NCBI GenBank assembly: GCA_030586155.1
Contig: CP130741.1
Coordinates: 248,001 to 312,000 of the forward strand
DNA length: 64,000 bases
Reading direction: 5' to 3'
Source of the DNA: Eubacteriaceae bacterium ES3
Lineage (GTDB): Bacteria; Bacillota; Clostridia; Eubacteriales; Eubacteriaceae
Shown here piece by piece: positions 1 to 64,000 of the stretch (positions are counted from its first letter, which is position 1; each line of letters starts with the position of its first letter). Made by a program: the position numbers and the translations under genes. The notes under the pieces are model-generated. The model made no database searches and was not told the DNA's origin. It saw nothing but the letters and a program-made list of their open reading frames with translations.

Positions 1-462
1 GATGGAACTGTACAGCATTCGGGTGTTGTAATTGGTCTTGGTGGCGTTGCAGGACACAGTCATAAATACTATAGCGGTAAAAATACAGGCTATTTTAACC
101 GACTGACTATTGACTCGAACTATGCTGGTGTGACCGGTGCTTGTCTTTTGGTTGAGAAGAATAAATTTTTGGCGATGGAAGGACTCGACGCAGAGAATTT
201 ATCGATTGCCTTTAATGATGTGGATTTTTGTCTCAAATTAATCGATAGTGGTTATTACAATGTTTGTTTGACCCAAGTGGAATGTATTCATTATGAATCA
301 AAATCACGAGGGAAAGAAGATACTAAAGAAAAACAGGAACGTTTTGAAAGAGAAATCATCTTTATGAAAAACAAATGGGGTAAATATATTATGGGTGACC
401 CATTCTATAATAAAAATTTAACGATGGATCGAGAAGATTTTAGTATGAACCGGAATTTTTAA
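1..462 (+). CDS. Family 2 glycosyltransferase, C-terminal part (gene begins before the window)
   Basis: The reading frame is open from base 1, so this is the C-terminal ~153 residues of a longer protein. The first in-frame start, a GTG at 130, is internal. The sequence carries typical GT2 acceptor-side features: a GACLL segment, a GLDAEN loop and an FNDVDFCLKL segment, which supplies the late acidic residue of rhamnosyltransferase-like GT2 enzymes. It probably transfers a sugar from a nucleotide donor to a cell-surface glycan on the inner membrane face. It is the first gene of a surface-glycan region that runs to about 18 kb, and a terminator follows it at 559. The exact sugar cannot be told from the fragment. 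Confidence 0.85.
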   Translation, partial: DGTVQHSGVVIGLGGVAGHSHKYYSGKNTGYFNRLTIDSNYAGVTGACLLVEKNKFLAMEGLDAENLSIAFNDVDFCLKLIDSGYYNVCLTQVECIHYESKSRGKEDTKEKQERFEREIIFMKNKWGKYIMGDPFYNKNLTMDREDFSMNRNF

Positions 463-558
463 AAAATTCAAATGGTTTTTTAAGAAAAAAGAGATAGAAT
501 ATCTGTGTAGCTTATTATTTTGGATATTGTCAAAAAGTTTTAATTAAGGTAGACAGTG

Positions 559-592
559 AAGCCCTCATCGTATGGTAAAGATGAGGGCTTTG
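559..592 (+). terminator. Rho-independent terminator of the first glycosyltransferase
   Basis: A perfect 10-bp stem (559-568 with 581-590) encloses a 12-base loop and is followed by a short T-rich tail. It ends the upstream transcript and separates it from the amidase promoter at 639. Confidence 0.8.
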
Positions 593-638
593 TTAAGTCA
601 GAGATATAGACAAAATGTAACAAATGAAAACAAATAAA

Positions 639-667
639 TTGACGCTTGGATTTTTTCGTGATATGAT
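639..667 (+). promoter_or_regulatory. Sigma-A-type promoter of the amidase/glucosaminidase gene
   Basis: The -35 box TTGACG (639-644) and the -10 box TATGAT (662-667) are separated by 17 bp. Transcription would start near 674, leaving a leader of about 145 bases before the GTG at 820. Confidence 0.75.
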
Positions 668-819
668 CGCTGCAAATAATAGAGAAAATTTGAAATAAAA
701 TGATGCCTTAAGGCGTTAACTTGATAGTAATTGCAAAAAGGATCGGAAGAATAAGGCAATGCCTGCGCTTAAGTAAAATAATTTGCAATTAACCATTAAT
801 ATAATAAAGGAGAATAAAA
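668..819 (+). promoter_or_regulatory. Structured 5' leader, possible riboswitch (c-di-GMP-II-like, uncertain)
   Basis: This accounts for most of the 357-base gene-free stretch 463-819. Visible structure includes a palindrome GCCTTAAGGC (705-714), a 10-bp inverted repeat pairing 728-737 with 782-791, and a small AGGC/GCCT hairpin (754-764). From 692 to 745 the order of motifs (GAAA, ATGATG, CCTT, CTTGA, TAGTA, TGCAA, AAGG) recalls the c-di-GMP-II riboswitch, where a GGUU/AACC pseudoknot would be replaced here by CCTT (706-709) and AAGG (738-741). The 782-791 strand could capture part of that fold just upstream of the ribosome-binding site. The resemblance is judged by eye, and the usual inner hairpin is missing. 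Confidence 0.3.
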
Positions 820-3396
820 GTGAATACGACAAAGGGAATGAAGCGGCAATGGCTCATTCCAATTATTTTAATTACGTTAATTGCGGTGATACTGCCTCAA
901 TACAGTGCAAGTCAGACAGTGCAGGCCAGCGGGGCGACAATTGTGGTTAATCCCGGACATTTGGATGGGGTAGATCCCGGAGCGGTGAACTCATCTCTGG
1001 GAATCCGGGAAGTGGATGTGAATAACGCTTTAGCTATCAAGGTTGTAACAACGTTGAGAAATGCCGGCTATAACGCCATGTTAAGTCATCCGATTCCCAA
1101 CAACCCGGGTCTTCCTACGCTTTTGTCCAGTGTCCCGGATTATAATGTATACTCCACGACAATCTGCAATACTGCCAATGAAATAGACGCAGACCTTCTA
1201 ATCAGTATTCATCATAATTCTGGATCTTCTTCCAGCAGCGGGGTTGAACTTTATTGGTCCAGCTATCATCCTTCTGTTGATAATGATGGGATTTATCAGG
1301 CTTATGGGCTTTGGTCCGGTGGAGTTTCTGCAGATTTAGACAGTACACCGCCAGCGATTGCAGTGGAATCCAAAGATTTGGCAGTCTTGTTTAATTCATA
1401 TTTCAAAAACCTGGGTTATGTTCCGTCCAATGGTCGGATTATTGAACGGGATGATGCCATTACCAGAAAAACCAGTATGCCTTCAGTACTGATTGAAGCG
1501 GGTTATCTTTCAAATAGTTCGGAAGCTCAGAAACTTACAAATGCTTCCAATCAACAGAAAATGGCGGATCAGATTCTGGCAGCTATCAATGAATGGATGG
1601 CTATTGTTCAACCAATGACTGCCGATTCAGTGAGTGCTAAGGTCAGCAATCAGACGATTACGGCTACAGTCAGTGGGATAACAGCTCCTAACGGAATCAG
1701 CAATATCTACTTTCCGACCTGGAGTGAAAAAGGTGGGCAGGATGATCTGTTCTGGTATAAGGGTATCAAACAGAGCGATGGTTCCTATAAAGTGGAAATT
1801 GATATAAGCAAACATAATGGCGATAGTGGCAATTATTTAATCCACTGTTATGGTGAGGATAAATCGGGTAAAACGACTTTCCTCGGCTCAACTGCGGCAA
1901 CTATTGGGGAGTCGAGGTCCGATCCAATGTCAGCTGAAGCGGTCACTGCTACAGCTGAAGATGGAATTATCAGTGTATCACTAACTGGAATAACATCGCC
2001 AAATGGATTGACTAAAGTTTTAGTACCAACCTGGAGTGAAAAAGACGGACAGGATGACCTGGTTTGGTATGAGGCGAAAAAACAGAGTGATGGCAGTTAC
2101 AAAGTGGAAATCGATACGGCTGATCACAAGCAGACAACAGGCAAATATATTATTCACTGCTATGGTGTTGATAATTATGGAACGACGACCTTTTTAGGAG
2201 CGGAAACGGTACAAGTTGGGACAATAATGGCAGCCAGTACGGTACAGGTTGAACTATCTGGTTCTGAAATTACAGTTAAACTCGGTGGGATTTCGGCCCC
2301 TAATGGTTTGGCGCGATTACTGGTTCCGACCTGGAGTGATAAAGACGGACAGGATGATTTAATCTGGTACGAGGCGAAAAAGCAGAGTGACGGATCTTAT
2401 CAGCTGACCATTGATATTAAGGACCATAAAGGGGATAGTGGTGTGTATAATATCCACTGTTATGGCGTTGATAATGACGGCGAGTACGTCTTGTTGGCTA
2501 CAAAAACGATTGATGTAAGCAGTGTGGAAGCGCCGGAAGAAGTACCAGAGGAAATGATAGCCGATTCAGTTTCAGCCAGTCTTTTGGGTAAGGAAATGAC
2601 GGTCTCTATTGAAGGGGTCGTTGCCCCCAACGGAATAAAAGAAATTCTGGTACCAACATGGAGTGAAGTAAATGGGCAGGACGATCTGGTCTGGTATAAG
2701 GCCGAGGAAATCGATGAGGAGACCTATGAACTGATAGTTGATGTCGATGACCATAACGGTGATATCGGAAACTATCATTTCCATGTTTATGGAGTGGAAA
2801 CCGATGGTTCGATTGTATTTTTAGGCGCGGCAACAGAGGAAATGCCTGAGCTTATACCGATTGCGGGCGATCCGCAGGTGACCGTTGATCAGCTGGTTGA
2901 AGCTTATGAAGACAGCGGGAAGACTTTTCCGGCGCTGTATATTGAGCGTGGAGTGGATTTAGAGACTTTCTGCCAGCTGTATTACGATGAAGCTGTGGCG
3001 GAAGGAATCCGACCGGAAGTGGCCTTTGCTCAGATGCTACTGGAAACCGGCTATCTTCAGTATGGTGGACAGGTAAAGGTGACGCAATTTAATTTTGCAG
3101 GTCTGGGTGCTGTAGATGGTGGAACTGGCGGATTCGATTTTGCTAAAGCTTACGGAGATGATAAAACCGGGATTCAAATGGGAATCCGTGGACATATTCA
3201 GCATTTAAAATGCTACGCTAACGATAAAGACCTGACCAATGAGAACGTTGATCCGCGATGGAATGAAAAGCTGCGTGGAAAAGCCGAATATCTTTACTGG
3301 TTAAGTATTCCTAATAATCCTTACGGAACAGGCTGGGCCTCTGACCCTAATTATGGAATTAAACTGAAAAATAAAATTAAGGACATAATGGAATAG
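820..3396 (+). CDS. Secreted N-acetylmuramoyl-L-alanine amidase with four GBS/Bsp-like repeats and a glucosaminidase domain
   Basis: This is an 858-residue exported peptidoglycan hydrolase with two catalytic domains. It starts at GTG 820 behind AAAGGAGA (806-813). Residues 1-36 are a signal peptide with a hydrophobic core. Residues ~40-262 are an Amidase_3 (zinc amidase) domain with likely ligands H47, E64 and H131 and catalytic E226. Four ~100-residue repeats begin near 266, 368, 470 and 579, each with a PTWSE-x-x-GQDDL core and ending near HCYG-VD; they resemble GBS Bsp-like repeats and probably bind the wall. Residues ~690-858 are a glucosaminidase domain that keeps the LLETGYLQYGG helix. 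It would cut both the stem-peptide bond and the glycan chain. The next gene has the same repeats. Confidence 0.9.
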   Translation: MNTTKGMKRQWLIPIILITLIAVILPQYSASQTVQASGATIVVNPGHLDGVDPGAVNSSLGIREVDVNNALAIKVVTTLRNAGYNAMLSHPIPNNPGLPTLLSSVPDYNVYSTTICNTANEIDADLLISIHHNSGSSSSSGVELYWSSYHPSVDNDGIYQAYGLWSGGVSADLDSTPPAIAVESKDLAVLFNSYFKNLGYVPSNGRIIERDDAITRKTSMPSVLIEAGYLSNSSEAQKLTNASNQQKMADQILAAINEWMAIVQPMTADSVSAKVSNQTITATVSGITAPNGISNIYFPTWSEKGGQDDLFWYKGIKQSDGSYKVEIDISKHNGDSGNYLIHCYGEDKSGKTTFLGSTAATIGESRSDPMSAEAVTATAEDGIISVSLTGITSPNGLTKVLVPTWSEKDGQDDLVWYEAKKQSDGSYKVEIDTADHKQTTGKYIIHCYGVDNYGTTTFLGAETVQVGTIMAASTVQVELSGSEITVKLGGISAPNGLARLLVPTWSDKDGQDDLIWYEAKKQSDGSYQLTIDIKDHKGDSGVYNIHCYGVDNDGEYVLLATKTIDVSSVEAPEEVPEEMIADSVSASLLGKEMTVSIEGVVAPNGIKEILVPTWSEVNGQDDLVWYKAEEIDEETYELIVDVDDHNGDIGNYHFHVYGVETDGSIVFLGAATEEMPELIPIAGDPQVTVDQLVEAYEDSGKTFPALYIERGVDLETFCQLYYDEAVAEGIRPEVAFAQMLLETGYLQYGGQVKVTQFNFAGLGAVDGGTGGFDFAKAYGDDKTGIQMGIRGHIQHLKCYANDKDLTNENVDPRWNEKLRGKAEYLYWLSIPNNPYGTGWASDPNYGIKLKNKIKDIME

Positions 3397-3400
3397 CATC

Positions 3401-3457
3401 AATGCCGTGGCCTTGCGGGGAACATAATTTGTTCCTCTGGCAAGGGCGGCATTTTTT
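3401..3457 (+). terminator. Rho-independent terminator after the amidase gene
   Basis: A long interrupted hairpin pairs AATGCCG (3401-3407) with CGGCATT (3447-3453), with further inner pairing (CCTTGC/GCAAGG, GGAACA/TGTTCC), and is followed by a T-run. It lies 4 bases after the stop codon. Confidence 0.85.
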
Positions 3458-3571
3458 CGTATGAATTGGGTCAAGAAAAAAGTTTGTTTTTTAGACGATA
3501 AAAATTATGTGACAGTCATATATTTAAATAGCTTTAATGAATAATTCTTGAAATAAAGGAGAACGCTGTCA

Positions 3572-5380
3572 GTGAGGAATGAAATAAAGGTGATAAAAAA
3601 AATATTGCCGATGATTATTGTTTTTACGTTATTTTTAACGGGGTCTGTTTTAGCGATTGAAACTGATGCAGGGGATATCACTTCAGAAGTAATTGAGACA
3701 GAAAACAGTTATAGTCTTGTAATCAGTGAAGCTGGAGGCAATCAGTTTCAGGTCAAAACAGTTGGCTTGAGCGATGAAGAAAATATTAACACAGTCACTT
3801 TTCCTGTCTGGACAGAAAGAAATGGTCAGGATGATATAATCTGGTACAATGGTGAATTGCAGAGTGATGGTGAGTATGCGCTTAAGGTTTCAATCAGCGA
3901 CCATCATTTTGAAACCGGAATGTATCATATCCATTGTTATATCGCAAAAAGGGATGGGACTATTCTGCCTGTACTGACCAAACAGTTTCAAAAAGAAAAA
4001 ACAAATTTTCAGATTGATGATCAAACGGTTATAGGTGATCAATATAATATTTTCTTTTCGGGAGTCAATAGCATTAATGGTGTCCAAGAGGTCTTAATCC
4101 CGACCTGGAGTGAAAGCGGAGGTCAGGATGATATACGCTGGGAAAAGGCGGATTATATCGGTGCAAACAGCTGGAAAGTCAGTATCAATCTTTCAAACTA
4201 CCAAAAAAGCTATGATCGATATTTAAGTCATATTTATTTAAAAGATTTAGATGGAAATTTAAATTTTCTTGGACAGACAAAAGAAACTATTGATAACCCA
4301 TTTTTGACGGAGTCTGTGAGCAGTAATCTATCACCTGATACAGAAAATATGAGATTTACCGTTTCAACCGCTAATCTTTCCACAAAAGCGGGGGTTAAGG
4401 ACGTATATTTTGCTGTTTGGACAGAACGTAACGGTCAGGATGAAATTAAATGGCTGGCGGGGACAAAAGTCGGAAATGAGTATCAGGCTGAGGTCAAACT
4501 TGAAGAGCATAACTTCGAAACTGGGAAATATAGTGTTCATACATATGTTTATGGTAGAGAAAATGAAATAATTTCGGTTGGGGCAGAAAGTCTTTCGGTT
4601 GAGAAGGCCACACCGATTATTGAATATGATAAGGCTGTTCTCGATAATATTTATAAAGTCAGGATAAAAGATGTCTCCAGCAGCAAGGGTGTTAATGCGG
4701 TTTTTCTGCCTACCTGGAGTCTAGATGGCGGACAGGATGACCTGCACTTTGAGCTGGCTTCATATCTTGGTGACAATACCTGGGAGGCAACAATTGATCT
4801 GGAAAAATATAATCATGTAGTAGATACATTTCCAACGCATGGTTATATTCAGAATCAGGAGGGGGGAATGGAATATCAAACTTGCAGTAACAAAGTGATT
4901 ACTCAGGATACCAGAACACTCTATGGTTTTTTTGCCTATCCGGTCAGCAAAAGCTACAAACCAAATGCCTCAGATCCGACTGACTGGTTTGGGCCAAGAT
5001 GGGGTGATATTCATGAAGGAGTTGATATACCGGCTCCCTACTACGCAAAATGTTATTCAGTTTGCAATGGTGTGGTGGAAAAAGCCGGATATTTTATGGG
5101 TTATGGCCGCTACATTAGAATCAGAACGGTAGACAGGTATGGTGAATCGGTATCATTCTTTTATGGTCATCTGCAGGAGATTAACGTTAGTGTCGGACAG
5201 ACTGTTTCGGAAGGCCAGGTTATTGGTTCGGTCGGAGGGTCGGGCTATAACAGCCAGAAAATTTATGTGGATAATGCCTATGGTCCACACCTCCACTTTG
5301 GGGCCATTGCCAATGCTGATGATGCCTGTGTCAATCCAGAAATTTGGATCAATTTTCACAATCCGTATAGTAATCGATGA
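3572..5380 (+). CDS. Secreted M23-family (LytM) peptidase with four GBS/Bsp-like repeats
   Basis: This is a 602-residue exported cell-wall endopeptidase. It starts at GTG 3572 behind AAAGGAG (3555-3561). A signal peptide of about 30 residues ends near the VLA site. Four tandem repeats (~45-140, 148-245, 248-345, 350-440) share the WTERNGQDD / WSxxGGQDD core with the preceding amidase. The C-terminus is a complete LytM domain: HEGVD gives H481 and D485, and the HLHFG motif gives H573 and H575, the usual Zn2+ and catalytic set. It would cleave peptide cross-bridges. The shared repeat architecture implies a common wall target and a duplicated binding module. The N-terminal two repeats are more diverged than those of the amidase. 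Confidence 0.9.
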   Translation: MRNEIKVIKKILPMIIVFTLFLTGSVLAIETDAGDITSEVIETENSYSLVISEAGGNQFQVKTVGLSDEENINTVTFPVWTERNGQDDIIWYNGELQSDGEYALKVSISDHHFETGMYHIHCYIAKRDGTILPVLTKQFQKEKTNFQIDDQTVIGDQYNIFFSGVNSINGVQEVLIPTWSESGGQDDIRWEKADYIGANSWKVSINLSNYQKSYDRYLSHIYLKDLDGNLNFLGQTKETIDNPFLTESVSSNLSPDTENMRFTVSTANLSTKAGVKDVYFAVWTERNGQDEIKWLAGTKVGNEYQAEVKLEEHNFETGKYSVHTYVYGRENEIISVGAESLSVEKATPIIEYDKAVLDNIYKVRIKDVSSSKGVNAVFLPTWSLDGGQDDLHFELASYLGDNTWEATIDLEKYNHVVDTFPTHGYIQNQEGGMEYQTCSNKVITQDTRTLYGFFAYPVSKSYKPNASDPTDWFGPRWGDIHEGVDIPAPYYAKCYSVCNGVVEKAGYFMGYGRYIRIRTVDRYGESVSFFYGHLQEINVSVGQTVSEGQVIGSVGGSGYNSQKIYVDNAYGPHLHFGAIANADDACVNPEIWINFHNPYSNR

Positions 5381-5428
5381 AAAATATGGAAACTTATTAA
5401 ATCTGAACAAGAATATTTTTAAAGAATG

Positions 5429-5437
5429 TGGTATAAT
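5429..5437 (+). promoter_or_regulatory. Extended -10 promoter before the second glycosyltransferase
   Basis: TGG (5429-5431) lies directly before a perfect TATAAT (5432-5437). No good -35 box is seen 17 bp upstream, so this would depend on the extended -10 element. The start codon is 30 bases downstream. Confidence 0.55.
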
Positions 5438-5466
5438 AGGCTGAAATTTTTAACAAGGGAAGAAGA

Positions 5467-6444
5467 ATGGGTATAGACGTTTCAATTATCATTCCAAATT
5501 TTAATGGAGAAAAGTATATTGCCAACTGTATCGATAGTTTACTGCAACAGTGCTATAACGATACAATGGAAATTATTGTGGTGGACGATTGTTCATCAGA
5601 TCAGAGCCGGGAGATTATTAAAAAATATCATCAGGTTAAACTGATTGAGAATCAGCAGAATTATGGCTTTGCCAAGTCTGTAAACAGAGGGATCTGTGCG
5701 AGTAAAGGGAAATTTTGTCTTTTACTGAATAATGATGTCGTTGTGGAGCCGGAATTTGTTCATGCGCTGTATAAGCATATTTTAAAAAGACGGGATGCAT
5801 TTTCCGTGAGCTCTAAAATGATCCGATATTATGAACGGGATAAGCTGGATGACACCGGTGATTTCTATAATATTTTTGGCTGGGCCTACAAACGCGGGGA
5901 TGGGAAGGCGGTGGAGTCCTATGAAGAATCCACCCAGGTTTTTAGTTCCTGTGCCGGGGCAGCGATTTATCGCCGCTCAGTATTAAATGAAATAGGTCTG
6001 TTTGATGAGTCGTTTTTTGCTTACCTTGAGGATGTTGATCTTTCCTATCGCGGACTGATCAACGGTTATTCCAATTATTATGCACCGGAAGCGGTCTGCT
6101 ACCATATTGGCAGTGCCACGACAGCGGATGGTCAGAAATACAGTCCCTTCAAGGTGAAGATATCAGCTAGAAATAACGTTTATCTGGCATATAAAAACAT
6201 GCCGCTTTTACAGCTGATTTTAAACAGCCCCTTCTTATTCATTGGTTTTTTGATTAAGTGGGCGCGGTTTTCTGCTGGCGGTTATGGAAAGTCATATATT
6301 GAAGGGGTAAAAGAAGGCTTTAAAAGCCTTGATAATGTTAATAAAGTGAAATTCAAGGTGGGAAACCTATTTAACTATCTTCGAATCCAGGGTTTGATGA
6401 TGATGAATTTGCCCAGGCAAGTACTTGTTAAGTTCGGTAAATAG
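5467..6444 (+). CDS. Family 2 glycosyltransferase (surface glycan)
   Basis: This 325-residue cytoplasmic-face glycosyltransferase has the GT-A fold of family 2. The N-terminus reads SIIIPNFNG, followed by VVDDCSSD (nucleotide binding), LLNNDVVV (the metal-binding D-x-D-like site), and FAYLEDVDLSYR, which carries the catalytic acidic residue near 190. A short hydrophobic stretch around residues 245-262 may touch the membrane. It starts at ATG 5467 after GGGAAGAAG. It resembles rhamnosyl- or other deoxyhexosyl-transferases, but the donor cannot be assigned. It is preceded by its own extended -10 promoter and followed by the promoter of the next GT gene. Confidence 0.88.
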   Translation: MGIDVSIIIPNFNGEKYIANCIDSLLQQCYNDTMEIIVVDDCSSDQSREIIKKYHQVKLIENQQNYGFAKSVNRGICASKGKFCLLLNNDVVVEPEFVHALYKHILKRRDAFSVSSKMIRYYERDKLDDTGDFYNIFGWAYKRGDGKAVESYEESTQVFSSCAGAAIYRRSVLNEIGLFDESFFAYLEDVDLSYRGLINGYSNYYAPEAVCYHIGSATTADGQKYSPFKVKISARNNVYLAYKNMPLLQLILNSPFLFIGFLIKWARFSAGGYGKSYIEGVKEGFKSLDNVNKVKFKVGNLFNYLRIQGLMMMNLPRQVLVKFGK

Positions 6445-6473
6445 AGTCCTTTCTTTAAAAAAATGTAACGTTA

Positions 6474-6482
6474 TGGTATAAT
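6474..6482 (+). promoter_or_regulatory. Extended -10 promoter before the third glycosyltransferase
   Basis: TGG (6474-6476) followed by TATAAT (6477-6482), the same extended -10 arrangement as at 5429, lies 29 bases before the next start codon. No convincing -35 box is seen. Confidence 0.5.
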
Positions 6483-6511
6483 GTAATGTCTTTGACGTTG
6501 AAAGGAATACG

Positions 6512-7378
6512 ATGGATTTATCAATTATAATAGTACATTATAAAACTTTGGAATTGACTTCTAACTGTATCGACTCGGTGTTGAAAAGCAATCTTAAAAA
6601 TATAGACCTGGAAATTATCTGTATTGATAATGCCTCAGATGACGGCAGTATTGAAGTTATCAAGAACCGGTTTCCAGACATTAAAGTGATTGAGAATAAA
6701 GAAAATCTGGGCTTTTCAAAAGCCAATAATCAGGGAATAAAAAGTTCTTCCGGGGACTATGTGCTGCTGCTGAATTCGGATACTATTGTTGAGTTTAATA
6801 CACTTAAGCAGTCATTAGCTTTTATCAGGGATCATAAAAATATTGGGGCTCTGGGATGCAAAGTGGTTTTAAAAAACGGAAAGCTGGATCCGTCCTGCAA
6901 AAGAAGTTTTCCTACTCCAATGAACGGAATCTATCATCAACTGCGGTTGGATGATGCTTTCCCTGACAGTCAGCGTTTTGGCGCCTATAATCTGACCTAT
7001 GTAAATGAAAATAAAACCTGTTCGGTTGACTGTATTATGGGTGCGTTTATGCTGCTACCCAGAAAAGTGATCGATACGGTTGGCCTTCTTGATGAGGATT
7101 TTTTTATGTACGGAGAAGATATCGATTGGTGTTATCGGATTAAAGAGGCTGATTATCAGATTATGTATTATCCTGAAGTACGGATATTTCATCATAAAAA
7201 GGCCAGTGGGATTGGGAAAAGAAATCCTAAAGTCATTGAAGCTTTTTATGATTCTATGGGGATATTTTTTGAAAAGCACTATCAAAATAAATATAATGGC
7301 TTGACTAAATGGGTCGTTCTAAATGGGACTGCTTTTTTAAAACACATTGCTTTGTTTAAAAACCGATGGCGACGCTAA
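6512..7378 (+). CDS. Family 2 glycosyltransferase (WbbL/rhamnosyltransferase-like)
   Basis: This 288-residue GT2 enzyme has an N-terminal LSIIIVHYKT strand, CIDNASDDGS, LLLNSDT (D-x-T/D-x-D metal site) and FFMYGEDIDWCYRI, the acidic catalytic segment usual in WbbL-type rhamnosyltransferases. It probably adds a sugar to a lipid-linked intermediate at the inner membrane. A GAAAGG ribosome-binding site precedes ATG 6512. With the preceding GT and the following glycosylphosphotransferase it forms a glycan assembly cluster. Donor and acceptor are not predictable from the sequence. Confidence 0.88.
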   Translation: MDLSIIIVHYKTLELTSNCIDSVLKSNLKNIDLEIICIDNASDDGSIEVIKNRFPDIKVIENKENLGFSKANNQGIKSSSGDYVLLLNSDTIVEFNTLKQSLAFIRDHKNIGALGCKVVLKNGKLDPSCKRSFPTPMNGIYHQLRLDDAFPDSQRFGAYNLTYVNENKTCSVDCIMGAFMLLPRKVIDTVGLLDEDFFMYGEDIDWCYRIKEADYQIMYYPEVRIFHHKKASGIGKRNPKVIEAFYDSMGIFFEKHYQNKYNGLTKWVVLNGTAFLKHIALFKNRWRR

Positions 7379-7425
7379 CAACATAAATTTTGTGAAAAAG
7401 CACTGGGATTGATGGAGGGAACGGG

Positions 7426-8826
7426 ATGATAAAAAGTAATCAACGATTTTTTAATTTCATATTGGTTGTTTTTGATATGCTGGTGATCACGGGTTCCCTT
7501 TTATTAGCATGGTATCTGCGGTTTGTTTCGCCTTTTTTTACGGATGGGGTACGGACCATGAATTTCCAGGCTTATATGGGTTTACTGATATTTATTTTGC
7601 CCCTGTACTTTAGTCTGTTTCTAATTTTTGGACTTTATAAGCCCTATCGGAGACAGCACTTTTTTAAAGAATTCCGGGAAATTATTATGGCAAATATTGT
7701 AGGGATTGCCCTCTTGATGTCCATTCTTTTTGCCCAGAAAAGCATTCACTTTTCTCGAATTATGCTGGGAATGTTTTTGTTAAGTTCAGTTTTTTTTATG
7801 ACGTTAGAGCGGGGCGGGATCAGAAAAATATTGAGAATGGCAAGAGAACGCGGTTTTAACATCAAGTATGTTATTATAGTAGGCGCGGGTTCTTTGGGCA
7901 ATGCTTTTGCATCGAAAATTATGGGGGACCGACAACTAGGCTATAAGATTTCCGGCTATGTAGATGATTATTATCATAAAACTGAACGAAATGGTATCCC
8001 AGTCCTGGGAACCACCAAAGAAATGAATGAAATACTTGAGGAATATCGGGTTGATGAGGTGATCATTGCCCTTCCCAATACAAGTTTTAAACGGATTGAC
8101 GAAGTGATCGATATCTGCGAGTATCAGGGGATAAAAACCCAGATTATCCCAGATTACTTTCATCTGATTCAGGGAACAAAGGCTTACTTTGACGAACTGG
8201 ATGGAATACCCTTAATCAACACCCGTTATATTCCGCTGGATAAGCCGCTGAATAAGTTTATCAAAAGATTAGGTGATATTATTTTATCCATCCTGATTTT
8301 AATTCTGGTGTCACCAATTATGCTGGTAGCAGCAATTCTGGTAAAGGTTACTTCACCAGGTCCCATTATCTACAAACAGGTACGAGTTGGAATGGCCCGA
8401 AAAGAGTTTTTTATTTATAAATTCAGATCAATGAGGACTGAAGATTCTACAAAAACCGGTGATGTTGGCTGGACGACTGAAGATGATCCCAGAAAAACTA
8501 GATTTGGAAGTTTCATCAGGAAAACAAGTATCGATGAACTGCCCCAGTTTTTTAACGTATTGAAAGGGGATATGAGTATTGTAGGTCCCAGACCGGAGCG
8601 TCCCCATTATGTTAGTCAGTTTAAGGATGAAATTCCCAAGTACATGATTAAGCACCATGTCCGACCCGGGATTACAGGTTGGGCCCAGGTTAAGGGCTGG
8701 CGTGGAGATACCTCGATTCATAAACGGATTGAATGTGACATTGAATATATTGAAAAGTGGTCACTGTGGTTTGATTTAAAGATTTTTGTGATGACCTTTA
8801 AGGCAGTGTTTGAAAGCGGGTATTAA
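7426..8826 (+). CDS. Undecaprenyl-phosphate glycosylphosphotransferase (WcaJ/WbaP type)
   Basis: This 466-residue polyisoprenyl-phosphate hexose-1-phosphate transferase is the priming enzyme that loads the first sugar-phosphate onto undecaprenyl phosphate. Four or five N-terminal membrane helices (~10-130) precede a nucleotide-binding-like central domain (VIIVGAGSLGNAF) and another helix near 283-305. The catalytic bacterial sugar transferase domain carries KFRSMR, the IDELPQ segment and GDMSIVGPRP. The length matches full-size WcaJ/WbaP-like proteins. ATG 7426 follows a GGAGGGAA ribosome-binding site. It would start the repeat-unit synthesis continued by the neighbouring GT2 enzymes. Confidence 0.93.
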   Translation: MIKSNQRFFNFILVVFDMLVITGSLLLAWYLRFVSPFFTDGVRTMNFQAYMGLLIFILPLYFSLFLIFGLYKPYRRQHFFKEFREIIMANIVGIALLMSILFAQKSIHFSRIMLGMFLLSSVFFMTLERGGIRKILRMARERGFNIKYVIIVGAGSLGNAFASKIMGDRQLGYKISGYVDDYYHKTERNGIPVLGTTKEMNEILEEYRVDEVIIALPNTSFKRIDEVIDICEYQGIKTQIIPDYFHLIQGTKAYFDELDGIPLINTRYIPLDKPLNKFIKRLGDIILSILILILVSPIMLVAAILVKVTSPGPIIYKQVRVGMARKEFFIYKFRSMRTEDSTKTGDVGWTTEDDPRKTRFGSFIRKTSIDELPQFFNVLKGDMSIVGPRPERPHYVSQFKDEIPKYMIKHHVRPGITGWAQVKGWRGDTSIHKRIECDIEYIEKWSLWFDLKIFVMTFKAVFESGY

Positions 8827-8829
8827 AAA

Positions 8830-11010
8830 TTGAGAAAAAAGAATAGTGCTTTGACAATTATTTTAATGATTTTCATGGCAGTCACTATTTCGATTGTAAT
8901 GGAATTATACTTTATGATACTTGAAAACAAAATACCGACAGATGGTATTCTGACTCCCGGCGTTCTGGCCTCCTTTGTCAGCAGTGCCGATTGGTTACGT
9001 GTTCTTTGTATTCTGAGTATTTTTATGATCATTATAATATGTGGAAAAATTTATAGTTTAAAAAAAATGGGTCAACGATTATATCAATTTCGATATCCGC
9101 TTGCGGGATGTGTCTTTTTAATTCTAGTTGCCCTGGAAATTCATGGCTCATCGATTCAATGCTGGAGCAATTACTTTCAGGGATCGACGGTTGTTTCTGA
9201 GACAATTATTGGAATACCAAGACTGATACGAAGTGATGAGTGGGCAGTCTATACACCGATGATTTTTTCCCAGTATCTCAATGGGAGCGGCGTATTTCCC
9301 TATTTTAGTGAAACCATTCGAGGAGCTTTGACTGATGCTTTTATAATTTACGGTCAGCCGGTTCTTGATCCGGCTGTTATTTTCAGACCTTTTCATTGGG
9401 GTTATTTATTTTTATCTCAAGCAAAAGGCCTTTCATTTTTCTGGATGGGGCGATTGATTGCTCTGTTTATGGTTTCCTTTGAGTATGGAATGCTTTTTAC
9501 AAAAAAGAATAAAACTCTTGCTGTAACATATGCCGTATTAATCACCTGGGCGCCGATTGTTCAATGGTGGTTTGCAATAAATGGATTAGTTGAGATGCTT
9601 GTTTTTGGACAATTGGCATTGCTGATGATTGCCTTATATATGAAGACAAATAATTACTATTGGCGAAGTTTCTATGCGCTGGTGATACTAGTCTGTGCAG
9701 GTGGATATGTGTTAACATTTTATCCTTCCTGGCAGGTTCCCCTGGCTTACGTCTTTTTAGTTTTATGTGCAGGGATTGTACATGAAAATTGGAAGCAGTT
9801 TCAATGGGGAAAAAGGGATTTTATCATTTTGCTGATGGTTTTGGTTTTTCTTGGACTGGGAATGGGCTATGTATTAACAAAATCCCTCGATACAATTACA
9901 ACGATATTTGGAACAGCTTATCCTGGGCAGCGTTTTGAAACAGGTGGTGGTGAAGGACATCGATTTTTCTTATACCCGGGAACATTATTTTTTGGTATTT
10001 CATCAAAAATACTGCCATATCTCAATACCTGTGAGTGGTCTGTATTTTTTGATTTTTTCCCGATGGGAATTATTTTAAGTTTTTGGGTTTTGTTTAAAGA
10101 GCGGAAAAGAGATTTTACGCTTATTATGATGCTGTTAACGACAGTAATTCTCACCCTATGGTGCACATTTGAATGGCCGGACTGGTTGGCGAAAATTACT
10201 TTATTGAGCTATACTCAGGCGATCCGGACATTTTTGGCAGTGGGATACTTAAATATATTAATATTAATCAGAACACTTTCTTTGGTGGAGCAAGAGATTA
10301 ACAAGGGTATTGCGGTTATTGGAGCAATATTACTGAGTACAGTAATGACGCTGGCAGCAAGCTATTATTATGAAGGATATCTGGGAACAAAATTAGTGAT
10401 TCTTGTTCTAGCCTCTTTGGCAGGTGCTTTCTATGTCATATTTAATGGTAGAAAAGTTTGGGCTAAAAAAGCCTTCCTGGCAATTAGTCTCACTGTTACC
10501 TTCATTTCCGGAATGTTTATTAACCCTATCAGTAGCGGGGTAGATGTTATTTATCAGCAGGAAATTATCTCTGAAATCCAGAATATTGCTGAAAATGATG
10601 AGGGTTTGTGGATTTTTGATTCAGGTAATGTAACGGGTATGCCGCTTATTAATATGCCAATCATGGCCGGTGCGCCGACCATTAACTCGACCAATGTTTA
10701 TCCTGATTTGGAGCGTTGGGAGTTGTTGGATCCGGACCGCTCAGATATAGAAATCTATAATCGGTATGCCCATATTAGTATGAACTTAGTCGATCATAAC
10801 AGTGAAACCTTATTTGAACTTACCTCTCCTGACTGTTTTACGGTTAAATTAAATGTAGAACAGTTGGAATTGCTGAGTGTGAAATATGTTTTAACGACCA
10901 GAAAGCTTGAGGAACTGGCAACAGATCAGGTTTGGTTTACGGAATTAAGCTCTGCTAACGGTTACTATATTTACCAGGTCAAATATAGCGATGGGGATGG
11001 AAAAAGTTAG
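8830..11010 (+). CDS. Large polytopic membrane protein, GT-C-like glycosyltransferase candidate
   Basis: This 726-residue membrane protein has about 12-14 hydrophobic helices and a C-terminal extracytoplasmic domain of ~150 residues (from ~570). An acidic motif in the first long loop (RSDEWAVYTP, near residue 135) fits the catalytic loop of GT-C enzymes, which use lipid-phosphate sugars outside the membrane. It begins at TTG 8830, three bases after the preceding stop, with a poor ribosome-binding site, so translation may be coupled; an in-frame ATG lies 36 bases on. The next gene overlaps it by one base. The function is inferred from topology and neighbours only. Confidence 0.7.
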   Translation: MRKKNSALTIILMIFMAVTISIVMELYFMILENKIPTDGILTPGVLASFVSSADWLRVLCILSIFMIIIICGKIYSLKKMGQRLYQFRYPLAGCVFLILVALEIHGSSIQCWSNYFQGSTVVSETIIGIPRLIRSDEWAVYTPMIFSQYLNGSGVFPYFSETIRGALTDAFIIYGQPVLDPAVIFRPFHWGYLFLSQAKGLSFFWMGRLIALFMVSFEYGMLFTKKNKTLAVTYAVLITWAPIVQWWFAINGLVEMLVFGQLALLMIALYMKTNNYYWRSFYALVILVCAGGYVLTFYPSWQVPLAYVFLVLCAGIVHENWKQFQWGKRDFIILLMVLVFLGLGMGYVLTKSLDTITTIFGTAYPGQRFETGGGEGHRFFLYPGTLFFGISSKILPYLNTCEWSVFFDFFPMGIILSFWVLFKERKRDFTLIMMLLTTVILTLWCTFEWPDWLAKITLLSYTQAIRTFLAVGYLNILILIRTLSLVEQEINKGIAVIGAILLSTVMTLAASYYYEGYLGTKLVILVLASLAGAFYVIFNGRKVWAKKAFLAISLTVTFISGMFINPISSGVDVIYQQEIISEIQNIAENDEGLWIFDSGNVTGMPLINMPIMAGAPTINSTNVYPDLERWELLDPDRSDIEIYNRYAHISMNLVDHNSETLFELTSPDCFTVKLNVEQLELLSVKYVLTTRKLEELATDQVWFTELSSANGYYIYQVKYSDGDGKS

Positions 11011-12743
11011 TGAAAATAGAAAAGGACACCTTTAAGTTTTTGAAGATGCCAGAGTTATATATTATGTTGCTGGCAACTTTTGTAAGAATATTTCTTTCAC
11101 TGAAATTAAGTGTATGGTATAAAGCCAGTGATGTGTATGATGATCAGCTGCTTATTAATTATGCTGATTTAACAGCGCATTTCTTGTTCCCTGATATCTG
11201 GTCGCTGGTGAAAACCATGAGCTATCCGCTTTTTTTGAATTTTGTTCACTTAACAGGCTTGAGTTATTCAATGGTTATGGCACTTATCTGGGTTGTTGCG
11301 GCCTTATTACTGGTTAGGGTATTTAAAGTTGTTTCAGACAATCGCGTCTTTTTAACTTTTGTCTATCTTTTTACGCTATTTACCCCATCTGCCTTTGATA
11401 ACTGGTTAGGGACTCGATTATATCGCAATGCTCTCATTGCACCATTCGTAGTAATCACCTTTTCATTGATGATCTTAATTGTTTTCAAACTGTTAAAGTA
11501 TAAAAAGATATCAGCATGGAATATTTTTGTGTCCAGTCTTCTATTAGGTTTTATTTTTACTTTTACATTTTACTTGAAAGAAGATGGGGTGTGGCTGTTA
11601 CCTTGTTTATGCTTAGCAATTTTTGTTTCGGCGGCAATTGCAATATATCGATATTTTCGATATAAAAAAACGGAGCTGGCACCCAAAAGAGTCGTCCTTG
11701 TTATAATAACATTGCTTTTACCTGTTATGATTTTTGTTGCTGGTACGAATGCTTATAAGATGCTTAACGAGCATTATTTTGGAGTCGCTGAAATTAATAC
11801 CAGGACAGAAGGAGCGCTGGGAGAATTTGTAAGTAATATCTATAAAATAAAGTCTGATATTCGTGATCCGATTCATTGGGCGCCAAAGGACAGTATTGAT
11901 AAGGCATTTAAAGTATCAAAAACATTGAAACAGTATCCGGAATTAAAAGACGCAATTTTCAATTCGCCCTGGCTGGTGGGTGGGATTGATGAAAGTCCCA
12001 TCGAAGGCGATTTTTTAACATGGGTATTAAGGACCGCGCTTTTAAATACTGGTATATGGGAAAACGAAGTTCAAATTGAAGAATTGTTTGAACAAGTAAA
12101 TAATGAACTCGAAGAAGCGTTTCAAAGCAATCTGCTGGAAGAAGATCCTAAAATACAGATTTCTTCCTCTGGCGGGGGCAGAACGATTGAGGAAATTCTG
12201 CAATTGACTGGTATTGTTAAACAAGAATATTTTGCGACTGTATTTTTAAGGGGATACCAACCTGGTGGTCAATTATGGGAATACGAGGATCCGGAGTCGA
12301 TTGATTCTGTTGAAGAACTTATCAATGAGAAAATAATGACGTCTGAATCTGAAACTGATTATTACATGGCTAATCAGTTGGTTAAAATTATTTTCAAAAT
12401 ATATGCCTTGCTCAATCCAGTCTTGTTAATACTTTGCATTTTTAGTATGATTTTTATAGTCATTCAAATAATCAGAAAAAAAACAAATCAGGAAAAGGAG
12501 GCAGTATATATTTTTACTTGCCTGATGATTTGTGCCCTGGTTGGTATCTCTGTAATCTATGCCTATGCAATTGCATGGTTTGCAGAATTTCTTTTGGATG
12601 GGGTGGAGTATGATTGGACCATATTAAAGTTTTATAGTGTTGGATTGGTGCCGCTGTTGATGCTAGTTGAGTTATTGGGAGCATATCTATTTTCAGAAAT
12701 TATAAATGAGAGCAGTTTTTTACCCCTAAAAAAATACAATTAA
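11010..12743 (+). CDS. Polytopic membrane protein, GT-C-like glycosyltransferase candidate
   Basis: This 577-residue protein has ~10 membrane helices. A long soluble segment (about residues 255-450) sits between the central and C-terminal helices. The first extracytoplasmic loop holds adjacent acidic residues (VYDDQ, near residue 49), as in GT-C enzymes. GTG 11010 overlaps the upstream TAG by one base (TAGTG), so the two membrane proteins are translationally coupled. It has no recognisable signature of a named family. With the Und-P-sugar-synthase-like GT2 that follows, it is a plausible extracytoplasmic sugar transferase. Confidence 0.65.
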   Translation: MKIEKDTFKFLKMPELYIMLLATFVRIFLSLKLSVWYKASDVYDDQLLINYADLTAHFLFPDIWSLVKTMSYPLFLNFVHLTGLSYSMVMALIWVVAALLLVRVFKVVSDNRVFLTFVYLFTLFTPSAFDNWLGTRLYRNALIAPFVVITFSLMILIVFKLLKYKKISAWNIFVSSLLLGFIFTFTFYLKEDGVWLLPCLCLAIFVSAAIAIYRYFRYKKTELAPKRVVLVIITLLLPVMIFVAGTNAYKMLNEHYFGVAEINTRTEGALGEFVSNIYKIKSDIRDPIHWAPKDSIDKAFKVSKTLKQYPELKDAIFNSPWLVGGIDESPIEGDFLTWVLRTALLNTGIWENEVQIEELFEQVNNELEEAFQSNLLEEDPKIQISSSGGGRTIEEILQLTGIVKQEYFATVFLRGYQPGGQLWEYEDPESIDSVEELINEKIMTSESETDYYMANQLVKIIFKIYALLNPVLLILCIFSMIFIVIQIIRKKTNQEKEAVYIFTCLMICALVGISVIYAYAIAWFAEFLLDGVEYDWTILKFYSVGLVPLLMLVELLGAYLFSEIINESSFLPLKKYN

Positions 12744-12838
12744 AATAGGAGAAGCAAAGGAAAGAATAAGAGATGAATTAGCTTTTGCTAAAATTGTATA
12801 GAGATACATTAATTGATTATAAAATGAGAGGTGATAAA

Positions 12839-13780
12839 ATGGATAAAAGAAAAAAAACGGCGATACTTATACCCTGTTATAATGAATCGAAAACGATAGA
12901 AAAAGTGATCAAAGACTATCAGGTAACGATGCCGCACGCAGAAATTTACGTTTATGATAACAATTCCTCAGACGGTACCGATGAAATTGCTCGAGCCGCG
13001 GGTGCGATCGTTCGCTATGAGTACAGGCAAGGTAAGGGCAATGTGGTACGATCCATGTTTCGGGAAATTGATGCCGATTGTTATATTATGACAGATGGGG
13101 ATGATACCTATCCGGCAGAGTTTGCGCTGGAGCTGGAAAAGCGGATTTATGATAAAAAAGCAGATATGGCAATCGGAGATCGTTTGTCCTCCACCTACTT
13201 TACGGAGAATAAGAGACCTTTTCACAATATTGGCAATGTTCTGGTTAGAAAACTGATTAACACGCTATTTAAAGCAGATGTGAAAGATATTATGACAGGT
13301 TCCCGTGGTTTCACAAAAGAATTTGTCAAGGCTTTTCCGGTAACCTCTAAGGGTTTTGAAGTTGAAACGGAAATGACAATTTTTGCACTGGATAATAATA
13401 TGAAGATTGTTGAAGTTCCGATTGATTACCGTGATCGGCCAGAAGGCAGTGAATCTAAGCTAAATACCTATTCTGATGGTTATAAAGTATTAAAGACTAT
13501 TGGAGCACTCTTTCGAGATACCAAGCCCTATCTGTTTTTTTCAATGATTTCTTTGGTGCTAATCGCTTTAGGCGCTCTATTCTTTGTACCGATTGTTAAG
13601 ACCTATTTTGAAACCGGCCTTGTTGACCGATATCCAACCTTAATCGTTGTGACGAGTATGTGGGTGATTGCAATTATTTCTTATTTCAGCGGAGTTATTT
13701 TAGAGGTGCTTAAAAAGCAGCATCGACATAATTTTGAGCGTTACCTGAATATGATGAAAGAAATAAACAAATCTGAATAG
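12839..13780 (+). CDS. Dolichol-phosphate-mannose-synthase-like GT2 with C-terminal membrane anchor
   Basis: This 313-residue GT2 enzyme resembles DPM/DPG synthases, which make polyprenyl-phosphate-linked monosaccharides for use outside the membrane. Motifs are AILIPCYNE, VYDNNSSDGT, MTDGDDTYP (metal-binding acidic cluster) and a late GFEVETEM segment. Two hydrophobic helices lie at the C-terminus (~235-255 and 270-292). I chose ATG 12839 because GAGAGGTGA sits just upstream; the longer frame from 12785 would add 18 residues without a ribosome-binding site. It sits between two GT-C-like genes and a flippase-like pair, the arrangement of a three-component glycosylation system. Confidence 0.88.
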   Translation: MDKRKKTAILIPCYNESKTIEKVIKDYQVTMPHAEIYVYDNNSSDGTDEIARAAGAIVRYEYRQGKGNVVRSMFREIDADCYIMTDGDDTYPAEFALELEKRIYDKKADMAIGDRLSSTYFTENKRPFHNIGNVLVRKLINTLFKADVKDIMTGSRGFTKEFVKAFPVTSKGFEVETEMTIFALDNNMKIVEVPIDYRDRPEGSESKLNTYSDGYKVLKTIGALFRDTKPYLFFSMISLVLIALGALFFVPIVKTYFETGLVDRYPTLIVVTSMWVIAIISYFSGVILEVLKKQHRHNFERYLNMMKEINKSE

Positions 13781-13879
13781 GTGCTCTGAATCTTTAAGGA
13801 GTGTCTTTGAAGGTAAAAATCCATAGTTTTAGTTTATTTTTATCGAGAGAAGTGGAAAATAATTAAGGAGCATTATAGT

Positions 13880-14233
13880 TTGACAAATGAAAAAATGACA
13901 AAGTTTCGAAATTATCTTTTCCTGCATGGGAGCCTGCTATTTTACTCAATTGGAGGGATATTTTCAAAGAAGGCAAGTGGATATGATTTTCTATCCATGG
14001 AATTTATTTTCTTTTATGGCCTGTTTTTAATGGTGCTGTTTGTATATGCAATTCTCTGGCAGCAGATCCTAAAAGTGTTTCCGCTAACTGTAGCCTTTGC
14101 CAACAAAGCGATTGTTATTTTATGGGGGATCATTTGGGGGTGCTTTATTTTTGGCGAAACCTTGCGATGGGGAATGATTTTGGGGGCAGCGGTAATTGTT
14201 GCCGGTATTTATCTGGTGGTCAGTGATGAGTAA
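13880..14233 (+). CDS. Small EamA/EMR-type membrane protein, flippase subunit candidate (first of pair)
   Basis: This 117-residue protein has four hydrophobic helices, the size and layout of ArnE-like or SMR half-transporters. It starts at TTG 13880 with AAGGAG (13865-13870). The next gene overlaps it by 8 bases and encodes a similar four-helix protein, so the two probably form a heterodimer, as ArnE/ArnF do for undecaprenyl-phosphate aminoarabinose. Next to the Und-P-sugar-synthase-like GT2, it may flip the lipid-linked sugar. Drug export is the alternative. Confidence 0.75.
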   Translation: MTNEKMTKFRNYLFLHGSLLFYSIGGIFSKKASGYDFLSMEFIFFYGLFLMVLFVYAILWQQILKVFPLTVAFANKAIVILWGIIWGCFIFGETLRWGMILGAAVIVAGIYLVVSDE

Positions 14234-14570
14234 TTGGATGTATTTTTTATTATATTTAGTTTCAGTCCTGATTGCGTCACTTTCCCAGGTTATCCTTAAA
14301 AAAAGTGCTTTAATCCATTATGAATCACGCTTGAAAGAATATTTAAATCCATACGTTATTGGTGCCTACGGATTTTTCTTTATTTCAGCTTTTATGACGA
14401 CTATGGCATACAGAGTTGTCCCGTTAACGATTGGGCCAGTTCTTGAATCCACCGGCTATATTTATATCGGAGTATTAAGCCTTTTAATTCTTAAGGAGAA
14501 GCTAAGTCGGAGAAAGATTCTGGGAAATATTCTGATTATCTTGGGTATATTTTTATATGGATTTCTGTAA
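14226..14570 (+). CDS. Small EamA/EMR-type membrane protein, flippase subunit candidate (second of pair)
   Basis: This 114-residue four-helix protein is the partner of the preceding gene. I chose ATG 14226, which overlaps the stop codon of the first gene (ATGAGTAA) by 8 bases; a longer in-frame start at 14196 lies deep inside the upstream gene. The final segment (GYIYIGVLSLLILKEKLSRRKILG) is typical of EamA/EMR transporters. A bidirectional terminator follows at 14574. Confidence 0.75.
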   Translation: MSNWMYFLLYLVSVLIASLSQVILKKSALIHYESRLKEYLNPYVIGAYGFFFISAFMTTMAYRVVPLTIGPVLESTGYIYIGVLSLLILKEKLSRRKILGNILIILGIFLYGFL

Positions 14571-14573
14571 AAG

Positions 14574-14608
14574 AAAAAATCTGAAGCCGTTAGGTCTCAG
14601 ATTTTTTT
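14574..14608. terminator. Bidirectional terminator between the flippase pair and the LTA-synthase-like gene
   Basis: The stem AATCTGA/TCAGATT is flanked by an A-run on the left and a T-run on the right, so it can serve both converging transcripts. Inner GCC/GGT pairing closes a GTTA loop. Confidence 0.75.
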
Positions 14609-14641
14609 ATGGAAAGATTTATAGAAAAATTTGAATAATAG

Positions 14642-16492
14642 TTAATTAACCGTGTTATTGAAATTCTCACCAAAAAGAATATCATATTCTACCAGCCATT
14701 GTTGGCGATTGAAGTCTTCAGTTTCAGCACTGATCCCTTCAACAACAGTTCCGTCACTGTTAATGGTGATAAAATTATTCTGGTTAAAATCCTGCTGCTG
14801 ATCTATCAGAAAAGACCAGTAGGAGGGTAAGGTGAATCCGCAGCGATCAAGAATTTCAATACCAAGCAGGTTGGCATCAACCAGACCCAAATCTTTAAGA
14901 TCAATCAGCTCAGTATTTGAATAGACTGAAATAGGGGTGGAATAAAGGTTAAGATAATCTTCGCCGGCAAGCTCATCATTATTGATGAAACCCAAATCCT
15001 GGTATAGATCATATCCATCACCAAGACCAGGAAGGTGGTCTCCGAACATCACAATGACAGTCGGCTCATCGATAGTTTTAAAATAATCGGTAATCGCGCC
15101 ATAAGCAGCGTCAGCATCATATACGCCCTGCACATAGTTGTTAAGAATATTAAGAGAATCCTTATCTAAAGAATCGGAACTGACTGATACATCGTAATTA
15201 GCATAGTTCTTATCCTCATAACCGCAATGATTTTGCATCGTGACCAGGAAGCAGAAGAAAGGATTATTGGTATTCTGGTTATCTTCAAATTCTTCAATAA
15301 CACGATTGACAGCAGATTGGTCAGAAATAAGATTGCCGGCAATTTCCGGGTTTTCAAATTCATCCATACCGATAAAAGAATCAAAGCCCAAATTGGGATA
15401 GACGGTATCTCGATTCCAGAACCAACTGTTGTATGGGTGGACGGCTACAGTTGTATAGCCGTATTCTTTTAAAAAGGAGGGAAGTGCTGGAATTTCATCT
15501 TTTATATATTGCTGGTAAGCGACAGATCCGGCCGGCAGATAAAGGGTTTTATTGCCGGTCAGGACCTCAAACTCGGTGTTGGCAGTTCCCCCACCATATT
15601 GGGAGACGAAGAGGTTTCCCTCATGCATAGCGCTGATATGACTAACCGGGCTTGTTGAAAAGCTGACATTTTGTAGTTGTGTGGGGTCAAACAGCGATTC
15701 ATTCATGATAAGTATGATATTAGGCTCGGTATCAGCTGAGTTTTTGGATGATATGCTGGCCATAATTTTTTCGCCCGGATAATTCTCCAAAACTGTTTCA
15801 ACAGAGGCGTAGGAATAATTGTCAGGTTTTTCAATGATGATGTTTTTTGAATTAATCATAAAACCTGTTAAGAAACCATTTTCTTCGTAGTTGAGTGTTT
15901 GATTCCATGATTTATCATAGATATTTAAAGTGTTCAGATTACCAGTGTTTAGAAAGATAAAATGAAACAACGAGAAAATGAGTGCTAGCGAAAAACCTGT
16001 GATCAAGAGCTTTCTATTTCGACTGACTAGAAGATCACTTTTTCTAAGGTAAAATGGAATGATTAAGATACCAAAAAAGATAATAAAAATCAGGAAATGG
16101 CGAGGTTCAAGTTTAAGCTCCAGATTGGAGTGGATACTGAAGGCTTCTTTCGACAGGAAAATATCCCAAGGCAATAAAGGTTCATCACGAAAGTTGAGTT
16201 TGAAACTGTTGATCATTGCAAAACAAAGTGGTATGAGTCCAGAAAAAAGCGAAGCAATCCAGATCTTCGAGAATAGACCAACAAAAAGCAAAAGCAGAGC
16301 AAGGACTAAGAGATAGTTCAGATAAAAATTGACAGAACGCTCCTGAATCCATAGAGTTAGCGAATAAATACTATCTCGTTGTATCCACTCGGTGAGAAAA
16401 CAGATAAGCAGAGGGTAAATAAGTATCCAGATCAAACGGAGTTTGCTTTTATCTGCGTCAGGGAGTTCTATTGGTTTAAGAAAAGGATCCAT
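14642..16492 (-). CDS. LTA synthase-family sulfatase-fold membrane enzyme
   Basis: This 616-residue protein has five N-terminal membrane helices and an extracellular sulfatase-fold domain. Expected LtaS active-site residues are present: E265 (in MNESLFDP), the threonine nucleophile T303 (in GGGTANTEFE), and D485-H486 (in FGDHLPG), which bind the metal. It would transfer glycerol-phosphate or a related phospho-alcohol to a surface polymer. I prefer the ATG at 16492 because GAGGAAAT precedes it; the upstream ATG at 16513 has no ribosome-binding site. It lies downstream of the LCP gene on the same strand. The C-terminal ~80 residues after the sulfatase core look family-typical. Confidence 0.88.
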   Translation of the reverse strand: MDPFLKPIELPDADKSKLRLIWILIYPLLICFLTEWIQRDSIYSLTLWIQERSVNFYLNYLLVLALLLLFVGLFSKIWIASLFSGLIPLCFAMINSFKLNFRDEPLLPWDIFLSKEAFSIHSNLELKLEPRHFLIFIIFFGILIIPFYLRKSDLLVSRNRKLLITGFSLALIFSLFHFIFLNTGNLNTLNIYDKSWNQTLNYEENGFLTGFMINSKNIIIEKPDNYSYASVETVLENYPGEKIMASISSKNSADTEPNIILIMNESLFDPTQLQNVSFSTSPVSHISAMHEGNLFVSQYGGGTANTEFEVLTGNKTLYLPAGSVAYQQYIKDEIPALPSFLKEYGYTTVAVHPYNSWFWNRDTVYPNLGFDSFIGMDEFENPEIAGNLISDQSAVNRVIEEFEDNQNTNNPFFCFLVTMQNHCGYEDKNYANYDVSVSSDSLDKDSLNILNNYVQGVYDADAAYGAITDYFKTIDEPTVIVMFGDHLPGLGDGYDLYQDLGFINNDELAGEDYLNLYSTPISVYSNTELIDLKDLGLVDANLLGIEILDRCGFTLPSYWSFLIDQQQDFNQNNFITINSDGTVVEGISAETEDFNRQQWLVEYDILFGENFNNTVN

Positions 16493-16555
16493 ATTATTTC
16501 CTCGATCTTTCATACTATTGGTAATCTATGCTCAGATATTTAAAAATAGAGACGT

Positions 16556-16603
16556 GACCCTGCATCTGCAGTAAAGAAAACTTACGATTGCAGGTGCAGG
16601 GTC
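16556..16603 (-). terminator. Long hairpin between the LCP gene and the LTA-synthase-like gene
   Basis: 15-base arms (16556-16570 and 16589-16603) pair with one mismatch. On the minus strand the T-rich stretch starts several bases after the stem, so termination may be partial, leaving read-through into the downstream gene. Confidence 0.5.
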
Positions 16604-16649
16604 CATGTGTTTAACAGGTTATAAATTGGCGATATAAAAGTATAAAAGT

Positions 16650-17984
16650 TTAATACTCCGGATCGAAATTGTCCGGAGGACCACTTGATTCGGAATAGTA
16701 ATCATCCGTAGTGTCGTAAGAGTCATCATTTGAAGAGTAGTCTTCACTGTAGTCGTAGTAATCATCATAGCTGTCACCATAGATGTTTTCTTTAATTTGC
16801 TCGCTGATTGCAGCTGCCTGCTCGGAGGGCTCATATGTTTCATCATTATAGATAAAAGCATAAAGCTCTTTAATGTTGTCGGCTAGAGTGTCGGGGATGA
16901 CAAATGAGGAATCCCCAACATAATCAAGAAGCATCGCATCATCGGCAGGGAAACGGGCCTGTTCAATTTCGCGTGTATGCATTAACAAGGTGTTTAGACC
17001 ATATTTAAGGAATTCAGAGGTGCTAAGCGAAGTCTCGATGTAGGGCATTAACTCTGTCAGCAGAGTGTATTGCTGCTGTGGACTTAAATCAAGGGCTTTT
17101 GAAACAGCCTGTTCAAAGACAACCCTTTGTCTTAGTGTCCGATCAAAATCTCCATCACCGACATATCGAACCCGACAATAAGCCAGAGCCTGAGAACCAT
17201 CGACAACTTGACTACCAGTATCCTCAAGATAAGGAGAGCTGGTTGCGACTTTTGCATTAACATCATCGAGATAAGCATTAACCCAGTAGAGCTCGTCTTC
17301 TGTTTCGATATCAATGGTTACTCCGCCGACAGCATTGACAATGGTAACCATGGAGGTAAAATCAACTGTGATATAGTCAGTAATGGCCGTATCGAAATTT
17401 TGGTTAATGGTTTGAATCGCCAGATCTGCGCCGCCATAAGCATAGGCGGCATTCAGTTTATCGAAATCATAGTCTTCATCAATATAAGCATAGGTGTCCC
17501 GCATAAGAGAGGTCACTTTAAGTGCGTCATTTTCAAAATCAGCGGTGGCAATCATGATGGTATCGGTTCGGTCACCTTCTACATCCTCGCGGCCGTCGAT
17601 TCCAAAAACGGCAATATTAACAATTTTATGGTCTTTAGCATAAGCTGCTGCTGTACTGCTGATTCCATATTTGCGTAAATTTCCAGAAAGTCCGGAGTTG
17701 ACATTATTCAAGTAGAAAGCATTAACTAAAACCCCTGATCCGATTAAACAGATTAACACGAGGATTGCGGTTCTTAAAAACTTTTTAAATAAGTTACTGC
17801 TACTTTTTCTTTTTCTAACTGATTTGCTGCTGGTATTTTTTTTTGATGAAGTGACGCGGGTGGGTCTGGTAGATGTCGTTCGGTCATTTGACATGGACCG
17901 CTTTGCATTACCGGATTGCCTGGCTGAAGTCTGTGAAGACTGATTTCGCCGATTGCCAATCACTCCTTTATTCTGTTTGCTCAA
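16650..17984 (-). CDS. LytR-CpsA-Psr (LCP) family glycopolymer transferase
   Basis: This 444-residue membrane-anchored LCP protein would attach undecaprenyl-linked glycopolymers (teichoic acid or capsule) to peptidoglycan. A basic Ser/Thr/Arg-rich cytoplasmic tail (~60 residues) precedes one membrane helix (~65-85). The LCP domain follows, with GIDGREDVEGDRTDTIMI, SLMRDTY and DGSQALAYCRVRY motifs. An acidic, Asp/Tyr/Ser-rich C-terminal tail (last ~45 residues) is unusual in composition. I chose TTG 17984 because AAGAGGTG lies 4 bases upstream; the longer frame to 18065 would run into the -10 box of the promoter at 18064. It fits the glycan genes upstream in the window. Confidence 0.9.
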   Translation of the reverse strand: MSKQNKGVIGNRRNQSSQTSARQSGNAKRSMSNDRTTSTRPTRVTSSKKNTSSKSVRKRKSSSNLFKKFLRTAILVLICLIGSGVLVNAFYLNNVNSGLSGNLRKYGISSTAAAYAKDHKIVNIAVFGIDGREDVEGDRTDTIMIATADFENDALKVTSLMRDTYAYIDEDYDFDKLNAAYAYGGADLAIQTINQNFDTAITDYITVDFTSMVTIVNAVGGVTIDIETEDELYWVNAYLDDVNAKVATSSPYLEDTGSQVVDGSQALAYCRVRYVGDGDFDRTLRQRVVFEQAVSKALDLSPQQQYTLLTELMPYIETSLSTSEFLKYGLNTLLMHTREIEQARFPADDAMLLDYVGDSSFVIPDTLADNIKELYAFIYNDETYEPSEQAAAISEQIKENIYGDSYDDYYDYSEDYSSNDDSYDTTDDYYSESSGPPDNFDPEY

Positions 17985-18063
17985 TGGGCACCTCTTATGA
18001 TATTTATGAAACATGAAAATGCTCATATAATTTAATGGTTGTGTTCGACCATAAGTGAAAATC

Positions 18064-18092
18064 ATTATATCATACTTGTATCCTGTTGTAAA
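18064..18092 (-). promoter_or_regulatory. Promoter of the LCP gene
   Basis: On the minus strand, TTTACA (18092-18087) and TATAAT (18069-18064) are 17 bp apart. The transcript would start near 18057, about 70 bases before the TTG start, which rules out the longer reading of the LCP gene. Confidence 0.75.
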
Positions 18093-18192
18093 AAAAATAT
18101 ATAGGATTAAGCGTTATAAGTTTGAATATTTTACTAAAAATATAAATTTAAGGAATTGAATACGGTTTTTTCTTTATGATTAGTTAAAAATC

Positions 18193-18201
18193 TGATATAA
18201 T
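18193..18201 (+). promoter_or_regulatory. Extended -10 promoter upstream of the UvsE gene
   Basis: TGA directly precedes TATAAT (18196-18201), with a weak TTTATG at the -35 position (18173-18178). It lies about 105 bases before the chosen ATG. Confidence 0.5.
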
Positions 18202-18307
18202 GCTATCTATCAGTCTGCGAAATTGTTACATATTTTTAATGTCCGCTTGATTCATTTTTTAAGCTTTCTGTCAATCAGCGGGTTAATCATTGGGAGTGGG
18301 AGGTCTT

Positions 18308-19564
18308 ATGAGGTTAGGATACACATGTTTGCCGATCGGTACATTAAATACAGAATTAAGAACCTGTCGCATAAAAAATGCCCGAGAAAAACGTTTGAAG
18401 GAATTAATTGAGCATAATCTGCAGGTCCTTGAAAATATGATTGATTATAATATTGCCAATCAGATTAAGGTTTTCAGAGTTTGTTCAGATGTGATACCTT
18501 ACGCCTCAAACCCGATTAACAGTCTGGAATGGTGGAAGCTTTATGGTGATTCATTAAATAAACTTGGTCAAAAAGTTAAGAGTGCTGATCTTCGTCTGAC
18601 CATGCATACCGGGCCACAGGCGATATTAAACGCAAAAGATAAAAAGATAAGGGAACAAACAATAGAAGAACTGCTTAGTCAGGCCCGTTTATTCGATGCG
18701 ATGGGATTGGATGACAGCCATAAACTGGTTATGCCTGTGGGCGGAATATTTAGAAACAGAAAAAAGGCGATTACTCGTTTTAGACAGACCTATCAGGATT
18801 TGGAGGAAACACTTAAAAAACGTCTGGTAATTGAAAACGATTTGAAATGTTATAATATTGAAGAAGTGTTGGAAATCGGCAGAGAATTGAAGATACCAGT
18901 GGTATTTGAACGGCTTGCGCACGAGCTTAATCCGGCTGGGAAAATAAAGACGGATCTGGAGTGGATCATGGCTGCAAAGCCCGGCTGGGAGTTAAAGGAT
19001 GGCAATCAGCTGATAACATATAGTGTGCAGGATGAAGGAAAGAAGCCAGGATTTTATTCCGGAACGGTTGGTCTTGAGGATTTTCTTAAATTTGTCGAGC
19101 CGCTTAAAGAGGAAAACTGTGATATTTTACTGGAAAGCCAGGATAAAAACTTATCCGTTCTTAAATGTATGAATGGGCTGGATATAAACTTAAAATCAGT
19201 CATTCTAACAGAAGAATGGCGGAAGTACGAATATGCAGTTCTTGAAGGGTCGCCGGTTAACTATTTGGAAATAAGAAAACTTCTGAGAAATCAGGATGAA
19301 AATAGTGTGATCAAGTTTTATACACTGATCGAAGAAGCACTTCTGGATGTGCCGACCTTAGGTAATGCGATTAACGTGGCCCAGCATATTTGGGGGGATT
19401 TTAGAAATCTGGCAAATGCCCAGGAAAAGAAATATTTTTTAAAATTGATTCAGCGGTATGAACAAGGTGAAATTCCGCTGAAAACAGTTAAGAATGACTT
19501 GTGGAAGCTGGTCATTAAGTATGAACAGGATTATCTTAAAGATATCTATTATTTCGTCATATAG
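18308..19564 (+). CDS. uvsE: UV damage endonuclease UvsE/UvdE
   Basis: This 418-residue enzyme nicks DNA 5' of UV photoproducts in the alternative excision repair route. The N-terminus MRLGYTCLPIG is typical of the family and follows a GGGAGGT ribosome-binding site; an ATG 18 bases upstream (18290) is less likely. TIM-barrel features include the LTMHTGPQ, SHKLVMPVGG, LVIENDLKCYNIEEVL and PVVFERLAHELNP segments that supply metal ligands. The family core is about 300 residues, so ~110 C-terminal residues form an extension, also common in clostridial homologues as far as I recall. A receiver-GGDEF-HD-GYP gene follows 24 bases downstream. Confidence 0.9.
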   Translation: MRLGYTCLPIGTLNTELRTCRIKNAREKRLKELIEHNLQVLENMIDYNIANQIKVFRVCSDVIPYASNPINSLEWWKLYGDSLNKLGQKVKSADLRLTMHTGPQAILNAKDKKIREQTIEELLSQARLFDAMGLDDSHKLVMPVGGIFRNRKKAITRFRQTYQDLEETLKKRLVIENDLKCYNIEEVLEIGRELKIPVVFERLAHELNPAGKIKTDLEWIMAAKPGWELKDGNQLITYSVQDEGKKPGFYSGTVGLEDFLKFVEPLKEENCDILLESQDKNLSVLKCMNGLDINLKSVILTEEWRKYEYAVLEGSPVNYLEIRKLLRNQDENSVIKFYTLIEEALLDVPTLGNAINVAQHIWGDFRNLANAQEKKYFLKLIQRYEQGEIPLKTVKNDLWKLVIKYEQDYLKDIYYFVI

Positions 19565-19588
19565 ACAATCAACAGTTGAGGTGAAAAG

Positions 19589-21523
19589 GTGGACAAGCAG
19601 GGGTTAAAAATTCTGATTATTGATGACAGTGAATTAAACCAGAAGGTTTTTATCCGGTCGATAAGAGATTTTTTTAATGACGTCGTTATCTTGACGGCTA
19701 GCAGTGGGGCGGAAGGGATTTTATGTGCTGAAAATGAAAATCCCGATATGATTTTCCTGGATATCATTATGCCGGAAATGGATGGCTTTGAGGTTTGTGA
19801 AAAGATAAAAGTAGATGACCAGATGAAAGATATTCCGGTTGTCTTTATGACAGCCGGTCCCAGTAATCATGAATATCGATTAATGGCACTGGAACATGGT
19901 GCAGAAGGTTTTATGGCACGTCCTTATGACGAAGTGGAGCTGGTTACGCAGGTAAAAGCCATGGCGAAAATTAGAAAGGCAAATCTTCTCAAAAAAGATG
20001 AAGAAATAAGGCTTCGTGAAATGGTAGAACTGCAGACTGCGGCCTTAAAAAGGGCTCATCAGAAAAGCGTTGAACTTCTAAAAAGTCTTAAAAAAGAGAA
20101 TAAAGCCAGAAAAAAAAGTGAGTCGGCTTTAAAACAGGCTCAACGAATTGCCCAACTCGGTAGTTTTGAGCATGATGTTTATACCGACAAAATTCTTTAT
20201 TCAGAGGAAGCTTTAAATGTTCTGGCGGTTAAAGAAGATACAGTTAACACGCTTGGAAAATTGGCAGATTATTTAGGGAAAAGTTGCAACGATGTTGAAT
20301 TTCGGGATTTAATGAGCGATAAGGGGATTCAATTTTCGAGTTCGGTTAAAGATTTAAACGAAAAATATGTGAAAGTTCAGATGTTACCCTTGTTTGCTGA
20401 TGATGGTCAACATATTGGAAACATCGGAACGATTCAGGATATTAGTGAAATAAAAATAAAAGAAAATAGAATTTTATATTTAAGTTATCACGACTATCTT
20501 ACTGGTCTACACAATCGGCGCTATTTTGATCAGCGGTTGTCGGAAATGGATAGCATGGAGAATTATCCGATCAGCCTGGTGATAGCTGATGTTAACGGAT
20601 TGAAAATGGTAAATGATTCCTTTGGCCATGGTGTTGGTGATGAACTGTTAATCAGAGCAGCTGAGCTAATGAAGAAGGAGTTAAGACCAGTTGATGTTAT
20701 TGCCCGACTGGGTGGAGATGAATTTATGATGATTCTTCCCGGTGTCACAAAAGAAGAAGCCACTGAATTGACAAATCGAATTGAGAAAGAAGCGGCAAAA
20801 GAATTAATAAAGGGAATTGAGCTGTCGATTTCCTTCGGAATTGATACAAAATCGAGCCAACGAGACGATATTACTGTTGTTCAGAAAAATGCCGAAGATG
20901 AAATGTATCATCACAAGCTTTACACCAGCACCAGTATGCGAAGCAAAACCATTGATTTGATCATTAACAGTTTATATGAAAAAAGTAATCGCGAAATGTT
21001 TCATTCCAAGCGAGTCGGAGATCTCTGCAATGCCATTGCTCAGGCAATGGCAGTAGATTCTAATATGATTAAGCAGATTGCCCTGGCTGGACTGCTTCAT
21101 GATATTGGGAAAATGGGGGTTGAGGAAAATATTTTAAATAAACCTGCCAGTCTTGATTTGAGTGAGTGGGAGCAAATGAAAAGACATCCAGAAATGGGTT
21201 ACCGAATTTTGTGTTCTTCTGAAGAATTTACGGAAGTAGCCAGATACGTCTTTGAACATCATGAAAAGTGGGATGGAAGCGGTTATCCGAAAGGTTTAAA
21301 AGGAGTAGAGATATCTCTGCAGGCAAGAATTATCGGAGTCGCTGATTCATATGATGCGATGACTTCAGACAGATCTTACAGAAAAGGTCTTAGTGAAGAG
21401 GACGCAATTAGTGAGTTGCGACGAAATGCCGGAACACAGTTTGATCCTGCAGTAGCTAAAGTTTTTGTGGAACAGGTGCTGGGAAAATCTTGGGTTGCGC
21501 AAAGAGTAACGGATGTTCTTTGA
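19589..21523 (+). CDS. Receiver-GGDEF-HD-GYP protein (c-di-GMP turnover)
   Basis: This 644-residue response regulator may both make and degrade cyclic di-GMP. It starts at GTG 19589 behind GAGGTGA. The receiver domain (~5-125) has phospho-acceptor D58 in FLDIIMP, but the normally invariant lysine of the KP motif is R111. A coiled coil (~145-185) and a PAS-like region follow. The GGDEF domain (~305-460) has an intact GGDEF (375-379) and an RxxD inhibitory site five residues before it. The HD-GYP domain (~465-640) has H504-D505, an HHE and G565-Y566-P567, all as expected for a phosphodiesterase. No histidine kinase lies next to it. Confidence 0.93.
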   Translation: MDKQGLKILIIDDSELNQKVFIRSIRDFFNDVVILTASSGAEGILCAENENPDMIFLDIIMPEMDGFEVCEKIKVDDQMKDIPVVFMTAGPSNHEYRLMALEHGAEGFMARPYDEVELVTQVKAMAKIRKANLLKKDEEIRLREMVELQTAALKRAHQKSVELLKSLKKENKARKKSESALKQAQRIAQLGSFEHDVYTDKILYSEEALNVLAVKEDTVNTLGKLADYLGKSCNDVEFRDLMSDKGIQFSSSVKDLNEKYVKVQMLPLFADDGQHIGNIGTIQDISEIKIKENRILYLSYHDYLTGLHNRRYFDQRLSEMDSMENYPISLVIADVNGLKMVNDSFGHGVGDELLIRAAELMKKELRPVDVIARLGGDEFMMILPGVTKEEATELTNRIEKEAAKELIKGIELSISFGIDTKSSQRDDITVVQKNAEDEMYHHKLYTSTSMRSKTIDLIINSLYEKSNREMFHSKRVGDLCNAIAQAMAVDSNMIKQIALAGLLHDIGKMGVEENILNKPASLDLSEWEQMKRHPEMGYRILCSSEEFTEVARYVFEHHEKWDGSGYPKGLKGVEISLQARIIGVADSYDAMTSDRSYRKGLSEEDAISELRRNAGTQFDPAVAKVFVEQVLGKSWVAQRVTDVL

Positions 21524-21569
21524 GCAAATAATTAAGGGTGTGAGTTAACGAATCTAAGAAGGAGATGGT

Positions 21570-22133
21570 ATGAAAATCGATTCATTAAACAGTATTCTTT
21601 TACGTCTGAAGCGAGGAAATGAAGCTTTTTTAAAGGGGCAGTCGGTTGACTTTGAAAAACTTCACAAACAGCGCAGACAAACCGCAAGAGAAGGACAAAT
21701 GCCTGATGTAGTTGTGATCGGCTGTGCAGACTCGCGGGTCTCACCAGAACTTATTTTTAATGCTGGGATTGGTGAGATGTTTGTCATTCGGACAGCCGGT
21801 AATCTGGCTGGAGAACTGCAGATGGAGAGTGTGGCTTATGCGGTCAATGCGTTAGGCACTAAGCTTATCGTGATTTTGGGCCATAGTTCGTGCGGTGCTG
21901 TACAAGCTGCAAAAGTTGGGAATCCGCCTGACTATCTTAAAGGAACAGCTGAGCGAATCCAATCAGCTATCGGCGGTGAGACGGATGATAAAAGCTGTGA
22001 ACTTAAAAATATCGAGTACGGGGTAAAAAAGGTCCTTGAAAGCGAGCTGATAAAAGAAAAGGTCGATAAATCTGAGGTTGCTGTAATAGGCGCCTACTAT
22101 TGTCTGGAAACCGGAGCGGTAGAATTTTTATAA
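21570..22133 (+). CDS. Beta-class carbonic anhydrase
   Basis: This 187-residue enzyme interconverts CO2 and bicarbonate. The zinc ligands of the beta class are visible: C52 and D54 in CADSR, and H105 and C108 in GHSSCG. Length and order match the family. ATG 21570 follows AAGGAG. A terminator ends the gene at 22157. In an acetogen it would help supply CO2/bicarbonate to carbon fixation; that role is inferred. Confidence 0.93.
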   Translation: MKIDSLNSILLRLKRGNEAFLKGQSVDFEKLHKQRRQTAREGQMPDVVVIGCADSRVSPELIFNAGIGEMFVIRTAGNLAGELQMESVAYAVNALGTKLIVILGHSSCGAVQAAKVGNPPDYLKGTAERIQSAIGGETDDKSCELKNIEYGVKKVLESELIKEKVDKSEVAVIGAYYCLETGAVEFL

Positions 22134-22157
22134 AAAGGGAGGCGTGGCCTCTTTTTT
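22132..22157 (+). terminator. Terminator after the carbonic anhydrase gene
   Basis: A GAGGC/GCCTC stem with flanking A- and T-runs immediately follows the stop codon. Confidence 0.7.
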
Positions 22158-22179
22158 ATTTAAGAAATAATAAAATAAG

Positions 22180-22208
22180 TTGATATTTTTTGAATTAAAA
22201 AGTAAGAT
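22180..22208 (+). promoter_or_regulatory. Promoter of uppP-fetA-fetB
   Basis: TTGATA (22180-22185) and TAAGAT (22203-22208) with a 17-bp spacer lie 43 bases before the uppP start. Confidence 0.55.
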
Positions 22209-22250
22209 TAAAACGAAAAAAACAAGTAAAGAGAAAAGAGGATAACAGGT

Positions 22251-23078
22251 TTGATTATTCTGGAATTATTAAAAGCAGTATTTTTAGGAATTGTTGAAGG
22301 GATAACTGAATGGTTGCCTATTAGTAGCACTGGTCATATGATTATCGTGGACCAGTTTATCCAGCTTAATATGGCGGATAGTTTTAAAGAAATGTTTTTT
22401 GTAGTGGTCCAGCTTGGTGCAATTCTGGCTGTTGTCTACCTGTATTGGCAGCGGCTTGTGCCGATAACCCGTAAAAAGGGCAAGCTGGTTTTAAAAAGAA
22501 ATACAACAATACTCTGGTCAAAAATTATTGTGGCCTGTCTGCCAGCGGCGGTGATTGGCCTTTTGTTTGACGATTTTATCAACGAGACCTTTTATAATTA
22601 TGTAGTTGTTGCGATTATGCTGATTATTTATGGGGTTTTATTTATTGTCATCGAAGATCGTAATAAGGGAAAAGTTCCAGTGATTAACAAACTTAGTGAA
22701 CTGGATTATAAAACAGCTTTGTATATCGGTTTCTTCCAGGTCCTGGCCTTGATTCCCGGAACCTCCCGATCAGGTGCCACGATTATTGGCGCGATGATTA
22801 TGGGGACTTCCCGGACGGTTGCGGCTGAATTTACATTTTTTCTGGCAATTCCGATTATGTTTGGGGCCAGTTTATTAAAACTGATTAAGTTTGGCTTCAG
22901 TTTTACTGGACTGGAATTATTTGTGCTGATTTTTGGAATGCTTTCGGCTTTTGTTACGTCGATTCTGGCTATTAAATTCCTGATGGGATATATCAAAAAG
23001 AACGACTTCAAAGTCTTTGGCTGGTATCGGATTATCTTGGGTATTATTGTTATATTATTTTTTCTGGTATTTGGTTAA
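22251..23078 (+). CDS. uppP: Undecaprenyl-diphosphatase UppP (BacA)
   Basis: This 275-residue polytopic membrane enzyme dephosphorylates undecaprenyl diphosphate to recycle the lipid carrier of wall and surface glycans. Both family motifs are present: [17 protein letters not shown] near residues 13-29 and PGTSRSGAT near 166-174. About eight helices are seen. It starts at TTG 22251. It serves the same carrier used by the glycan genes earlier in the window, and gives low-level bacitracin resistance in other bacteria. FetA starts 17 bases later. Confidence 0.95.
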
Positions 23079-23095
23079 TTAGAATGGAGTAAGTT

Positions 23096-23716
23096 TTGAG
23101 TGTCATAGAATACCGAAATATTAATCTGAAATTTAAAGAGCAAGTCTTATTTAAGGATTTTAATTTAGTAATTGAAAAAGGTGAAAAAGTTCTGTTGTCG
23201 GCTCAGTCCGGCAGTGGAAAAACAACGCTGATAAAAATGCTGATGGGCTTTATTCAGCCGGATTCTGGTGAAATCAGTGTGGATGGTGTCCTTCTCTCGG
23301 AAAAAAATGTCAGTACAGTTCGAAAAAAAATCACCTATATCAGTCAGGATGCAGATATTCCCAAAGGGGTAGTAGGGGAGGTTTTTAAAGAGGTGTTTTC
23401 ATTTCATGCCAATAGGCATATTGACTATAATCAGACCATGCTGATTAACCACCTTTCTGAATTTTCACTACCGGCTGAAACGGTTGAAAAACAGGTGGAT
23501 GATTTGTCGGGCGGAGAAAGACAACGGCTGGCAATGATCATGGGAATACTTCTGGATCGAGAAATTTGTGTGCTGGATGAAATTACCACAGGCTTGGATC
23601 TGGCGCTTAAGGAAAAGGCCGTCAGTCGACTGATGTCATTGCAGAAAACCATGCTGATTATTTCGCATGACGAAGTTTTTAAAGATGCTTCAGTTCGGGA
23701 GGTGAGATGGCCATGA
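23096..23716 (+). CDS. fetA: ABC transporter ATP-binding protein, FetA/YbbL type
   Basis: This 206-residue ATPase pairs with the FetB-type permease that follows. Walker A (SAQSGSGKTTLI), the LSGGERQR signature, Walker B (ICVLDEITTG) and the H-switch (IISHDE) are all present. It starts at TTG 23096 after GGAGTAAG. The stop codon overlaps the next start (ATGA at 23713-23716), so the two are translationally coupled. FetAB has been described in E. coli as an iron exporter linked to oxidative stress resistance; that role is inferred here from the pairing. Confidence 0.88.
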   Translation: MSVIEYRNINLKFKEQVLFKDFNLVIEKGEKVLLSAQSGSGKTTLIKMLMGFIQPDSGEISVDGVLLSEKNVSTVRKKITYISQDADIPKGVVGEVFKEVFSFHANRHIDYNQTMLINHLSEFSLPAETVEKQVDDLSGGERQRLAMIMGILLDREICVLDEITTGLDLALKEKAVSRLMSLQKTMLIISHDEVFKDASVREVRWP

Positions 23717-24486
23717 GTGTGCAAAATATTGTTTTTTATGCGCCTTTTTATTTGCTGATTTTTATAGTTCCGATTCTATATATCAATTATCGGATGGGTA
23801 TACAGATAAACAAACGGATCATTTATGCCCTATTTAGGATGTCCATTCAGCTGGTAATGGTCGGATTTTTTCTGCAATACATTTTTCTTTTCGATAATCT
23901 ATGGGTTAATACTGCATATGTGCTTTTTATGATTGGCGTGGCCGCCATGACCACTATCAAAAGCTGCAAGCTTAATTTCAAAAGGCAGTTTTTTCCGATC
24001 CTTATTGGTTTTGGAGTCCCGAATTTTATAATGATTTTGTTCATTAATCAGTTTGTGATTGGCCTTTCAAATATTTTCGAGGCGCAATATTATATTCCTT
24101 TAATTGGAATGCTTTTGGGTAACAGTTTGAGTGGTAATATTATTGGCCTCAATACCTTTTATCAGGGAATTGCCAATAATGAAAGAAAATATCAATATCG
24201 GCTGGCCTTATCGGCCAATCAGTGGGAAGCAACACTGCCATGGTATAAAGATGCAGTTGTTGGTTCTCTAAATCCGATTATTGCCTCCACCGAAACAGTC
24301 GGTCTGGTATCTCTGCCGGGAATGATGACCGGGCAGATTTTAGGTGGATCGATGCCGATGACAGCCATTGTCTACCAGATTGTTATTATGGCGGCGATTC
24401 TGATTGTCCGTTATTTTAGCATTCATTTTTCCATTCTCTTAAGCCGTAAAGGATGTTTTGATGGCTATGATCAGCTGAATATTTAG
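23713..24486 (+). CDS. fetB: ABC transporter permease, FetB/YbbM (UPF0014) type
   Basis: This ~257-residue protein has about seven membrane helices and matches the FetB family in length and in the conserved LIGMLLGNSLSG and SLPGMMTGQILGG segments. I chose ATG 23713, which forms an ATGA overlap with the fetA stop and is well spaced from GGGAGGTG; the ATG at 23707 is too close to that site. The likely function is metal (iron) export together with FetA. Confidence 0.88.
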   Translation: MSVQNIVFYAPFYLLIFIVPILYINYRMGIQINKRIIYALFRMSIQLVMVGFFLQYIFLFDNLWVNTAYVLFMIGVAAMTTIKSCKLNFKRQFFPILIGFGVPNFIMILFINQFVIGLSNIFEAQYYIPLIGMLLGNSLSGNIIGLNTFYQGIANNERKYQYRLALSANQWEATLPWYKDAVVGSLNPIIASTETVGLVSLPGMMTGQILGGSMPMTAIVYQIVIMAAILIVRYFSIHFSILLSRKGCFDGYDQLNI

Positions 24487-24589
24487 AGTAGGTACAAAAT
24501 ATTATTGCTGATGCGACAATATCTGCCTTTTATCCGTGAATAAGGGGTGTTAGAATAATAATGATATCTTTTACAATAACGGAGAAATT

Positions 24590-25864
24590 ATGGCTTATAA
24601 AAATTTAACCCCCGAATCAGTAATTGAATATATAAAAAAATTTACCAGTATTTTTGCATCTGATGCAAAACTTACAGTATATGAAATAGGTGAAGGTGAA
24701 GATGATGGAGATGGTTTTGTCAACCATGTTTACCGTGTCTGGGATGAAACCGGTCATTCGGTTATCGTAAAACAGGCTAAGCCTTACTTAAAAGTTTTTG
24801 GTGAGGCTGCAAAACTGACCACCAGCCGTAATCAGCTGGAAGCAGAAGTGATCAAATTAAGAACAGCAATTACTCCGGAAAATTTGCCGCAGATGTATCA
24901 TACCGACCCTGACAATAATTTATTTATCTATGAAGATTGCGGTCGCCTAAAAATTATGCGCTTTGAATTGACGAAAGGCAAATCGTTTCCAGAATTTCCC
25001 AAACAGATGGGAACATTTCTGGCAAAATCGAATTTCTATACCTCGGAAATTTATCTTGACCAGGTTGCACACAAGGCCTTGGAAGTCAAGTTTATGAATC
25101 CTGAGATGCGCGTGATTATGGAGTCGATTCTTTTTCTGCGGGATGTTTTTCTGGAAGATGCTGAACTGCCGCCAATGCCGGAGCCTGATCCCCGTCATGT
25201 AGCGATGAGCGATCTGTTCTGGGAAAAAAGAGAAATTCGAGTTGAACTTCTAAAGCTTCGGGGCATTTTTATGAGAAAAAGTGAATGTCTGGTCCATGGT
25301 GATTTGCATACCTCTAACATCATGATTGATGAAGATGAAATGAAGATTATCGATATGGAGTATCCTTTTATGGGCGCATCTTCGTCTGATACCGGCTATT
25401 TGGCGGGAAATTTAATCTATGAATATATCGCCTGGCATTACCATGAGGAAGGCACAAAAGAAACACGAAAAGCCTATCGTAAAGAAATGCTTTCTTATCT
25501 ACGCGGAATGATTGAAGAATACATCAGCGTTTATTCCGAATGCTGGGACAAAGACGCTAAGCCTATTTATAAAGAATATACCGAGTACCGTGATTATCTC
25601 TTAAGCAATTATTTGAAAGAAAGCTGTGGTTTTGCCGGTTGTCAGATTGCCAGTCGGGTGGGAGCCTATGTGGCATTACCGGATTTTGATGTACTGGACG
25701 ATTCCGGACGTAATTGTGCTAGACGATTATCGCTTCTGATTGCCGATGCCCTGATCATGAAACGTGAGAGCATCGAAACGGTAGATGACCTGATTGCTTT
25801 AATCGAAACGATTACCAGGCGTTATTTTAAAGTGATGAAATTGTTACAGGATAAAATAGTATAA
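24590..25864 (+). CDS. mtnK: 5-methylthioribose kinase MtnK
   Basis: This 424-residue kinase phosphorylates 5-methylthioribose in methionine salvage. It has the kinase-like fold with a glycine-rich N-terminal region, SVIVKQAKPYLK (ATP-binding lysine) and the VHGDLHTSNIMID catalytic loop followed by IIDMEYPFMG. The length agrees with known MtnK proteins. An extended -10 element (TGT-TAGAAT, ending 24556) precedes it. No other mtn genes are adjacent, and no SAM riboswitch is seen in the short leader. A strong terminator follows. Confidence 0.92.
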   Translation: MAYKNLTPESVIEYIKKFTSIFASDAKLTVYEIGEGEDDGDGFVNHVYRVWDETGHSVIVKQAKPYLKVFGEAAKLTTSRNQLEAEVIKLRTAITPENLPQMYHTDPDNNLFIYEDCGRLKIMRFELTKGKSFPEFPKQMGTFLAKSNFYTSEIYLDQVAHKALEVKFMNPEMRVIMESILFLRDVFLEDAELPPMPEPDPRHVAMSDLFWEKREIRVELLKLRGIFMRKSECLVHGDLHTSNIMIDEDEMKIIDMEYPFMGASSSDTGYLAGNLIYEYIAWHYHEEGTKETRKAYRKEMLSYLRGMIEEYISVYSECWDKDAKPIYKEYTEYRDYLLSNYLKESCGFAGCQIASRVGAYVALPDFDVLDDSGRNCARRLSLLIADALIMKRESIETVDDLIALIETITRRYFKVMKLLQDKIV

Positions 25865-25887
25865 AAAATGAAATTGTTTGAAAGATG

Positions 25888-25924
25888 GCTGTCATTAATA
25901 TAAATTAATGGCAGCTTTTTTTAT
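25888..25924 (+). terminator. Terminator after mtnK
   Basis: 12-base arms (25888-25899 and 25904-25915) pair with one G.T position and are followed by nine T residues. Confidence 0.88.
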
Positions 25925-26132
25925 TGTTTAGAGCCACTTGTGTATTTTTGAGGGACATTAGATATGATTTGACAATCTTGATTATTCTTAAGAAAAATGG
26001 GTAAAAATCTAGCATCAGACATAGCCGAATTTTATCTTTGCCAGTAAATTAATCCGGCTGTTTGAATGCCCTTTATACAGTTTTTAGAGTTCAAATATTT
26101 GAAAGTTGAAGAAGAAGAAGGAGGTATTAAAA

Positions 26133-26543
26133 ATGAAAAAAATGTCTGTTTATCTTGTTTTGGTGATGATTGGAGCGGTACTTTTTATGGGGGCCAGCTG
26201 TTCTGCATCCACTGCTAACGTGAGTAATGCGGTAATGACCACTGGGGTTGATGAATATTCGGAAGCAATTGATGAAGTTACTGAATTTCCAGTCAATACC
26301 GATGTTTATGTTGCTGCTGAACTTCACAATGCACCAGATGATACAACAATTACGTTTGTCTGGTATCAGGAAGGTGTTGTGTTTGATGGGGTCAGTATTG
26401 GGAATGAAGGATACTCTGATGCACCGCTGGTCGGCTATCTGCCAGCAGAAATTATGACTGAACCTGGAAACTATTCGGTTGAGATTTATATCGATGACAG
26501 GGAAGAACCAGATACAGTCAATACCTTTACAGTTGTTCAATAA
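26133..26543 (+). CDS. Small putative lipoprotein of unknown function
   Basis: This 136-residue exported protein has a lipoprotein-like signal peptide: MKKMSVY, a hydrophobic core, then a weak GAS-C lipobox at about residue 22. The mature part is acidic and appears to form one beta-sandwich-like domain with a VYVAAELHNAPDDTTITFVWYQ segment and an NYSVEIYIDD ending. I chose ATG 26133 because AAGGAGG sits 8 bases upstream; the longer frame from 26106 starts inside that site. I do not recognise a named family. A terminator follows and is shared with metA. Confidence 0.7.
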   Translation: MKKMSVYLVLVMIGAVLFMGASCSASTANVSNAVMTTGVDEYSEAIDEVTEFPVNTDVYVAAELHNAPDDTTITFVWYQEGVVFDGVSIGNEGYSDAPLVGYLPAEIMTEPGNYSVEIYIDDREEPDTVNTFTVVQ

Positions 26544-26550
26544 GAGAAAA

Positions 26551-26583
26551 GAAGCCGCCTGGTCAAAACAGGCGGCTTTTTTA
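26551..26583. terminator. Bidirectional terminator between the lipoprotein gene and metA
   Basis: A perfect 10-bp GC-rich stem (26552-26561 with 26569-26578) has A-rich sequence on the left and a T-run on the right. Confidence 0.9.
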
Positions 26584-27492
26584 ATCAGTGTAGGAGAAAG
26601 GCGTTTCCTGATATACGTAATAATTGAGCCAGTTGGAAAAGAGCAAATTGGCATGACTTCGCCATCTGACCACTGGTGGCAGGCTCGGATCGTCATTCTC
26701 AAAATAATTTTTAGGAACCTCGATTTCCTTTCCCTGGGCAATATCCCGGTCGTATTCAAGTTTTAATGTCTCGGCATCGTACTCGCTGTGACCTGTAACA
26801 AAAATTTGTCGGCCCTTCTGGGCTGTAACGACATAGACACCTGAGTCATCAGAATCAGCCATGATTGAAAGTTCCGGATGGGCTTCTAAATCACTGCGTT
26901 TAATACTAGTGTGTCGGGAATGGGGAACATAAAAAACGTCATCAAACCCACGGAATAATTTCACAAAGGAATGATTAAGGGTATGTTTAAAAACACCGAA
27001 CATCTTTTTTTCGAGCAGATGTTTTTCGATCCCATAATGATGGTAAAGCCCGGCTTGAGCGCCCCAGCAGATATGCAGGGTGGAGAAGACATTGCTTTTA
27101 CTCCACTCCATAATCTCTGTCAGCTCCTCCCAGTAATCCACTTCCTCAAAAGGCAGGGTTTCTATAGGTGCACCGGTGATGATGAGTCCATCAAAGTGTT
27201 GTTGATGGATATCTTCAAAACAGGAATAGAAACTCTCCAAATGTTGGGTAGAGGTGTTTTTGCTTTCATGGGATTTAGTATGCAAAAGTGTTACCTCGAT
27301 CTGAAGTGGTGTGTTACCCAGAAGCCTTAAAAGCTGGGTTTCGGTGGCTATTTTTGTGGGCATCAGGTTGAGAATGGCAATTTTCAGTGGTCGGATATCC
27401 TGGTGAATAGCCCGCTCCAAATCCATCACAAAGATGTTTTCGTTGGTTAATATTTTAGAAGCAGGAAGATCATTAGGGATTTTAATAGGCAT
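26581..27492 (-). CDS. metA: Homoserine O-acetyltransferase (MetA family)
   Basis: This 303-residue enzyme activates homoserine for methionine synthesis. The catalytic cysteine is C142 in HICWGAQAG. Residue 111 is glutamate (GAPIETLPF); in this family E111 goes with acetyl-CoA use and G111 with succinyl-CoA, so the product is predicted to be O-acetylhomoserine. ATG 27492 follows AAGGAG, one base after the metY stop, so the genes form an operon. The upstream enzyme MetY uses O-acetylhomoserine, which agrees with the residue-based assignment. Confidence 0.94.
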
Positions 27493-27493
27493 T

Positions 27494-28783
27494 TTAAGAC
27501 TCCTTCGCGGTGCTAAAAGCCTGTTTAAGATCGGCGATCAGATCATCTATATGCTCAAGGCCGATAGACAAGCGGATCATATCTTCGGTAATACCTGCTT
27601 TTAAAAGGTCTTCCCCTGATAATTGCTGATGGGTGGTGGTTGCGGGATGGATAACCAGTGACTTGGCATCAGCTACATTGGCAAGGTGAGTAAAGAGTTT
27701 TAAGCTGTCAATGAATTTTTTTGCGGATTCTATTCCTCCTTTTATCCCGAAGGTGAAAATTGAACCAGGCCCTTTCTTAAAGTATTTCTGCGATAAGGGA
27801 TAATAGGAATTATTGGCAAGGGCAGGATAGTTAACCCAACTAACCTGAGGATGATCTGAGAGAAAATTGACAATTTTTTTGGTATTATCTAGGTGACGAT
27901 CCAATCTTAAAGAAAGGGTTTCCATTCCCTGCAGCAGTAAAAATGAATTAAAAGGACTGATGCAGGCACCGGTATCCCGAAGCAGCTGCACGCGAGCCTT
28001 AACAATATAAGCTGCAGCACCGATATCTTTAGAGTAGGTGATTCCGTGATAGCTTTCATCTGGTGTAGTCAGCTCTGGAAAACGTCCGCTTTCTTCCCAG
28101 TTAAAACGTCCGCCATCAACCAGTAGTCCACCAATAGTAGTGCCATGGCCTCCGATAAACTTAGTTGCAGAGTAGACGACGATGTCAGCACCAAAATCGA
28201 GGGGCTTAAATAGATAAGGTGTGGCAAAAGTATTGTCAACAATCAGGGGTACACCATGAGAATGGGCAATTTCTGCAACTTTTTCAATATCCACGATGTT
28301 AATGGCCGGATTTCCCAGCGATTCAATATAAACGGCCTTGGTTTTGTCAGTGATGGCGTCCTCAAAATTTTGCGGGTCATCGGGGTTTACAAAGCTTGTG
28401 TGAATACCAAGGCGAGGCAGAGTAGCATTTAAAAGATTATAGGTACCACCGTAAAGTGTGGCAGCGGCAACCAGTTCATCACCACTTCCGGCAATGTTTA
28501 AAATAGCTGCAGTGATAGCAGCTGACCCGGAAGCAAAAGCAAGGGCACCAACACCACCCTCTAAAAGGTTAATGCGTTCTTCCAAAACATTAGTTGTGGG
28601 GTTCATAATCCGGGTATAAATATTACCTGGTTCCTCCAGAGAAAAGAGTTTTCTAGCATGATCGCTATTATCAAAAGCATAGGAAGTCGTCTGATAAATA
28701 GGTACAGCGACAGAATGGGTGGTTGGGTCAGGGGTTTGTCCTCCATGTAGCTGAAGGGTTTCAAACTGAAGTGTTTTTTTCAT
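27494..28783 (-). CDS. metY: O-acetylhomoserine sulfhydrylase / aminocarboxypropyltransferase
   Basis: This 429-residue PLP enzyme of the Cys/Met metabolism family joins O-acetylhomoserine with sulfide (or methanethiol). The N-terminal [16 protein letters not shown] and the PLP-lysine segment [11 protein letters not shown] are typical, and the length of ~430 favours MetY over cystathionine gamma-synthase (~380). ATG 28783 follows AAGGAGA. It is the first gene of metY-metA. The leader has no SAM riboswitch; instead a long palindrome overlaps the promoter (28902-28939). Confidence 0.94.
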
Positions 28784-28901
28784 ATCGTTCTCCTTAAGAT
28801 TGGTTTAACAGGTTATAGTTAAAAAAGTTAAGTAATTGATCGACTGACGAAAAGGTATTAAATTATCATTAAAGAGTTTATGGAATTTCGTCTCGAGTCA
28901 A

Positions 28902-28939
28902 ATATTACATATAATTCCTAGTTGAATTATATGTAATAT
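28902..28939. promoter_or_regulatory. Palindromic operator overlapping the metY promoter
   Basis: Two perfect 16-base arms (28902-28917 and 28924-28939) surround six bases. The right arm covers the -10 box of the minus-strand metY promoter, and the rest covers the transcription start, the usual place for a repressor site. There is no T-run, so it is not a terminator. The regulator is unknown. Confidence 0.7.
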
Positions 28940-28963
28940 AACATGAGTGCTTCTTATTGTCAA
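28935..28963 (-). promoter_or_regulatory. Promoter of metY-metA
   Basis: On the minus strand, a perfect TTGACA (28963-28958) and TATATT (28940-28935) are 17 bp apart. The leader to the metY ATG is about 145 bases. Confidence 0.82.
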
Positions 28964-29054
28964 TTGTATCATGTAAAAATAAATAAGTCAGGAATAAAGT
29001 ATGATCTTTTTAGTTAAGGGATTTGTTAAAATTTGAATTTATCCTAAATTTTCG

Positions 29055-29083
29055 TTGACATAAAACTTTTAAGAGTCTATAAT
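29055..29083 (+). promoter_or_regulatory. Promoter of the aroF-tyrA leader
   Basis: A consensus TTGACA (29055-29060), 17-bp spacer and TATAAT (29078-29083). This is one of the strongest promoters in the window and drives the attenuator leader. Confidence 0.88.
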
Positions 29084-29117
29084 GAAAAAAAGTTATAATT
29101 TTCAAGTGGAGAATATC

Positions 29118-29246
29118 ATGGAAACTTTAAGAACTAACGTACAATATTATTATTTTAGCAACATCCAGAGCTATTGGTATGGCTTTGGTTATTTTGCGTG
29201 TAATAAAAAAACGTTACCCTCGAAGTTTTCAAACCATGAAAAGTGA
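29118..29246 (+). CDS. Aromatic-rich leader peptide of the aroF-tyrA attenuator
   Basis: This 42-codon reading frame starts at ATG 29118 behind GTGGAG. It codes for a Tyr-Tyr-Tyr-Phe run at residues 10-13 and a second cluster Y-W-Y-G-F-G-Y-F at 19-26, so 10 of 17 residues from 10 to 26 are aromatic. It lies between the promoter and an intrinsic terminator (29279) and upstream of DAHP synthase and prephenate dehydrogenase genes. This is the layout of ribosome-mediated attenuation: stalling at Tyr/Phe codons would favour read-through into aroF-tyrA. The antiterminator pairing was not worked out. Confidence 0.8.
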   Translation: METLRTNVQYYYFSNIQSYWYGFGYFACNKKTLPSKFSNHEK

Positions 29247-29278
29247 TGAACAATATCACAATTGATTAGGTTTATGAC

Positions 29279-29308
29279 AGGAGACTTCCTTAGGGAGTCT
29301 CCTTTTTT
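29279..29308 (+). terminator. Attenuator terminator of the aroF leader
   Basis: A perfect 8-bp stem (29279-29286 with 29296-29303) followed by six T residues lies 33 bases after the leader-peptide stop. Confidence 0.88.
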
Positions 29309-29310
29309 CG

Positions 29311-29612
29311 TGAAAAATGAAGTCGTGCGAAGACAGTGGATTTGAACTGAGATTGAAAGTGTTTTTACTTTCAAGAACAGTTCAAGTTTACTGTCTTCAT
29401 AGGGCGAAGCCCGCGATGAGGTGTCGCGATAGCGACACCGAATGCACGGCTTGATTTTTGGCTCTGTATAGTTAGAGTTAAAAAGCCCGCGACGAGTGTA
29501 AGCTGCGCGAAACGAGTTCCATGGCAGAATTTTTCACCAAAGTGAAAATAGAAATCCCGCGATGAGGGCTATTTGAATAGCCGAAGCAGGAACGGTTTCA
29601 TTTTGTCTTCAG
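29311..29612 (+). repeat. Structured intergenic repeat, copy A (between the aroF attenuator and aroF)
   Basis: This unrecognised structured element begins two bases after the terminator T-run. Parts in order are: a 5' arm (29311-29328) complementary to 29444-29459; a long hairpin made of three nested stems (29329-29398; 9, 8 and 8 bp); a GGGC-GAA-GCCC hairpin (29402-29412); a conserved GCGATGAG; a perfect GGTGTCGC-GATA-GCGACACC hairpin (29420-29439); and a 3' arm ending in a GCACGGCTTGATTTTT motif. Two diverged units with CCCGCGAYGAG follow (about 29482-29540 and 29564-29612). The same architecture appears on the minus strand at 32934-33172. It does not code for protein. Confidence 0.7.
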
Positions 29613-29655
29613 TGCACGGGAGATGGATGAATGATTTTAAAATTTGGAGGATCAC

Positions 29656-30669
29656 ATGATTATTGTAGTAAAACCGAATGCAACTGAAGCAGAAATTAAG
29701 AAACTGATTAATATGATTGAAAGCCAACATTTGAATGTTAATTACTCAAAGGGAACTGAGCGGACCGTAATTGGTCTGATAGGTGATACCGCTACTGCAG
29801 ATCTTGAACAAATCAGATCAAATCATATTGTCGATAAGGTTTTAAGAGTACAGGAACCTTACAAGAAAGCCAATCGACTATTTCATCCTGATGACACGGT
29901 TTTCGATGTAAAGGGACATAAAGTTGGGGAAGGTCATCTGACAATGATTGCCGGCCCCTGTTCAGTGGAAAGTGAAGAACAGGTGGTCAGCATTGCCAAA
30001 AGTATTAAGGAATCAGGTGCAAGCTTTTTAAGAGGCGGGGCATTTAAACCGAGAACTTCGCCATATTCTTTTCAGGGAATGGGATACGAGGGGCTGGAAC
30101 TACTTAAAATTGCCAGACAGGAAACCGGACTTCCTATTGTCAGTGAGCTGATGTCTTTAGAACAGCTGCCAGCCTTTGAGGATGTGGATATCATTCAAGT
30201 TGGGGCCAGAAATATGCAGAACTTTATTCTGCTTAGAGAACTGGGTAAAATTGATAAGCCGATTTTATTAAAACGGGGAATGTCAGCAACCATGAAAGAG
30301 TTTTTAATGTCAGCTGAATATATTATGAAAGAAGGAAATGACAAGGTGATTCTCTGCGAACGGGGGATTAGAACCTTTGAAACGGCAACCAGAAATACTT
30401 TGGATTTAAGCCTGATACCGGTGCTAAAGCAAAAAAGCCATTTGCCGATTATGATAGATCCCAGCCATGCAACAGGACTGTCCTGGACGGTAGAAGCGAT
30501 GACTAAGGCGGCGATTGCAGCGGGTGCTGATGGGGTTATGATTGAGGTTCACAACAATCCCGAAGAAGCCCTTTGTGATGGTGAGCAGTCTATAACACCA
30601 GAACAATTTGATCAGATTATGAATACCGTGAAGAAATATGCTGAAATTGAAAACAAGGTGCTTTCATGA
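29656..30669 (+). CDS. aroF: 3-deoxy-7-phosphoheptulonate (DAHP) synthase
   Basis: This 337-residue enzyme catalyses the first step of aromatic amino-acid synthesis from PEP and erythrose-4-phosphate. It is the Bacillus/Thermotoga-like (type I beta) form with an N-terminal ferredoxin-like regulatory domain (~1-75: IIVVKPNATEAEIKK), followed by the barrel with AGPCSVESEEQ, RGGAFKPRTSPYSFQG and DPSHATG motifs. ATG 29656 follows TTGGAGG; a TTG at 29644 lies within that site. The stop overlaps the tyrA start. The upstream attenuator implies control by aromatic amino acids. Confidence 0.95.
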   Translation: MIIVVKPNATEAEIKKLINMIESQHLNVNYSKGTERTVIGLIGDTATADLEQIRSNHIVDKVLRVQEPYKKANRLFHPDDTVFDVKGHKVGEGHLTMIAGPCSVESEEQVVSIAKSIKESGASFLRGGAFKPRTSPYSFQGMGYEGLELLKIARQETGLPIVSELMSLEQLPAFEDVDIIQVGARNMQNFILLRELGKIDKPILLKRGMSATMKEFLMSAEYIMKEGNDKVILCERGIRTFETATRNTLDLSLIPVLKQKSHLPIMIDPSHATGLSWTVEAMTKAAIAAGADGVMIEVHNNPEEALCDGEQSITPEQFDQIMNTVKKYAEIENKVLS

Positions 30670-31565
30670 GAAAAAGAGAAGAGACGATAGTTGGCTTTAT
30701 TGGCCTGGGACTGATGGGCGGCGCTCTTGCTATGGGTCTCGGGAAAATGGGATTTAAAAAAATCCTAGGCTACGATATAAAAGAAAGTGTAATAGAAAGA
30801 GCGATTAAAGAAGGTGTCATCGAGGGTGGCGCCTGGGAATCAATAGGCTTGACGAAAATGTTGTCTCAATGCGATCTGGTTTTCATCTGCCTGACCCCAA
30901 TGGATGCCTTGGGTTTTCTGGCTCTTTATATGGAAGATTTCAAGGTCGGAGCTCTAGTGACTGATATCACCGGGGTTAAAGAAGTGATTTTTAGAAATCT
31001 GGGGAATCTTTTACGAACTGATATTGACTATATACCCGGGCATCCCATGGCCGGAAGTGAAAAAGAAGGATATGGCGGGGCAACGGATTCAATCTTTATA
31101 AACAGGAATTATATTTTAACCCCTCGCCCCCAGAATCAGCCGGAAAATATTGCTTTTTTGAAAGAGATTATTACAGATTTAGGCTTTAATCATATTGTTG
31201 AGACCACCTGTCAGGTTCATGATGAAAAGATTGCGTTTACTTCCCAGCTTTGCCATGTCATTGCAGCGGCATTGGTGGATTGTGAGGATGATTTGAGTAT
31301 TACCGGTTTTGAAGGCGGGAGCTTTGGTGACCTGACAAGGATAGCGATGATCAATGCGCCGATGTGGACAGAGCTTTTTATGTGCAATAGAAAAAATCTG
31401 CTTGAACAGATTGAAAAATTTGAAAATAGTCTGGATCTGATGAAAAAGATGATTGCCGACGATGAAGAAAAAGAATTGATTGAAAGGCTCCAGTCTGTTC
31501 GGGAAAAACGAATTGAAATGGGTAATATCCGGGAAGCTAAATTAAAAAAAACTGAAGCAAAGTAG
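30666..31565 (+). CDS. tyrA: Prephenate dehydrogenase
   Basis: This 299-residue NAD(P)-dependent enzyme converts prephenate to 4-hydroxyphenylpyruvate for tyrosine. The Rossmann motif GFIGLGLMGGALAMGL lies at residues ~10-25, DITGVKE near 100, and GHPMAGSEKEGYGG near 120-133, all typical of TyrA. ATG 30666 overlaps the aroF stop (ATGA). There is no C-terminal ACT domain, so feedback control would fall on the leader attenuator or on DAHP synthase. A terminator shared with cblS follows. Confidence 0.94.
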   Translation: MRKREETIVGFIGLGLMGGALAMGLGKMGFKKILGYDIKESVIERAIKEGVIEGGAWESIGLTKMLSQCDLVFICLTPMDALGFLALYMEDFKVGALVTDITGVKEVIFRNLGNLLRTDIDYIPGHPMAGSEKEGYGGATDSIFINRNYILTPRPQNQPENIAFLKEIITDLGFNHIVETTCQVHDEKIAFTSQLCHVIAAALVDCEDDLSITGFEGGSFGDLTRIAMINAPMWTELFMCNRKNLLEQIEKFENSLDLMKKMIADDEEKELIERLQSVREKRIEMGNIREAKLKKTEAK

Positions 31566-31577
31566 CTTCAGTTTTTT
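31547..31577. terminator. Bidirectional terminator between tyrA and cblS
   Basis: AACTGAAGC (31550-31558) pairs with GCTTCAGTT (31565-31573). An A-run lies before it and a T-run after it, and the stem includes the last base of the tyrA stop codon. Confidence 0.85.
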
Positions 31578-32307
31578 ACGTTAACCGGGCAATAAGGGTT
31601 AATCGGTCGCCAAAATGCTTCTGCAGGATTGACAATCCTTCTGGTTTAACACTGGCGATGACAGTTGTTGCCGGGCCACTGGATTTTTTTAGATCAAGAG
31701 ACCCGGGCAGTTCGTCAGGCACAAGATGATAAATGGCAGCCAGGTTGTCGGCTTCATACCAAATTCCCTTGGAGCCGCAGGGGATAATTTCATTAACTTC
31801 TTTACAATTAGATAGATAAGAAAGGTCTGAGTAACTGGCGATTTCAGTATCGTTTTCCAGGATTAGCTCGCCGCCAACCTTGGGTTTTCCAATGCAGACG
31901 ACGAGATCATCTTTTTTTGATGGGGTCAGGTTCATCTGGCTGGTGCATCCTAGAATGGTGATTCCAAAGCCAGTCATAATGGTTTTGAAGTTTTCTTCAG
32001 TTGAGCCGTTTAATAAAAGTTCAGGAAGCCCCGCTCTTTGCAGCTCTTCATGAATTCCTTCAATAAGTTTTTTTCCAGTTGGCTTCATTTCATTACAGAT
32101 GGTATTGGAGATCCCGATAATTTGGCAGCCACAGGATAAGAGCTCAAAAAGGCAGACCCGGGTAGCATAGATTGAAACATATTTAGTGGGAACGCTGAGC
32201 TCATCACCGGGTTTTTCACCAACACCGGCACTGCTGTCACAAGCGGTGACCAGCAGCCTGTCCGGTAGTTCGATCACACTTAAATCACGGTACTGATAAG
32301 TTTTCAT
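31576..32307 (-). CDS. cblS: Alpha-ribazole kinase CblS (AIR-synthase-related protein)
   Basis: This ~243-residue protein related to AIR synthase resembles CblS, which phosphorylates alpha-ribazole so that it can enter the lower-ligand branch of cobamide synthesis. Visible features are LLVTACDSSAGVGEKPGDEL near the N-terminus, an ILGCTSQ segment, and VVCIGKPKVGGE. It directly follows the CblT-type gene (TAATATG junction). I prefer ATG 32307 for the fit to that junction; ATG 32340 would add 11 residues. The operon has a cobalamin riboswitch, which supports the assignment. The name rests on family resemblance and context. Confidence 0.82.
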   Translation of the reverse strand: MKTYQYRDLSVIELPDRLLVTACDSSAGVGEKPGDELSVPTKYVSIYATRVCLFELLSCGCQIIGISNTICNEMKPTGKKLIEGIHEELQRAGLPELLLNGSTEENFKTIMTGFGITILGCTSQMNLTPSKKDDLVVCIGKPKVGGELILENDTEIASYSDLSYLSNCKEVNEIIPCGSKGIWYEADNLAAIYHLVPDELPGSLDLKKSSGPATTVIASVKPEGLSILQKHFGDRLTLIARLT

Positions 32308-32308
32308 A

Positions 32309-32854
32309 TTAGGAATTGTTTGAACGAACTTTTGAAGCATCCAGGTTTAACTGAGTCTTTAAAGAAGCTGGAATAGCTCTAAATACCACTGCGCCAACAG
32401 CTGCATTAATTCCGCCTACCAAAGCTAGAGGAACCATCATTCCAACAACGCCGGGCCATGTCAGCATAGGGATTAAAAGTGGTGAGCTGAGCAGACATAA
32501 AACAGGACCATTAAACAGTGCAGCGACCAGTACTGAAATAATTAAACCAACATTTGTCTGATTGCGTTTGTTAAAAAGATTAAAGACGAACCATGTAGCA
32601 ATCATGGTAACACCCATTCCGATACCAATCAGAAAATGAACGGGAAAAGTAAAAGGGAACCCTGATGTTGCTGAGGTCAGTATGTGACCCGCAAAGCCGA
32701 TAATGGCACCATATACTGGGCCAAGTAAAAATGTACCTAAAAATGCCGGTAAAGAATCGAATGCAATCGTGCCGAATACTTTGAGTTGCGCGCCGATAAA
32801 AGATAAAGCGATTAAAAGGGCTGTGAATACCAGTTGTTTTGTTGAGATTTTCAT
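32309..32854 (-). CDS. cblT: ECF-type S component, predicted alpha-ribazole transporter CblT
   Basis: This 181-residue membrane protein has about six helices and the S-component look of an energy-coupling-factor transporter (MKISTKQLVFTALLIALSF, then the DSLPAFLGTFLLGPVYGAIIG region). Paired with the CblS-type kinase and behind a cobalamin riboswitch, it matches CblT, which imports alpha-ribazole for cobamide salvage. I chose ATG 32854, preceded by AAGGAGAAG; the frame extends to 33004, but only through repeat sequence. No ECF A or T subunits are in the window, so it would use a shared module. Confidence 0.85.
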   Translation of the reverse strand: MKISTKQLVFTALLIALSFIGAQLKVFGTIAFDSLPAFLGTFLLGPVYGAIIGFAGHILTSATSGFPFTFPVHFLIGIGMGVTMIATWFVFNLFNKRNQTNVGLIISVLVAALFNGPVLCLLSSPLLIPMLTWPGVVGMMVPLALVGGINAAVGAVVFRAIPASLKTQLNLDASKVRSNNS

Positions 32855-32933
32855 AATCTTCTCCTTGAAAAATAATTTTTTAATAAATAGTTTGGGATGA
32901 ATAGAAGCATATGGACAGCTATTTATTTCCAGC

Positions 32934-33172
32934 ATATACAGCGGTGAAAAATTAAGCCGTGCACTGGGTGTGGCTATCACCTCACCTTGTTGCGGGCTAC
33001 GCATTTCTCACATATACAGCGGTGAAAAATTAAGCCGTGCACTCGGTGTGGCTATCGCCCCACCTCGTCGCGGGCTACGCCCTATATCTTCTGATATAAG
33101 AGAACTGATTTATAAGCGAGCTTCTAAATCAGTTCTCTTATATCAGAAGACGTACGGCTTTATTTTTCGCGC
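32934..33172 (-). repeat. Structured intergenic repeat, copy B (between the cobalamin-riboswitch terminator and cblT)
   Basis: This is the same architecture as copy A, on the minus strand. Reading from 33172: a GAAAAATAAAGCCGTAC 5' arm; a perfect 25-bp hairpin (33125-33149 with 33088-33112); a GGGC-GTA-GCCC hairpin; GCGACGAG; a GGTGGGGC-GATA-GCCACACC hairpin; and a 3' arm GCACGGCTTAATTTTTC that pairs with the 5' arm. A second tandem unit follows: the 70-base blocks 33012-33081 and 32934-33003 differ at six positions, several within the stem. It starts directly after the T-run of the riboswitch terminator. It has no coding potential of its own. Confidence 0.72.
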
Positions 33173-33203
33173 AAAAAAGTCCACACCTATAAAAGATGTG
33201 AAC
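33173..33203 (-). terminator. Terminator of the cobalamin riboswitch expression platform
   Basis: On the minus strand an 8-bp stem (GTTCACAT with GTGTGGAC, two G.U pairs) is followed by six T residues. It sits just after the aptamer, so ligand binding would stop transcription before cblT. Confidence 0.8.
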
Positions 33204-33214
33204 TTTACCGTCGT

Positions 33215-33380
33215 CCAAAATCGCTACGGTTCTGGCAGGTCTCCTGAGTTAGCTTCATCACCATTTGTCCCTTCCCGTGAGGTGGTTTTGACAATGGCTC
33301 CGGCAATACAGTGGTGGGTCCCTACAGGAATGATACCTGTTTCCCTATTCTCCTTATAAAAGGCACCAGAAACGATTTAT
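33215..33380 (-). promoter_or_regulatory. Cobalamin riboswitch upstream of cblT-cblS
   Basis: On the minus strand the aptamer shows the classic cobalamin-box features in order: TCTGGTGCC at the 5' side, GGGAATAGGGAAACAGGT-like and GGGACCCACCACTGTA segments, TTGCCGGAGCC, GGGAAGG, GATGAAGC, and the strongly conserved TCAGGAGACCTGCC box. The ends pair to form P1 (TTCTGG with CCAGAA). It should respond to coenzyme B12 and regulate alpha-ribazole uptake and kinase genes through the following terminator. The exact ends are approximate. Confidence 0.93.
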
Positions 33381-33406
33381 TAAATTGAAAAAATAATAAC
33401 ATAGGG

Positions 33407-33530
33407 AGTGGATAAAGTCAATTCAATTTGTCAAAATGATACTTAAAATGCCCTTTTTTGTTGATAATCTGTTGATAATTCAATGTTTCCGTGGATAACT
33501 TCTGAATTTATGGGGAAAAAATGTTGATAA
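33407..33530. promoter_or_regulatory. Cluster of five DnaA-box-like 9-mers
   Basis: Five 9-mers one mismatch from TTATCCACA lie within 124 AT-rich bases, all on the same (minus) strand: 33407-33415 (TTATCCACT), 33459-33467, 33470-33478 and 33522-33530 (TTATCAACA each), and 33490-33498 (TTATCCACG). The second and third start 11 bases apart. No dnaA, dnaN or rpmH is near, so this is not shown to be an origin. It lies in the gap between the cobalamin riboswitch and pabA. Confidence 0.45.
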
Positions 33531-33641
33531 AGCCTATGATTGGGGTGGATATGGGTTAAAATTTATCAATTGAAGCAGTTGTATTGAGGCTGCTGACTGT
33601 GTTAAAATTCTATTCAGTAATTTGAAAGAGGAGACCATCCA

Positions 33642-34220
33642 TTGATACTAATGATTGATAATTATGATTCATTTACATACAATCTTGTACAGTATATTGA
33701 GTGTTTAAATGAAGAGGTTCAGGTAAGAAGAAATGACATGGTTACTATAGATGAAATAAAGGCATTAAATCCGGAAATGATAGTTCTCTCGCCGGGACCC
33801 TGTACGCCAAATGAATCAGGTGTTTGCCTGGAAGTTGTCGGTGCATTTGCCGGTGAAATTCCGATTTTAGGGATTTGTCTGGGACACCAGATCATTGGCC
33901 AGGCGTTTGGTGGGAATATTATAAAGGCGCTTGAGCCAGTACATGGCAAAGTCCATCCAATTACTCATGATAACCTGGGTGTCTTTCAAAATCTTAATCA
34001 TCCACTGAATGTTACCCGTTACCATTCATTGGTGGTTGAAGAACAGACTCTACCGGACTGTCTTGAAGTGACCGCTCGGACTGAAGCAGGCGAAATAATG
34101 GGAATGCGGCACCGGGAATTTATGATTGAAAGTGTCCAGTTTCATCCTGAAGCAATTTTGACAGAAATGGGGATGGAATTGCTTGGCAATTTTCACCGGA
34201 AGGCAAAGGGAATTCAATGA
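33642..34220 (+). CDS. pabA: Aminodeoxychorismate synthase glutaminase subunit (PabA)
   Basis: This 192-residue class I glutamine amidotransferase supplies ammonia to PabB. The nucleophile is C79 in LGICLGHQIIG, with the H/E pair in VQFHPEAIL near the C-terminus. It starts at TTG 33642 behind GAGGAGA; an ATG nine bases on is possible. PabA and TrpG are near-identical families and can be shared, but the neighbours pabB and pabC point to p-aminobenzoate. Its TGA overlaps the pabB start. Confidence 0.92.
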   Translation: MILMIDNYDSFTYNLVQYIECLNEEVQVRRNDMVTIDEIKALNPEMIVLSPGPCTPNESGVCLEVVGAFAGEIPILGICLGHQIIGQAFGGNIIKALEPVHGKVHPITHDNLGVFQNLNHPLNVTRYHSLVVEEQTLPDCLEVTARTEAGEIMGMRHREFMIESVQFHPEAILTEMGMELLGNFHRKAKGIQ

Positions 34221-35599
34221 TCATTGAAGAAATAAAAACGGTTTTAGATAGCTTTGAATTGTTTCAGGGATTTCGTGACGATGAGTACAGTTTTTTTCTC
34301 GATAGCGGGATCGATGCGGATGGTCTGGGACAGTATTCATTTATGGGTGCTGATCCCCTGCTGATTTTTAAGAGTAAAAACGATGAAATAGAAATATCTA
34401 AAAAGGGAAAGACCAGCACGAAGAAAGGAGATCCCTTTGCTGAACTGAATCAATTAATGGGGAAATATCAGTTAAAGTATGATACAGAGTTCCCGTTTAT
34501 CGGAGGGGCTGTGGGTTATTTTGGTTATGATCTTTGTCATCACATTGAAAGAATCCCGCGAACAGCTGTGGATGATGTCAAAGTTCCCGATTGTTTCATG
34601 GGTTTCTATGATGGAATACTTATCGTTGATCACCAGACAAACAAGACCTGGCTGGCAGCGTTGGGAATTGAGGAGGACCCGCAGGATTTGATCGACCGCC
34701 TAAAGATTAAGGTCGAGCTGGCAGAAAAGCGGTCAAAGGAAGAGATGCCACAACTGACCTTAAATGAAGAACTGGCATTTAAAGGAAATTTCACTAAAGA
34801 AGGTTATATGGATGCCCTGGATGCTATTCATGAATATATTCGTGCCGGTGATATTTATCAGACCAATCTGACCCAGCGTTTTCAATGTGAACTGCAGCTG
34901 AGCCCCCTGGAATTATATGGGGTTTTGCGAAAAATTAATCCAGCACCATTTGCCAGTTTTCTGGATTTTGGCGAGGGTCAAATCGTCAGTTCTTCACCGG
35001 AGCGGTTTATTAAAGTTGTGGATCGAGCGATCGAAACCCGACCGATTAAGGGAACCATGCCTCGTGGTAAAACTCCCCAAGAAGATGCTGGCAATAGAAA
35101 ATGTCTGGAGAACAGCGAGAAAGATAAGGCAGAACTATTAATGATTGTAGATCTACAGCGTAACGATGTTGGTAAGATCTGTAAATCGGGGACGGTAAAA
35201 GTACCGGAACTTTATAAACTTGAAACCTATGAGACCGTCTTTCACCTGGTTTCAACTGTGGTGGGTCAACTAAAGGACGACATCAGTCCAGTTGACTGCG
35301 TCAAAGCGACTTTCCCAGGGGGATCGATTACCGGTGCGCCGAAAATTAGGGCGATGGAAATCATTGATGAACTGGAGCCGACTCAGCGTAATATTTATAC
35401 AGGGTCTATTGGTTATCTGGGATTTAACGGCGATCTGGATTTGAATATTGTCATCCGCACAATCGTTTGTAAGGATGGGGAAGGTTATTTTCAGGTTGGT
35501 GGTGGGATTGTCTGGGATTCAGACAATCAGCTGGAGTATGAAGAAACTTACCATAAGGGAAAAGCTTTATTTGAGGCTTTAAAATATAAAAAGGGGTGA
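34217..35599 (+). CDS. pabB: Aminodeoxychorismate synthase component I (PabB)
   Basis: This 460-residue chorismate-binding enzyme makes 4-amino-4-deoxychorismate with ammonia from PabA. The PIKGT motif with K278 marks PabB; anthranilate synthase has PIAGT. Other chorismate-binding motifs are SSPERF, RPRG-like MPRGKTPQED, LLMIVDLQRND and GGSITGAPK. ATG 34217 overlaps the pabA stop. The product leads to p-aminobenzoate and folate, needed in quantity for tetrahydrofolate-based one-carbon metabolism in acetogens. Confidence 0.94.
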   Translation: MIIEEIKTVLDSFELFQGFRDDEYSFFLDSGIDADGLGQYSFMGADPLLIFKSKNDEIEISKKGKTSTKKGDPFAELNQLMGKYQLKYDTEFPFIGGAVGYFGYDLCHHIERIPRTAVDDVKVPDCFMGFYDGILIVDHQTNKTWLAALGIEEDPQDLIDRLKIKVELAEKRSKEEMPQLTLNEELAFKGNFTKEGYMDALDAIHEYIRAGDIYQTNLTQRFQCELQLSPLELYGVLRKINPAPFASFLDFGEGQIVSSSPERFIKVVDRAIETRPIKGTMPRGKTPQEDAGNRKCLENSEKDKAELLMIVDLQRNDVGKICKSGTVKVPELYKLETYETVFHLVSTVVGQLKDDISPVDCVKATFPGGSITGAPKIRAMEIIDELEPTQRNIYTGSIGYLGFNGDLDLNIVIRTIVCKDGEGYFQVGGGIVWDSDNQLEYEETYHKGKALFEALKYKKG

Positions 35600-35605
35600 A
35601 CTGAC

Positions 35606-36412
35606 ATTCATTATTTATGCATTAACGGTGACGTGGTGGAAAGAGGATTTGTTGAAGCTGACCCTGGTTATCTGTATGGCTATGGTCTTTTCGAAACGAT
35701 CAATGTTCAGGAAGGTAATATGGAGTTTTACCATGAACATATGGAGCGTTTGATAAAGAGCAGCCCAAAGATTGGGCTGGCTTTTAAAAATGATCCTTTT
35801 AAAATAGAAGAAGACTGTTATCGTCTGATACGGGCAAATCGGATAAGAACTGGGGCATTGCGGGTGACTTTCAGTAAAGGAAAAAGACGTAATAATCTGT
35901 TTATTACGGCCCGGGAAAATCCTTATGGTAATGAAGAGTACCGAAAAGGGATTGCTCTTGCACTAAGTCAGTTTAGACGAAACGAAGAAAGTCTGCTGGT
36001 GTCGCTGAAATCCAATAATTATCTTGAAAATTTGCTTCATTTAAATAAGGCGAAATCCAAAGGTTTTAATGAGGTGATTTTTCTAAACACAAAAGGAAAA
36101 CTTTCTGAAGGGAGTTTGTCCAATATCTTTTTTATAAAAGACCAGGTAGTTTGTACACCGGCTGAAGATTGCGGCATTCTTCCGGGCATTATGCGGGAAA
36201 AAGTGCTGGAGGTTTTAGAAGAAAATAAAATTACTTGTGAAAAAGGCTATTTCACGCTTGAAGAATTGTTGGGAGCAGATGAAGTCTTTGTAACTAATTC
36301 GCTGATGGAAATAATGCCGGTGCATAGGGTTGATGAAAAAAGTTTTAAAATCGGCTTGGATACGGGTGCTTCGCGGATTAGAACCCTGTATTACCGGAAA
36401 TTTTTCAAATAA
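35606..36412 (+). CDS. pabC: 4-amino-4-deoxychorismate lyase (PabC), probable ATT start
   Basis: This PLP enzyme of aminotransferase class IV releases pyruvate to give p-aminobenzoate. Motifs are YLYGYGLFETI, LKSNNYLENL (with the lysine region) and NTKGKLSEGSLSNIF. In-frame canonical starts are only GTG 35633/35636, which have no ribosome-binding site and would remove the conserved LCINGDVV strand. AAGGGGTG (35591-35598) lies seven bases before ATT 35606, giving a 268-residue protein beginning HYLCINGDVVERG. I therefore place the start at ATT, a rare codon known from infC. A sequencing change from ATG cannot be excluded. Confidence 0.85.
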   Translation: MHYLCINGDVVERGFVEADPGYLYGYGLFETINVQEGNMEFYHEHMERLIKSSPKIGLAFKNDPFKIEEDCYRLIRANRIRTGALRVTFSKGKRRNNLFITARENPYGNEEYRKGIALALSQFRRNEESLLVSLKSNNYLENLLHLNKAKSKGFNEVIFLNTKGKLSEGSLSNIFFIKDQVVCTPAEDCGILPGIMREKVLEVLEENKITCEKGYFTLEELLGADEVFVTNSLMEIMPVHRVDEKSFKIGLDTGASRIRTLYYRKFFK

Positions 36413-36423
36413 AATAAAGCTAG

Positions 36424-36464
36424 AAATTAAGTTGTGCGTTTTTTAACGTACAGCTTAATTTTTT
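36424..36464 (+). terminator. Terminator after pabC
   Basis: AAATTAAG pairs with CTTAATTT (36454-36461), with further inner pairing, followed by a T-run. Confidence 0.78.
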
Positions 36465-36542
36465 ATGGTTAGATGGAGTAGCTGTGATTGAAGAAAGTCT
36501 TTTTTTGTGGTAGCATGGCAAAAAGAGGAAAAGGAGATCGGA

Positions 36543-37118
36543 ATGGCTCAGGAAATTAACAAGCAAAAGGCACTTATGCTATTAAAAGAATACAATGAAA
36601 CAGAATCACTGGTGAATCATGGTCTGGCAGCTTCCGGGGTAATGCGTCATTTTGCAAAACTCGAAGGGGAGGATATAGATTATTGGGAAGTGGTTGGTCT
36701 CCTTCATGACTTGGATTATGAAAAATATCCCGAGGAACATTGTGTTAAAGTCGTTGAAATCCTTAAGGCGAACGGCTTTGAAGAGAGTTTTATCAACAGT
36801 GTCGTTAGTCATGGCTATGGTATTTGTTCAACTGTTGAGCCGGTCCATCAGATGGAGAAAATTTTATATGCTATAGATGAATTAGCTGGTCTGATCACGG
36901 CCTGTGCCTATATGCGCCCATCAAAAAGTGTCAATGATCTGGAACTTAAATCAGTTAAGAAGAAATTTAAAACTCAGAACTTTGCTGCTGGTGTCAATCG
37001 CGAAATCGTTAAAAGAGGAGCTGAGATGTCGGGGTATTCGCTGGACGAACTGATCACGGAAACTATTCTTGGAATGCGTGAAATAGCCGATGAAATAGGG
37101 CTTGGGAATCATGATTAA
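36543..37118 (+). CDS. HD-domain (HDIG-type) hydrolase
   Basis: This 191-residue protein of the HD superfamily contains an H-D pair in VVGLLHDLDYEKYPEEH and further metal-binding histidines (NHGLAASGVMRHFA, VSHGYG). Members are small metal-dependent phosphohydrolases, often annotated as predicted hydrolases; the substrate is unknown. I chose ATG 36543 with AAAGGAGA upstream. Its end overlaps the CCA-transferase start by 8 bases, so it is in one operon with cca and tatD. Confidence 0.85.
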   Translation: MAQEINKQKALMLLKEYNETESLVNHGLAASGVMRHFAKLEGEDIDYWEVVGLLHDLDYEKYPEEHCVKVVEILKANGFEESFINSVVSHGYGICSTVEPVHQMEKILYAIDELAGLITACAYMRPSKSVNDLELKSVKKKFKTQNFAAGVNREIVKRGAEMSGYSLDELITETILGMREIADEIGLGNHD

Positions 37119-38448
37119 TATACCTGACCCGGTATTGGAAGTTTTTTCTCTGTTAAACAAATGCGGATTCCAAGCTTATCTGGTGGGTGGCTGTGTCAGA
37201 GATTATCTGCTGGGAAAAATTCCAGAGGATTTTGATATGACAACCGATGCCACCCCTGATGAAATGAAGGAATGTTTTAAAAATGAAAGGTTCCTTGAAA
37301 CGGGACTAAAACATGGAACCCTGACTGTTATAAAAGACGGAGTGGCAGTTGAAGTGACGACTCATCGGACTGAAGGGACATACTCAGACTCCCGCCATCC
37401 TGACGCGGTGACTTTTTCTAAGAATATCTGTGAGGATTTGAAACGACGGGATTTTACCATTAATGCGCTGGCTTATCATCTTGAGAAAGGGATTATTGAC
37501 TGTTTTGATGGCGTTGGCGATATAAACAGACAGTTAGTTAAAAGCGTTGGCGATCCGGAGCGCCGGTTTGCAGAAGATGGACTGCGAATCCTGCGGGGAT
37601 TGCGTTTTTCTGCGGTGTTGGGTTTTCCGATTGAGAATCAAACTTTTTCGGCAATGCAAAAGCAGGCCTATCGTTTAGAAAGAATTTCGGCTGAGCGCAT
37701 TTATCAGGAACTTGATAAGCTTCTGCTTGCTGATTATGTTAGAGAGGCTATCATTAAAGGGGCTCAGATTATAGGAGTTGTGATTCCTGAGATTCTACCG
37801 CTGATTAGCTATGAGCAAAAAAATCCCCATCACTGTTATGACCTGTTAACTCATACGGCTGTGAGTGTGGAAGCAGCGCCAATGGTTTCGGAAATCAGAT
37901 GGGCCATGCTTTTTCACGATCTGGGAAAACCTCAGTGTGCTTCCCTAGATGATAAGGGGATTGGGCATTATTACGGGCACAGCAAAGTTTCGGAAGAAAT
38001 TGCCAAAAGGCGTCTTAATGCTTTGCGTCTGCCCAAGGAAAAAATTAAAAAAATCTGTCAGCTGATTAAATATCATGACAGTGTAATCGAAAAGGATGAG
38101 CGTTTATTAAAGCGTTGGCTTAACCGATTGGGAGAAGAAAGCTTTAGACAGCTTTTAGAGATCAAGAGAGCTGATTGCAGGGCACAGGCGGAGTGCTGCC
38201 GATATCGCCTTGAAGAATATGACGAAATTGAAGGTATAATCGAAAAACTGATTGCCGAACAAGCCTGTTTTTCAATAAAGGATCTGGCGGTTGATGGTAA
38301 TGACCTGATTCATGCCGGTATTCAAAAAGGTCCGGAAATTGGGAAGGTCTTAAAAAAACTTTTAACAGCAGTTATAGAAGAACGGGTGGCGAATGAGAAA
38401 GAAGCGTTGCTTCGATTTGTAGAAGAAGGAGAAGAAGATGTTTATTGA
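37111..38448 (+). CDS. cca: CCA tRNA nucleotidyltransferase
   Basis: This 445-residue class II enzyme adds or repairs the 3' CCA of tRNAs. The nucleotidyltransferase core has LVGGCVRDYLLG and the DFDMTTDA metal site, then RRDFTINALAYH and the ERISAERIYQELDKLL region; an HD domain (MLFHDLGKP) follows. ATG 37111 overlaps the previous stop; the TTG at 37102 is less likely. The three tRNAs in this window already encode CCA, so here it would act mainly in repair. Confidence 0.94.
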   Translation: MINIPDPVLEVFSLLNKCGFQAYLVGGCVRDYLLGKIPEDFDMTTDATPDEMKECFKNERFLETGLKHGTLTVIKDGVAVEVTTHRTEGTYSDSRHPDAVTFSKNICEDLKRRDFTINALAYHLEKGIIDCFDGVGDINRQLVKSVGDPERRFAEDGLRILRGLRFSAVLGFPIENQTFSAMQKQAYRLERISAERIYQELDKLLLADYVREAIIKGAQIIGVVIPEILPLISYEQKNPHHCYDLLTHTAVSVEAAPMVSEIRWAMLFHDLGKPQCASLDDKGIGHYYGHSKVSEEIAKRRLNALRLPKEKIKKICQLIKYHDSVIEKDERLLKRWLNRLGEESFRQLLEIKRADCRAQAECCRYRLEEYDEIEGIIEKLIAEQACFSIKDLAVDGNDLIHAGIQKGPEIGKVLKKLLTAVIEERVANEKEALLRFVEEGEEDVY

Positions 38449-39208
38449 CAGTCATACCCATATTGATGATGAAAAATTTAACGAGGACCGTGAGGCAGTC
38501 ATTGAAAGAGCGCTCGAAGCGGGTGTTGGGAAAATGATTAATCCTGGAGCCGACGAAGATTCCAGCCGCCGTGCTGTTTCTCTGGCGGATTTACACGAAT
38601 CCATTTATGCGGCAGTAGGGATTCATCCCCATGATGCCAAAACTTATGATGAAAAAAAACATGGGGAACTATTTTCTAAATGGGCCCAAAATGAAAAGGT
38701 CATTGCCATTGGAGAAATTGGTTTAGATTATCATTATGACTTATCTCCCCGAGAGGTTCAGCAGGAAGTGTTTATTAAGCAGATTGCCTTGGCAAAAAAA
38801 GTAAATCTTCCGATTATTATACACAATCGGGAATCGATGGCGGATATGGAGCGAATTCTAAAGGCGCATTTTGCTGCAGAACCGGGTGGGGTCATGCACA
38901 GCTATAGTGGTTCGGTAGAGATGGCAAAGGTATTTTTGGATATGGGACTGTATCTTTCGATTTCTGGTCCGCTGACTTTTAAGAATGCCAGAAAGCTTCC
39001 TGATGTGGTTAAGATGGTGCCGCTTGACCGGTTATTGGTTGAAACTGACAGTCCTTACCTGACGCCAACACCCCATCGTGGTAAACGGAATGAACCGGCC
39101 TATGTACGACTGGTCGCAGAAGAAGTAGCACGGATTAAAGGGTTGCCGATTGAAGAAATTGAAGAAATCACTGCCCAAAATGCAATTCACCTTTTTGGCC
39201 TGAATTAA
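38438..39208 (+). CDS. tatD: TatD-family metal-dependent DNase
   Basis: This 256-residue TIM-barrel hydrolase has the full set of TatD metal motifs: DSHTHIDDEKF, GEIGLDYHYD, IIHNRES, MHSYSGS and ETDSPYLTP. It overlaps the cca gene by 11 bases and ends the HD-cca-tatD operon. Members are 3'-5' deoxyribonucleases involved in DNA repair; a D-Tyr-tRNA deacylase-like role has also been proposed for relatives. Confidence 0.94.
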   Translation: MFIDSHTHIDDEKFNEDREAVIERALEAGVGKMINPGADEDSSRRAVSLADLHESIYAAVGIHPHDAKTYDEKKHGELFSKWAQNEKVIAIGEIGLDYHYDLSPREVQQEVFIKQIALAKKVNLPIIIHNRESMADMERILKAHFAAEPGGVMHSYSGSVEMAKVFLDMGLYLSISGPLTFKNARKLPDVVKMVPLDRLLVETDSPYLTPTPHRGKRNEPAYVRLVAEEVARIKGLPIEEIEEITAQNAIHLFGLN

Positions 39209-39256
39209 ACTTTATAGGATTAGAATAGGATTAAAAATTTTAATTTTTATTTCCTC

Positions 39257-39285
39257 TTGACATTACTGTTGAAGTTGTGTAGAAT
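39257..39285 (+). promoter_or_regulatory. Promoter of tRNA-Gln
   Basis: TTGACA (39257-39262), 17 bp, TAGAAT (39280-39285), about 20 bases before the tRNA. Confidence 0.82.
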
Positions 39286-39304
39286 AGTCGAGTACTTGTT
39301 TTGC

Positions 39305-39379
39305 AGGGGTATCGCCAAGCGGTAAGGCAATGGACTCTGACTCCATCACTCTCAGGTTCGAATCCTGATACCCCTGCCA
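39305..39379 (+). tRNA. tRNA-Gln (anticodon CTG)
   Basis: A 75-base tRNA. The acceptor AGGGGTA pairs with TACCCCT, the discriminator is G and CCA is encoded. The anticodon stem ATGGA/TCCAT holds the loop CTCTGAC, giving CTG, which reads CAG. The T-arm reads GGTTCGAATCC. Confidence 0.95.
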
Positions 39380-39395
39380 TTACTTAAGAAAATCT

Positions 39396-39476
39396 GGCCG
39401 TTGGCAAGATTTGCGACTTTATTCAGCATCAGCTGAAAGAGGTTGTAAATGTTGCTGACGGCCTTTGTGCTTTCTT
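39396..39476 (+). terminator. Long imperfect hairpin after tRNA-Gln, probable terminator
   Basis: GGCCGT (39396-39401) pairs with ACGGCC (39458-39463). The interior continues as an imperfect stem capped by TTCAGC-ATCA-GCTGAA, and a T-rich stretch follows. Together with the tRNA and its promoter it accounts for the gap 39209-39546. The stem is longer than usual for a tRNA terminator. Confidence 0.55.
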
Positions 39477-39546
39477 GGGGTTTAGTTCGCGATGAATAAC
39501 AGCTACGACTAGTACCAGTCAACAATCTGAAAATTGGGAGTTATAA

Positions 39547-39768
39547 ATGAATAATGAAATAAATATTTTTGAAGTATATGAATTCCTGCCGGGGCTTAAT
39601 TGTAAAAGCTGTGGCGAGAACACTTGTATGGCTTTTGCCGAAAAGTTGATCAAAGGGCAAAAAACGATTGCTGCTTGTGCACCGCTTAGAGATAATATAT
39701 ATAAGGAAAGAAAAGAGGAATTGCTTGAACTGCTTAGGAGTGCTAATGAAGCAAAATTAAATTGTTGA
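39547..39768 (+). CDS. Small 4Fe-4S domain protein
   Basis: This 73-residue protein is essentially one PF04060-like iron-sulfur domain, with the spacing C-x2-C-x4-C and a fourth cysteine about 17 residues later (NCKSCGENTCMAFA ... ACAPL). The same module occurs at the N-terminus of the large subunit of the corrinoid/iron-sulfur protein and in Fe-S electron carriers. A stand-alone domain may be an electron-transfer or cluster-sensing protein. A TetR gene follows on its own promoter. Function is not assignable. Confidence 0.8.
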   Translation: MNNEINIFEVYEFLPGLNCKSCGENTCMAFAEKLIKGQKTIAACAPLRDNIYKERKEELLELLRSANEAKLNC

Positions 39769-39799
39769 CAGCTTGTTTGAGAAAGAATGCGACTTGTTC

Positions 39800-39828
39800 T
39801 TGTGATTTTATTTGTTTTGGCTTATAAT
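39800..39828 (+). promoter_or_regulatory. Promoter of the TetR-family gene
   Basis: TTGTGA (39800-39805), 17 bp, TATAAT (39823-39828), 56 bases before the start codon. Confidence 0.7.
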
Positions 39829-39883
39829 GAAAATAGAATTTTTAGAAACACTAATTTTTAAGGCGGGAAAGTAAGGGTATAAT

Positions 39884-40561
39884 ATGGCTAAACCGAGAAA
39901 TGATATTGAAGTAAAAGAACGTATTTATCAGGCTGCAAAAACCTTGTTTCTTGAATTGGGGTATAAAAAAACCACCTACCGGGAAATTGCTGAAATGGTC
40001 AACGCCAATGGCGGATTGATTACTTATTATTATGGATCAAAAAGTAAATTGGGCTTGATGGTTTATAATGAATACATGAAGCAAATTAAGGAAATGGTTA
40101 AAAAGCAGTTCGAAGTTAAGAATATCGAATACGACCTGCTGACTGCCACTGCAACTGAAATTCGTGTTCATGGTCGGTTGATGCTGATTAATCGTAGTCT
40201 AAGCAGATTCTATACAGATCTTTTATCGGAGAATGTTTTATATAAAGGCACCGCGGTAGCCGTTGATTATTTCCGCCTTTTAGTCGAACAGTATGGCGAA
40301 AAAATGCCGGAATATAAAATGAAACTCCTTACGTACGGTAATTTTGGTTTTCAGCAGGGGATTTCACTAGCCCGTGAAATTGGTGAGATTGATTGTTCAT
40401 CAAAAGAGTTTGATGATGCAAATATTGAAGTATTCCTTTTGCTTTTAGGGATAGACAATAAAAAAGTTAAAGAAGTATTGGAAGTTTCATCAAAGCTGGA
40501 AAAAGAAATGCCTGATATATTTGTTAAAAAAGGATTTGAATTAAGTATAGCGGCGGAATAA
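39884..40561 (+). CDS. TetR/AcrR-family transcriptional regulator
   Basis: This 225-residue repressor-type regulator has an N-terminal helix-turn-helix (residues ~8-55: IYQAAKTLFLELGYKKTTYREIA, then GGLITYYYGSKSKLG) and a ligand domain without recognisable signature. The target is unknown; the nearby PPTase and chromate transporter genes are candidates. It has its own promoter and terminator, so it is monocistronic. Confidence 0.88.
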   Translation: MAKPRNDIEVKERIYQAAKTLFLELGYKKTTYREIAEMVNANGGLITYYYGSKSKLGLMVYNEYMKQIKEMVKKQFEVKNIEYDLLTATATEIRVHGRLMLINRSLSRFYTDLLSENVLYKGTAVAVDYFRLLVEQYGEKMPEYKMKLLTYGNFGFQQGISLAREIGEIDCSSKEFDDANIEVFLLLLGIDNKKVKEVLEVSSKLEKEMPDIFVKKGFELSIAAE

Positions 40562-40591
40562 AGTCATAAAATATGAAATCAATCTAAGAAG

Positions 40592-40627
40592 AAACGATAA
40601 TCGTGGGAGCACTCTTATCGTTTTTTT
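40592..40627 (+). terminator. Terminator after the TetR gene
   Basis: AAACGATAA (40592-40600) pairs perfectly with TTATCGTTT (40615-40623), followed by a T-run. Confidence 0.88.
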
Positions 40628-40654
40628 ATTTATGTAAAAGGCGGTAAACCGGGA

Positions 40655-41323
40655 ATGATTAAAAATCAGTTATTTCTAATGGATGTCAGACCTTTATACG
40701 ATGAGGATAAATTTAAACAAACGCTCGATGAAATGGATTCACTTCGAGTTCAAAAGGTTAATAGGTTAAAGACGGTTGAGGTAAAAGCCTTGTCGCTGGG
40801 AGCAGGCCTACTTTTAAAACGGGCGGAACAAAAGTATTTTAAACATGGACAGGCCCCTGAGCTGGTCATTAATAACTGTGGTAAGCCTTCTTATAAAGGT
40901 GTGACAGACTTTTACTTTAATCTGTCCCATTCCGACTATTTGGCAGTTTGTGGAATTGGTCCCAGGCCAGTGGGTGTGGATGTGCAAAAAATTGGAGCGG
41001 CGAAACTTTCACTGGCCAAGCGGTTTTTTCATCAAAAAGAGTATGATTTCCTGAAACAGCTTCCAGAGAAGGTTCAGGCAGCCGGTTTTTCTCAGATCTG
41101 GTCGGCTAAGGAGAGTTTTATAAAATATCAGGGATCGGGCCTGGGTTTTCCACTTAATGCTTTTTTTCTTGAATTTACCTTTACTTCAGGAGTCTGGAGG
41201 GTTGAAAACTGCAGTGAACCGGGAGTTTATTTTAGAAACTATTCATTATCCCAGGAGTATGCGGTCTGGTTTTGTGGAGCGTCTGCTGCGTTTGAAGAGA
41301 ATTCAGTCTGGGTTGAAATTTAA
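40655..41323 (+). CDS. 4'-phosphopantetheinyl transferase (Sfp type)
   Basis: This 222-residue enzyme transfers phosphopantetheine from CoA to carrier proteins. Family motifs are GVDVQKIG (Mg2+-binding D) and WSAKESFIKYQGSGL, with the earlier INNCGKPSYKG and FNLSHSDYLAVC segments. The length fits the Sfp rather than the shorter AcpS group. No polyketide or peptide synthetase gene lies in this window, so the carrier protein is elsewhere or this serves fatty-acid ACP. It is followed 19 bases later by the chromate transporter pair. Confidence 0.9.
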   Translation: MIKNQLFLMDVRPLYDEDKFKQTLDEMDSLRVQKVNRLKTVEVKALSLGAGLLLKRAEQKYFKHGQAPELVINNCGKPSYKGVTDFYFNLSHSDYLAVCGIGPRPVGVDVQKIGAAKLSLAKRFFHQKEYDFLKQLPEKVQAAGFSQIWSAKESFIKYQGSGLGFPLNAFFLEFTFTSGVWRVENCSEPGVYFRNYSLSQEYAVWFCGASAAFEENSVWVEI

Positions 41324-41342
41324 TTTGAAATGGAGGTGACTA

Positions 41343-41939
41343 ATGATGGATGAGAAAAAAAAAGAAAATCTCTGGACGGTTTTTGCAACGTTTTTTAAAA
41401 TAGGTCTCTTTACCTTTGGTGGTGGATATGCCATGATTTCTTTAATCGAATATGAAATGGTGGAGCGGCACCACTGGATTGAAAGTGAAGATATTGTAGA
41501 TATGATAGCTATTGCTGAAGCTACCCCTGGAGTGATTTCAGTGAATACAGCAACTTTTGTCGGATACAAGATCGGTGGTGGAATGGTTGGTTCAATAGCA
41601 GCAACATTTGGGGTGGTTTTACCGTCGCTGCTGATTATTTCGGTAATTGCCACCTTTTTTGAGTCTTTCCAGAAGATTTTATGGGTGCAATATGCCTTTC
41701 AGGGAATTCGCGCCGGGATCAGTGTCCTGGTCCTGGGTGCAGCGATAAAACTTGGTAAAAAGGGAGAGTATCATCTGCTTACGGTGGCAACGCTGATTGT
41801 TTCATTTATTGTGGCGGTTTTCACGGACTTGAACGTTATATTTCTGATTATCGGCGGTGGGTTGATTGGTATTCTTCATCAGGTAGTGCTTAATAAGGCA
41901 ATGATTCAGGACAATAAGGAAAATCATGATATACATTAA
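41343..41939 (+). CDS. Chromate transporter (CHR), short subunit 1
   Basis: This 198-residue half-size CHR-family membrane protein has the signature FKIGLFTFGGGYAMISLIE at the N-terminus and EATPGVISVNTATFVGYKIGG. Half-size CHR proteins function as pairs, and the next gene encodes the partner, overlapping by 14 bases. They export chromate in other bacteria; the physiological substrate in anaerobes is unclear. Confidence 0.9.
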   Translation: MMDEKKKENLWTVFATFFKIGLFTFGGGYAMISLIEYEMVERHHWIESEDIVDMIAIAEATPGVISVNTATFVGYKIGGGMVGSIAATFGVVLPSLLIISVIATFFESFQKILWVQYAFQGIRAGISVLVLGAAIKLGKKGEYHLLTVATLIVSFIVAVFTDLNVIFLIIGGGLIGILHQVVLNKAMIQDNKENHDIH

Positions 41940-42510
41940 TTTATTTATCACATTTTTTAAAATCGGCCTCTTTACCATTGGGGGCGGCTATGCGATGATT
42001 CCACTAATTCAGCAGGAAGTACTGAAAAATGGATGGCTGACCATGACAGATTTTGTCAATTTTCTCGCTGTGGCCGAGTCAACCCCAGGGGCTTTTGCGG
42101 TCAATATTGCGACCTTTGTCGGGATGGGAACGGCGGGTATTTTTGGTGCCATTGTGTCAACGACGGCTGTCGTCCTGCCCTCTTTAATCATTATTGTGCT
42201 GATTGCCAAGGTGTTTACTAATTTTCAGGATAATAAGTGGGTTAGGGGCGCTCTGTACGGGATCCGACCGGTAGTGATTGCCTTAGTTGCCTCAGCAGTG
42301 GTAAGTCTGATGGCCAAAGGTCTGCTTTTAGAGGGGACGGAAATTAACGGCATACAAAGTATTATAGAGGCCCTGCAGTTTAAGGAGCTATTAATCTTTG
42401 CACTCACTTCGGCTGCCTATTTTAAATTTAAGCTTCATCCGATTCAATTGGTACTTCTATCTGGTGGATTGGGAATCATCTTATTTGGAATGGTTCCAAC
42501 ATTATTTTAA
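41926..42510 (+). CDS. Chromate transporter (CHR), short subunit 2
   Basis: This 194-residue partner of the preceding gene has the same signature (FKIGLFTIGGGYAMIPLIQ and ESTPGAFAVNIATFVG). ATG 41926 lies inside the end of subunit 1, so the two are translationally coupled. The topology should be opposite to that of subunit 1, as in known two-gene CHR systems. Confidence 0.9.
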   Translation: MIYINLFITFFKIGLFTIGGGYAMIPLIQQEVLKNGWLTMTDFVNFLAVAESTPGAFAVNIATFVGMGTAGIFGAIVSTTAVVLPSLIIIVLIAKVFTNFQDNKWVRGALYGIRPVVIALVASAVVSLMAKGLLLEGTEINGIQSIIEALQFKELLIFALTSAAYFKFKLHPIQLVLLSGGLGIILFGMVPTLF

Positions 42511-42602
42511 AAAAATTTAAATAAGACGATATGTCACATAACCGTCACAATATTCTGCTAATATTTCCTTGGATGATAATCAAGGTTTATAAGGAGAAAA
42601 AA

Positions 42603-43487
42603 ATGTCCATACTAATAAATGTTATGGCCGCCTGGATTGCTGTTGTTTTAGCAGTCCTATTGTCGGTGGTTTATATATTAAGAATTGTCAATAAAGGGAA
42701 AGGTAAAGATACTTTTATCGGGCAGCTCAATAGAAAGCTGAGAAATGTTCACAAGCCGATGGGTATTCTTTTTGTGATTGTTGCCTGTATCCACGGTTTC
42801 TTTTCGTCAGGCGCTGTTTTTTCTTTAAACTTCGGAAGCTTTTGTATGGTTACCGGGATCCTTTTAGGTTTGACCTATTGGTTGCGTAAAGCCTATAAAG
42901 GTCAGTGTTCCTGGTGTAAACCACATCGAGTACTGACTGTGGTTCTGCTTGTTTTTTTGGGAATTCACCTTTGGGAAGTGGGTGGAATTATGGGGCCTGA
43001 AGCATTTGTAATGGCCTTTTCCAATGAGCTGGAAGCAGAAGTGCAGAATATTTACGGTAGTGAAGATGACCAACCTACCGTAGATGAAACAACAACTGAT
43101 GAAAAGGAAACTGCAACTGCTTCAGAAGATACGACCTTATCAGATTCTACAGTTGATCAAACGATTGAGGAAGTTAATCAGAATTTATTTATAGGAACAG
43201 CCGATATTGCTGATGGGACTTATACTGGCGTGGCTGATGGTTATGGCCCAGATTTGACAGTATCAGTGACTGTCAGTGACAATCAAATCACATCAGTGGA
43301 AGTGGTTTCCCATAATGAACATGGTGAAAAATATTACGGCCGAGCGATCGATGCTGTACCCGCTTCAATTGTTGCTAATCAGACCCCTTATGTAGATGCT
43401 ATCTCAGGTGCAACCTATACATCAAACGGAATCATGAATGCGGTTGTAGATGCGCTGCAACAGGGACTTGTTTCGGGAAGTATCTGA
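42603..43487 (+). CDS. Membrane protein with flavinylated FMN-binding domain
   Basis: This 294-residue redox membrane protein has about four N-terminal helices, with paired histidines (VHKPMGILFVIVACIH, then HRVLTVVLLVFLGIH) that resemble a cytochrome-b-type heme scaffold. An acidic Thr-rich linker (~155-195) leads to an extracytoplasmic FMN_bind domain (~200-294) with SGATYT at 268-273; T273 is the expected site of covalent FMN attachment by ApbE. I chose ATG 42603 with TAAGGAG upstream. It may carry electrons across the membrane to an external acceptor; the acceptor is unknown and no apbE is in the window. Confidence 0.85.
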   Translation: MSILINVMAAWIAVVLAVLLSVVYILRIVNKGKGKDTFIGQLNRKLRNVHKPMGILFVIVACIHGFFSSGAVFSLNFGSFCMVTGILLGLTYWLRKAYKGQCSWCKPHRVLTVVLLVFLGIHLWEVGGIMGPEAFVMAFSNELEAEVQNIYGSEDDQPTVDETTTDEKETATASEDTTLSDSTVDQTIEEVNQNLFIGTADIADGTYTGVADGYGPDLTVSVTVSDNQITSVEVVSHNEHGEKYYGRAIDAVPASIVANQTPYVDAISGATYTSNGIMNAVVDALQQGLVSGSI

Positions 43488-43565
43488 GTTGAATAAACTT
43501 AAGTATCGTCAAGTATAGAACAACATCAGAGAAGAGAACCGGGATGCAGAGAGTGGCCGATAGCC

Positions 43566-43594
43566 TTGACAAAAGTGATGGAACAAGGTAAGAT
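43566..43594 (+). promoter_or_regulatory. Promoter in the gap after the FMN-binding protein gene
   Basis: TTGACA (43566-43571), 17 bp, TAAGAT (43589-43594). The next element downstream is a terminator (43631), so the promoter may produce a short RNA of about 80 bases or drive the next gene by read-through. Confidence 0.65.
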
Positions 43595-43630
43595 AAAACT
43601 GACATAAAAATAAAAGTGTTACTGAACGCA

Positions 43631-43682
43631 GACATTAACAGGAATCAGAATTATCGTTCTGGTCGGTTAGTGTCTTTTTTTA
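43631..43682 (+). terminator. Terminator upstream of the GyrI-like gene
   Basis: GACATTAAC (43631-43639) pairs with GTTAGTGTC (43666-43674) with one G.T pair, with inner CAGAA/TTCTG pairing, followed by eight T residues. Confidence 0.75.
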
Positions 43683-43701
43683 TTGCGGGGGAGGAATTAA
43701 A

Positions 43702-44166
43702 ATGCCAAAAATTTCTGAAATCAATTTGATCCGACACTGTGAAACACCGACGCTGATGATTCGGACAGAAACAACGATTAGTGAGTTGCCGCAATTGATT
43801 GGCACTTCCTACGGGGAGATTATGGATTATCTTAAGAATTGCGGGGAACAGAGTGCTGATAGCCCATTTGTTTTATATCATAATTTTGATTTTCAAAAAA
43901 TGGATGTAGAGATTGGCTTTCCGGTGGCCAGGAAACTGGCGGGAAACGGTAAAATTGAAGCGTCTGTAATTCCCGAGCAGGATATGATTTATTGTATGTA
44001 TCAGGGTCCCTATAAAAAAATTGGTCCGACCTATAAGGCGATGTATCAGTGGGCCGAGGAACATGGACTTGAAGTTGAGCAAAAGGTTTATGAGTTTTAT
44101 TATAATGGTCTTGAGGTTTCTGAGGATCTCCTTTTAACTAAGATTCTGATGCCGGTAAAAATTTAA
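43702..44166 (+). CDS. GyrI-like / AraC effector-binding domain protein
   Basis: This 154-residue stand-alone effector-binding domain of the GyrI/SOUL-like (Rob-C) fold starts at ATG 43702 after GGGGAGGA. Typical segments are PFVLYHNFD, MDVEIGFPV, MIYCMYQGPYKKIGPTY and VYEFYYNGLEVSEDLLLTKILMPV. Such proteins bind small molecules or act as hydrolases; there is no DNA-binding domain. The YjbQ gene follows 68 bases later. Confidence 0.85.
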   Translation: MPKISEINLIRHCETPTLMIRTETTISELPQLIGTSYGEIMDYLKNCGEQSADSPFVLYHNFDFQKMDVEIGFPVARKLAGNGKIEASVIPEQDMIYCMYQGPYKKIGPTYKAMYQWAEEHGLEVEQKVYEFYYNGLEVSEDLLLTKILMPVKI

Positions 44167-44234
44167 TTTTATCTGGACGAAAGTGCTCCAATCCATTAAA
44201 ATAGGAAGCAGTGAAAAAGTAACTGGGGGAAAAA

Positions 44235-44651
44235 ATGATCGCATATCGAAGAGAACTGCATTTTAATCTGCCGACACGCAGAGGGCTGGTTAATATTACC
44301 GGAGATGTTGAAAAGGCATTAAAGGAAAGTGGAATCAAAGAGGGAATGATACTGGTTAATGCCATGAACATCACAGCCAGTGTCTTTATCAATGATGATG
44401 AAGGCGGCCTGCATCATGATTATGAAGTATGGCTGGAAAAACTGGCTCCGGAAAAACCATACAGCCAGTATCGTCATAATGGCTTTGAGGACAATGCTGA
44501 TGCCCACCTGAAACGTACTATTATGGGCAGAGAGACGGTTGTTGCAGTGACAGAAGGTAAACTCGATTTTGGCACTTGGGAACAGATCTTTTATTTTGAA
44601 TTCGACGGAAAAAGAGAAAAGCGGGTGCTGGTTAAAATTATCGGTGAATAA
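44235..44651 (+). CDS. yjbQ: YjbQ family protein (UPF0047)
   Basis: This 138-residue protein of a widely conserved family starts at ATG 44235. Signature parts are [20 protein letters not shown], which provides metal-binding residues, and [17 protein letters not shown] near the C-terminus. Members complement thiamine-phosphate synthase weakly, but the real role is unsettled. Length and motifs agree with full-size members. Confidence 0.92.
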
Positions 44652-44684
44652 AAAAAGAAGCGGGCAAGCCGCTTCTTTTTTTAT
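44652..44684. terminator. Bidirectional terminator between yjbQ and the SOR gene
   Basis: AAGAAGCGG pairs with CCGCTTCTT around a GCAAG loop, with A- and T-runs on either side. Confidence 0.88.
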
Positions 44685-45121
44685 TCTTCGCCAACGCAGC
44701 CCTGGGGGAATTCTGGGGAGCAGACGGTTTCCATATAATCAATATCATCGAGCTGGGCTTCCCATAGGCCATGGATATCACAGTAGGCATAAACAGCCAC
44801 CACGTCCAGGGGATCAATGTTGAAACTGGCTTTGGGTTCATCTGCTGGGGTAAGCTGGACGAAACTTCCACCATTACGGGTTTTTACAAAGATCCAAAGA
44901 ATGGAATGGTCAGGTGTCATCGGATGGGGGATACTGCCTACATTGACCGTAATTTCCTGGTCACCATTAGTGACAACTGGGATATGTTTTTCGGTTGACG
45001 CTTCGATAGTGTTGGGGGTCAGTTCAGTCATGTTATGGTTGCAGTTTTGAGAAATTGTGCCGTGCAGTTCAAGCAATACGCCAGTACAGTCGTTGCACTG
45101 AAAAAGATTAGATTCGTTCAT
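44681..45121 (-). CDS. dfx: Superoxide reductase (desulfoferrodoxin type), centre I degenerate
   Basis: This 146-residue enzyme reduces superoxide to hydrogen peroxide without releasing oxygen, an anaerobe defence. The catalytic Fe site is intact: EKHIP, HPMTPDH and AYCDIHGLW provide the His4-Cys set and the nearby Glu-Lys. The N-terminal desulforedoxin-like centre is incomplete. It has C9, C12 and C27, but the position that should be the second cysteine of the Cys-Cys pair is N28. ATG 45121 follows AAGGAGG. It converges on yjbQ at a shared terminator. Confidence 0.92.
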   Translation of the reverse strand: MNESNLFQCNDCTGVLLELHGTISQNCNHNMTELTPNTIEASTEKHIPVVTNGDQEITVNVGSIPHPMTPDHSILWIFVKTRNGGSFVQLTPADEPKASFNIDPLDVVAVYAYCDIHGLWEAQLDDIDYMETVCSPEFPQGCVGEE

Positions 45122-45274
45122 GGAGAGCCTCCTTAAGTAATTGGAAATTAACCAGATTTAGAAATAATTATTTTGGAATAGTTCAAAATAGTGTTTAATT
45201 TCCTAGTATACATACCCTGTTTTTTAAGAAGTATTTATGATGAATAGATTTTTCTTAAAGGAAGGGAAATAAAC

Positions 45275-45303
45275 TTGTTTTTCACAGACGGTTGCGTTAT
45301 AAT
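45275..45303 (+). promoter_or_regulatory. Promoter of the SRP RNA gene
   Basis: TTGTTT (45275-45280), 17 bp, TATAAT (45298-45303), seven bases before the RNA 5' end. Confidence 0.75.
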
Positions 45304-45309
45304 ACATTA

Positions 45310-45577
45310 GTCGTGCTAGATGGAGAGTTAGCGGTGCTTTGTAACCTGCAATCCGCTACAGCAGGATTGAATTCCCCATGGAGGCTTCAGGTTTTGAGGT
45401 CTGCCGGAGGCAAGTGGTGTTGACAGTTGGACCCTTCGCAATAGAAACTTATGAACCCCGTCAGGTCAGGAATGAAGCAGCGGTAAGTAAGACCTTTTAT
45501 GTGCCGGAGGATACTCTGACTCGAGCAAACTACCGACGTAACGCTTGGAGGCTGATTGTCGAAGTGGGGTGCACGAC
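45310..45577 (+). ncRNA. ffs: Signal recognition particle RNA, long Gram-positive type (scRNA)
   Basis: This ~268-base RNA has complementary ends: GTCGTGC (45310-45316) with GCACGAC (45571-45577). The SRP domain apical helix is recognisable around 45459-45492 (CCCGTCAGGTC, an AGGAA loop, then AAGCAGCGGTAAG), the binding site for Ffh. The length fits the Bacillus/Clostridium large form with an Alu domain. A promoter and a terminator flank it. It fills most of the gap 45122-45780; a reading frame at 45378-45584 inside it is spurious. Confidence 0.95.
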
Positions 45578-45593
45578 AAAATAGTTTTTTAAT

Positions 45594-45622
45594 AATACCA
45601 AACCTTTGTTGGTATTTTTTTT
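45594..45622 (+). terminator. Terminator of the SRP RNA gene
   Basis: AATACCAA pairs with TTGGTATT (45609-45616), followed by a long T-run. Confidence 0.88.
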
Positions 45623-45780
45623 ATGGGCATTTTCGGATAAAAAAAAGACATCCTTCAATAAATATTTGAGATTGTCTGTATTTTGTCAAAACTTGTTGAT
45701 ATAATAATTTTAATTCTATGCGATCAAAAGGTTTAGTTTACAGAGAATGAAGAATAATTTATGAATAGAGAGGAAAACCC

Positions 45781-46920
45781 ATGCGATTTTTTCAAGTGAA
45801 GCCGGCAATTTATTATGGGGAGGATTCCCTGAAGCGAGTTCAGGAAGGTAATTACAAGAATGTTTGTATTGCTACTGATGCAGGGATGGTAAAATTCGGG
45901 ATTCTTAAAATGCTCACCGATTTACTGGATGAGAAGGGGATCACCTACCATGTTTTCTCTGACATCGAATCAGATCCTTCAACAGATATTGTGGAGAAGG
46001 GGCTGATGCATATTATTATGAATAAACCCGATGCCTTAATTGCTATTGGTGGCGGTTCTGTTATTGATGCAGCAAAAGCCATCATCTATTATTGTGTTAA
46101 TTTCAAACGGATTTTCTTTGAAGACCGTTATGTGCACAAACCGGAATTTATTGCCATTCCGACTACCGCTGGTACAGGTTCTGAAGTCACAGAATATGCG
46201 GTAATAACCGATAAAAAAAATAATACAAAAATTCCTTTAACGGATATTTTGATGATGCCGGATACTGCGATTCTTGATCCTAAGCTGATTGAGAGTGTTC
46301 CGCCGGGAGCAACTGCAGCGACCGGGATGGACGTGTTAACCCATGCCATTGAGTCTTATATCTCCACCGGTAATAATCCGTTTTCTCGCTGTTATGCCAG
46401 TAAAGCGGTAGAACTGGTCTTTAAAAGCCTGTTCAACAGTTATGAAAATGGTTCTAATCTGGATGCTAAATCCAGTATGCAGACTGCTTCATGTATGGCG
46501 GGAATCGCCTTTAACAGTGCTGGACTGGGTATTACTCACAGTATTGCCCATGCCTTTGGTGCTAACTTTCATATACCGCATGGTCTGGCCAATGCCATTG
46601 TTTTACCTTATGTGATTAAATTCAACGGTCAGAGTCCTCGGGTGGAACACCTCTATCAACGGCTGTTAAGTGCAACAGGCATTTTAAATGTGTGTGGGGA
46701 TGCCAATGTAACCATGTATAACAGTGTTGTAGCCTTGAGCGAGTCGCTGAATATACCGAGTTGTCTAAAGGATGCAGGCGTTAGCGAAGAAGATTATCTT
46801 AAAGATCGGGAAAGCATGCTTAAAAAGGCCCTGGCAGATGTTTGTACAACGACAAACCCTGTTCCGGTTGGCTATGAGGAAATGAAAGCGGTAATGGATC
46901 AGGCTTATTACGGCGAATAA
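45781..46920 (+). CDS. Iron-containing alcohol dehydrogenase
   Basis: This 379-residue group III alcohol dehydrogenase has the NAD(P)-binding GGGSVIDAAKAI, the IPTTAGTGSEVTEYAV segment, and Fe-binding residues in MDVLTHAIESYIS, THSIAHAFGANFHIPHGLANAI. It would interconvert an alcohol and an aldehyde. Relatives include butanol and 1,3-propanediol dehydrogenases, and the substrate is not predictable. It is monocistronic, with a terminator following. Confidence 0.92.
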   Translation: MRFFQVKPAIYYGEDSLKRVQEGNYKNVCIATDAGMVKFGILKMLTDLLDEKGITYHVFSDIESDPSTDIVEKGLMHIIMNKPDALIAIGGGSVIDAAKAIIYYCVNFKRIFFEDRYVHKPEFIAIPTTAGTGSEVTEYAVITDKKNNTKIPLTDILMMPDTAILDPKLIESVPPGATAATGMDVLTHAIESYISTGNNPFSRCYASKAVELVFKSLFNSYENGSNLDAKSSMQTASCMAGIAFNSAGLGITHSIAHAFGANFHIPHGLANAIVLPYVIKFNGQSPRVEHLYQRLLSATGILNVCGDANVTMYNSVVALSESLNIPSCLKDAGVSEEDYLKDRESMLKKALADVCTTTNPVPVGYEEMKAVMDQAYYGE

Positions 46921-46948
46921 AAACAACTAAAAAATAATAAGTAATTTG

Positions 46949-46996
46949 AGCATTTCATATAGGATTGATTTAAATCCTTATGGAATGCTTTTGTTT
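46949..46996 (+). terminator. Terminator after the alcohol dehydrogenase gene
   Basis: A hairpin of about 18 bp with mismatches (AGCATT with AATGCT outermost, GGATT/AATCC inner) is followed by TTTTG. Confidence 0.8.
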
Positions 46997-47009
46997 ATTT
47001 GTGGCCTGC

Positions 47010-47038
47010 TTGTCTTGACAGCCGATCAGGGATATAAT
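47010..47038 (+). promoter_or_regulatory. Promoter of the UvrD-type helicase gene
   Basis: TTGTCT (47010-47015), 17 bp, TATAAT (47033-47038), 28 bases before the ATG. Confidence 0.7.
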
Positions 47039-47066
47039 TGAGAAAAAATAATGAGCTGGGAAGAAT

Positions 47067-49184
47067 ATGAAAAGTTACAAAGCATTTAAAGAAAAATATG
47101 ATATCCGTTTAAACAGACAACAGGAAGAAGCACTGCTTATGAAAAATGGGCAGACACTTTTGCTGGCTGTCCCGGGCAGCGGAAAAACAACGGTTATCAT
47201 CAACCGGATTGCTTACCTGATCCAGGTCGAAAATGTTAATCCTTCAGCTATCCTGGCCCTTACTTTCAGTCGGATGGGAGCCAGAGACCTGAAACAGCGT
47301 TACAGTAAAAGTTTTGGACAGGATGATATTCATTTCAGTACCATTCATTCTTTCTCCTTATCGGTTATCAGGCAGTACGAAAGACAGTATCACAGAAAAG
47401 CTTTCGAGGTGCTGGCAAATGTAACGCCGGTCATTAGAAAGCTTTATCAGGAACTTTTTAATGCGTATCCGTCAGAAAATGACTTGTCAGAGATTGTTCA
47501 AAGAATCGGGTATGTTAAAAACATGATGCTGAGTGAGCAGGAGATTAAAGCGCTGCCGACACTGGAAATTGATTTTTATAAACTTTTTGAGGCTTTTGAA
47601 GCAAAAAAACAGAGACAAGGTTTGATGGATTTTGATGATCTTCTCAAATACACGTATGGTCTTTTAAAAAGACACCCGGAAATGCTAAAAGTTTTTAAAG
47701 AACGTTATCGTTATATTCATCTGGATGAGGCCCAGGATACGTCCAAGATTCAGTTTAGGATAGTTGAACTGCTGACTGGAAAAAATGGCAACCTGTTTAT
47801 GGTTGGCGATGAAGATCAGAGTATTTATGGATTTCGTGGGGCTTTTCCGCAGTTTCTACTATCCTTTAAAGAGGTTTGGCCGACTGGCCGGGTGCTTTTG
47901 ATGGAAACAAATTATCGCAGCAGCCAGGCGATTGTTGCCAGTGCCAATCAATTTATTAAGCTAAACAGTGAGCGCTACGAAAAAAAAATGGAGACGCCTA
48001 ATAAAAAAGGGATTCCGGTAAAAAGGGAATGGGTAAAAAGTCTGGAGGCTCAGTATCGTCTGATTCTTGAATCGATTAGAAAAGAAGGGAAAGAAACGGC
48101 GGTTTTATACAGAAATAACGAATCAGCCATTCCGTTGGTGGATCTTTTAGACCGGGAGGGAGTACCTTTTTTAATAAAAGAGCATACACCGGCTTTTTTT
48201 AATCATTTTATAGTGAAAGATATCTGGTCATTTTATGAATTTTCCAAACGACCAAATGATTTTGAGTTGTTTTCGCAGTTATACTATAAAATGGATCTGG
48301 CTATTTCTAAAGACATGGTTAATTCGCTTAAAATGCGGGGGAGTGATACGGCAATAAGGGCATTAATCAGGGGAAATAAGGAAAAATCCTGGCTGGTAGC
48401 GAGACTGGAAACGGTGGAAAAGTTGTTGAATCGCTTAAGAATGGAGACGCCACAAAAGGGAATTGATCTGATTCTTGACGAGATGGGATATCGGGGTTAT
48501 CTGCAGTTTAAAATTGGTTCTGGTCATTCGGAAGAGAGTCTTAACCAGAAATTATCGGTTTTAAAAATTCTGGCCGGGAGGTCGGATACCTTTTCAGAGT
48601 ATTTCATGCATCTTGAAGAACTCAGTGAAAAGTTGATGGAAAAACGGATTTATCAGCAGAAAAAACCGCGGGTAACCTTATCAACTTTCCATTCAAGTAA
48701 AGGCCTGGAGTTTGAAAAGGTCTTTGTGATCGATGCGGTGGAAGGGACAATTCCTTGCCCTGGCAGCAGAGAAGAGCTGAGTCTTTTTGGTGAAGAAGTA
48801 CGGCTTTTTTATGTGGGAGCTACCAGAGCCAAGAAGGAACTGATTTATATCTGTGTCAGTGATCAGAAAAATGGAATCTTTCCCTCATCTTTTATAAGCT
48901 ATTTAATTGATGGGATTCCACCTGAAAAGCCGGTTGTTCAAAATGAAAAAGGTGCTGAAAGTTTCGGTGTTAGAAATAATTTCAATAAGCCTGTAAAAGT
49001 TGTAACGTCATATTCAGAACAGGAGCTGAAGGCCTATAAGCCGGGTGTGGTTGTGACCCATCGTCGCTTTGGAAAAGGTGAAATTATAGAGAAAAACGGC
49101 GATGTGGTTAAAGTCAATTTTGAAAAGGCAGGTAACAAGAAAATGAATCTTTCAGTCTGCCTGGAGAATGGAGTTATTCATTAA
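47067..49184 (+). CDS. UvrD/PcrA-like superfamily 1 DNA helicase
   Basis: This 705-residue 3'-5' helicase has all SF1A motifs: NRQQEEALL (Q), AVPGSGKTT (I), LALTFSRMGA (Ia), HLDEAQDTS (II), VGDEDQSIYGFRG (III), METNYRSS (IV), TFHSSKGLEF (V) and FYVGATRAKKEL (VI). The C-terminus ends with a Tudor/KOW-like HRRFGKGEI module found in PcrA-type proteins. It is somewhat shorter than PcrA (~730), so it may be a paralogue. Motif III is DEDQSIYGF rather than the DDDQSIY of many PcrA proteins. Confidence 0.92.
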   Translation: MKSYKAFKEKYDIRLNRQQEEALLMKNGQTLLLAVPGSGKTTVIINRIAYLIQVENVNPSAILALTFSRMGARDLKQRYSKSFGQDDIHFSTIHSFSLSVIRQYERQYHRKAFEVLANVTPVIRKLYQELFNAYPSENDLSEIVQRIGYVKNMMLSEQEIKALPTLEIDFYKLFEAFEAKKQRQGLMDFDDLLKYTYGLLKRHPEMLKVFKERYRYIHLDEAQDTSKIQFRIVELLTGKNGNLFMVGDEDQSIYGFRGAFPQFLLSFKEVWPTGRVLLMETNYRSSQAIVASANQFIKLNSERYEKKMETPNKKGIPVKREWVKSLEAQYRLILESIRKEGKETAVLYRNNESAIPLVDLLDREGVPFLIKEHTPAFFNHFIVKDIWSFYEFSKRPNDFELFSQLYYKMDLAISKDMVNSLKMRGSDTAIRALIRGNKEKSWLVARLETVEKLLNRLRMETPQKGIDLILDEMGYRGYLQFKIGSGHSEESLNQKLSVLKILAGRSDTFSEYFMHLEELSEKLMEKRIYQQKKPRVTLSTFHSSKGLEFEKVFVIDAVEGTIPCPGSREELSLFGEEVRLFYVGATRAKKELIYICVSDQKNGIFPSSFISYLIDGIPPEKPVVQNEKGAESFGVRNNFNKPVKVVTSYSEQELKAYKPGVVVTHRRFGKGEIIEKNGDVVKVNFEKAGNKKMNLSVCLENGVIH

Positions 49185-49246
49185 GCACAATTCAGATAAA
49201 GTTACAATTGAATAAACGAGAAAAATAATAAGTTGATTCGAAAAAT

Positions 49247-49275
49247 TTGATTTTAGACTGGGAATTGGCTATAAT
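49247..49275 (+). promoter_or_regulatory. Promoter of the DUF6440 gene
   Basis: TTGATT (49247-49252), 17 bp, TATAAT (49270-49275), 30 bases before the ATG. Confidence 0.7.
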
Positions 49276-49305
49276 AGGTTAAGTGCTTAGGAGATAAGGG
49301 AGAAG

Positions 49306-49500
49306 ATGAAAACAAAAAAGATGAAACGCAATCGGTTCAGAGTTATTTTGGATGAGACCATTGGAGAACAATCCGGATGCCGAATTCTCGAAGATACTGA
49401 GACCGGAGTTAATTATTTATATCATTATGATCAGTTAGGCAGTGGGTTGACGGTACTCGTAGATGAGGAAGGGGCGCCGGTAGTGGGCCCGCAGCGCTAA
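49306..49500 (+). CDS. DUF6440-like small protein
   Basis: This 64-residue basic-start protein has NRFRVILDETIGEQSGCRILEDTETGVNYLYH and ends LTVLVDEEGAPVV, resembling the DUF6440 family. The function is unknown. It starts at ATG 49306 after a GGAGATAAGGGAG region. It has its own promoter and terminator, which supports it being a real gene. Confidence 0.82.
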   Translation: MKTKKMKRNRFRVILDETIGEQSGCRILEDTETGVNYLYHYDQLGSGLTVLVDEEGAPVVGPQR

Positions 49501-49522
49501 TAAATAGAACGAGCAGTTTGCC

Positions 49523-49552
49523 AGGCCCGGAAGCTAAATTCTGGGCTTTTTT
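49523..49552 (+). terminator. Terminator after the DUF6440 gene
   Basis: GCCCGGAA (49525-49532) pairs with TTCTGGGC (49539-49546) with one G.T pair, then a T-run. Confidence 0.85.
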
Positions 49553-49617
49553 GTATGGTTCGGTTTATATAAAGATTTATAGTGTATATAATAAGAAGAA
49601 TAAATAATGGGAGGTAG

Positions 49618-50910
<1,293 letters not shown>

Positions 50911-50932
50911 AGAGCCAGTTGTCACCATACTC

Positions 50933-50959
50933 AAGTGCCCCGGTAACGGGGCACTTTTT
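50933..50959 (+). terminator. Terminator after eno
   Basis: A perfect 10-bp stem (50933-50942 with 50947-50956) with a GTAA tetraloop, followed by T residues. Confidence 0.92.
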
Positions 50960-50974
50960 AGAAAGGAAGAAACA

Positions 50975-52408
50975 ATGAAACTAAAAGGCATGGCCATTGC
51001 GTCCCATCCGCCGGTCTTGATTCCGGAAGTCGGACAGGGTCGGGAAACAGAAGCGCCAAAAACACTGCAGGGAATGCGGGACCTGGCTAAAAAAATAGTT
51101 GAGGTAAAACCCAAAACTATTGTTTGCATCACACCACATGGGAATGTTTTTCGCGATGGTGTTGCAGTTATTTATGAAAATAAGATATCTGGCGATCTGT
51201 CGAAATTTGGCAGTCCTGAAATTACAATGGATAAAAAATGCGATATGGAATTACTTGACGAATTAAACCGCTCGTTTGCGATGAATCAGTGTCACAGTAT
51301 TTTTTTGAATCAGCGGACTGCGGAAGAATATGAAATTAAACTGGAAATCGATCATGGGTTGCTAGTTCCATTATATTTTATTGATCGTTTCTATCAGGAC
51401 TATAAAATTGTTCATATTACTATTGGTTTTCTGAGTCTGTATGAATTATATCAGATGGGTGTGGCGATTCGGGAAGCAGTTGAGCGAACGAACAGCGAGA
51501 CGATTATTCTGACCAGTGCAGACTTATCCCATTGTCTTAAGGATGAGGGGCCTTATCAGTTTAATCAGATGGGTCCGGTTTTTGACGAAAATATTATTTA
51601 TGGCATCAGTAAAAAAGATTACTATTCTATTTTAACAATTCCCCATGAAGTTTATGAGCCGGCTGGTCAGTGTGGACTAAGGCCAATCGCGATGGGGCTG
51701 GGAGCCCTTGACGGCCATGAGACAGAGTCTGAAGTCTATTCTTATGAAGGTCCCTTTGGGGTTGGCTATCTGACCGCTTATATAGAAATGAAAGAAGACA
51801 AAATTGACAGTCTTCTTGAGCGATATGAAGCAGACCAACGGATGGCCTATAAAAATAGACGCTCCAGTGAATCGGCTTTCGTGGCCCTGGCCAGAGCTTC
51901 TGTTAATGCCTGGGTTCAAAGGGGGCGGAAATTAAATTTTACCCACTATAAGGATCAGGTTGAGATCGAAGAAAAGGCGCTAAAGGAACTTGAGTATCAG
52001 CAGGCTGGAGTTTTTGTTTCAATTCATAAACAGGGTGAACTGAGAGGCTGTATCGGAACGACACAAGCAGTCACCGAGAATATTGCCCAGGAGATTATTC
52101 GTAATGCCATTGAAGCGGCGGCCTACGATCCCCGATTTTTACCGATTGAAGAAGCTGAGTTGATGGATCTGGAAATAAAAGTGGATATCTTGGGTCTAGC
52201 CGAAAAAATTGACAGTATCGATCAGCTGGACGCGAAAAAATATGGGGTAATTGTGGAAAAAGGCTTGCATCGGGGGCTCTTGCTGCCGGATCTTGAAGGT
52301 GTGAATACAGTCTCAGATCAGCTTGCTATTGCCAGGCAGAAAGCCGGAATTATGGATAGTGAGACCGATGTGGATTTATACCGTTTTGAAGTCAAACGTT
52401 ATTCTTAA
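50975..52408 (+). CDS. Memo/LigB-like domain fused to AMMECR1 domain (AmmeMemoRadiSam system A/B)
   Basis: This 477-residue two-domain protein has an N-terminal half (~1-275) with a class III extradiol-dioxygenase-like fold, with metal-ligand-type histidines in ASHPPVLIPEVG, CITPHGN, EIDHGLLVPL and SADLSHC. The C-terminal half (~295-477) is an AMMECR1 domain with GELRGCIGT and AAAYDPRF. This matches the AmmeMemoRadiSam trio, whose third member is a radical-SAM protein usually encoded next door. Here the neighbours are eno and mutY, so the radical-SAM partner is not adjacent. The reaction is unknown. Confidence 0.9.
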   Translation: MKLKGMAIASHPPVLIPEVGQGRETEAPKTLQGMRDLAKKIVEVKPKTIVCITPHGNVFRDGVAVIYENKISGDLSKFGSPEITMDKKCDMELLDELNRSFAMNQCHSIFLNQRTAEEYEIKLEIDHGLLVPLYFIDRFYQDYKIVHITIGFLSLYELYQMGVAIREAVERTNSETIILTSADLSHCLKDEGPYQFNQMGPVFDENIIYGISKKDYYSILTIPHEVYEPAGQCGLRPIAMGLGALDGHETESEVYSYEGPFGVGYLTAYIEMKEDKIDSLLERYEADQRMAYKNRRSSESAFVALARASVNAWVQRGRKLNFTHYKDQVEIEEKALKELEYQQAGVFVSIHKQGELRGCIGTTQAVTENIAQEIIRNAIEAAAYDPRFLPIEEAELMDLEIKVDILGLAEKIDSIDQLDAKKYGVIVEKGLHRGLLLPDLEGVNTVSDQLAIARQKAGIMDSETDVDLYRFEVKRYS

Positions 52409-52438
52409 TAAATTAATTATCACTAATTAAGTCTTAAA

Positions 52439-52481
52439 GGACTTTTACCGCTATTGAGAAATCAGCGGTAAAAGTTTTTTA
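52439..52481. terminator. Bidirectional terminator between the Memo/AMMECR1 gene and mutY
   Basis: ACTTTTACCGCT (52441-52452) pairs perfectly with AGCGGTAAAAGT (52464-52475), then a T-run. The mutY stop codon lies inside it. Confidence 0.88.
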
Positions 52482-53551
52482 AAGGCTACCGGAAGGGTTA
52501 AGCGATCCGTTTCATTGATTGGGATGAAACAGATCGATTGCTCCTGGGAGTGCTTGTCCAGCTTGTATTGAGCCGCTGATTCTTTTAAGGAAGCGGGCGA
52601 ACGAAAGATATAGACATCTATTTCCCAGATGATATGGGTGAAAATATGCCGGCTGTGTCCTGCAAGTTTGGGTTCGGGCAGGGTTTTAAAATAAGTATTC
52701 AAATGCTGTCTGATTGCCTGGCCGGGGCATTCGCCTTGGGGAATGATTGGAAAGGACCACATCCCGGATAGAAGGCCCTTTTCGTCGCGTCGGACAAAAA
52801 GCAGATCCTGATTTTGACAAAGAACACCGACTTCCATATTGATGGTTTTTTGTCTGTTTTTTTTCTTTTTAAGCGGAAGTATCTCCTGTGTTCCCTTTAA
52901 GTAGGCCTGACAGCCATCTATCAGGGGGCAGAGCAGACATTTTGGGCTTTTGGGGGTACAAATCATAGCCCCCAGTTCCATTAAAGCTTCATTAAAATCA
53001 CCGGAATTTTCGGGAAGAAGACTTTCAAGCCATTGCGTAATGTGTTTTTTAGTTTTGTTTTCACCAATATCAAGCTTGCTGTTCAGAAAGCGGCTGATAA
53101 CCCTCAGAACATTACCGTCAACTGCGGTAACTGCCTGGTTAAAAGCGATGCTGGCAATGGCGCCGCCGGTATAGGGGCCAATGCCGGGCAGTTTGATTAA
53201 AGTATTATAATCAGAGGGAAAGGAACCTGAATAGTCTCTTTCAATTATTTGGGCGGCCTTATGCAGGTTGCGTGCTCGAGAATAGTAGCCCAGTCCTTCC
53301 CATGCTTTCAAGACGTCGGCCTCATTGGCAGCGGCCAGGGAGGACAGATCCGGAAATTTTTCTATAAAGCGGTTGTAATAAGGAATCAAGGTATCAATTT
53401 GAGTTTGCTGGGCCATAATTTCGGAGATCCAGATGTTGTAAGGATTTTTGGTTTCCCGAAAGGGTAGTGAGCGCTTGTTTTTATAAAACCATTCAAGCGT
53501 ATTGTTCTGCAGGATCAAAATCACTGAAGCAGGTACAGTAAAATAGGGCAT
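52451..53551 (-). CDS. mutY: A/G-specific adenine DNA glycosylase MutY
   Basis: This 366-residue base-excision enzyme removes adenine opposite 8-oxoguanine. The catalytic residues are E44 (ISEIMAQQT) and D145 in the helix-hairpin-helix region (LPGIGPYTGG ... VDGNVLR). The [4Fe-4S] cluster ligands C198, C205, C208 and C214 have the standard C-x6-C-x2-C-x5-C spacing. The C-terminal ~130 residues are NUDIX-like for 8-oxoG recognition (LLFVRRDEKGLLSGMWSFP). ATG 53551 follows AGGAGT. Confidence 0.96.
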   Translation of the reverse strand: MPYFTVPASVILILQNNTLEWFYKNKRSLPFRETKNPYNIWISEIMAQQTQIDTLIPYYNRFIEKFPDLSSLAAANEADVLKAWEGLGYYSRARNLHKAAQIIERDYSGSFPSDYNTLIKLPGIGPYTGGAIASIAFNQAVTAVDGNVLRVISRFLNSKLDIGENKTKKHITQWLESLLPENSGDFNEALMELGAMICTPKSPKCLLCPLIDGCQAYLKGTQEILPLKKKKNRQKTINMEVGVLCQNQDLLFVRRDEKGLLSGMWSFPIIPQGECPGQAIRQHLNTYFKTLPEPKLAGHSRHIFTHIIWEIDVYIFRSPASLKESAAQYKLDKHSQEQSICFIPINETDRLTLPVAFKKLLPLISQ

Positions 53552-53751
53552 GGGTACTCCTTGAGAATTGCGGATTTTAGTAGGATTAAGTATAACGAAT
53601 GAATCTAAAGGATATCTTGAGAAGATGCTCAGCGTTTACAGTTCATGGCAAAAATTTATACTTTCCCTCCATTGGATAGCAAAAATGGCTTTATATTGGT
53701 GTTTTTTGTGGGATTGAATTACCCTTTGATGGGCTGTAGCCGACAAATTTC

Positions 53752-53780
53752 TTGACAGAAAATGGATAGGATGTTAAACT
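53752..53780 (+). promoter_or_regulatory. Promoter of the 3D-domain (YabE-like) gene
   Basis: TTGACA (53752-53757), 17 bp, TAAACT (53775-53780) with a TGT extension directly before it. The rest of the gap 53552-53837 shows nothing else I can name. Confidence 0.78.
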
Positions 53781-53837
53781 AATCGTAACGAATATGTAAA
53801 GTTTTAGATGATGTGTTGACAAGATGAAAGGTTTTTT

Positions 53838-54917
53838 ATGAATAATAAAAGAGAAACTGGGGGCTTTCTTAAGAAATTTCCAGGCGTCAAGATAGGGATT
53901 ATTGGTTTAATCCTGCTTTTGGTGGTTGGGGTTTCCAGTGCTTTTACCGTGGAAAAAGAAATTCGCGTCACTTATGATGGTGATACGGTAATGGCAGAAG
54001 GAAAGTTATTAGAGACACTTGAAGAAGTCCTCATTGCCAATGATCTTCCAGTAAGTGAAGAATACCAGTACAGCAGTTCTCTGACATCTTTATTTAAAGA
54101 TGTGGCAGAAGTAGAAATCACTGAAAAAGTCAGAGGAGATCTGTTTGTAGATGGTGAAACAATTGAATATTTTGCAGGTGACGAAACAGTCGGTGAACTG
54201 CTTTCTAACATGGATGTAGAACTGGATGAGAATGACCGGGTTGAACCGTCAGAAGATACAGTTATCACTGAAGATACCGGAGATATCAAGGTAATTCGGG
54301 TAGATGTTGTAGAAAGTTCTGAAGTTCGCGAAATGCCGATGACGGTAACCATTAATGAAAACAGCGAATTGCCGGTAGGTGCTCGAGTAGTGATGCAGGT
54401 TGGCCAAAACGGCAAGAGCAATGTGACAGAACGTATTTATTATGAAAATGGCGTTGAAGTTAAACGTGAAGTAATAAAGAGTCAGATCGTTGATGCGCCG
54501 CAGGAAGAAATTATCGAAGTTGGCCCGACTACGACAGTAACTGTCCCTTCTAAGGTTCAGGTGACGAAAAACTCTGATAATATCAATGTTGAAGCTAGTG
54601 ATGATGCCAATGGAACAGAATCATCAGTTAACGAGTCAGGGTTCTATGGTAGTATGACAGTTAGTGCGACCGCATATACCGCGACCGGGAATAATACAGC
54701 CTGTGGATTACCGCCGCAGGAAGGCAGAACTATTGCAACTTGGGCAGGAATTCCTTTTGGAACGAAAGTTTATATTCCGGCTCTTGGTGGAGTTTATACT
54801 GTTGAGGATCGTGGTGGTGCTGTAACCTACGGAATTATTGATATTTATATGGATACTGAAGCAGATTGTATCGCCTGGGGAAGACAGACGATTGAAATCT
54901 ATTTTCTTGAAGAATAA
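53838..54917 (+). CDS. Membrane-anchored G5 and 3D domain protein (YabE/Rpf-like)
   Basis: This 359-residue exported protein has a signal-anchor (~16-37) followed by two ubiquitin-like DUF348 repeats (~40-85, 95-150), a G5 domain (~150-230, with the VEVKREVIKSQ core), a Thr/Asn-rich linker and a C-terminal 3D domain (~268-359). The three conserved aspartates are seen in VEDRGG, IIDIYMD and the following TEADCIAWG. It resembles Bacillus YabE, thought to act on peptidoglycan like a lytic transglycosylase in growth or resuscitation. It has its own promoter and a strong terminator. Confidence 0.9.
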   Translation: MNNKRETGGFLKKFPGVKIGIIGLILLLVVGVSSAFTVEKEIRVTYDGDTVMAEGKLLETLEEVLIANDLPVSEEYQYSSSLTSLFKDVAEVEITEKVRGDLFVDGETIEYFAGDETVGELLSNMDVELDENDRVEPSEDTVITEDTGDIKVIRVDVVESSEVREMPMTVTINENSELPVGARVVMQVGQNGKSNVTERIYYENGVEVKREVIKSQIVDAPQEEIIEVGPTTTVTVPSKVQVTKNSDNINVEASDDANGTESSVNESGFYGSMTVSATAYTATGNNTACGLPPQEGRTIATWAGIPFGTKVYIPALGGVYTVEDRGGAVTYGIIDIYMDTEADCIAWGRQTIEIYFLEE

Positions 54918-54930
54918 GAAAGAATATGAG

Positions 54931-54973
54931 CTCCATGAATTAATCTAACAAAATTAATTCATGGAGTTTTTTT
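54931..54973 (+). terminator. Terminator after the 3D-domain gene
   Basis: Perfect 14-base arms (54931-54944 and 54953-54966), followed by seven T residues. Confidence 0.92.
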
Positions 54974-55185
54974 ATTGAAAAAATAAGTCTTAAAATTTCC
55001 AATTCGGTTTTACTGGCTCAATTGAAAGAGACGAAAGGGTCTGGAAATAATTTTAGGAAGATAATGTACTAAAAAAATACAAAATAAACAAAAGAGTCTC
55101 TGTTCTTTGTATACAATAATTGCTATACTAGCATTATGTAAAAAATTAAGAGACAAAGAAGTCTTATGATAGTGTGGAGGTAATG

Positions 55186-56247
55186 ATGGAGATTAAAGTA
55201 ATCAGAGCTAATGAGCCAAAAGATAAGCCAGACAGCGACAAATTGGAATTCGGGGTCAATTTTACCGATCATATGTTTATGATGGATTATACGGAAGGGC
55301 TGGGGTGGCATGACGCGACGATTCTTCCATATGGTCCAATTGAGCTGATGCCTTCGGCGATGGTACTTCATTATGCCCAGGAAGTTTTTGAAGGATTAAA
55401 AGCCTACCGGACGTCAGAGGGAGAGGTTCAGTTCTTTAGACCTCTGGAAAATTTTAGACGTTTAAACCGATCAAATGAAAGAATGTGTATCCCTCAGGTA
55501 GATGAAGAATTTTTGATGGAAGCCCTTAAAGAATTGGTCAAGCTGGATGTAAGCTGGATTCCGGAAGGACCTGGGACTTCTTTATATATTCGGCCATTTA
55601 TTTTTGCAACGGATCCCTATATTGGGGTACGCGTTTCAAAACAATATAAATTTATGATAATCATGTCGCCGGTTGGATCCTATTATAAAGGTGGAATGGC
55701 CCCCTGCAGTATTTATGTGGAAAATGAATATGCCAGAACTGTCAGGGGAGGTACCGGAGAAGCAAAATGCGGGGGAAATTATGCTGGTGGACTTGCCGCT
55801 CAACAGAAGGTCAAAAAATTGGGTTACGAACAGATTTTATGGCTGGACGGGGAGACTAGAACCTATATTGAAGAGGTCGGTACCAGTAATGTATTTTTCC
55901 TGATCGATAATGAATTTGTCACCCCTTCCCTTGAAGGAACAATTCTCCCGGGAATTACCAGAAAAAGTGTGATTGAACTCTTAAAACATTGGGGCGAGAA
56001 AGTTGTGGAGAGAAGGATCACGATTGATGAACTCTATGAAGCTTACCAGGCCGGAAAAGTAAAAGAAGCTTTCGCAACGGGCACAGCGGCTGTTATTTCG
56101 CCAATTGGGACTTTAGGGTGGAAAGATGCTGAAATGACGTTTAATGACGGTAAAATCGGCGAATATGCCCAAAAAATCTATGATACACTCTATGGGATCC
56201 AGGTCGGTGAAGAAAAAGATGAGCTGGGTTGGATTGAGAAAATATAA
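55186..56247 (+). CDS. ilvE: Branched-chain amino-acid aminotransferase
   Basis: This ~353-residue PLP enzyme of class IV makes or degrades Leu, Ile and Val with 2-oxoglutarate. Motifs are VFEGLKAYR, RPFIFATDP, the AKCGGNYAGGLAAQQKVK segment with the PLP lysine region, EEVGTSNVFF and LPGITRKSVIEL. The GGAGG at 55176-55180 supports ATG 55186; GTG 55174 and ATG 55183 are too close. The length fits the long (mammalian/Bacillus-like) BCAT group. No T-box is visible in the ~200-base leader. Confidence 0.95.
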   Translation: MEIKVIRANEPKDKPDSDKLEFGVNFTDHMFMMDYTEGLGWHDATILPYGPIELMPSAMVLHYAQEVFEGLKAYRTSEGEVQFFRPLENFRRLNRSNERMCIPQVDEEFLMEALKELVKLDVSWIPEGPGTSLYIRPFIFATDPYIGVRVSKQYKFMIIMSPVGSYYKGGMAPCSIYVENEYARTVRGGTGEAKCGGNYAGGLAAQQKVKKLGYEQILWLDGETRTYIEEVGTSNVFFLIDNEFVTPSLEGTILPGITRKSVIELLKHWGEKVVERRITIDELYEAYQAGKVKEAFATGTAAVISPIGTLGWKDAEMTFNDGKIGEYAQKIYDTLYGIQVGEEKDELGWIEKI

Positions 56248-56292
56248 TAAAAATAATATTTAAAAAATATTAAAAAACTTTTTTCGAAATGC

Positions 56293-56321
56293 TTGACAAT
56301 GATGGTTTTACCAGCTATAAT
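56293..56321 (+). promoter_or_regulatory. Promoter of the tRNA-Ser pair
   Basis: A consensus TTGACA (56293-56298), 17 bp, TATAAT (56316-56321), 21 bases before the first tRNA. Confidence 0.9.
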
Positions 56322-56342
56322 AAGTCTTGCATTTCGAAATTA

Positions 56343-56431
56343 CGAGAGGTACCGAAGTGGTCATAACGGGGCGGTCTTGAAAACCGTTAGGGTGCAAGCC
56401 CACGTGGGTTCGAATCCCACCCTCTCGGCCA
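56343..56431 (+). tRNA. tRNA-Ser (anticodon TGA)
   Basis: An 89-base class II tRNA. The acceptor CGAGAGG pairs with CCTCTCG, the discriminator is G and CCA is encoded. The anticodon loop CTTGAAA gives TGA, and a long variable arm (GGGTGCAAGCCC) follows. Confidence 0.96.
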
Positions 56432-56477
56432 TTCAAATGCAAATTGATTAGTTTCAACCATTATTTATTACCTTTGG

Positions 56478-56569
56478 GGAGAAGTACTCAAGTGGCTATA
56501 AGAGGTGCCCCTGCTAAGGGTATAGGCCGTTAACGCGGTGCGAGGGTTCAAATCCCTCCTTCTCCGCCA
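56478..56569 (+). tRNA. tRNA-Ser (anticodon GCT)
   Basis: A 92-base class II tRNA. The acceptor GGAGAAG pairs with CTTCTCC, the discriminator is G and CCA is encoded. The anticodon loop gives GCT, and a long variable arm with internal pairing follows. It is co-transcribed with the first tRNA-Ser. Confidence 0.96.
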
Positions 56570-56575
56570 TTTAAT

Positions 56576-56620
56576 ATTACGCATTAAACTTAGACCTGCT
56601 ACGATTGTGGCAGGTTTTTT
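56576..56620 (+). terminator. Terminator of the tRNA-Ser pair; first copy of a duplicated segment
   Basis: The stem CCTGCTAC/GTGGCAGG has a GATT loop and a T-run. The segment from ATTACGCATTAAAC to the T-run recurs at 61392-61431 with a 6-base deletion, flanking the corrinoid methyltransferase region. With the two tRNAs it accounts for the gap 56248-56670. Confidence 0.88.
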
Positions 56621-56670
56621 GTCGTTGGAAATTTTCATTATTTCAAATAAATCGATTTTTCTTTTGGAGA

Positions 56671-58185
56671 TTAGTTCTTCCTAGCGATTTGTAAATCTTT
56701 TTCATAAAATTCAAAGGAAAGCATCAGGTACAAGCATACTCGCCAATCATTTAAGTCTACTCGTGTTAGTTTAACAATTTGTTCCATTCGGCTTAGAAAA
56801 GTGCTGCGCGCAATATAAAGAGCTTTTGCCGTAGCAGATGCATTAAACTGATTTTTTAAATACATCAGTAAAGTCTCATAATGGCTGGTATGATTATTTT
56901 GGTCATATTCGCGCAACTTTAGAATCACAGGACTACAAACCTGCTCGGGAGAAAAATTTCCTTGTGCGGATTTTAACAGATGATCGAGGGCATAATGGTC
57001 AAAATGGTATATCCAAATCTCCGGTTCTTTCTTTTTCCCTATTTGAAAAGCTATTTTTGTCTGCTCAAAGGCTTGAAAAACGTTGGCTATATGAGAAAAT
57101 CGTCGACTGACGGCAGCGATCAGCATACTGTCACGAATCAGCTGTGATAGCTCTTTAAAAAAATCGACTTCTTCAAATTTTTCGAAGACTGTAATATTCA
57201 GCAGTATAAGGGTATCATTTTTTTTCTGAATACAGCAAAGTCCCCGCCACTTTCGTTCAATCTGAGTGCCGATATAATTGGCATAGAGATAGGACTCATC
57301 TTTGATATTGGTAGTAAAGTGAATCAGATAGTAATCATCATCTTCTTTAAAGTCATTTTGTTTTAAGGTCGTTAGTAAGGTATAAGAATCTACGGAAATA
57401 TCATCAATATAATCAGCAAAAACTTTTTTTAAAAGCTGAATGCTTCCGGTATCGCGTTCAAAAGATCCGCTAATGGCGTAAAGTTCTTCCAGAAATTTTG
57501 CCAGATAATTTAATACATGCGTATAAAAAAGATTTTTGGCGTTGTTGTCAGAATAGAGGGTTGCCAATCGACCAACATAAACATTATGAAAAAAAATATT
57601 CTTGTGCAGACAATGCTCTATTTCATTATACTGAAAGACTTCTTTGATGGAATCAAGAGCACTGAAACCCGGCTTTACAATCATCTTTTGAGCCTGATCG
57701 ATGTCAAGGTCTGAGTATTCAGGCAGATATTTTCTGGTATAAGTTATAAAATGAAATTGCGTGTCTGCCAGTAAAAGCCATTGATCAACAATATTTGCTG
57801 TGTCCTGAAAAACTTTATCAAAGGTTGCGTAGTTATTGATGTTCTCAATCATGAGCGCTTCCCACTGATTAAATCTCAGAAATATCTGCATAATAAGATT
57901 AAAAACATGTGAAATCGGAATGTCGTCTTCAATAACAATCAGATTAATTTCTGAATTCAGAATATTTTCCGTTAAATTGCGATGACACACGAAAATAACA
58001 TCCTCATACTTTTGTGCAATTTGTAGTGTTTCGGTGCTATCTACTACTACAATATGACCGGATAGGCGAATTCCCGCCTGATAAAATAATGGAAGATCGA
58101 CTTTGATATCATCTGAAAAATACTTATAAATGCAATTATATTGTTTATTTAACTCATATTTAATTACTGAACCGTGTAAAAGCAT
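56671..58185 (-). CDS. PucR/CdaR-family transcriptional regulator
   Basis: This 504-residue regulator has a C-terminal PucR-type helix-turn-helix (last ~60 residues: NASATAKALYIARSTFLSRMEQIVKLTRVDLNDW). The N-terminal part (~30-130) resembles a PucR-type sensory domain (VVVDSTETLQIAQKYEDVIFVCHRNL), and the middle (~280-420) a GGDEF-like fold without catalytic motifs. ATG 58185 follows AAGGAGG. It is transcribed away from the corrinoid methyltransferase genes and so is probably their regulator. A palindrome over its own -10 box suggests autoregulation. The inducer would be the methylated substrate; this is inferred. Confidence 0.85.
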   Translation of the reverse strand: MLLHGSVIKYELNKQYNCIYKYFSDDIKVDLPLFYQAGIRLSGHIVVVDSTETLQIAQKYEDVIFVCHRNLTENILNSEINLIVIEDDIPISHVFNLIMQIFLRFNQWEALMIENINNYATFDKVFQDTANIVDQWLLLADTQFHFITYTRKYLPEYSDLDIDQAQKMIVKPGFSALDSIKEVFQYNEIEHCLHKNIFFHNVYVGRLATLYSDNNAKNLFYTHVLNYLAKFLEELYAISGSFERDTGSIQLLKKVFADYIDDISVDSYTLLTTLKQNDFKEDDDYYLIHFTTNIKDESYLYANYIGTQIERKWRGLCCIQKKNDTLILLNITVFEKFEEVDFFKELSQLIRDSMLIAAVSRRFSHIANVFQAFEQTKIAFQIGKKKEPEIWIYHFDHYALDHLLKSAQGNFSPEQVCSPVILKLREYDQNNHTSHYETLLMYLKNQFNASATAKALYIARSTFLSRMEQIVKLTRVDLNDWRVCLYLMLSFEFYEKDLQIARKN

Positions 58186-58211
58186 TGGCCTGGCCTCCTT
58201 TTGATATTCTT

Positions 58212-58247
58212 AATACAAATTGTATTGTTTTTGTCCTGAAGTTTCAA
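58212..58247 (-). promoter_or_regulatory. Promoter of the PucR gene with overlapping palindrome
   Basis: On the minus strand TTGAAA (58247-58242) and TACAAT (58224-58219) are 17 bp apart. The perfect palindrome AATACAA-A-TTGTATT (58212-58226) covers the -10 box, as a repressor site would. Confidence 0.65.
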
Positions 58248-58264
58248 TAGCAATGACGGTTTTC

Positions 58265-58293
58265 TTGTTTTTTTTTTTGTAATATCATATAGA
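58265..58293 (+). promoter_or_regulatory. Promoter of the corrinoid methyltransferase operon
   Basis: TTGTTT (58265-58270), a 17-bp T-rich spacer, TATAGA (58288-58293), 37 bases before the first ATG. It is weak, as expected for a regulated promoter. No sigma-54 type site is seen. Confidence 0.5.
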
Positions 58294-58329
58294 CAAATAA
58301 AAAATTCAATTTTATAAGGAGAATTCGCC

Positions 58330-59481
58330 ATGAAAAGAGAGAAATACGATCCTGTTAAAGAAAAGGAAATCGTGGGTATGGACCCACCTATCCACAGTGT
58401 AGAACTGATCGGAATGCTTGGAATACCAGCAATACCACATATGTATCGCCCAATTGAGAGACGAGAAAATTTCAAAATGTTATTCAGCGGACAAACTCCC
58501 TACTGGATTCCGGTTTGTGGCTGGTTTGGCGCTGACACCAACATGTTCAGGCCACGCCAGCAGCCTGACAATTATGCCAATCATCAGGCTTTTGACGGTG
58601 GCAGTCCGATTGATTATCGTAAAGCTGGCAATCTGCTAACGGGCTGGTTTGACTTGGAACTGCAGTGGGAAGAGAATGTTTGCGGTGCTACTGCCAAACC
58701 AGGACCTGCCAAGATCCAGGATATAAGTCACTGGGAAGATTATGTCAAAATGCCTAATTTAGATACAATGGACTGGGAATCCATTAAAAATGATAATCAG
58801 GACTATCTGGCTGGTGATCGGATCATTCAACTGGGCATTCAGTTTGGCATGTGGGAACGGTTGATGAACCTAATGGGAGTTGCCGAAGCAGCTGTCGCTC
58901 TAGTTGATGAAGACCAGCAAGACGGAGTCCATCGTTTCTTTGATCAGCTGGCTGATATTTATGTCGACTATATCCGCCGAATGAAAAATATTATCAATGT
59001 CGAAAGTGTATTTTTCCACGATGACTGGGGGACCAGTACGGGACCATTCTTCTCATTGGAGACCTGTCGGGAAATGATTGTACCCTATATCAAACGGGTG
59101 ACTGAATGCTGTCATGAACTGGGAATCATTTTTGAACATCATAGTTGTGGTAAAGCAGAACGGCTGATTCCGGCAATGATTGAGCAGGGTGATGATTACT
59201 GGTATCCGCAGCCTTCATTAAATAACCTCGATGCCATGATTGAAACTTACAAGGATGCGCCGATGACTTTTGCTGTTGCCAGTCCGGTCATGACCAGTGA
59301 TATGTCGGATGAAACCGTTCGGAAAATGGCTAAAGCATGGTTCGAAAAATATAAAGATAAGGGCATATTAATGACCATGAATGTCGATCCCATTGCCGAA
59401 AATGACCCCACTAAATATCCTGTTTTTGCTGAAGCTGTTTACGAATTCAGCCGGATCGCTTATCAGGACGTTGAACTATAA
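58330..59481 (+). CDS. Substrate:corrinoid methyltransferase of the uroporphyrinogen-decarboxylase (MtaA/MtvB-like) family
   Basis: This 383-residue protein with the UroD/MtaA TIM-barrel fold carries candidate zinc-binding residues in FEHHSCGKAE (H270, H271, C273) and an FFHDDWG segment near 236. With the corrinoid protein and pterin-binding methyltransferase behind it, it should be methyltransferase I, moving a methyl group from a methylated substrate to Co(I). UroD-type members are known from aryl-methyl-ether O-demethylation in acetogens (veratrol, vanillate); glycine betaine enzymes belong to the unrelated MttB family. The substrate cannot be fixed from sequence. ATG 58330 follows AAGGAG. 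Confidence 0.85.
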   Translation: MKREKYDPVKEKEIVGMDPPIHSVELIGMLGIPAIPHMYRPIERRENFKMLFSGQTPYWIPVCGWFGADTNMFRPRQQPDNYANHQAFDGGSPIDYRKAGNLLTGWFDLELQWEENVCGATAKPGPAKIQDISHWEDYVKMPNLDTMDWESIKNDNQDYLAGDRIIQLGIQFGMWERLMNLMGVAEAAVALVDEDQQDGVHRFFDQLADIYVDYIRRMKNIINVESVFFHDDWGTSTGPFFSLETCREMIVPYIKRVTECCHELGIIFEHHSCGKAERLIPAMIEQGDDYWYPQPSLNNLDAMIETYKDAPMTFAVASPVMTSDMSDETVRKMAKAWFEKYKDKGILMTMNVDPIAENDPTKYPVFAEAVYEFSRIAYQDVEL

Positions 59482-59516
59482 AATTTAAACTAGCTCAAAA
59501 TGACAAGGAGAAAAGT

Positions 59517-60314
59517 ATGATCATTATTGGTGAAAAAATTAATGGAGCGATTCCGTCAACTGCCAAAGCGATTGTAGCAAAAGATGCGGAATTTATTAAA
59601 AATCTGGCAATCAAACAGGCTGAAGCAGGTGCAGATTTTATTGATGTCTGTGCATCAGTAGATGACGATATCGAAATGGAAACGATGGAGTGGCTCATCG
59701 ACATTGTTCAGGATGCCACAGATGTTCCGATTGCGGTGGATAGTCCGAATGTGTATACCTGTATTGAAGCAGCAAAGTTATGTAATAAACCGGGACTGTT
59801 CAACTCAGTATCGATGGAAGGTGATAAGATTGATGCAGCTTTCAGGGCAATTGCTGATACAAAATGGGAATGTGTGGCACTGTTAAACAGTGATGAAGGA
59901 ATTCCTAAAACAGCAGCTGACCGTTTAAAAGTATTTGCAGATACAATGGCAAAATGTAAGGAATATAATATTGATCCTTCCAGAATGCACATTGATCCAT
60001 TGATTGAAATGCTTTGTACATCAGAAGATGGTATCAATATGGTGACAGAAGTTATCAGAGACATCAAGAAACAGTATCCCAAAATTCATGTGACTGGAGC
60101 AGTCAGCAATATTTCATTCAACCTGCCAGCTCGTCGAATTGCCAACCAGGCTTTTGCAGTGCTTGCAATGAACGCCGGTATGGACTCCTTCATCCTTGAT
60201 CCACTAAACAAGGACATGATGGGAATGCTTTTTGCTACAGAAGCCATGATGGGTGAAGATGAATACTGTATGCAATATATAGGCGCTTTCCGCGAAGGTA
60301 TTTTTGTAAAATAA
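59517..60314 (+). CDS. Methyl-corrinoid:tetrahydrofolate methyltransferase (pterin-binding, AcsE/MtvA-like)
   Basis: This 265-residue pterin-binding-fold protein has the N-terminal IIIGEKINGAIPS, the IDVCAS strand, the PIAVDSPN segment, and the VTGAVSNISFNLPARRIAN motif typical of MeTr. It would be methyltransferase II, passing the methyl group from the corrinoid protein to tetrahydrofolate to feed the Wood-Ljungdahl methyl branch. ATG 59517 has AAGGAG upstream. It lies between methyltransferase I and the corrinoid protein, 35 bases after the former. Confidence 0.9.
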   Translation: MIIIGEKINGAIPSTAKAIVAKDAEFIKNLAIKQAEAGADFIDVCASVDDDIEMETMEWLIDIVQDATDVPIAVDSPNVYTCIEAAKLCNKPGLFNSVSMEGDKIDAAFRAIADTKWECVALLNSDEGIPKTAADRLKVFADTMAKCKEYNIDPSRMHIDPLIEMLCTSEDGINMVTEVIRDIKKQYPKIHVTGAVSNISFNLPARRIANQAFAVLAMNAGMDSFILDPLNKDMMGMLFATEAMMGEDEYCMQYIGAFREGIFVK

Positions 60315-60370
60315 ATAATCTTTGCACACACAAAGATAAAAAATAAAATTAAATTTTAAGGAGAAAGAAT

Positions 60371-61000
60371 ATGTCAACAATTGCAGAAGTAAAAACACTG
60401 GTAGAAACTGGAAAATCTAAAAAAGTAGGAGCTGCTGTACAGGCTACTTTGGATGTAGGCGTAGCTGCCCAGGAAATCCTGGATGGCATGATTGAATCCA
60501 TGGGCGTTGTCGGAGAGAAATTCTCTGCCGGCGAAATCTTTGTTCCAGAAATGCTGATTGCTGCCAAAGCAATGTCAAAAGGCGTGGATATTTTAAAACC
60601 GGTTATGGCTGGTGAAAATTCTACTTCTTTAGGAACCTGTATTATGGGAACTGTTGCCGGAGACCTTCATGATATCGGTAAAAACCTGGTTGTTATGATG
60701 CTTGAAAGCTCAGGATTTGATATGGTTGACTTGGGTGTGGATGTACCTGCTGACAAATTCGTTGAAGCGGTTAAAGAAAACGATAATGTAGTTTTAGTTG
60801 CCTGCTCAGGTCTGTTGACTACTACAATGCCAGCTTTAAAAGAAGCAGTTCAGACTGTAAAAGCTGCTTACCCAGATCTTCCGGTGATTGTTGGTGGTGC
60901 GCCGGTCACGCCTGAATACGCAGATGAAATTGGAGCTGATGGATATGCACCGGATGCCGGAAGTTCAGCTGCTAAGGCGAAAGAGCTGATTGGAAAATAA
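60371..61000 (+). CDS. Corrinoid (B12-binding) methyl-carrier protein
   Basis: This 209-residue corrinoid protein of the MtaC/MtvC type has an N-terminal helical cap (~1-85) and a Rossmann B12 domain with the base-off signature GDLHDIGKN, in which H100 is the lower cobalt ligand, followed by the VVGGAPVTPEYADEIGADGYAPDA end. It shuttles the methyl group between methyltransferases I and II. ATG 60371 follows AAGGAG. The ATP-dependent reductive activator that such proteins need is not next to it, so a shared one elsewhere is implied. Confidence 0.95.
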   Translation: MSTIAEVKTLVETGKSKKVGAAVQATLDVGVAAQEILDGMIESMGVVGEKFSAGEIFVPEMLIAAKAMSKGVDILKPVMAGENSTSLGTCIMGTVAGDLHDIGKNLVVMMLESSGFDMVDLGVDVPADKFVEAVKENDNVVLVACSGLLTTTMPALKEAVQTVKAAYPDLPVIVGGAPVTPEYADEIGADGYAPDAGSSAAKAKELIGK

Positions 61001-61391
61001 GGTGCTAAATAACTTTTATCTAAGTGAAAAAAGTATTAGCAAAGTAGTTAAAAGAGGTGAAATTCAGATTAATTTCCCTCTTATTTTTGAAGAAGGGTGT
61101 TAATCTGAACACTGTTAAAACTTTTAATTGAAACAAAACATACAAAAAAGTATGTCCTTCAAACGAGTTTAATATGCAAATTAGATAGCTATTTGCAACA
61201 AAATTCTAGAGGAAAAAAATGCGGTTAGGGTGGATGAATTTAATTATCTTAATCTCTATTGATTAAGATAGATTCTTCTAAATACCCCAATAATGCGGAT
61301 GAATTTATGTATGTAAAAAATAAATGTTGATTACTATAGCTAAATTTTAATTGAATCAGTAAGTTGAGTATGATCTTCGCCGTCATTTGAG
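61001..61391. other. Gene-free stretch with several small palindromes
   Basis: No gene is supported here. An inverted repeat pairs TTCAGATTAA (61063-61072) with TTAATCTGAA (61100-61109) with more inner pairing but no T-run, so termination after the corrinoid gene is weak or differently arranged. Further on are an ACATAC/GTATGT hairpin and an ATCTTAATC/GATTAAGAT hairpin near 61247-61270. A short direct repeat based on ATGCGG and GGATGAATTTA occurs near 61219 and 61293. A 15-codon frame at 61219 is not convincing. Confidence 0.5.
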
Positions 61392-61431
61392 ATTACGCAT
61401 TAAACCTGCTACGATTGTGGCAGGTTTTTTT
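61392..61431 (+). repeat. Second copy of the tRNA-Ser terminator segment
   Basis: ATTACGCATTAAAC followed by the CCTGCTAC/GTGGCAGG hairpin and T-run repeats 56576-56620 base for base, except for the loss of six bases (TTAGAC). The bases before it (CGCCGTCATTTGAG) also recall the tRNA-Ser 3' end and its flank (CGCCATTTAAT). It acts as a terminator here and marks the right border of the corrinoid region. Confidence 0.8.
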
Positions 61432-61523
61432 ATTTAGCTTTAGAAGACTTTTTTGTGGTATTTCCAAAAAAACTTTCACTGGATCTTCTTCTGCGTTTCA
61501 AATTTCAAATCATAAGCTTTTTA

Positions 61524-61562
61524 ATAAAAGGAAGCCCCTGAAATCGCAGAGGCTTCTTTTTT
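61524..61562. terminator. Terminator at the end of the surface-protein gene
   Basis: GAAGCCCCTG (61531-61540) pairs with CAGAGGCTTC (61547-61556), with an A-rich side and a T-run side, so it works for the minus-strand gene and possibly in both directions. Confidence 0.8.
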
Positions 61563-61570
61563 CACAATTC

Positions 61571-64000
61571 TTATCTATAGGTCTTTCTTTTCCTAAGCAT
61601 GAGAATAGCAGAAATGAATAATAGATTTATAATTATAACGGTTATAATTATAGTCAAGGAAGGGATAATATTTTCACGGTTAATTTTAGCTCTGATATAA
61701 TAGAGAAGTTCTGATGTTGCAGAGGTAACAGGATTATTACTTACTTTAATAATAGTATTATTTCCTTCATCCGGAGTAATGATATCTCCTCCATCAATAA
61801 CTAGTTCGTCATTTTCATTTACTACAACATTTAATTCAAGCGTTAAATCAACTGAATTAGCTCCGACTTCAACATAGCCATTCCGGCTTCCTGAGGAACC
61901 GTCATCAGACACATCCACATAGTCTAAACTTGCCGGTTGAAGGTCAATTGTAAAACGACCTATTTCTTCTGTTCCGTTTCTGAAGGTAAGATAATGGGTT
62001 TCAATGGATACATCATTAAAATAATACCATCCCTCGCTATTGGTAGTGGTTGTTTTTGGTGTAGAATTTAAAACTACTGTAACGCCGGCGATTGGGTTGC
62101 CATTTTCATCCTTTACGGTTCCTTGTATATCCAGCGTTGCTGTGATATCTTCTCTAATCTCCCAGACTGCATAGAGTGTTACATCTTTGGCTGGCATTTT
62201 ATAAACTTCACCGAGGAGATACTCTACCGAATTATTACCTGCTACTGTAGACCAGCCAGCAAGAGTGAACAGATCTCTTGAAAATCCTGAACCATCTGAA
62301 AGAATTACATTTGAGTCTGTTCTGGCAATGGTATCTGTAATGGTACCCGTCCCGCCGTTCGGATCGTAACTTAATATATATGGATTTGCAGTCCAGACTG
62401 CATATAAGGTAATATTTGTTGATGGCATGGACACTGATGCGGCCAGACCAAAATCTTTACCGCTACCATCAGATTTAGTATTCCAGCCCGTTAGGGTATA
62501 ACCGTTTCTTGAAAAGCCGCTTCCATTGGATAGGGTAACTGTAGAATCGGTTGCTCCGGTGGTATCGGCAATGAATCCTGTTCCACCAGCATTATTATAG
62601 GATATGTGATTGATATTTGCTGTCCACTTTGCCCAGACATCAACGTCTCCGGTAGACCCTTGGGGTATTTGTGTGATTGCATTAGTTAGTTCTGCATCAG
62701 TATACCAGCCACCAAAAGTGTAGCCTGTTTTTGATGGATTAACAAAGGTGATGGTAGGGGTTTCGATATAATAGGTCAGAGGATTTGACGGATTGTTGAT
62801 TCCGCCGTTTAAATGATATATTATATTATATCCGAATGGTGCCCATATGGCATACAATGTCACATCTACTGGAGGCATCGTAATAGATGAACCTAAGGTA
62901 TAGCTTGTCCCACTTCCGTCATCAGATGTATTCCATGAAGCCAGGCTGTATCCAGTTCTTGTAAATCCGTTTCCGTCTGACAGGGCAACTATAGAATCAG
63001 TTGCTCCTGAGGTATCTTCAATAGTACCAGTTCCACCATTGTTGTCATAGGAGATAGTGTTAATATCTGCTGTCCATTTTGCCCAAACCTCCACGTCTCC
63101 GGTTGCCCCCTGAGGGATTTCTGTTATGGGGTTAATTAACTCCGCCTCAGTATACCAACCTTCGAAGATATAACCAGATTTTGAGGCATCTGCAAAGGTA
63201 ATGGTAGGAGTTTCGCTGTTGTAAGCCACAGGGTTTTCAGGGGAGTTTGTCCCGCCATCAAGGTTATAGATAATATTGTATCCCAAAGGAATCCATTTTG
63301 CCCAAACTTCTACATCGCCAGTAGACCCCAAAGGAATTTCAGTAATCGGATTCGTTAAGTCTGGATCGGTATACCATCCACCGAAGGTATACCCTGACTT
63401 TGTTGGGTTTGAAAAGGTGATGGTCGGGCTTTCAATATTATAGCTTCGCGGATTGCGTAGATTATTTTTGCCTGCGTCTAAATTATAGGTTATTGTATAG
63501 TCAGTAGGTGCCCATACTGCATAAAGCACAGTGTTTTCTGAAGGCATAGTAAAGGTCTGGCCAAGTGTATAGTCGACCGTATTAGTTCCTGAGGTCTCTG
63601 ACCAACCTTGAAGTGTATATCCTGTTTTACTGAAACCACTGCCGCTTGAAAGAATAATTTCGGCACCATCACTCGTACGTAAATAATCAAACCCTGTTCC
63701 GGAATTCGGGTGATAAAATAATACTAAATAGTCTGTTCCGACAAAATAACCGCCTTGTGCATCCTCCCAATAGTCTTTGAAATATAAATCTGTCAACCCA
63801 TATGTATTAATCGCACCAGTAAGATTTGGCCCTGAAAGCAATACACCTGGTTCATGATTATGGTCAATATTAGTAAAACCATTTTGATACAAGGAATCAT
63901 TTTCCAGAAATACGGCACTTGTACCAGTAACAGTAATTGAACCGCCGTTTCCATTTCTGCCTGGTCCAATGTCATAAGCAGCAGAATCTCCCTTCGCATA
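61571..64000 (-). CDS. Large repeat-rich surface protein, C-terminal part (gene begins beyond the window)
   Basis: The frame is open to base 64000, so these ~809 residues are the C-terminal part. The first residues visible look like a beta-helix (GGSITVTGTSAVFLEND). Seven InlB B-type/Listeria-Bacteroides repeats follow, in two flavours: one ending LYAVW (with GYTL-GW-T and a TMP segment) and one ending VWAKW (with GYTFGGWYTD). Then comes one carboxypeptidase-regulatory-like beta domain (~IQGTVKDENGNPIAGVTVVL), a linker, a membrane helix and a basic LRKRKTYR tail. No LPXTG sorting motif is seen, so anchoring is by the helix. The likely role is adhesion or envelope surface. Confidence 0.88.
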   Translation of the reverse strand, partial: YAKGDSAAYDIGPGRNGNGGSITVTGTSAVFLENDSLYQNGFTNIDHNHEPGVLLSGPNLTGAINTYGLTDLYFKDYWEDAQGGYFVGTDYLVLFYHPNSGTGFDYLRTSDGAEIILSSGSGFSKTGYTLQGWSETSGTNTVDYTLGQTFTMPSENTVLYAVWAPTDYTITYNLDAGKNNLRNPRSYNIESPTITFSNPTKSGYTFGGWYTDPDLTNPITEIPLGSTGDVEVWAKWIPLGYNIIYNLDGGTNSPENPVAYNSETPTITFADASKSGYIFEGWYTEAELINPITEIPQGATGDVEVWAKWTADINTISYDNNGGTGTIEDTSGATDSIVALSDGNGFTRTGYSLASWNTSDDGSGTSYTLGSSITMPPVDVTLYAIWAPFGYNIIYHLNGGINNPSNPLTYYIETPTITFVNPSKTGYTFGGWYTDAELTNAITQIPQGSTGDVDVWAKWTANINHISYNNAGGTGFIADTTGATDSTVTLSNGSGFSRNGYTLTGWNTKSDGSGKDFGLAASVSMPSTNITLYAVWTANPYILSYDPNGGTGTITDTIARTDSNVILSDGSGFSRDLFTLAGWSTVAGNNSVEYLLGEVYKMPAKDVTLYAVWEIREDITATLDIQGTVKDENGNPIAGVTVVLNSTPKTTTTNSEGWYYFNDVSIETHYLTFRNGTEEIGRFTIDLQPASLDYVDVSDDGSSGSRNGYVEVGANSVDLTLELNVVVNENDELVIDGGDIITPDEGNNTIIKVSNNPVTSATSELLYYIRAKINRENIIPSLTIIITVIIINLLFISAILMLRKRKTYR

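Follow-up and report, generated by a model that had tools for sequence, protein, structure and literature searches.

A dispersed structured repeat behind the aroF attenuator of Eubacteriaceae bacterium ES3 and its relatives in Clostridia

The window analysed here, a stretch of 64,000 nucleotides from Eubacteriaceae bacterium ES3 (contig CP130741.1, positions 248,001 to 312,000), carries a structured insertion between the attenuator terminator of the aroF leader and aroF. This insertion (copy A) probably belongs to a dispersed, non-autonomous, mobile-like family of the MITE/BOX kind which prefers transcript 3' ends and is moved in trans. The family is multicopy and shares a covarying fold of four stems (P1 to P4), the insertion is absent from the aroF locus of the closest relative, and the copies lie preferentially behind terminators and 5S rRNA genes, in one orientation. 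The basic unit is non-coding, about 150 nt long and often lengthened by tandem 3' modules. The first-pass annotation of this DNA had suggested, among other readings, a small mobile element targeting terminators, and this suggestion is well supported by the many dispersed copies, the empty site in the closest relative and the one-sided association with terminators described below.

Copy A in the aroF leader

The attenuator terminator ends in TTTTTT at position 29308 and CGTGAAAAATGAAGTCGTGC starts directly after it. At the aroF locus (L159) of genome G006, the nearest relative, whose AroF is 92% identical, only 5 nt separate the T-run from TCTTCAGTGCAC compared with 297 nt in the window, a net gain of 292 nt. 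On the 3' side the host leader resumes at 29606 (TCTTCAG...), with an uncertainty of about 5 nt in the boundary of copy A. The same terminator is kept in relatives without the element. The annotation had drawn the element at 29311-29612, starting two bases past the T-run; the insertion stands, its limits are now 29309-29605 by comparison with G006, and it begins at the T-run itself. Copy A is composite, with a full repeat unit (the first approximately 156 nt, to about 29468) followed by two degraded partial 3' modules. The features are as follows.

29280-29308, plus strand: intrinsic terminator (attenuator) of the aroF leader with its T-run, the insertion target (hairpin of -11.9 kcal/mol plus T-run)
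29309-29605, plus strand: copy A, whole insertion, one full unit and two partial, degraded 3' modules
29308-29463, plus strand: full-length covariance-model match of copy A (R1 139.3 bits, E 2.2e-34, copy A itself being one of the nine R1 sequences; R2 125.8 bits)
29313-29328, plus strand: P1 5' strand, terminal inverted repeat (sequence, consensus fold)
29329-29398, plus strand: P2, long hairpin with copy-specific complementary arms
29402-29412, plus strand: P3 mini-hairpin GGGC-GAA-GCCC, GGGCGAAGCCC
29413-29420, plus strand: conserved junction GCGAYGAG, GCGATGAG
29420-29439, plus strand: P4 hairpin with a GATA loop
29444-29459, plus strand: P1 3' strand
29460-29468, plus strand: 3' tail, CTCTGTA-like, common to several copies (by eye)
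29479-29605, plus strand: two extra degraded 3' modules (GCGACGAG at 29489-29496; GCGATGAG at 29559-29566)
33021-33172, minus strand: copy B, full unit, directly behind the terminator following a cobalamin riboswitch (R2 134.6 bits)
32925-33020, minus strand: second, partial module of copy B in tandem, belonging to the 78-nt direct repeat D5

Upstream of the terminator, 29118-29246 (plus strand) encodes the aroF leader peptide METLRTNVQYYYFSNIQSYWYGFGYFACNKKTLPSKFSNHEK, which is rich in Tyr, Phe and Trp and looks like a case of aromatic-amino-acid attenuation. Similar leaders precede aroF in relatives (by eye).

Fold and covariation

Folded as RNA, positions 29311-29625 reached -127 kcal/mol, compared with a mean of -83.1 (sd 5.2) for 100 shuffled sequences, none of which was as good (z -8.4). 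In the consensus fold of nine aligned copies the closing stem P1 encloses P2, the P3 mini-hairpin, GCGAYGAG and P4, and 27 of the 53 pairs have at least one both-side change. In a control count on these copies 93.4% of the cells pair, versus a mean of 74.0% after shuffling and 34-47% in slid versions, the slid control favouring a structure that was derived from the same nine copies. The covariation score was 0.564 versus 0.167 in the control, and none of 500 shuffles reached any of the five measures. Both-side changes occur in all 22 pairs of P2, P3 is invariant, and P1 varies little, with 90.6% of the cells paired over 16 pairs, which indicates that terminal inverted repeats are present. All features noted in the first pass (complementary ends, hairpins, a GGGC-GNA-GCCC mini-hairpin, GCGAYGAG and the GATA-loop stem) were found at the coordinates of P1 to P4.

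The fold was recovered from other genera as well. MAFFT and RNAalifold, applied to twelve sequences (ten Lachnospiraceae-type and two from the order, P3 and the P2 loop being fixed by the search pattern in ten of the twelve), predicted P1, P2 and P3 again, with both-side changes in 21 of 30 pairs; P4 was not predicted in this set. In 55 diverse matches both-side changes were counted in 47 of the 53 pairs, including 15 of the 16 in P1, a count that leans towards the fold because the sequences were fitted to R1.

Copy B and the rest of the window

Copy B lies on the minus strand, from 33172 to about 32925, and the cobalamin riboswitch upstream of it was located by Rfam at 33217-33385 on the same strand. 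The annotation had regarded copy B as keeping the pairing with changed stem sequences; comparison of the two copies, together with the nine-copy alignment and consensus fold, demonstrated that it is real and that the pairing is kept. Copies A and B are the only strong R2 matches in the window, a third match at 36418-36468 having an E of 0.57. Two open reading frames, 32970-33359 (plus strand) and the N-terminus of 32309-33004 (minus strand), run into copy B; the former is probably not a gene, and the real start of the latter is probably downstream, at MKISTKQLVF. Elsewhere in the window the direct repeats D1 and D3, within 1705-4759 (plus strand), are spread across two long reading frames, 820-3396 and 3572-5380, and probably represent a repeat domain in two neighbouring proteins.

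Copies in the genome and across Clostridia

In the whole genome of ES3 (3.39 Mb), BLASTN with copy A returned 26 places, copy A included, and the motif GCCCGCGAYGAG occurred 32 times, with no occurrence of the reversed control pattern. The covariance model R1, built from nine copies of this genome alone, gave 56 matches at E <= 1; the best 25 of these (E <= 2.2e-9), three of which are near-identical and lie behind 5S rRNA, served as the working set and are called the own copies below. Among 41 genomes (ES3 included), 24 had an R1 match at E <= 0.001. These comprised 19 of 19 genomes of the genus, with only a partial match in G007 (E 6.6e-4), and 5 of 22 genomes outside it. The genus is called Acetobacterium here because loci are common to contigs named A. 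bakii and A. wieringae. The further structured copies in related genomes that the first-pass annotation had looked to were thus found by the covariance-model search.

A pattern that combined the P2 loop with P3 and the opening bases of the junction matched 40 stretches in a collection of species genomes. Thirty-eight of them are in Clostridia, mostly in Lachnospiraceae MAGs and partly in genomes already searched, and the two outside Clostridia were judged chance and dropped. R1 matched all 38 loci at E <= 0.01, the pattern having left out P1, the P2 arms and P4. Class-wide, R2 found the element in at least 24 of 391 genomes and at least 16 of 223 sampled genera, acetogens included, at E <= 1e-6; with at most seven candidates scored per genome, the copy numbers are lower limits. 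A scan of viral contigs with one pattern gave no match. In draft genomes the matches L091, L100, L115, L178 and L183 begin less than 200 bases from the end of a contig, which is what breakage of assemblies at near-identical repeats would produce.

The structured-repeat family is apparently undescribed. With Rfam 15 at the gathering score, no family was found over the element in the window and 40 loci, so the annotation's refuting condition of a match to a known Rfam family did not arise. At E <= 1 in six loci, only mir-1012 (E 0.26), mir-988 (0.69) and Bacilli-1 (0.07) appeared, over P2 or the second module and far below the gathering score; these matches were judged chance and rejected. In a literature search conducted largely outside subscription journals, none of the papers listed had a title or abstract opening pointing to this element.

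Location of the copies behind transcript ends

The positions of the copies were compared with a terminator test (a T-run within 14 nt and a single hairpin of <= -6 kcal/mol). With this test, which had been loosened on these same copies, 16 of the 25 own copies lie behind a terminator-like structure, as do 34 of 1147 positions chosen at random. In four of these 16 cases the structure is a 5S rRNA end, and in two it lies at a distance of 7-12 nt. A stricter first version had given 8 of 25 versus 173 of 11412 and missed terminators visible by eye. At the mirror position downstream of the copies only 2 of 25 passed. Applied unchanged, the test was passed by 14 of 17 copies in G006 (three of the 20 loci are omitted as having no upstream sequence), a count which is not independent of that for ES3 because eight sites are occupied in both genomes, and by 5 of 20 copies from eight genomes outside the genus.

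Ends of known RNAs (Rfam gathering scores) lie within approximately 50 nt upstream of nine of the 25 own copies, namely c-di-GMP-I, cobalamin, M-box, T-box, four 5S rRNAs and one tRNA. A T-box before L061 scored 89.8 bits, just under the threshold of 93. Outside the genus, three of the 20 copies begin at a tRNA 3' end (L286, L288 and L290, of which L286 and L123 are one locus). A stop codon, defined as one closing at least 80 open codons, lies no more than 20 nt from the start of 7 of these 20 copies versus 5.3% of random positions, of 7 of the 28 usable listed loci among the 38 of the pattern scan versus 5.2%, and of 4 of the 25 own copies versus 3.9%. What these sites seem to have in common is a gene or transcript that ends there and has the same orientation as the element. 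As a consequence of the terminator preference, copies separate riboswitches or T-boxes from their genes, and there they can alter leader RNAs.

In eight Lachnospiraceae-type loci (L118, L124, L130, L142, L144, L145, L146 and L154) the element starts at ACGCG some 2 nt downstream of a TATAAT box, and in L118 and L142 a similar stretch also follows the 3' end. This box may be a promoter, a target or a duplication.

Sites with and without the element

Among 17 aroF loci, this element occurs in ES3 only. Six loci (L159 and L170-L174) have no extra stretch at all. In ten genomes of the genus (L160-L169) another stretch, of about 83 nt (length measured in five, judged by eye in the rest), lies directly behind the same aroF terminator. 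It reads CGCAAGGC...AGCTTGCG, with a second hairpin in L160, and is possibly a second element at the same site.

ES3 (G000) and G006 both carry the element at eight loci whose flanks are homologous on one side or both, so many insertions are old. Behind a cobalamin riboswitch, G006 has a two-unit copy and ES3 a decayed remnant. Together with the empty aroF site, these comparisons of sequence indicate a family that is dynamic here, yet not young. The clean pair with and without the element is a single one (aroF), in which copy A is composite. A flank search for empty sites gave three places for six sites, one a deletion remnant and one without a usable alignment, and for a seventh candidate (L181 versus L234) the alignment stops short of the insertion point. 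Observations on target duplication are confined to the composite aroF pair and to direct repeats that appear, on visual inspection, to flank some Lachnospiraceae copies.

Variation of the P2 arms and the folding strand

From the 5' end to GCGAYGAG, twelve copies measure 107-111 nt, while the P2 sequence varies by copy. In 133 P2 hairpins, tandem and decayed ones included, an alignment treating G.T and A.C alike yielded 3242 Watson-Crick, 120 G.T, 28 A.C and 242 other pairs. The corresponding numbers for 62 representatives below 80% identity were 1443, 49, 10 and 96, short or poorly paired hairpins having been dropped and the three innermost pairs left out. In four G000/G006 pairs of copies, chosen for equal length (L183/L071 being comparable over the last 16 nt upstream only), P2 showed 26 both-side, compensated changes, 1 wobble and 4 broken pairs; the three with homologous flanks (L186/L078, L113/L070 and L190/L079) contributed 18, 1 and 4. 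These changes fit selection for a paired stem, arm-to-arm copying, or both. At three shared sites (L175/L060, L185/L061 and L182/L072) the P2 arms are wholly different. This could reflect wholesale arm replacement, but when the conserved parts are compared with all 25 own copies these pairs rank only 4, 2 and 1, and two separate insertions downstream of one terminator are no less likely.

The excess of G.T over A.C (p 3e-7 versus 1:1, 0.008 versus 2:1) suggests that it is the sense strand that folds, an asymmetry that may be partly compositional. Before controls, the sense strand was the more stable one in 44 of 57 cases with RNA parameters and in 57 of 57 with DNA parameters. With controls, in 36 copies, the RNA energy difference was not significant (p 0.12 versus flanks, 0.19 versus shuffles), and with DNA parameters the sense strand was more stable in 36 of 36 (p 4.5e-7 versus flanks and a weak 0.013 versus shuffles). 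The GNA loop of P3 was rejected as the cause of the DNA result in this energy model. Because the RNA control was not significant, the folded form may be RNA, single-stranded DNA or cruciform DNA.

Alternative readings

The DNA energies would suit a REP/REPIN-like element mobilised in single-stranded DNA form by an HUH transposase (Y1, RAYT-like), as would the P3 core GCGNAGC, which we take to resemble extra-stable DNA mini-hairpins. Of 41 genomes, 35 have Y1_Tnp matches, many of them in reading frames of some 255-320 aa, but G018 (81% complete), G019 and G023 have an element match, a weak one in G023 (E 3.4e-4), and no Y1 match. Moreover, in 22 Y1 loci (all 3 of ES3 and 19 of relatives, searched over 1.5 kb on each side where the contig allows) no element match was found at E <= 1, and an arrangement with a Y1 gene as in REPtrons was rejected on this count. 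According to the portion of the published description used here, REPs occur as tandem palindromic modules at the 3' ends of genes and at stop codons, their termini sometimes supplying the stop codon, which is a likeness to the present element (PMC3733652). In the same portion, however, a REP is a palindrome of 20-40 bp with an unpaired GTAG or CGTC tag, and CGTC-tagged REPs have stems of 8-9 bp with nearly all A/T in the first two pairs and are reported from five phyla, Firmicutes not among them (PMC3733652). These stems and tags do not fit, since here a 4-bp G/C stem lies inside a larger fold and CGTC appears only as the complement within GCGACGAG. We regard this reading as unlikely, albeit the strongest of the alternatives.

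The annotation had also considered a regulatory RNA module. In its general form this would be a functional RNA for mRNA processing, stabilisation or secondary control between riboswitch-type terminators and genes, P2 being an RNase III site in read-through transcripts. The strong fold, its covariation and the several copies that follow a riboswitch, T-box or attenuator terminator are in keeping with such a role, and the compensated P2 changes between ES3 and G006 (26 to 1 wobble and 4 broken) as well as the G.T excess of 49 to 10 in the dissimilar hairpins are what it would leave, the possible compositional share of the latter weighing against it. Other copies lie behind 5S rRNA, tRNA or terminators, where little transcription would be expected, and the element is absent from all 16 other aroF leaders; for a module at aroF there is no positive support. 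Such a function of the family appears improbable.

Terminators are also the insertion sites of group IIC introns, which lie downstream of them in the same orientation. A reduced retroelement related to these introns and placed there by reverse splicing would share this preference, and AGCCGTGC...GCACGGCT presumably is vaguely like domain V, but this reading is highly improbable, as the element is non-coding and only about 150 nt long, P1 encloses a three-hairpin junction, and Intron_gpII was found neither in the genome, nor in the copies at the gathering score, nor at E <= 1 in six loci. RF00029 (group II intron domain V/VI) was absent from the genome of ES3, whereas the positive control found it in 4 of 14 genomes. 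The annotation's likening to group IIC introns thus holds only for the target preference.

Comparison with MITE and BOX elements and a proposed mode of movement

We rate the element as working like a MITE or BOX, that is, as a multi-helix structured repeat preferring terminators and other gene ends, BOX and REP being compared by description. The MITEs bcr1, RUP and NEMIS are described, in the portions of the sources used here, as non-coding elements of 70-300 nt with terminal inverted repeats and a stable fold (PMC3733652, PMC10969869). The present element shares their size, inverted repeats, lack of coding capacity and stable fold, and differs in its multi-helix fold with copy-specific P2 arms and in that no partner with the same ends was found in its own genome. 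BOX of Streptococcus pneumoniae, as described in part of PMC3049150, is a small, dispersed, modular repeat with paired ends and repeatable units, presumed to be a non-autonomous mobile element, and in one case it forms a composite structure with T boxes. These traits recur here. BOX, however, is defined by boxA, boxB and boxC sequences, to which the comparison extends by description only, and it repeats the inner boxB, whereas here the 3' part (P3-GCGAYGAG-P4-P1') is repeated; a terminator preference is absent from that part of the BOX description (PMC3049150).

The mobiliser was not found through Intron_gpII, Y1-linked copies or facing P1 ends. The P1 end pattern occurs at 34 places in the genome of ES3 (reversed control, 2), and among the places listed no facing ends lie 0.3-5 kb apart, as an autonomous partner with the same ends would show. 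Movement in trans is ascribed to a putative enzyme, which would act on a folded single strand by recognising its conserved ends, P3 and GCGAYGAG. P2 would need only to be a long paired stem, and we propose that its arms drift in compensated steps because only long pairing is required. Recognition of a stem-loop or T-run junction would lead to target choice behind a hairpin and T-run, and insertion behind a terminator or stop codon would cost the host little. At aroF, read-through of the attenuator would transcribe the element and add about 300 nt to the leader RNA. Weighing against the MITE/BOX-like reading, mobility is deduced from sequence comparison, and nine of the 25 own copies and 15 of the 20 outside the genus fail the terminator test. 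More broadly, and rather tentatively, Clostridia could possess mobile folded elements whose machinery, with a new enzyme, recognises the 3' ends of transcription units (a terminator hairpin with its T-run, 5S or tRNA ends, or stop codons) and, in a mobile form that is a folded single strand, reads the ends, P3 and GCGAYGAG by sequence and P2 by structure. The copy-specific yet paired P2 arms constitute a natural experiment on the evolution of long palindromes and a test of reading as RNA versus single-stranded DNA.

Among the solitary matches of the P1 end pattern, the one inspected, in L254 (about 1465-1520, minus strand; near 917517 in the genome of ES3), is a shrunken copy consisting of P1 and a short hairpin. 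It lies behind a T-box-like terminator (by eye; not reported by Rfam at the gathering score), and the gene that follows was read as glycyl-tRNA-synthetase-like.
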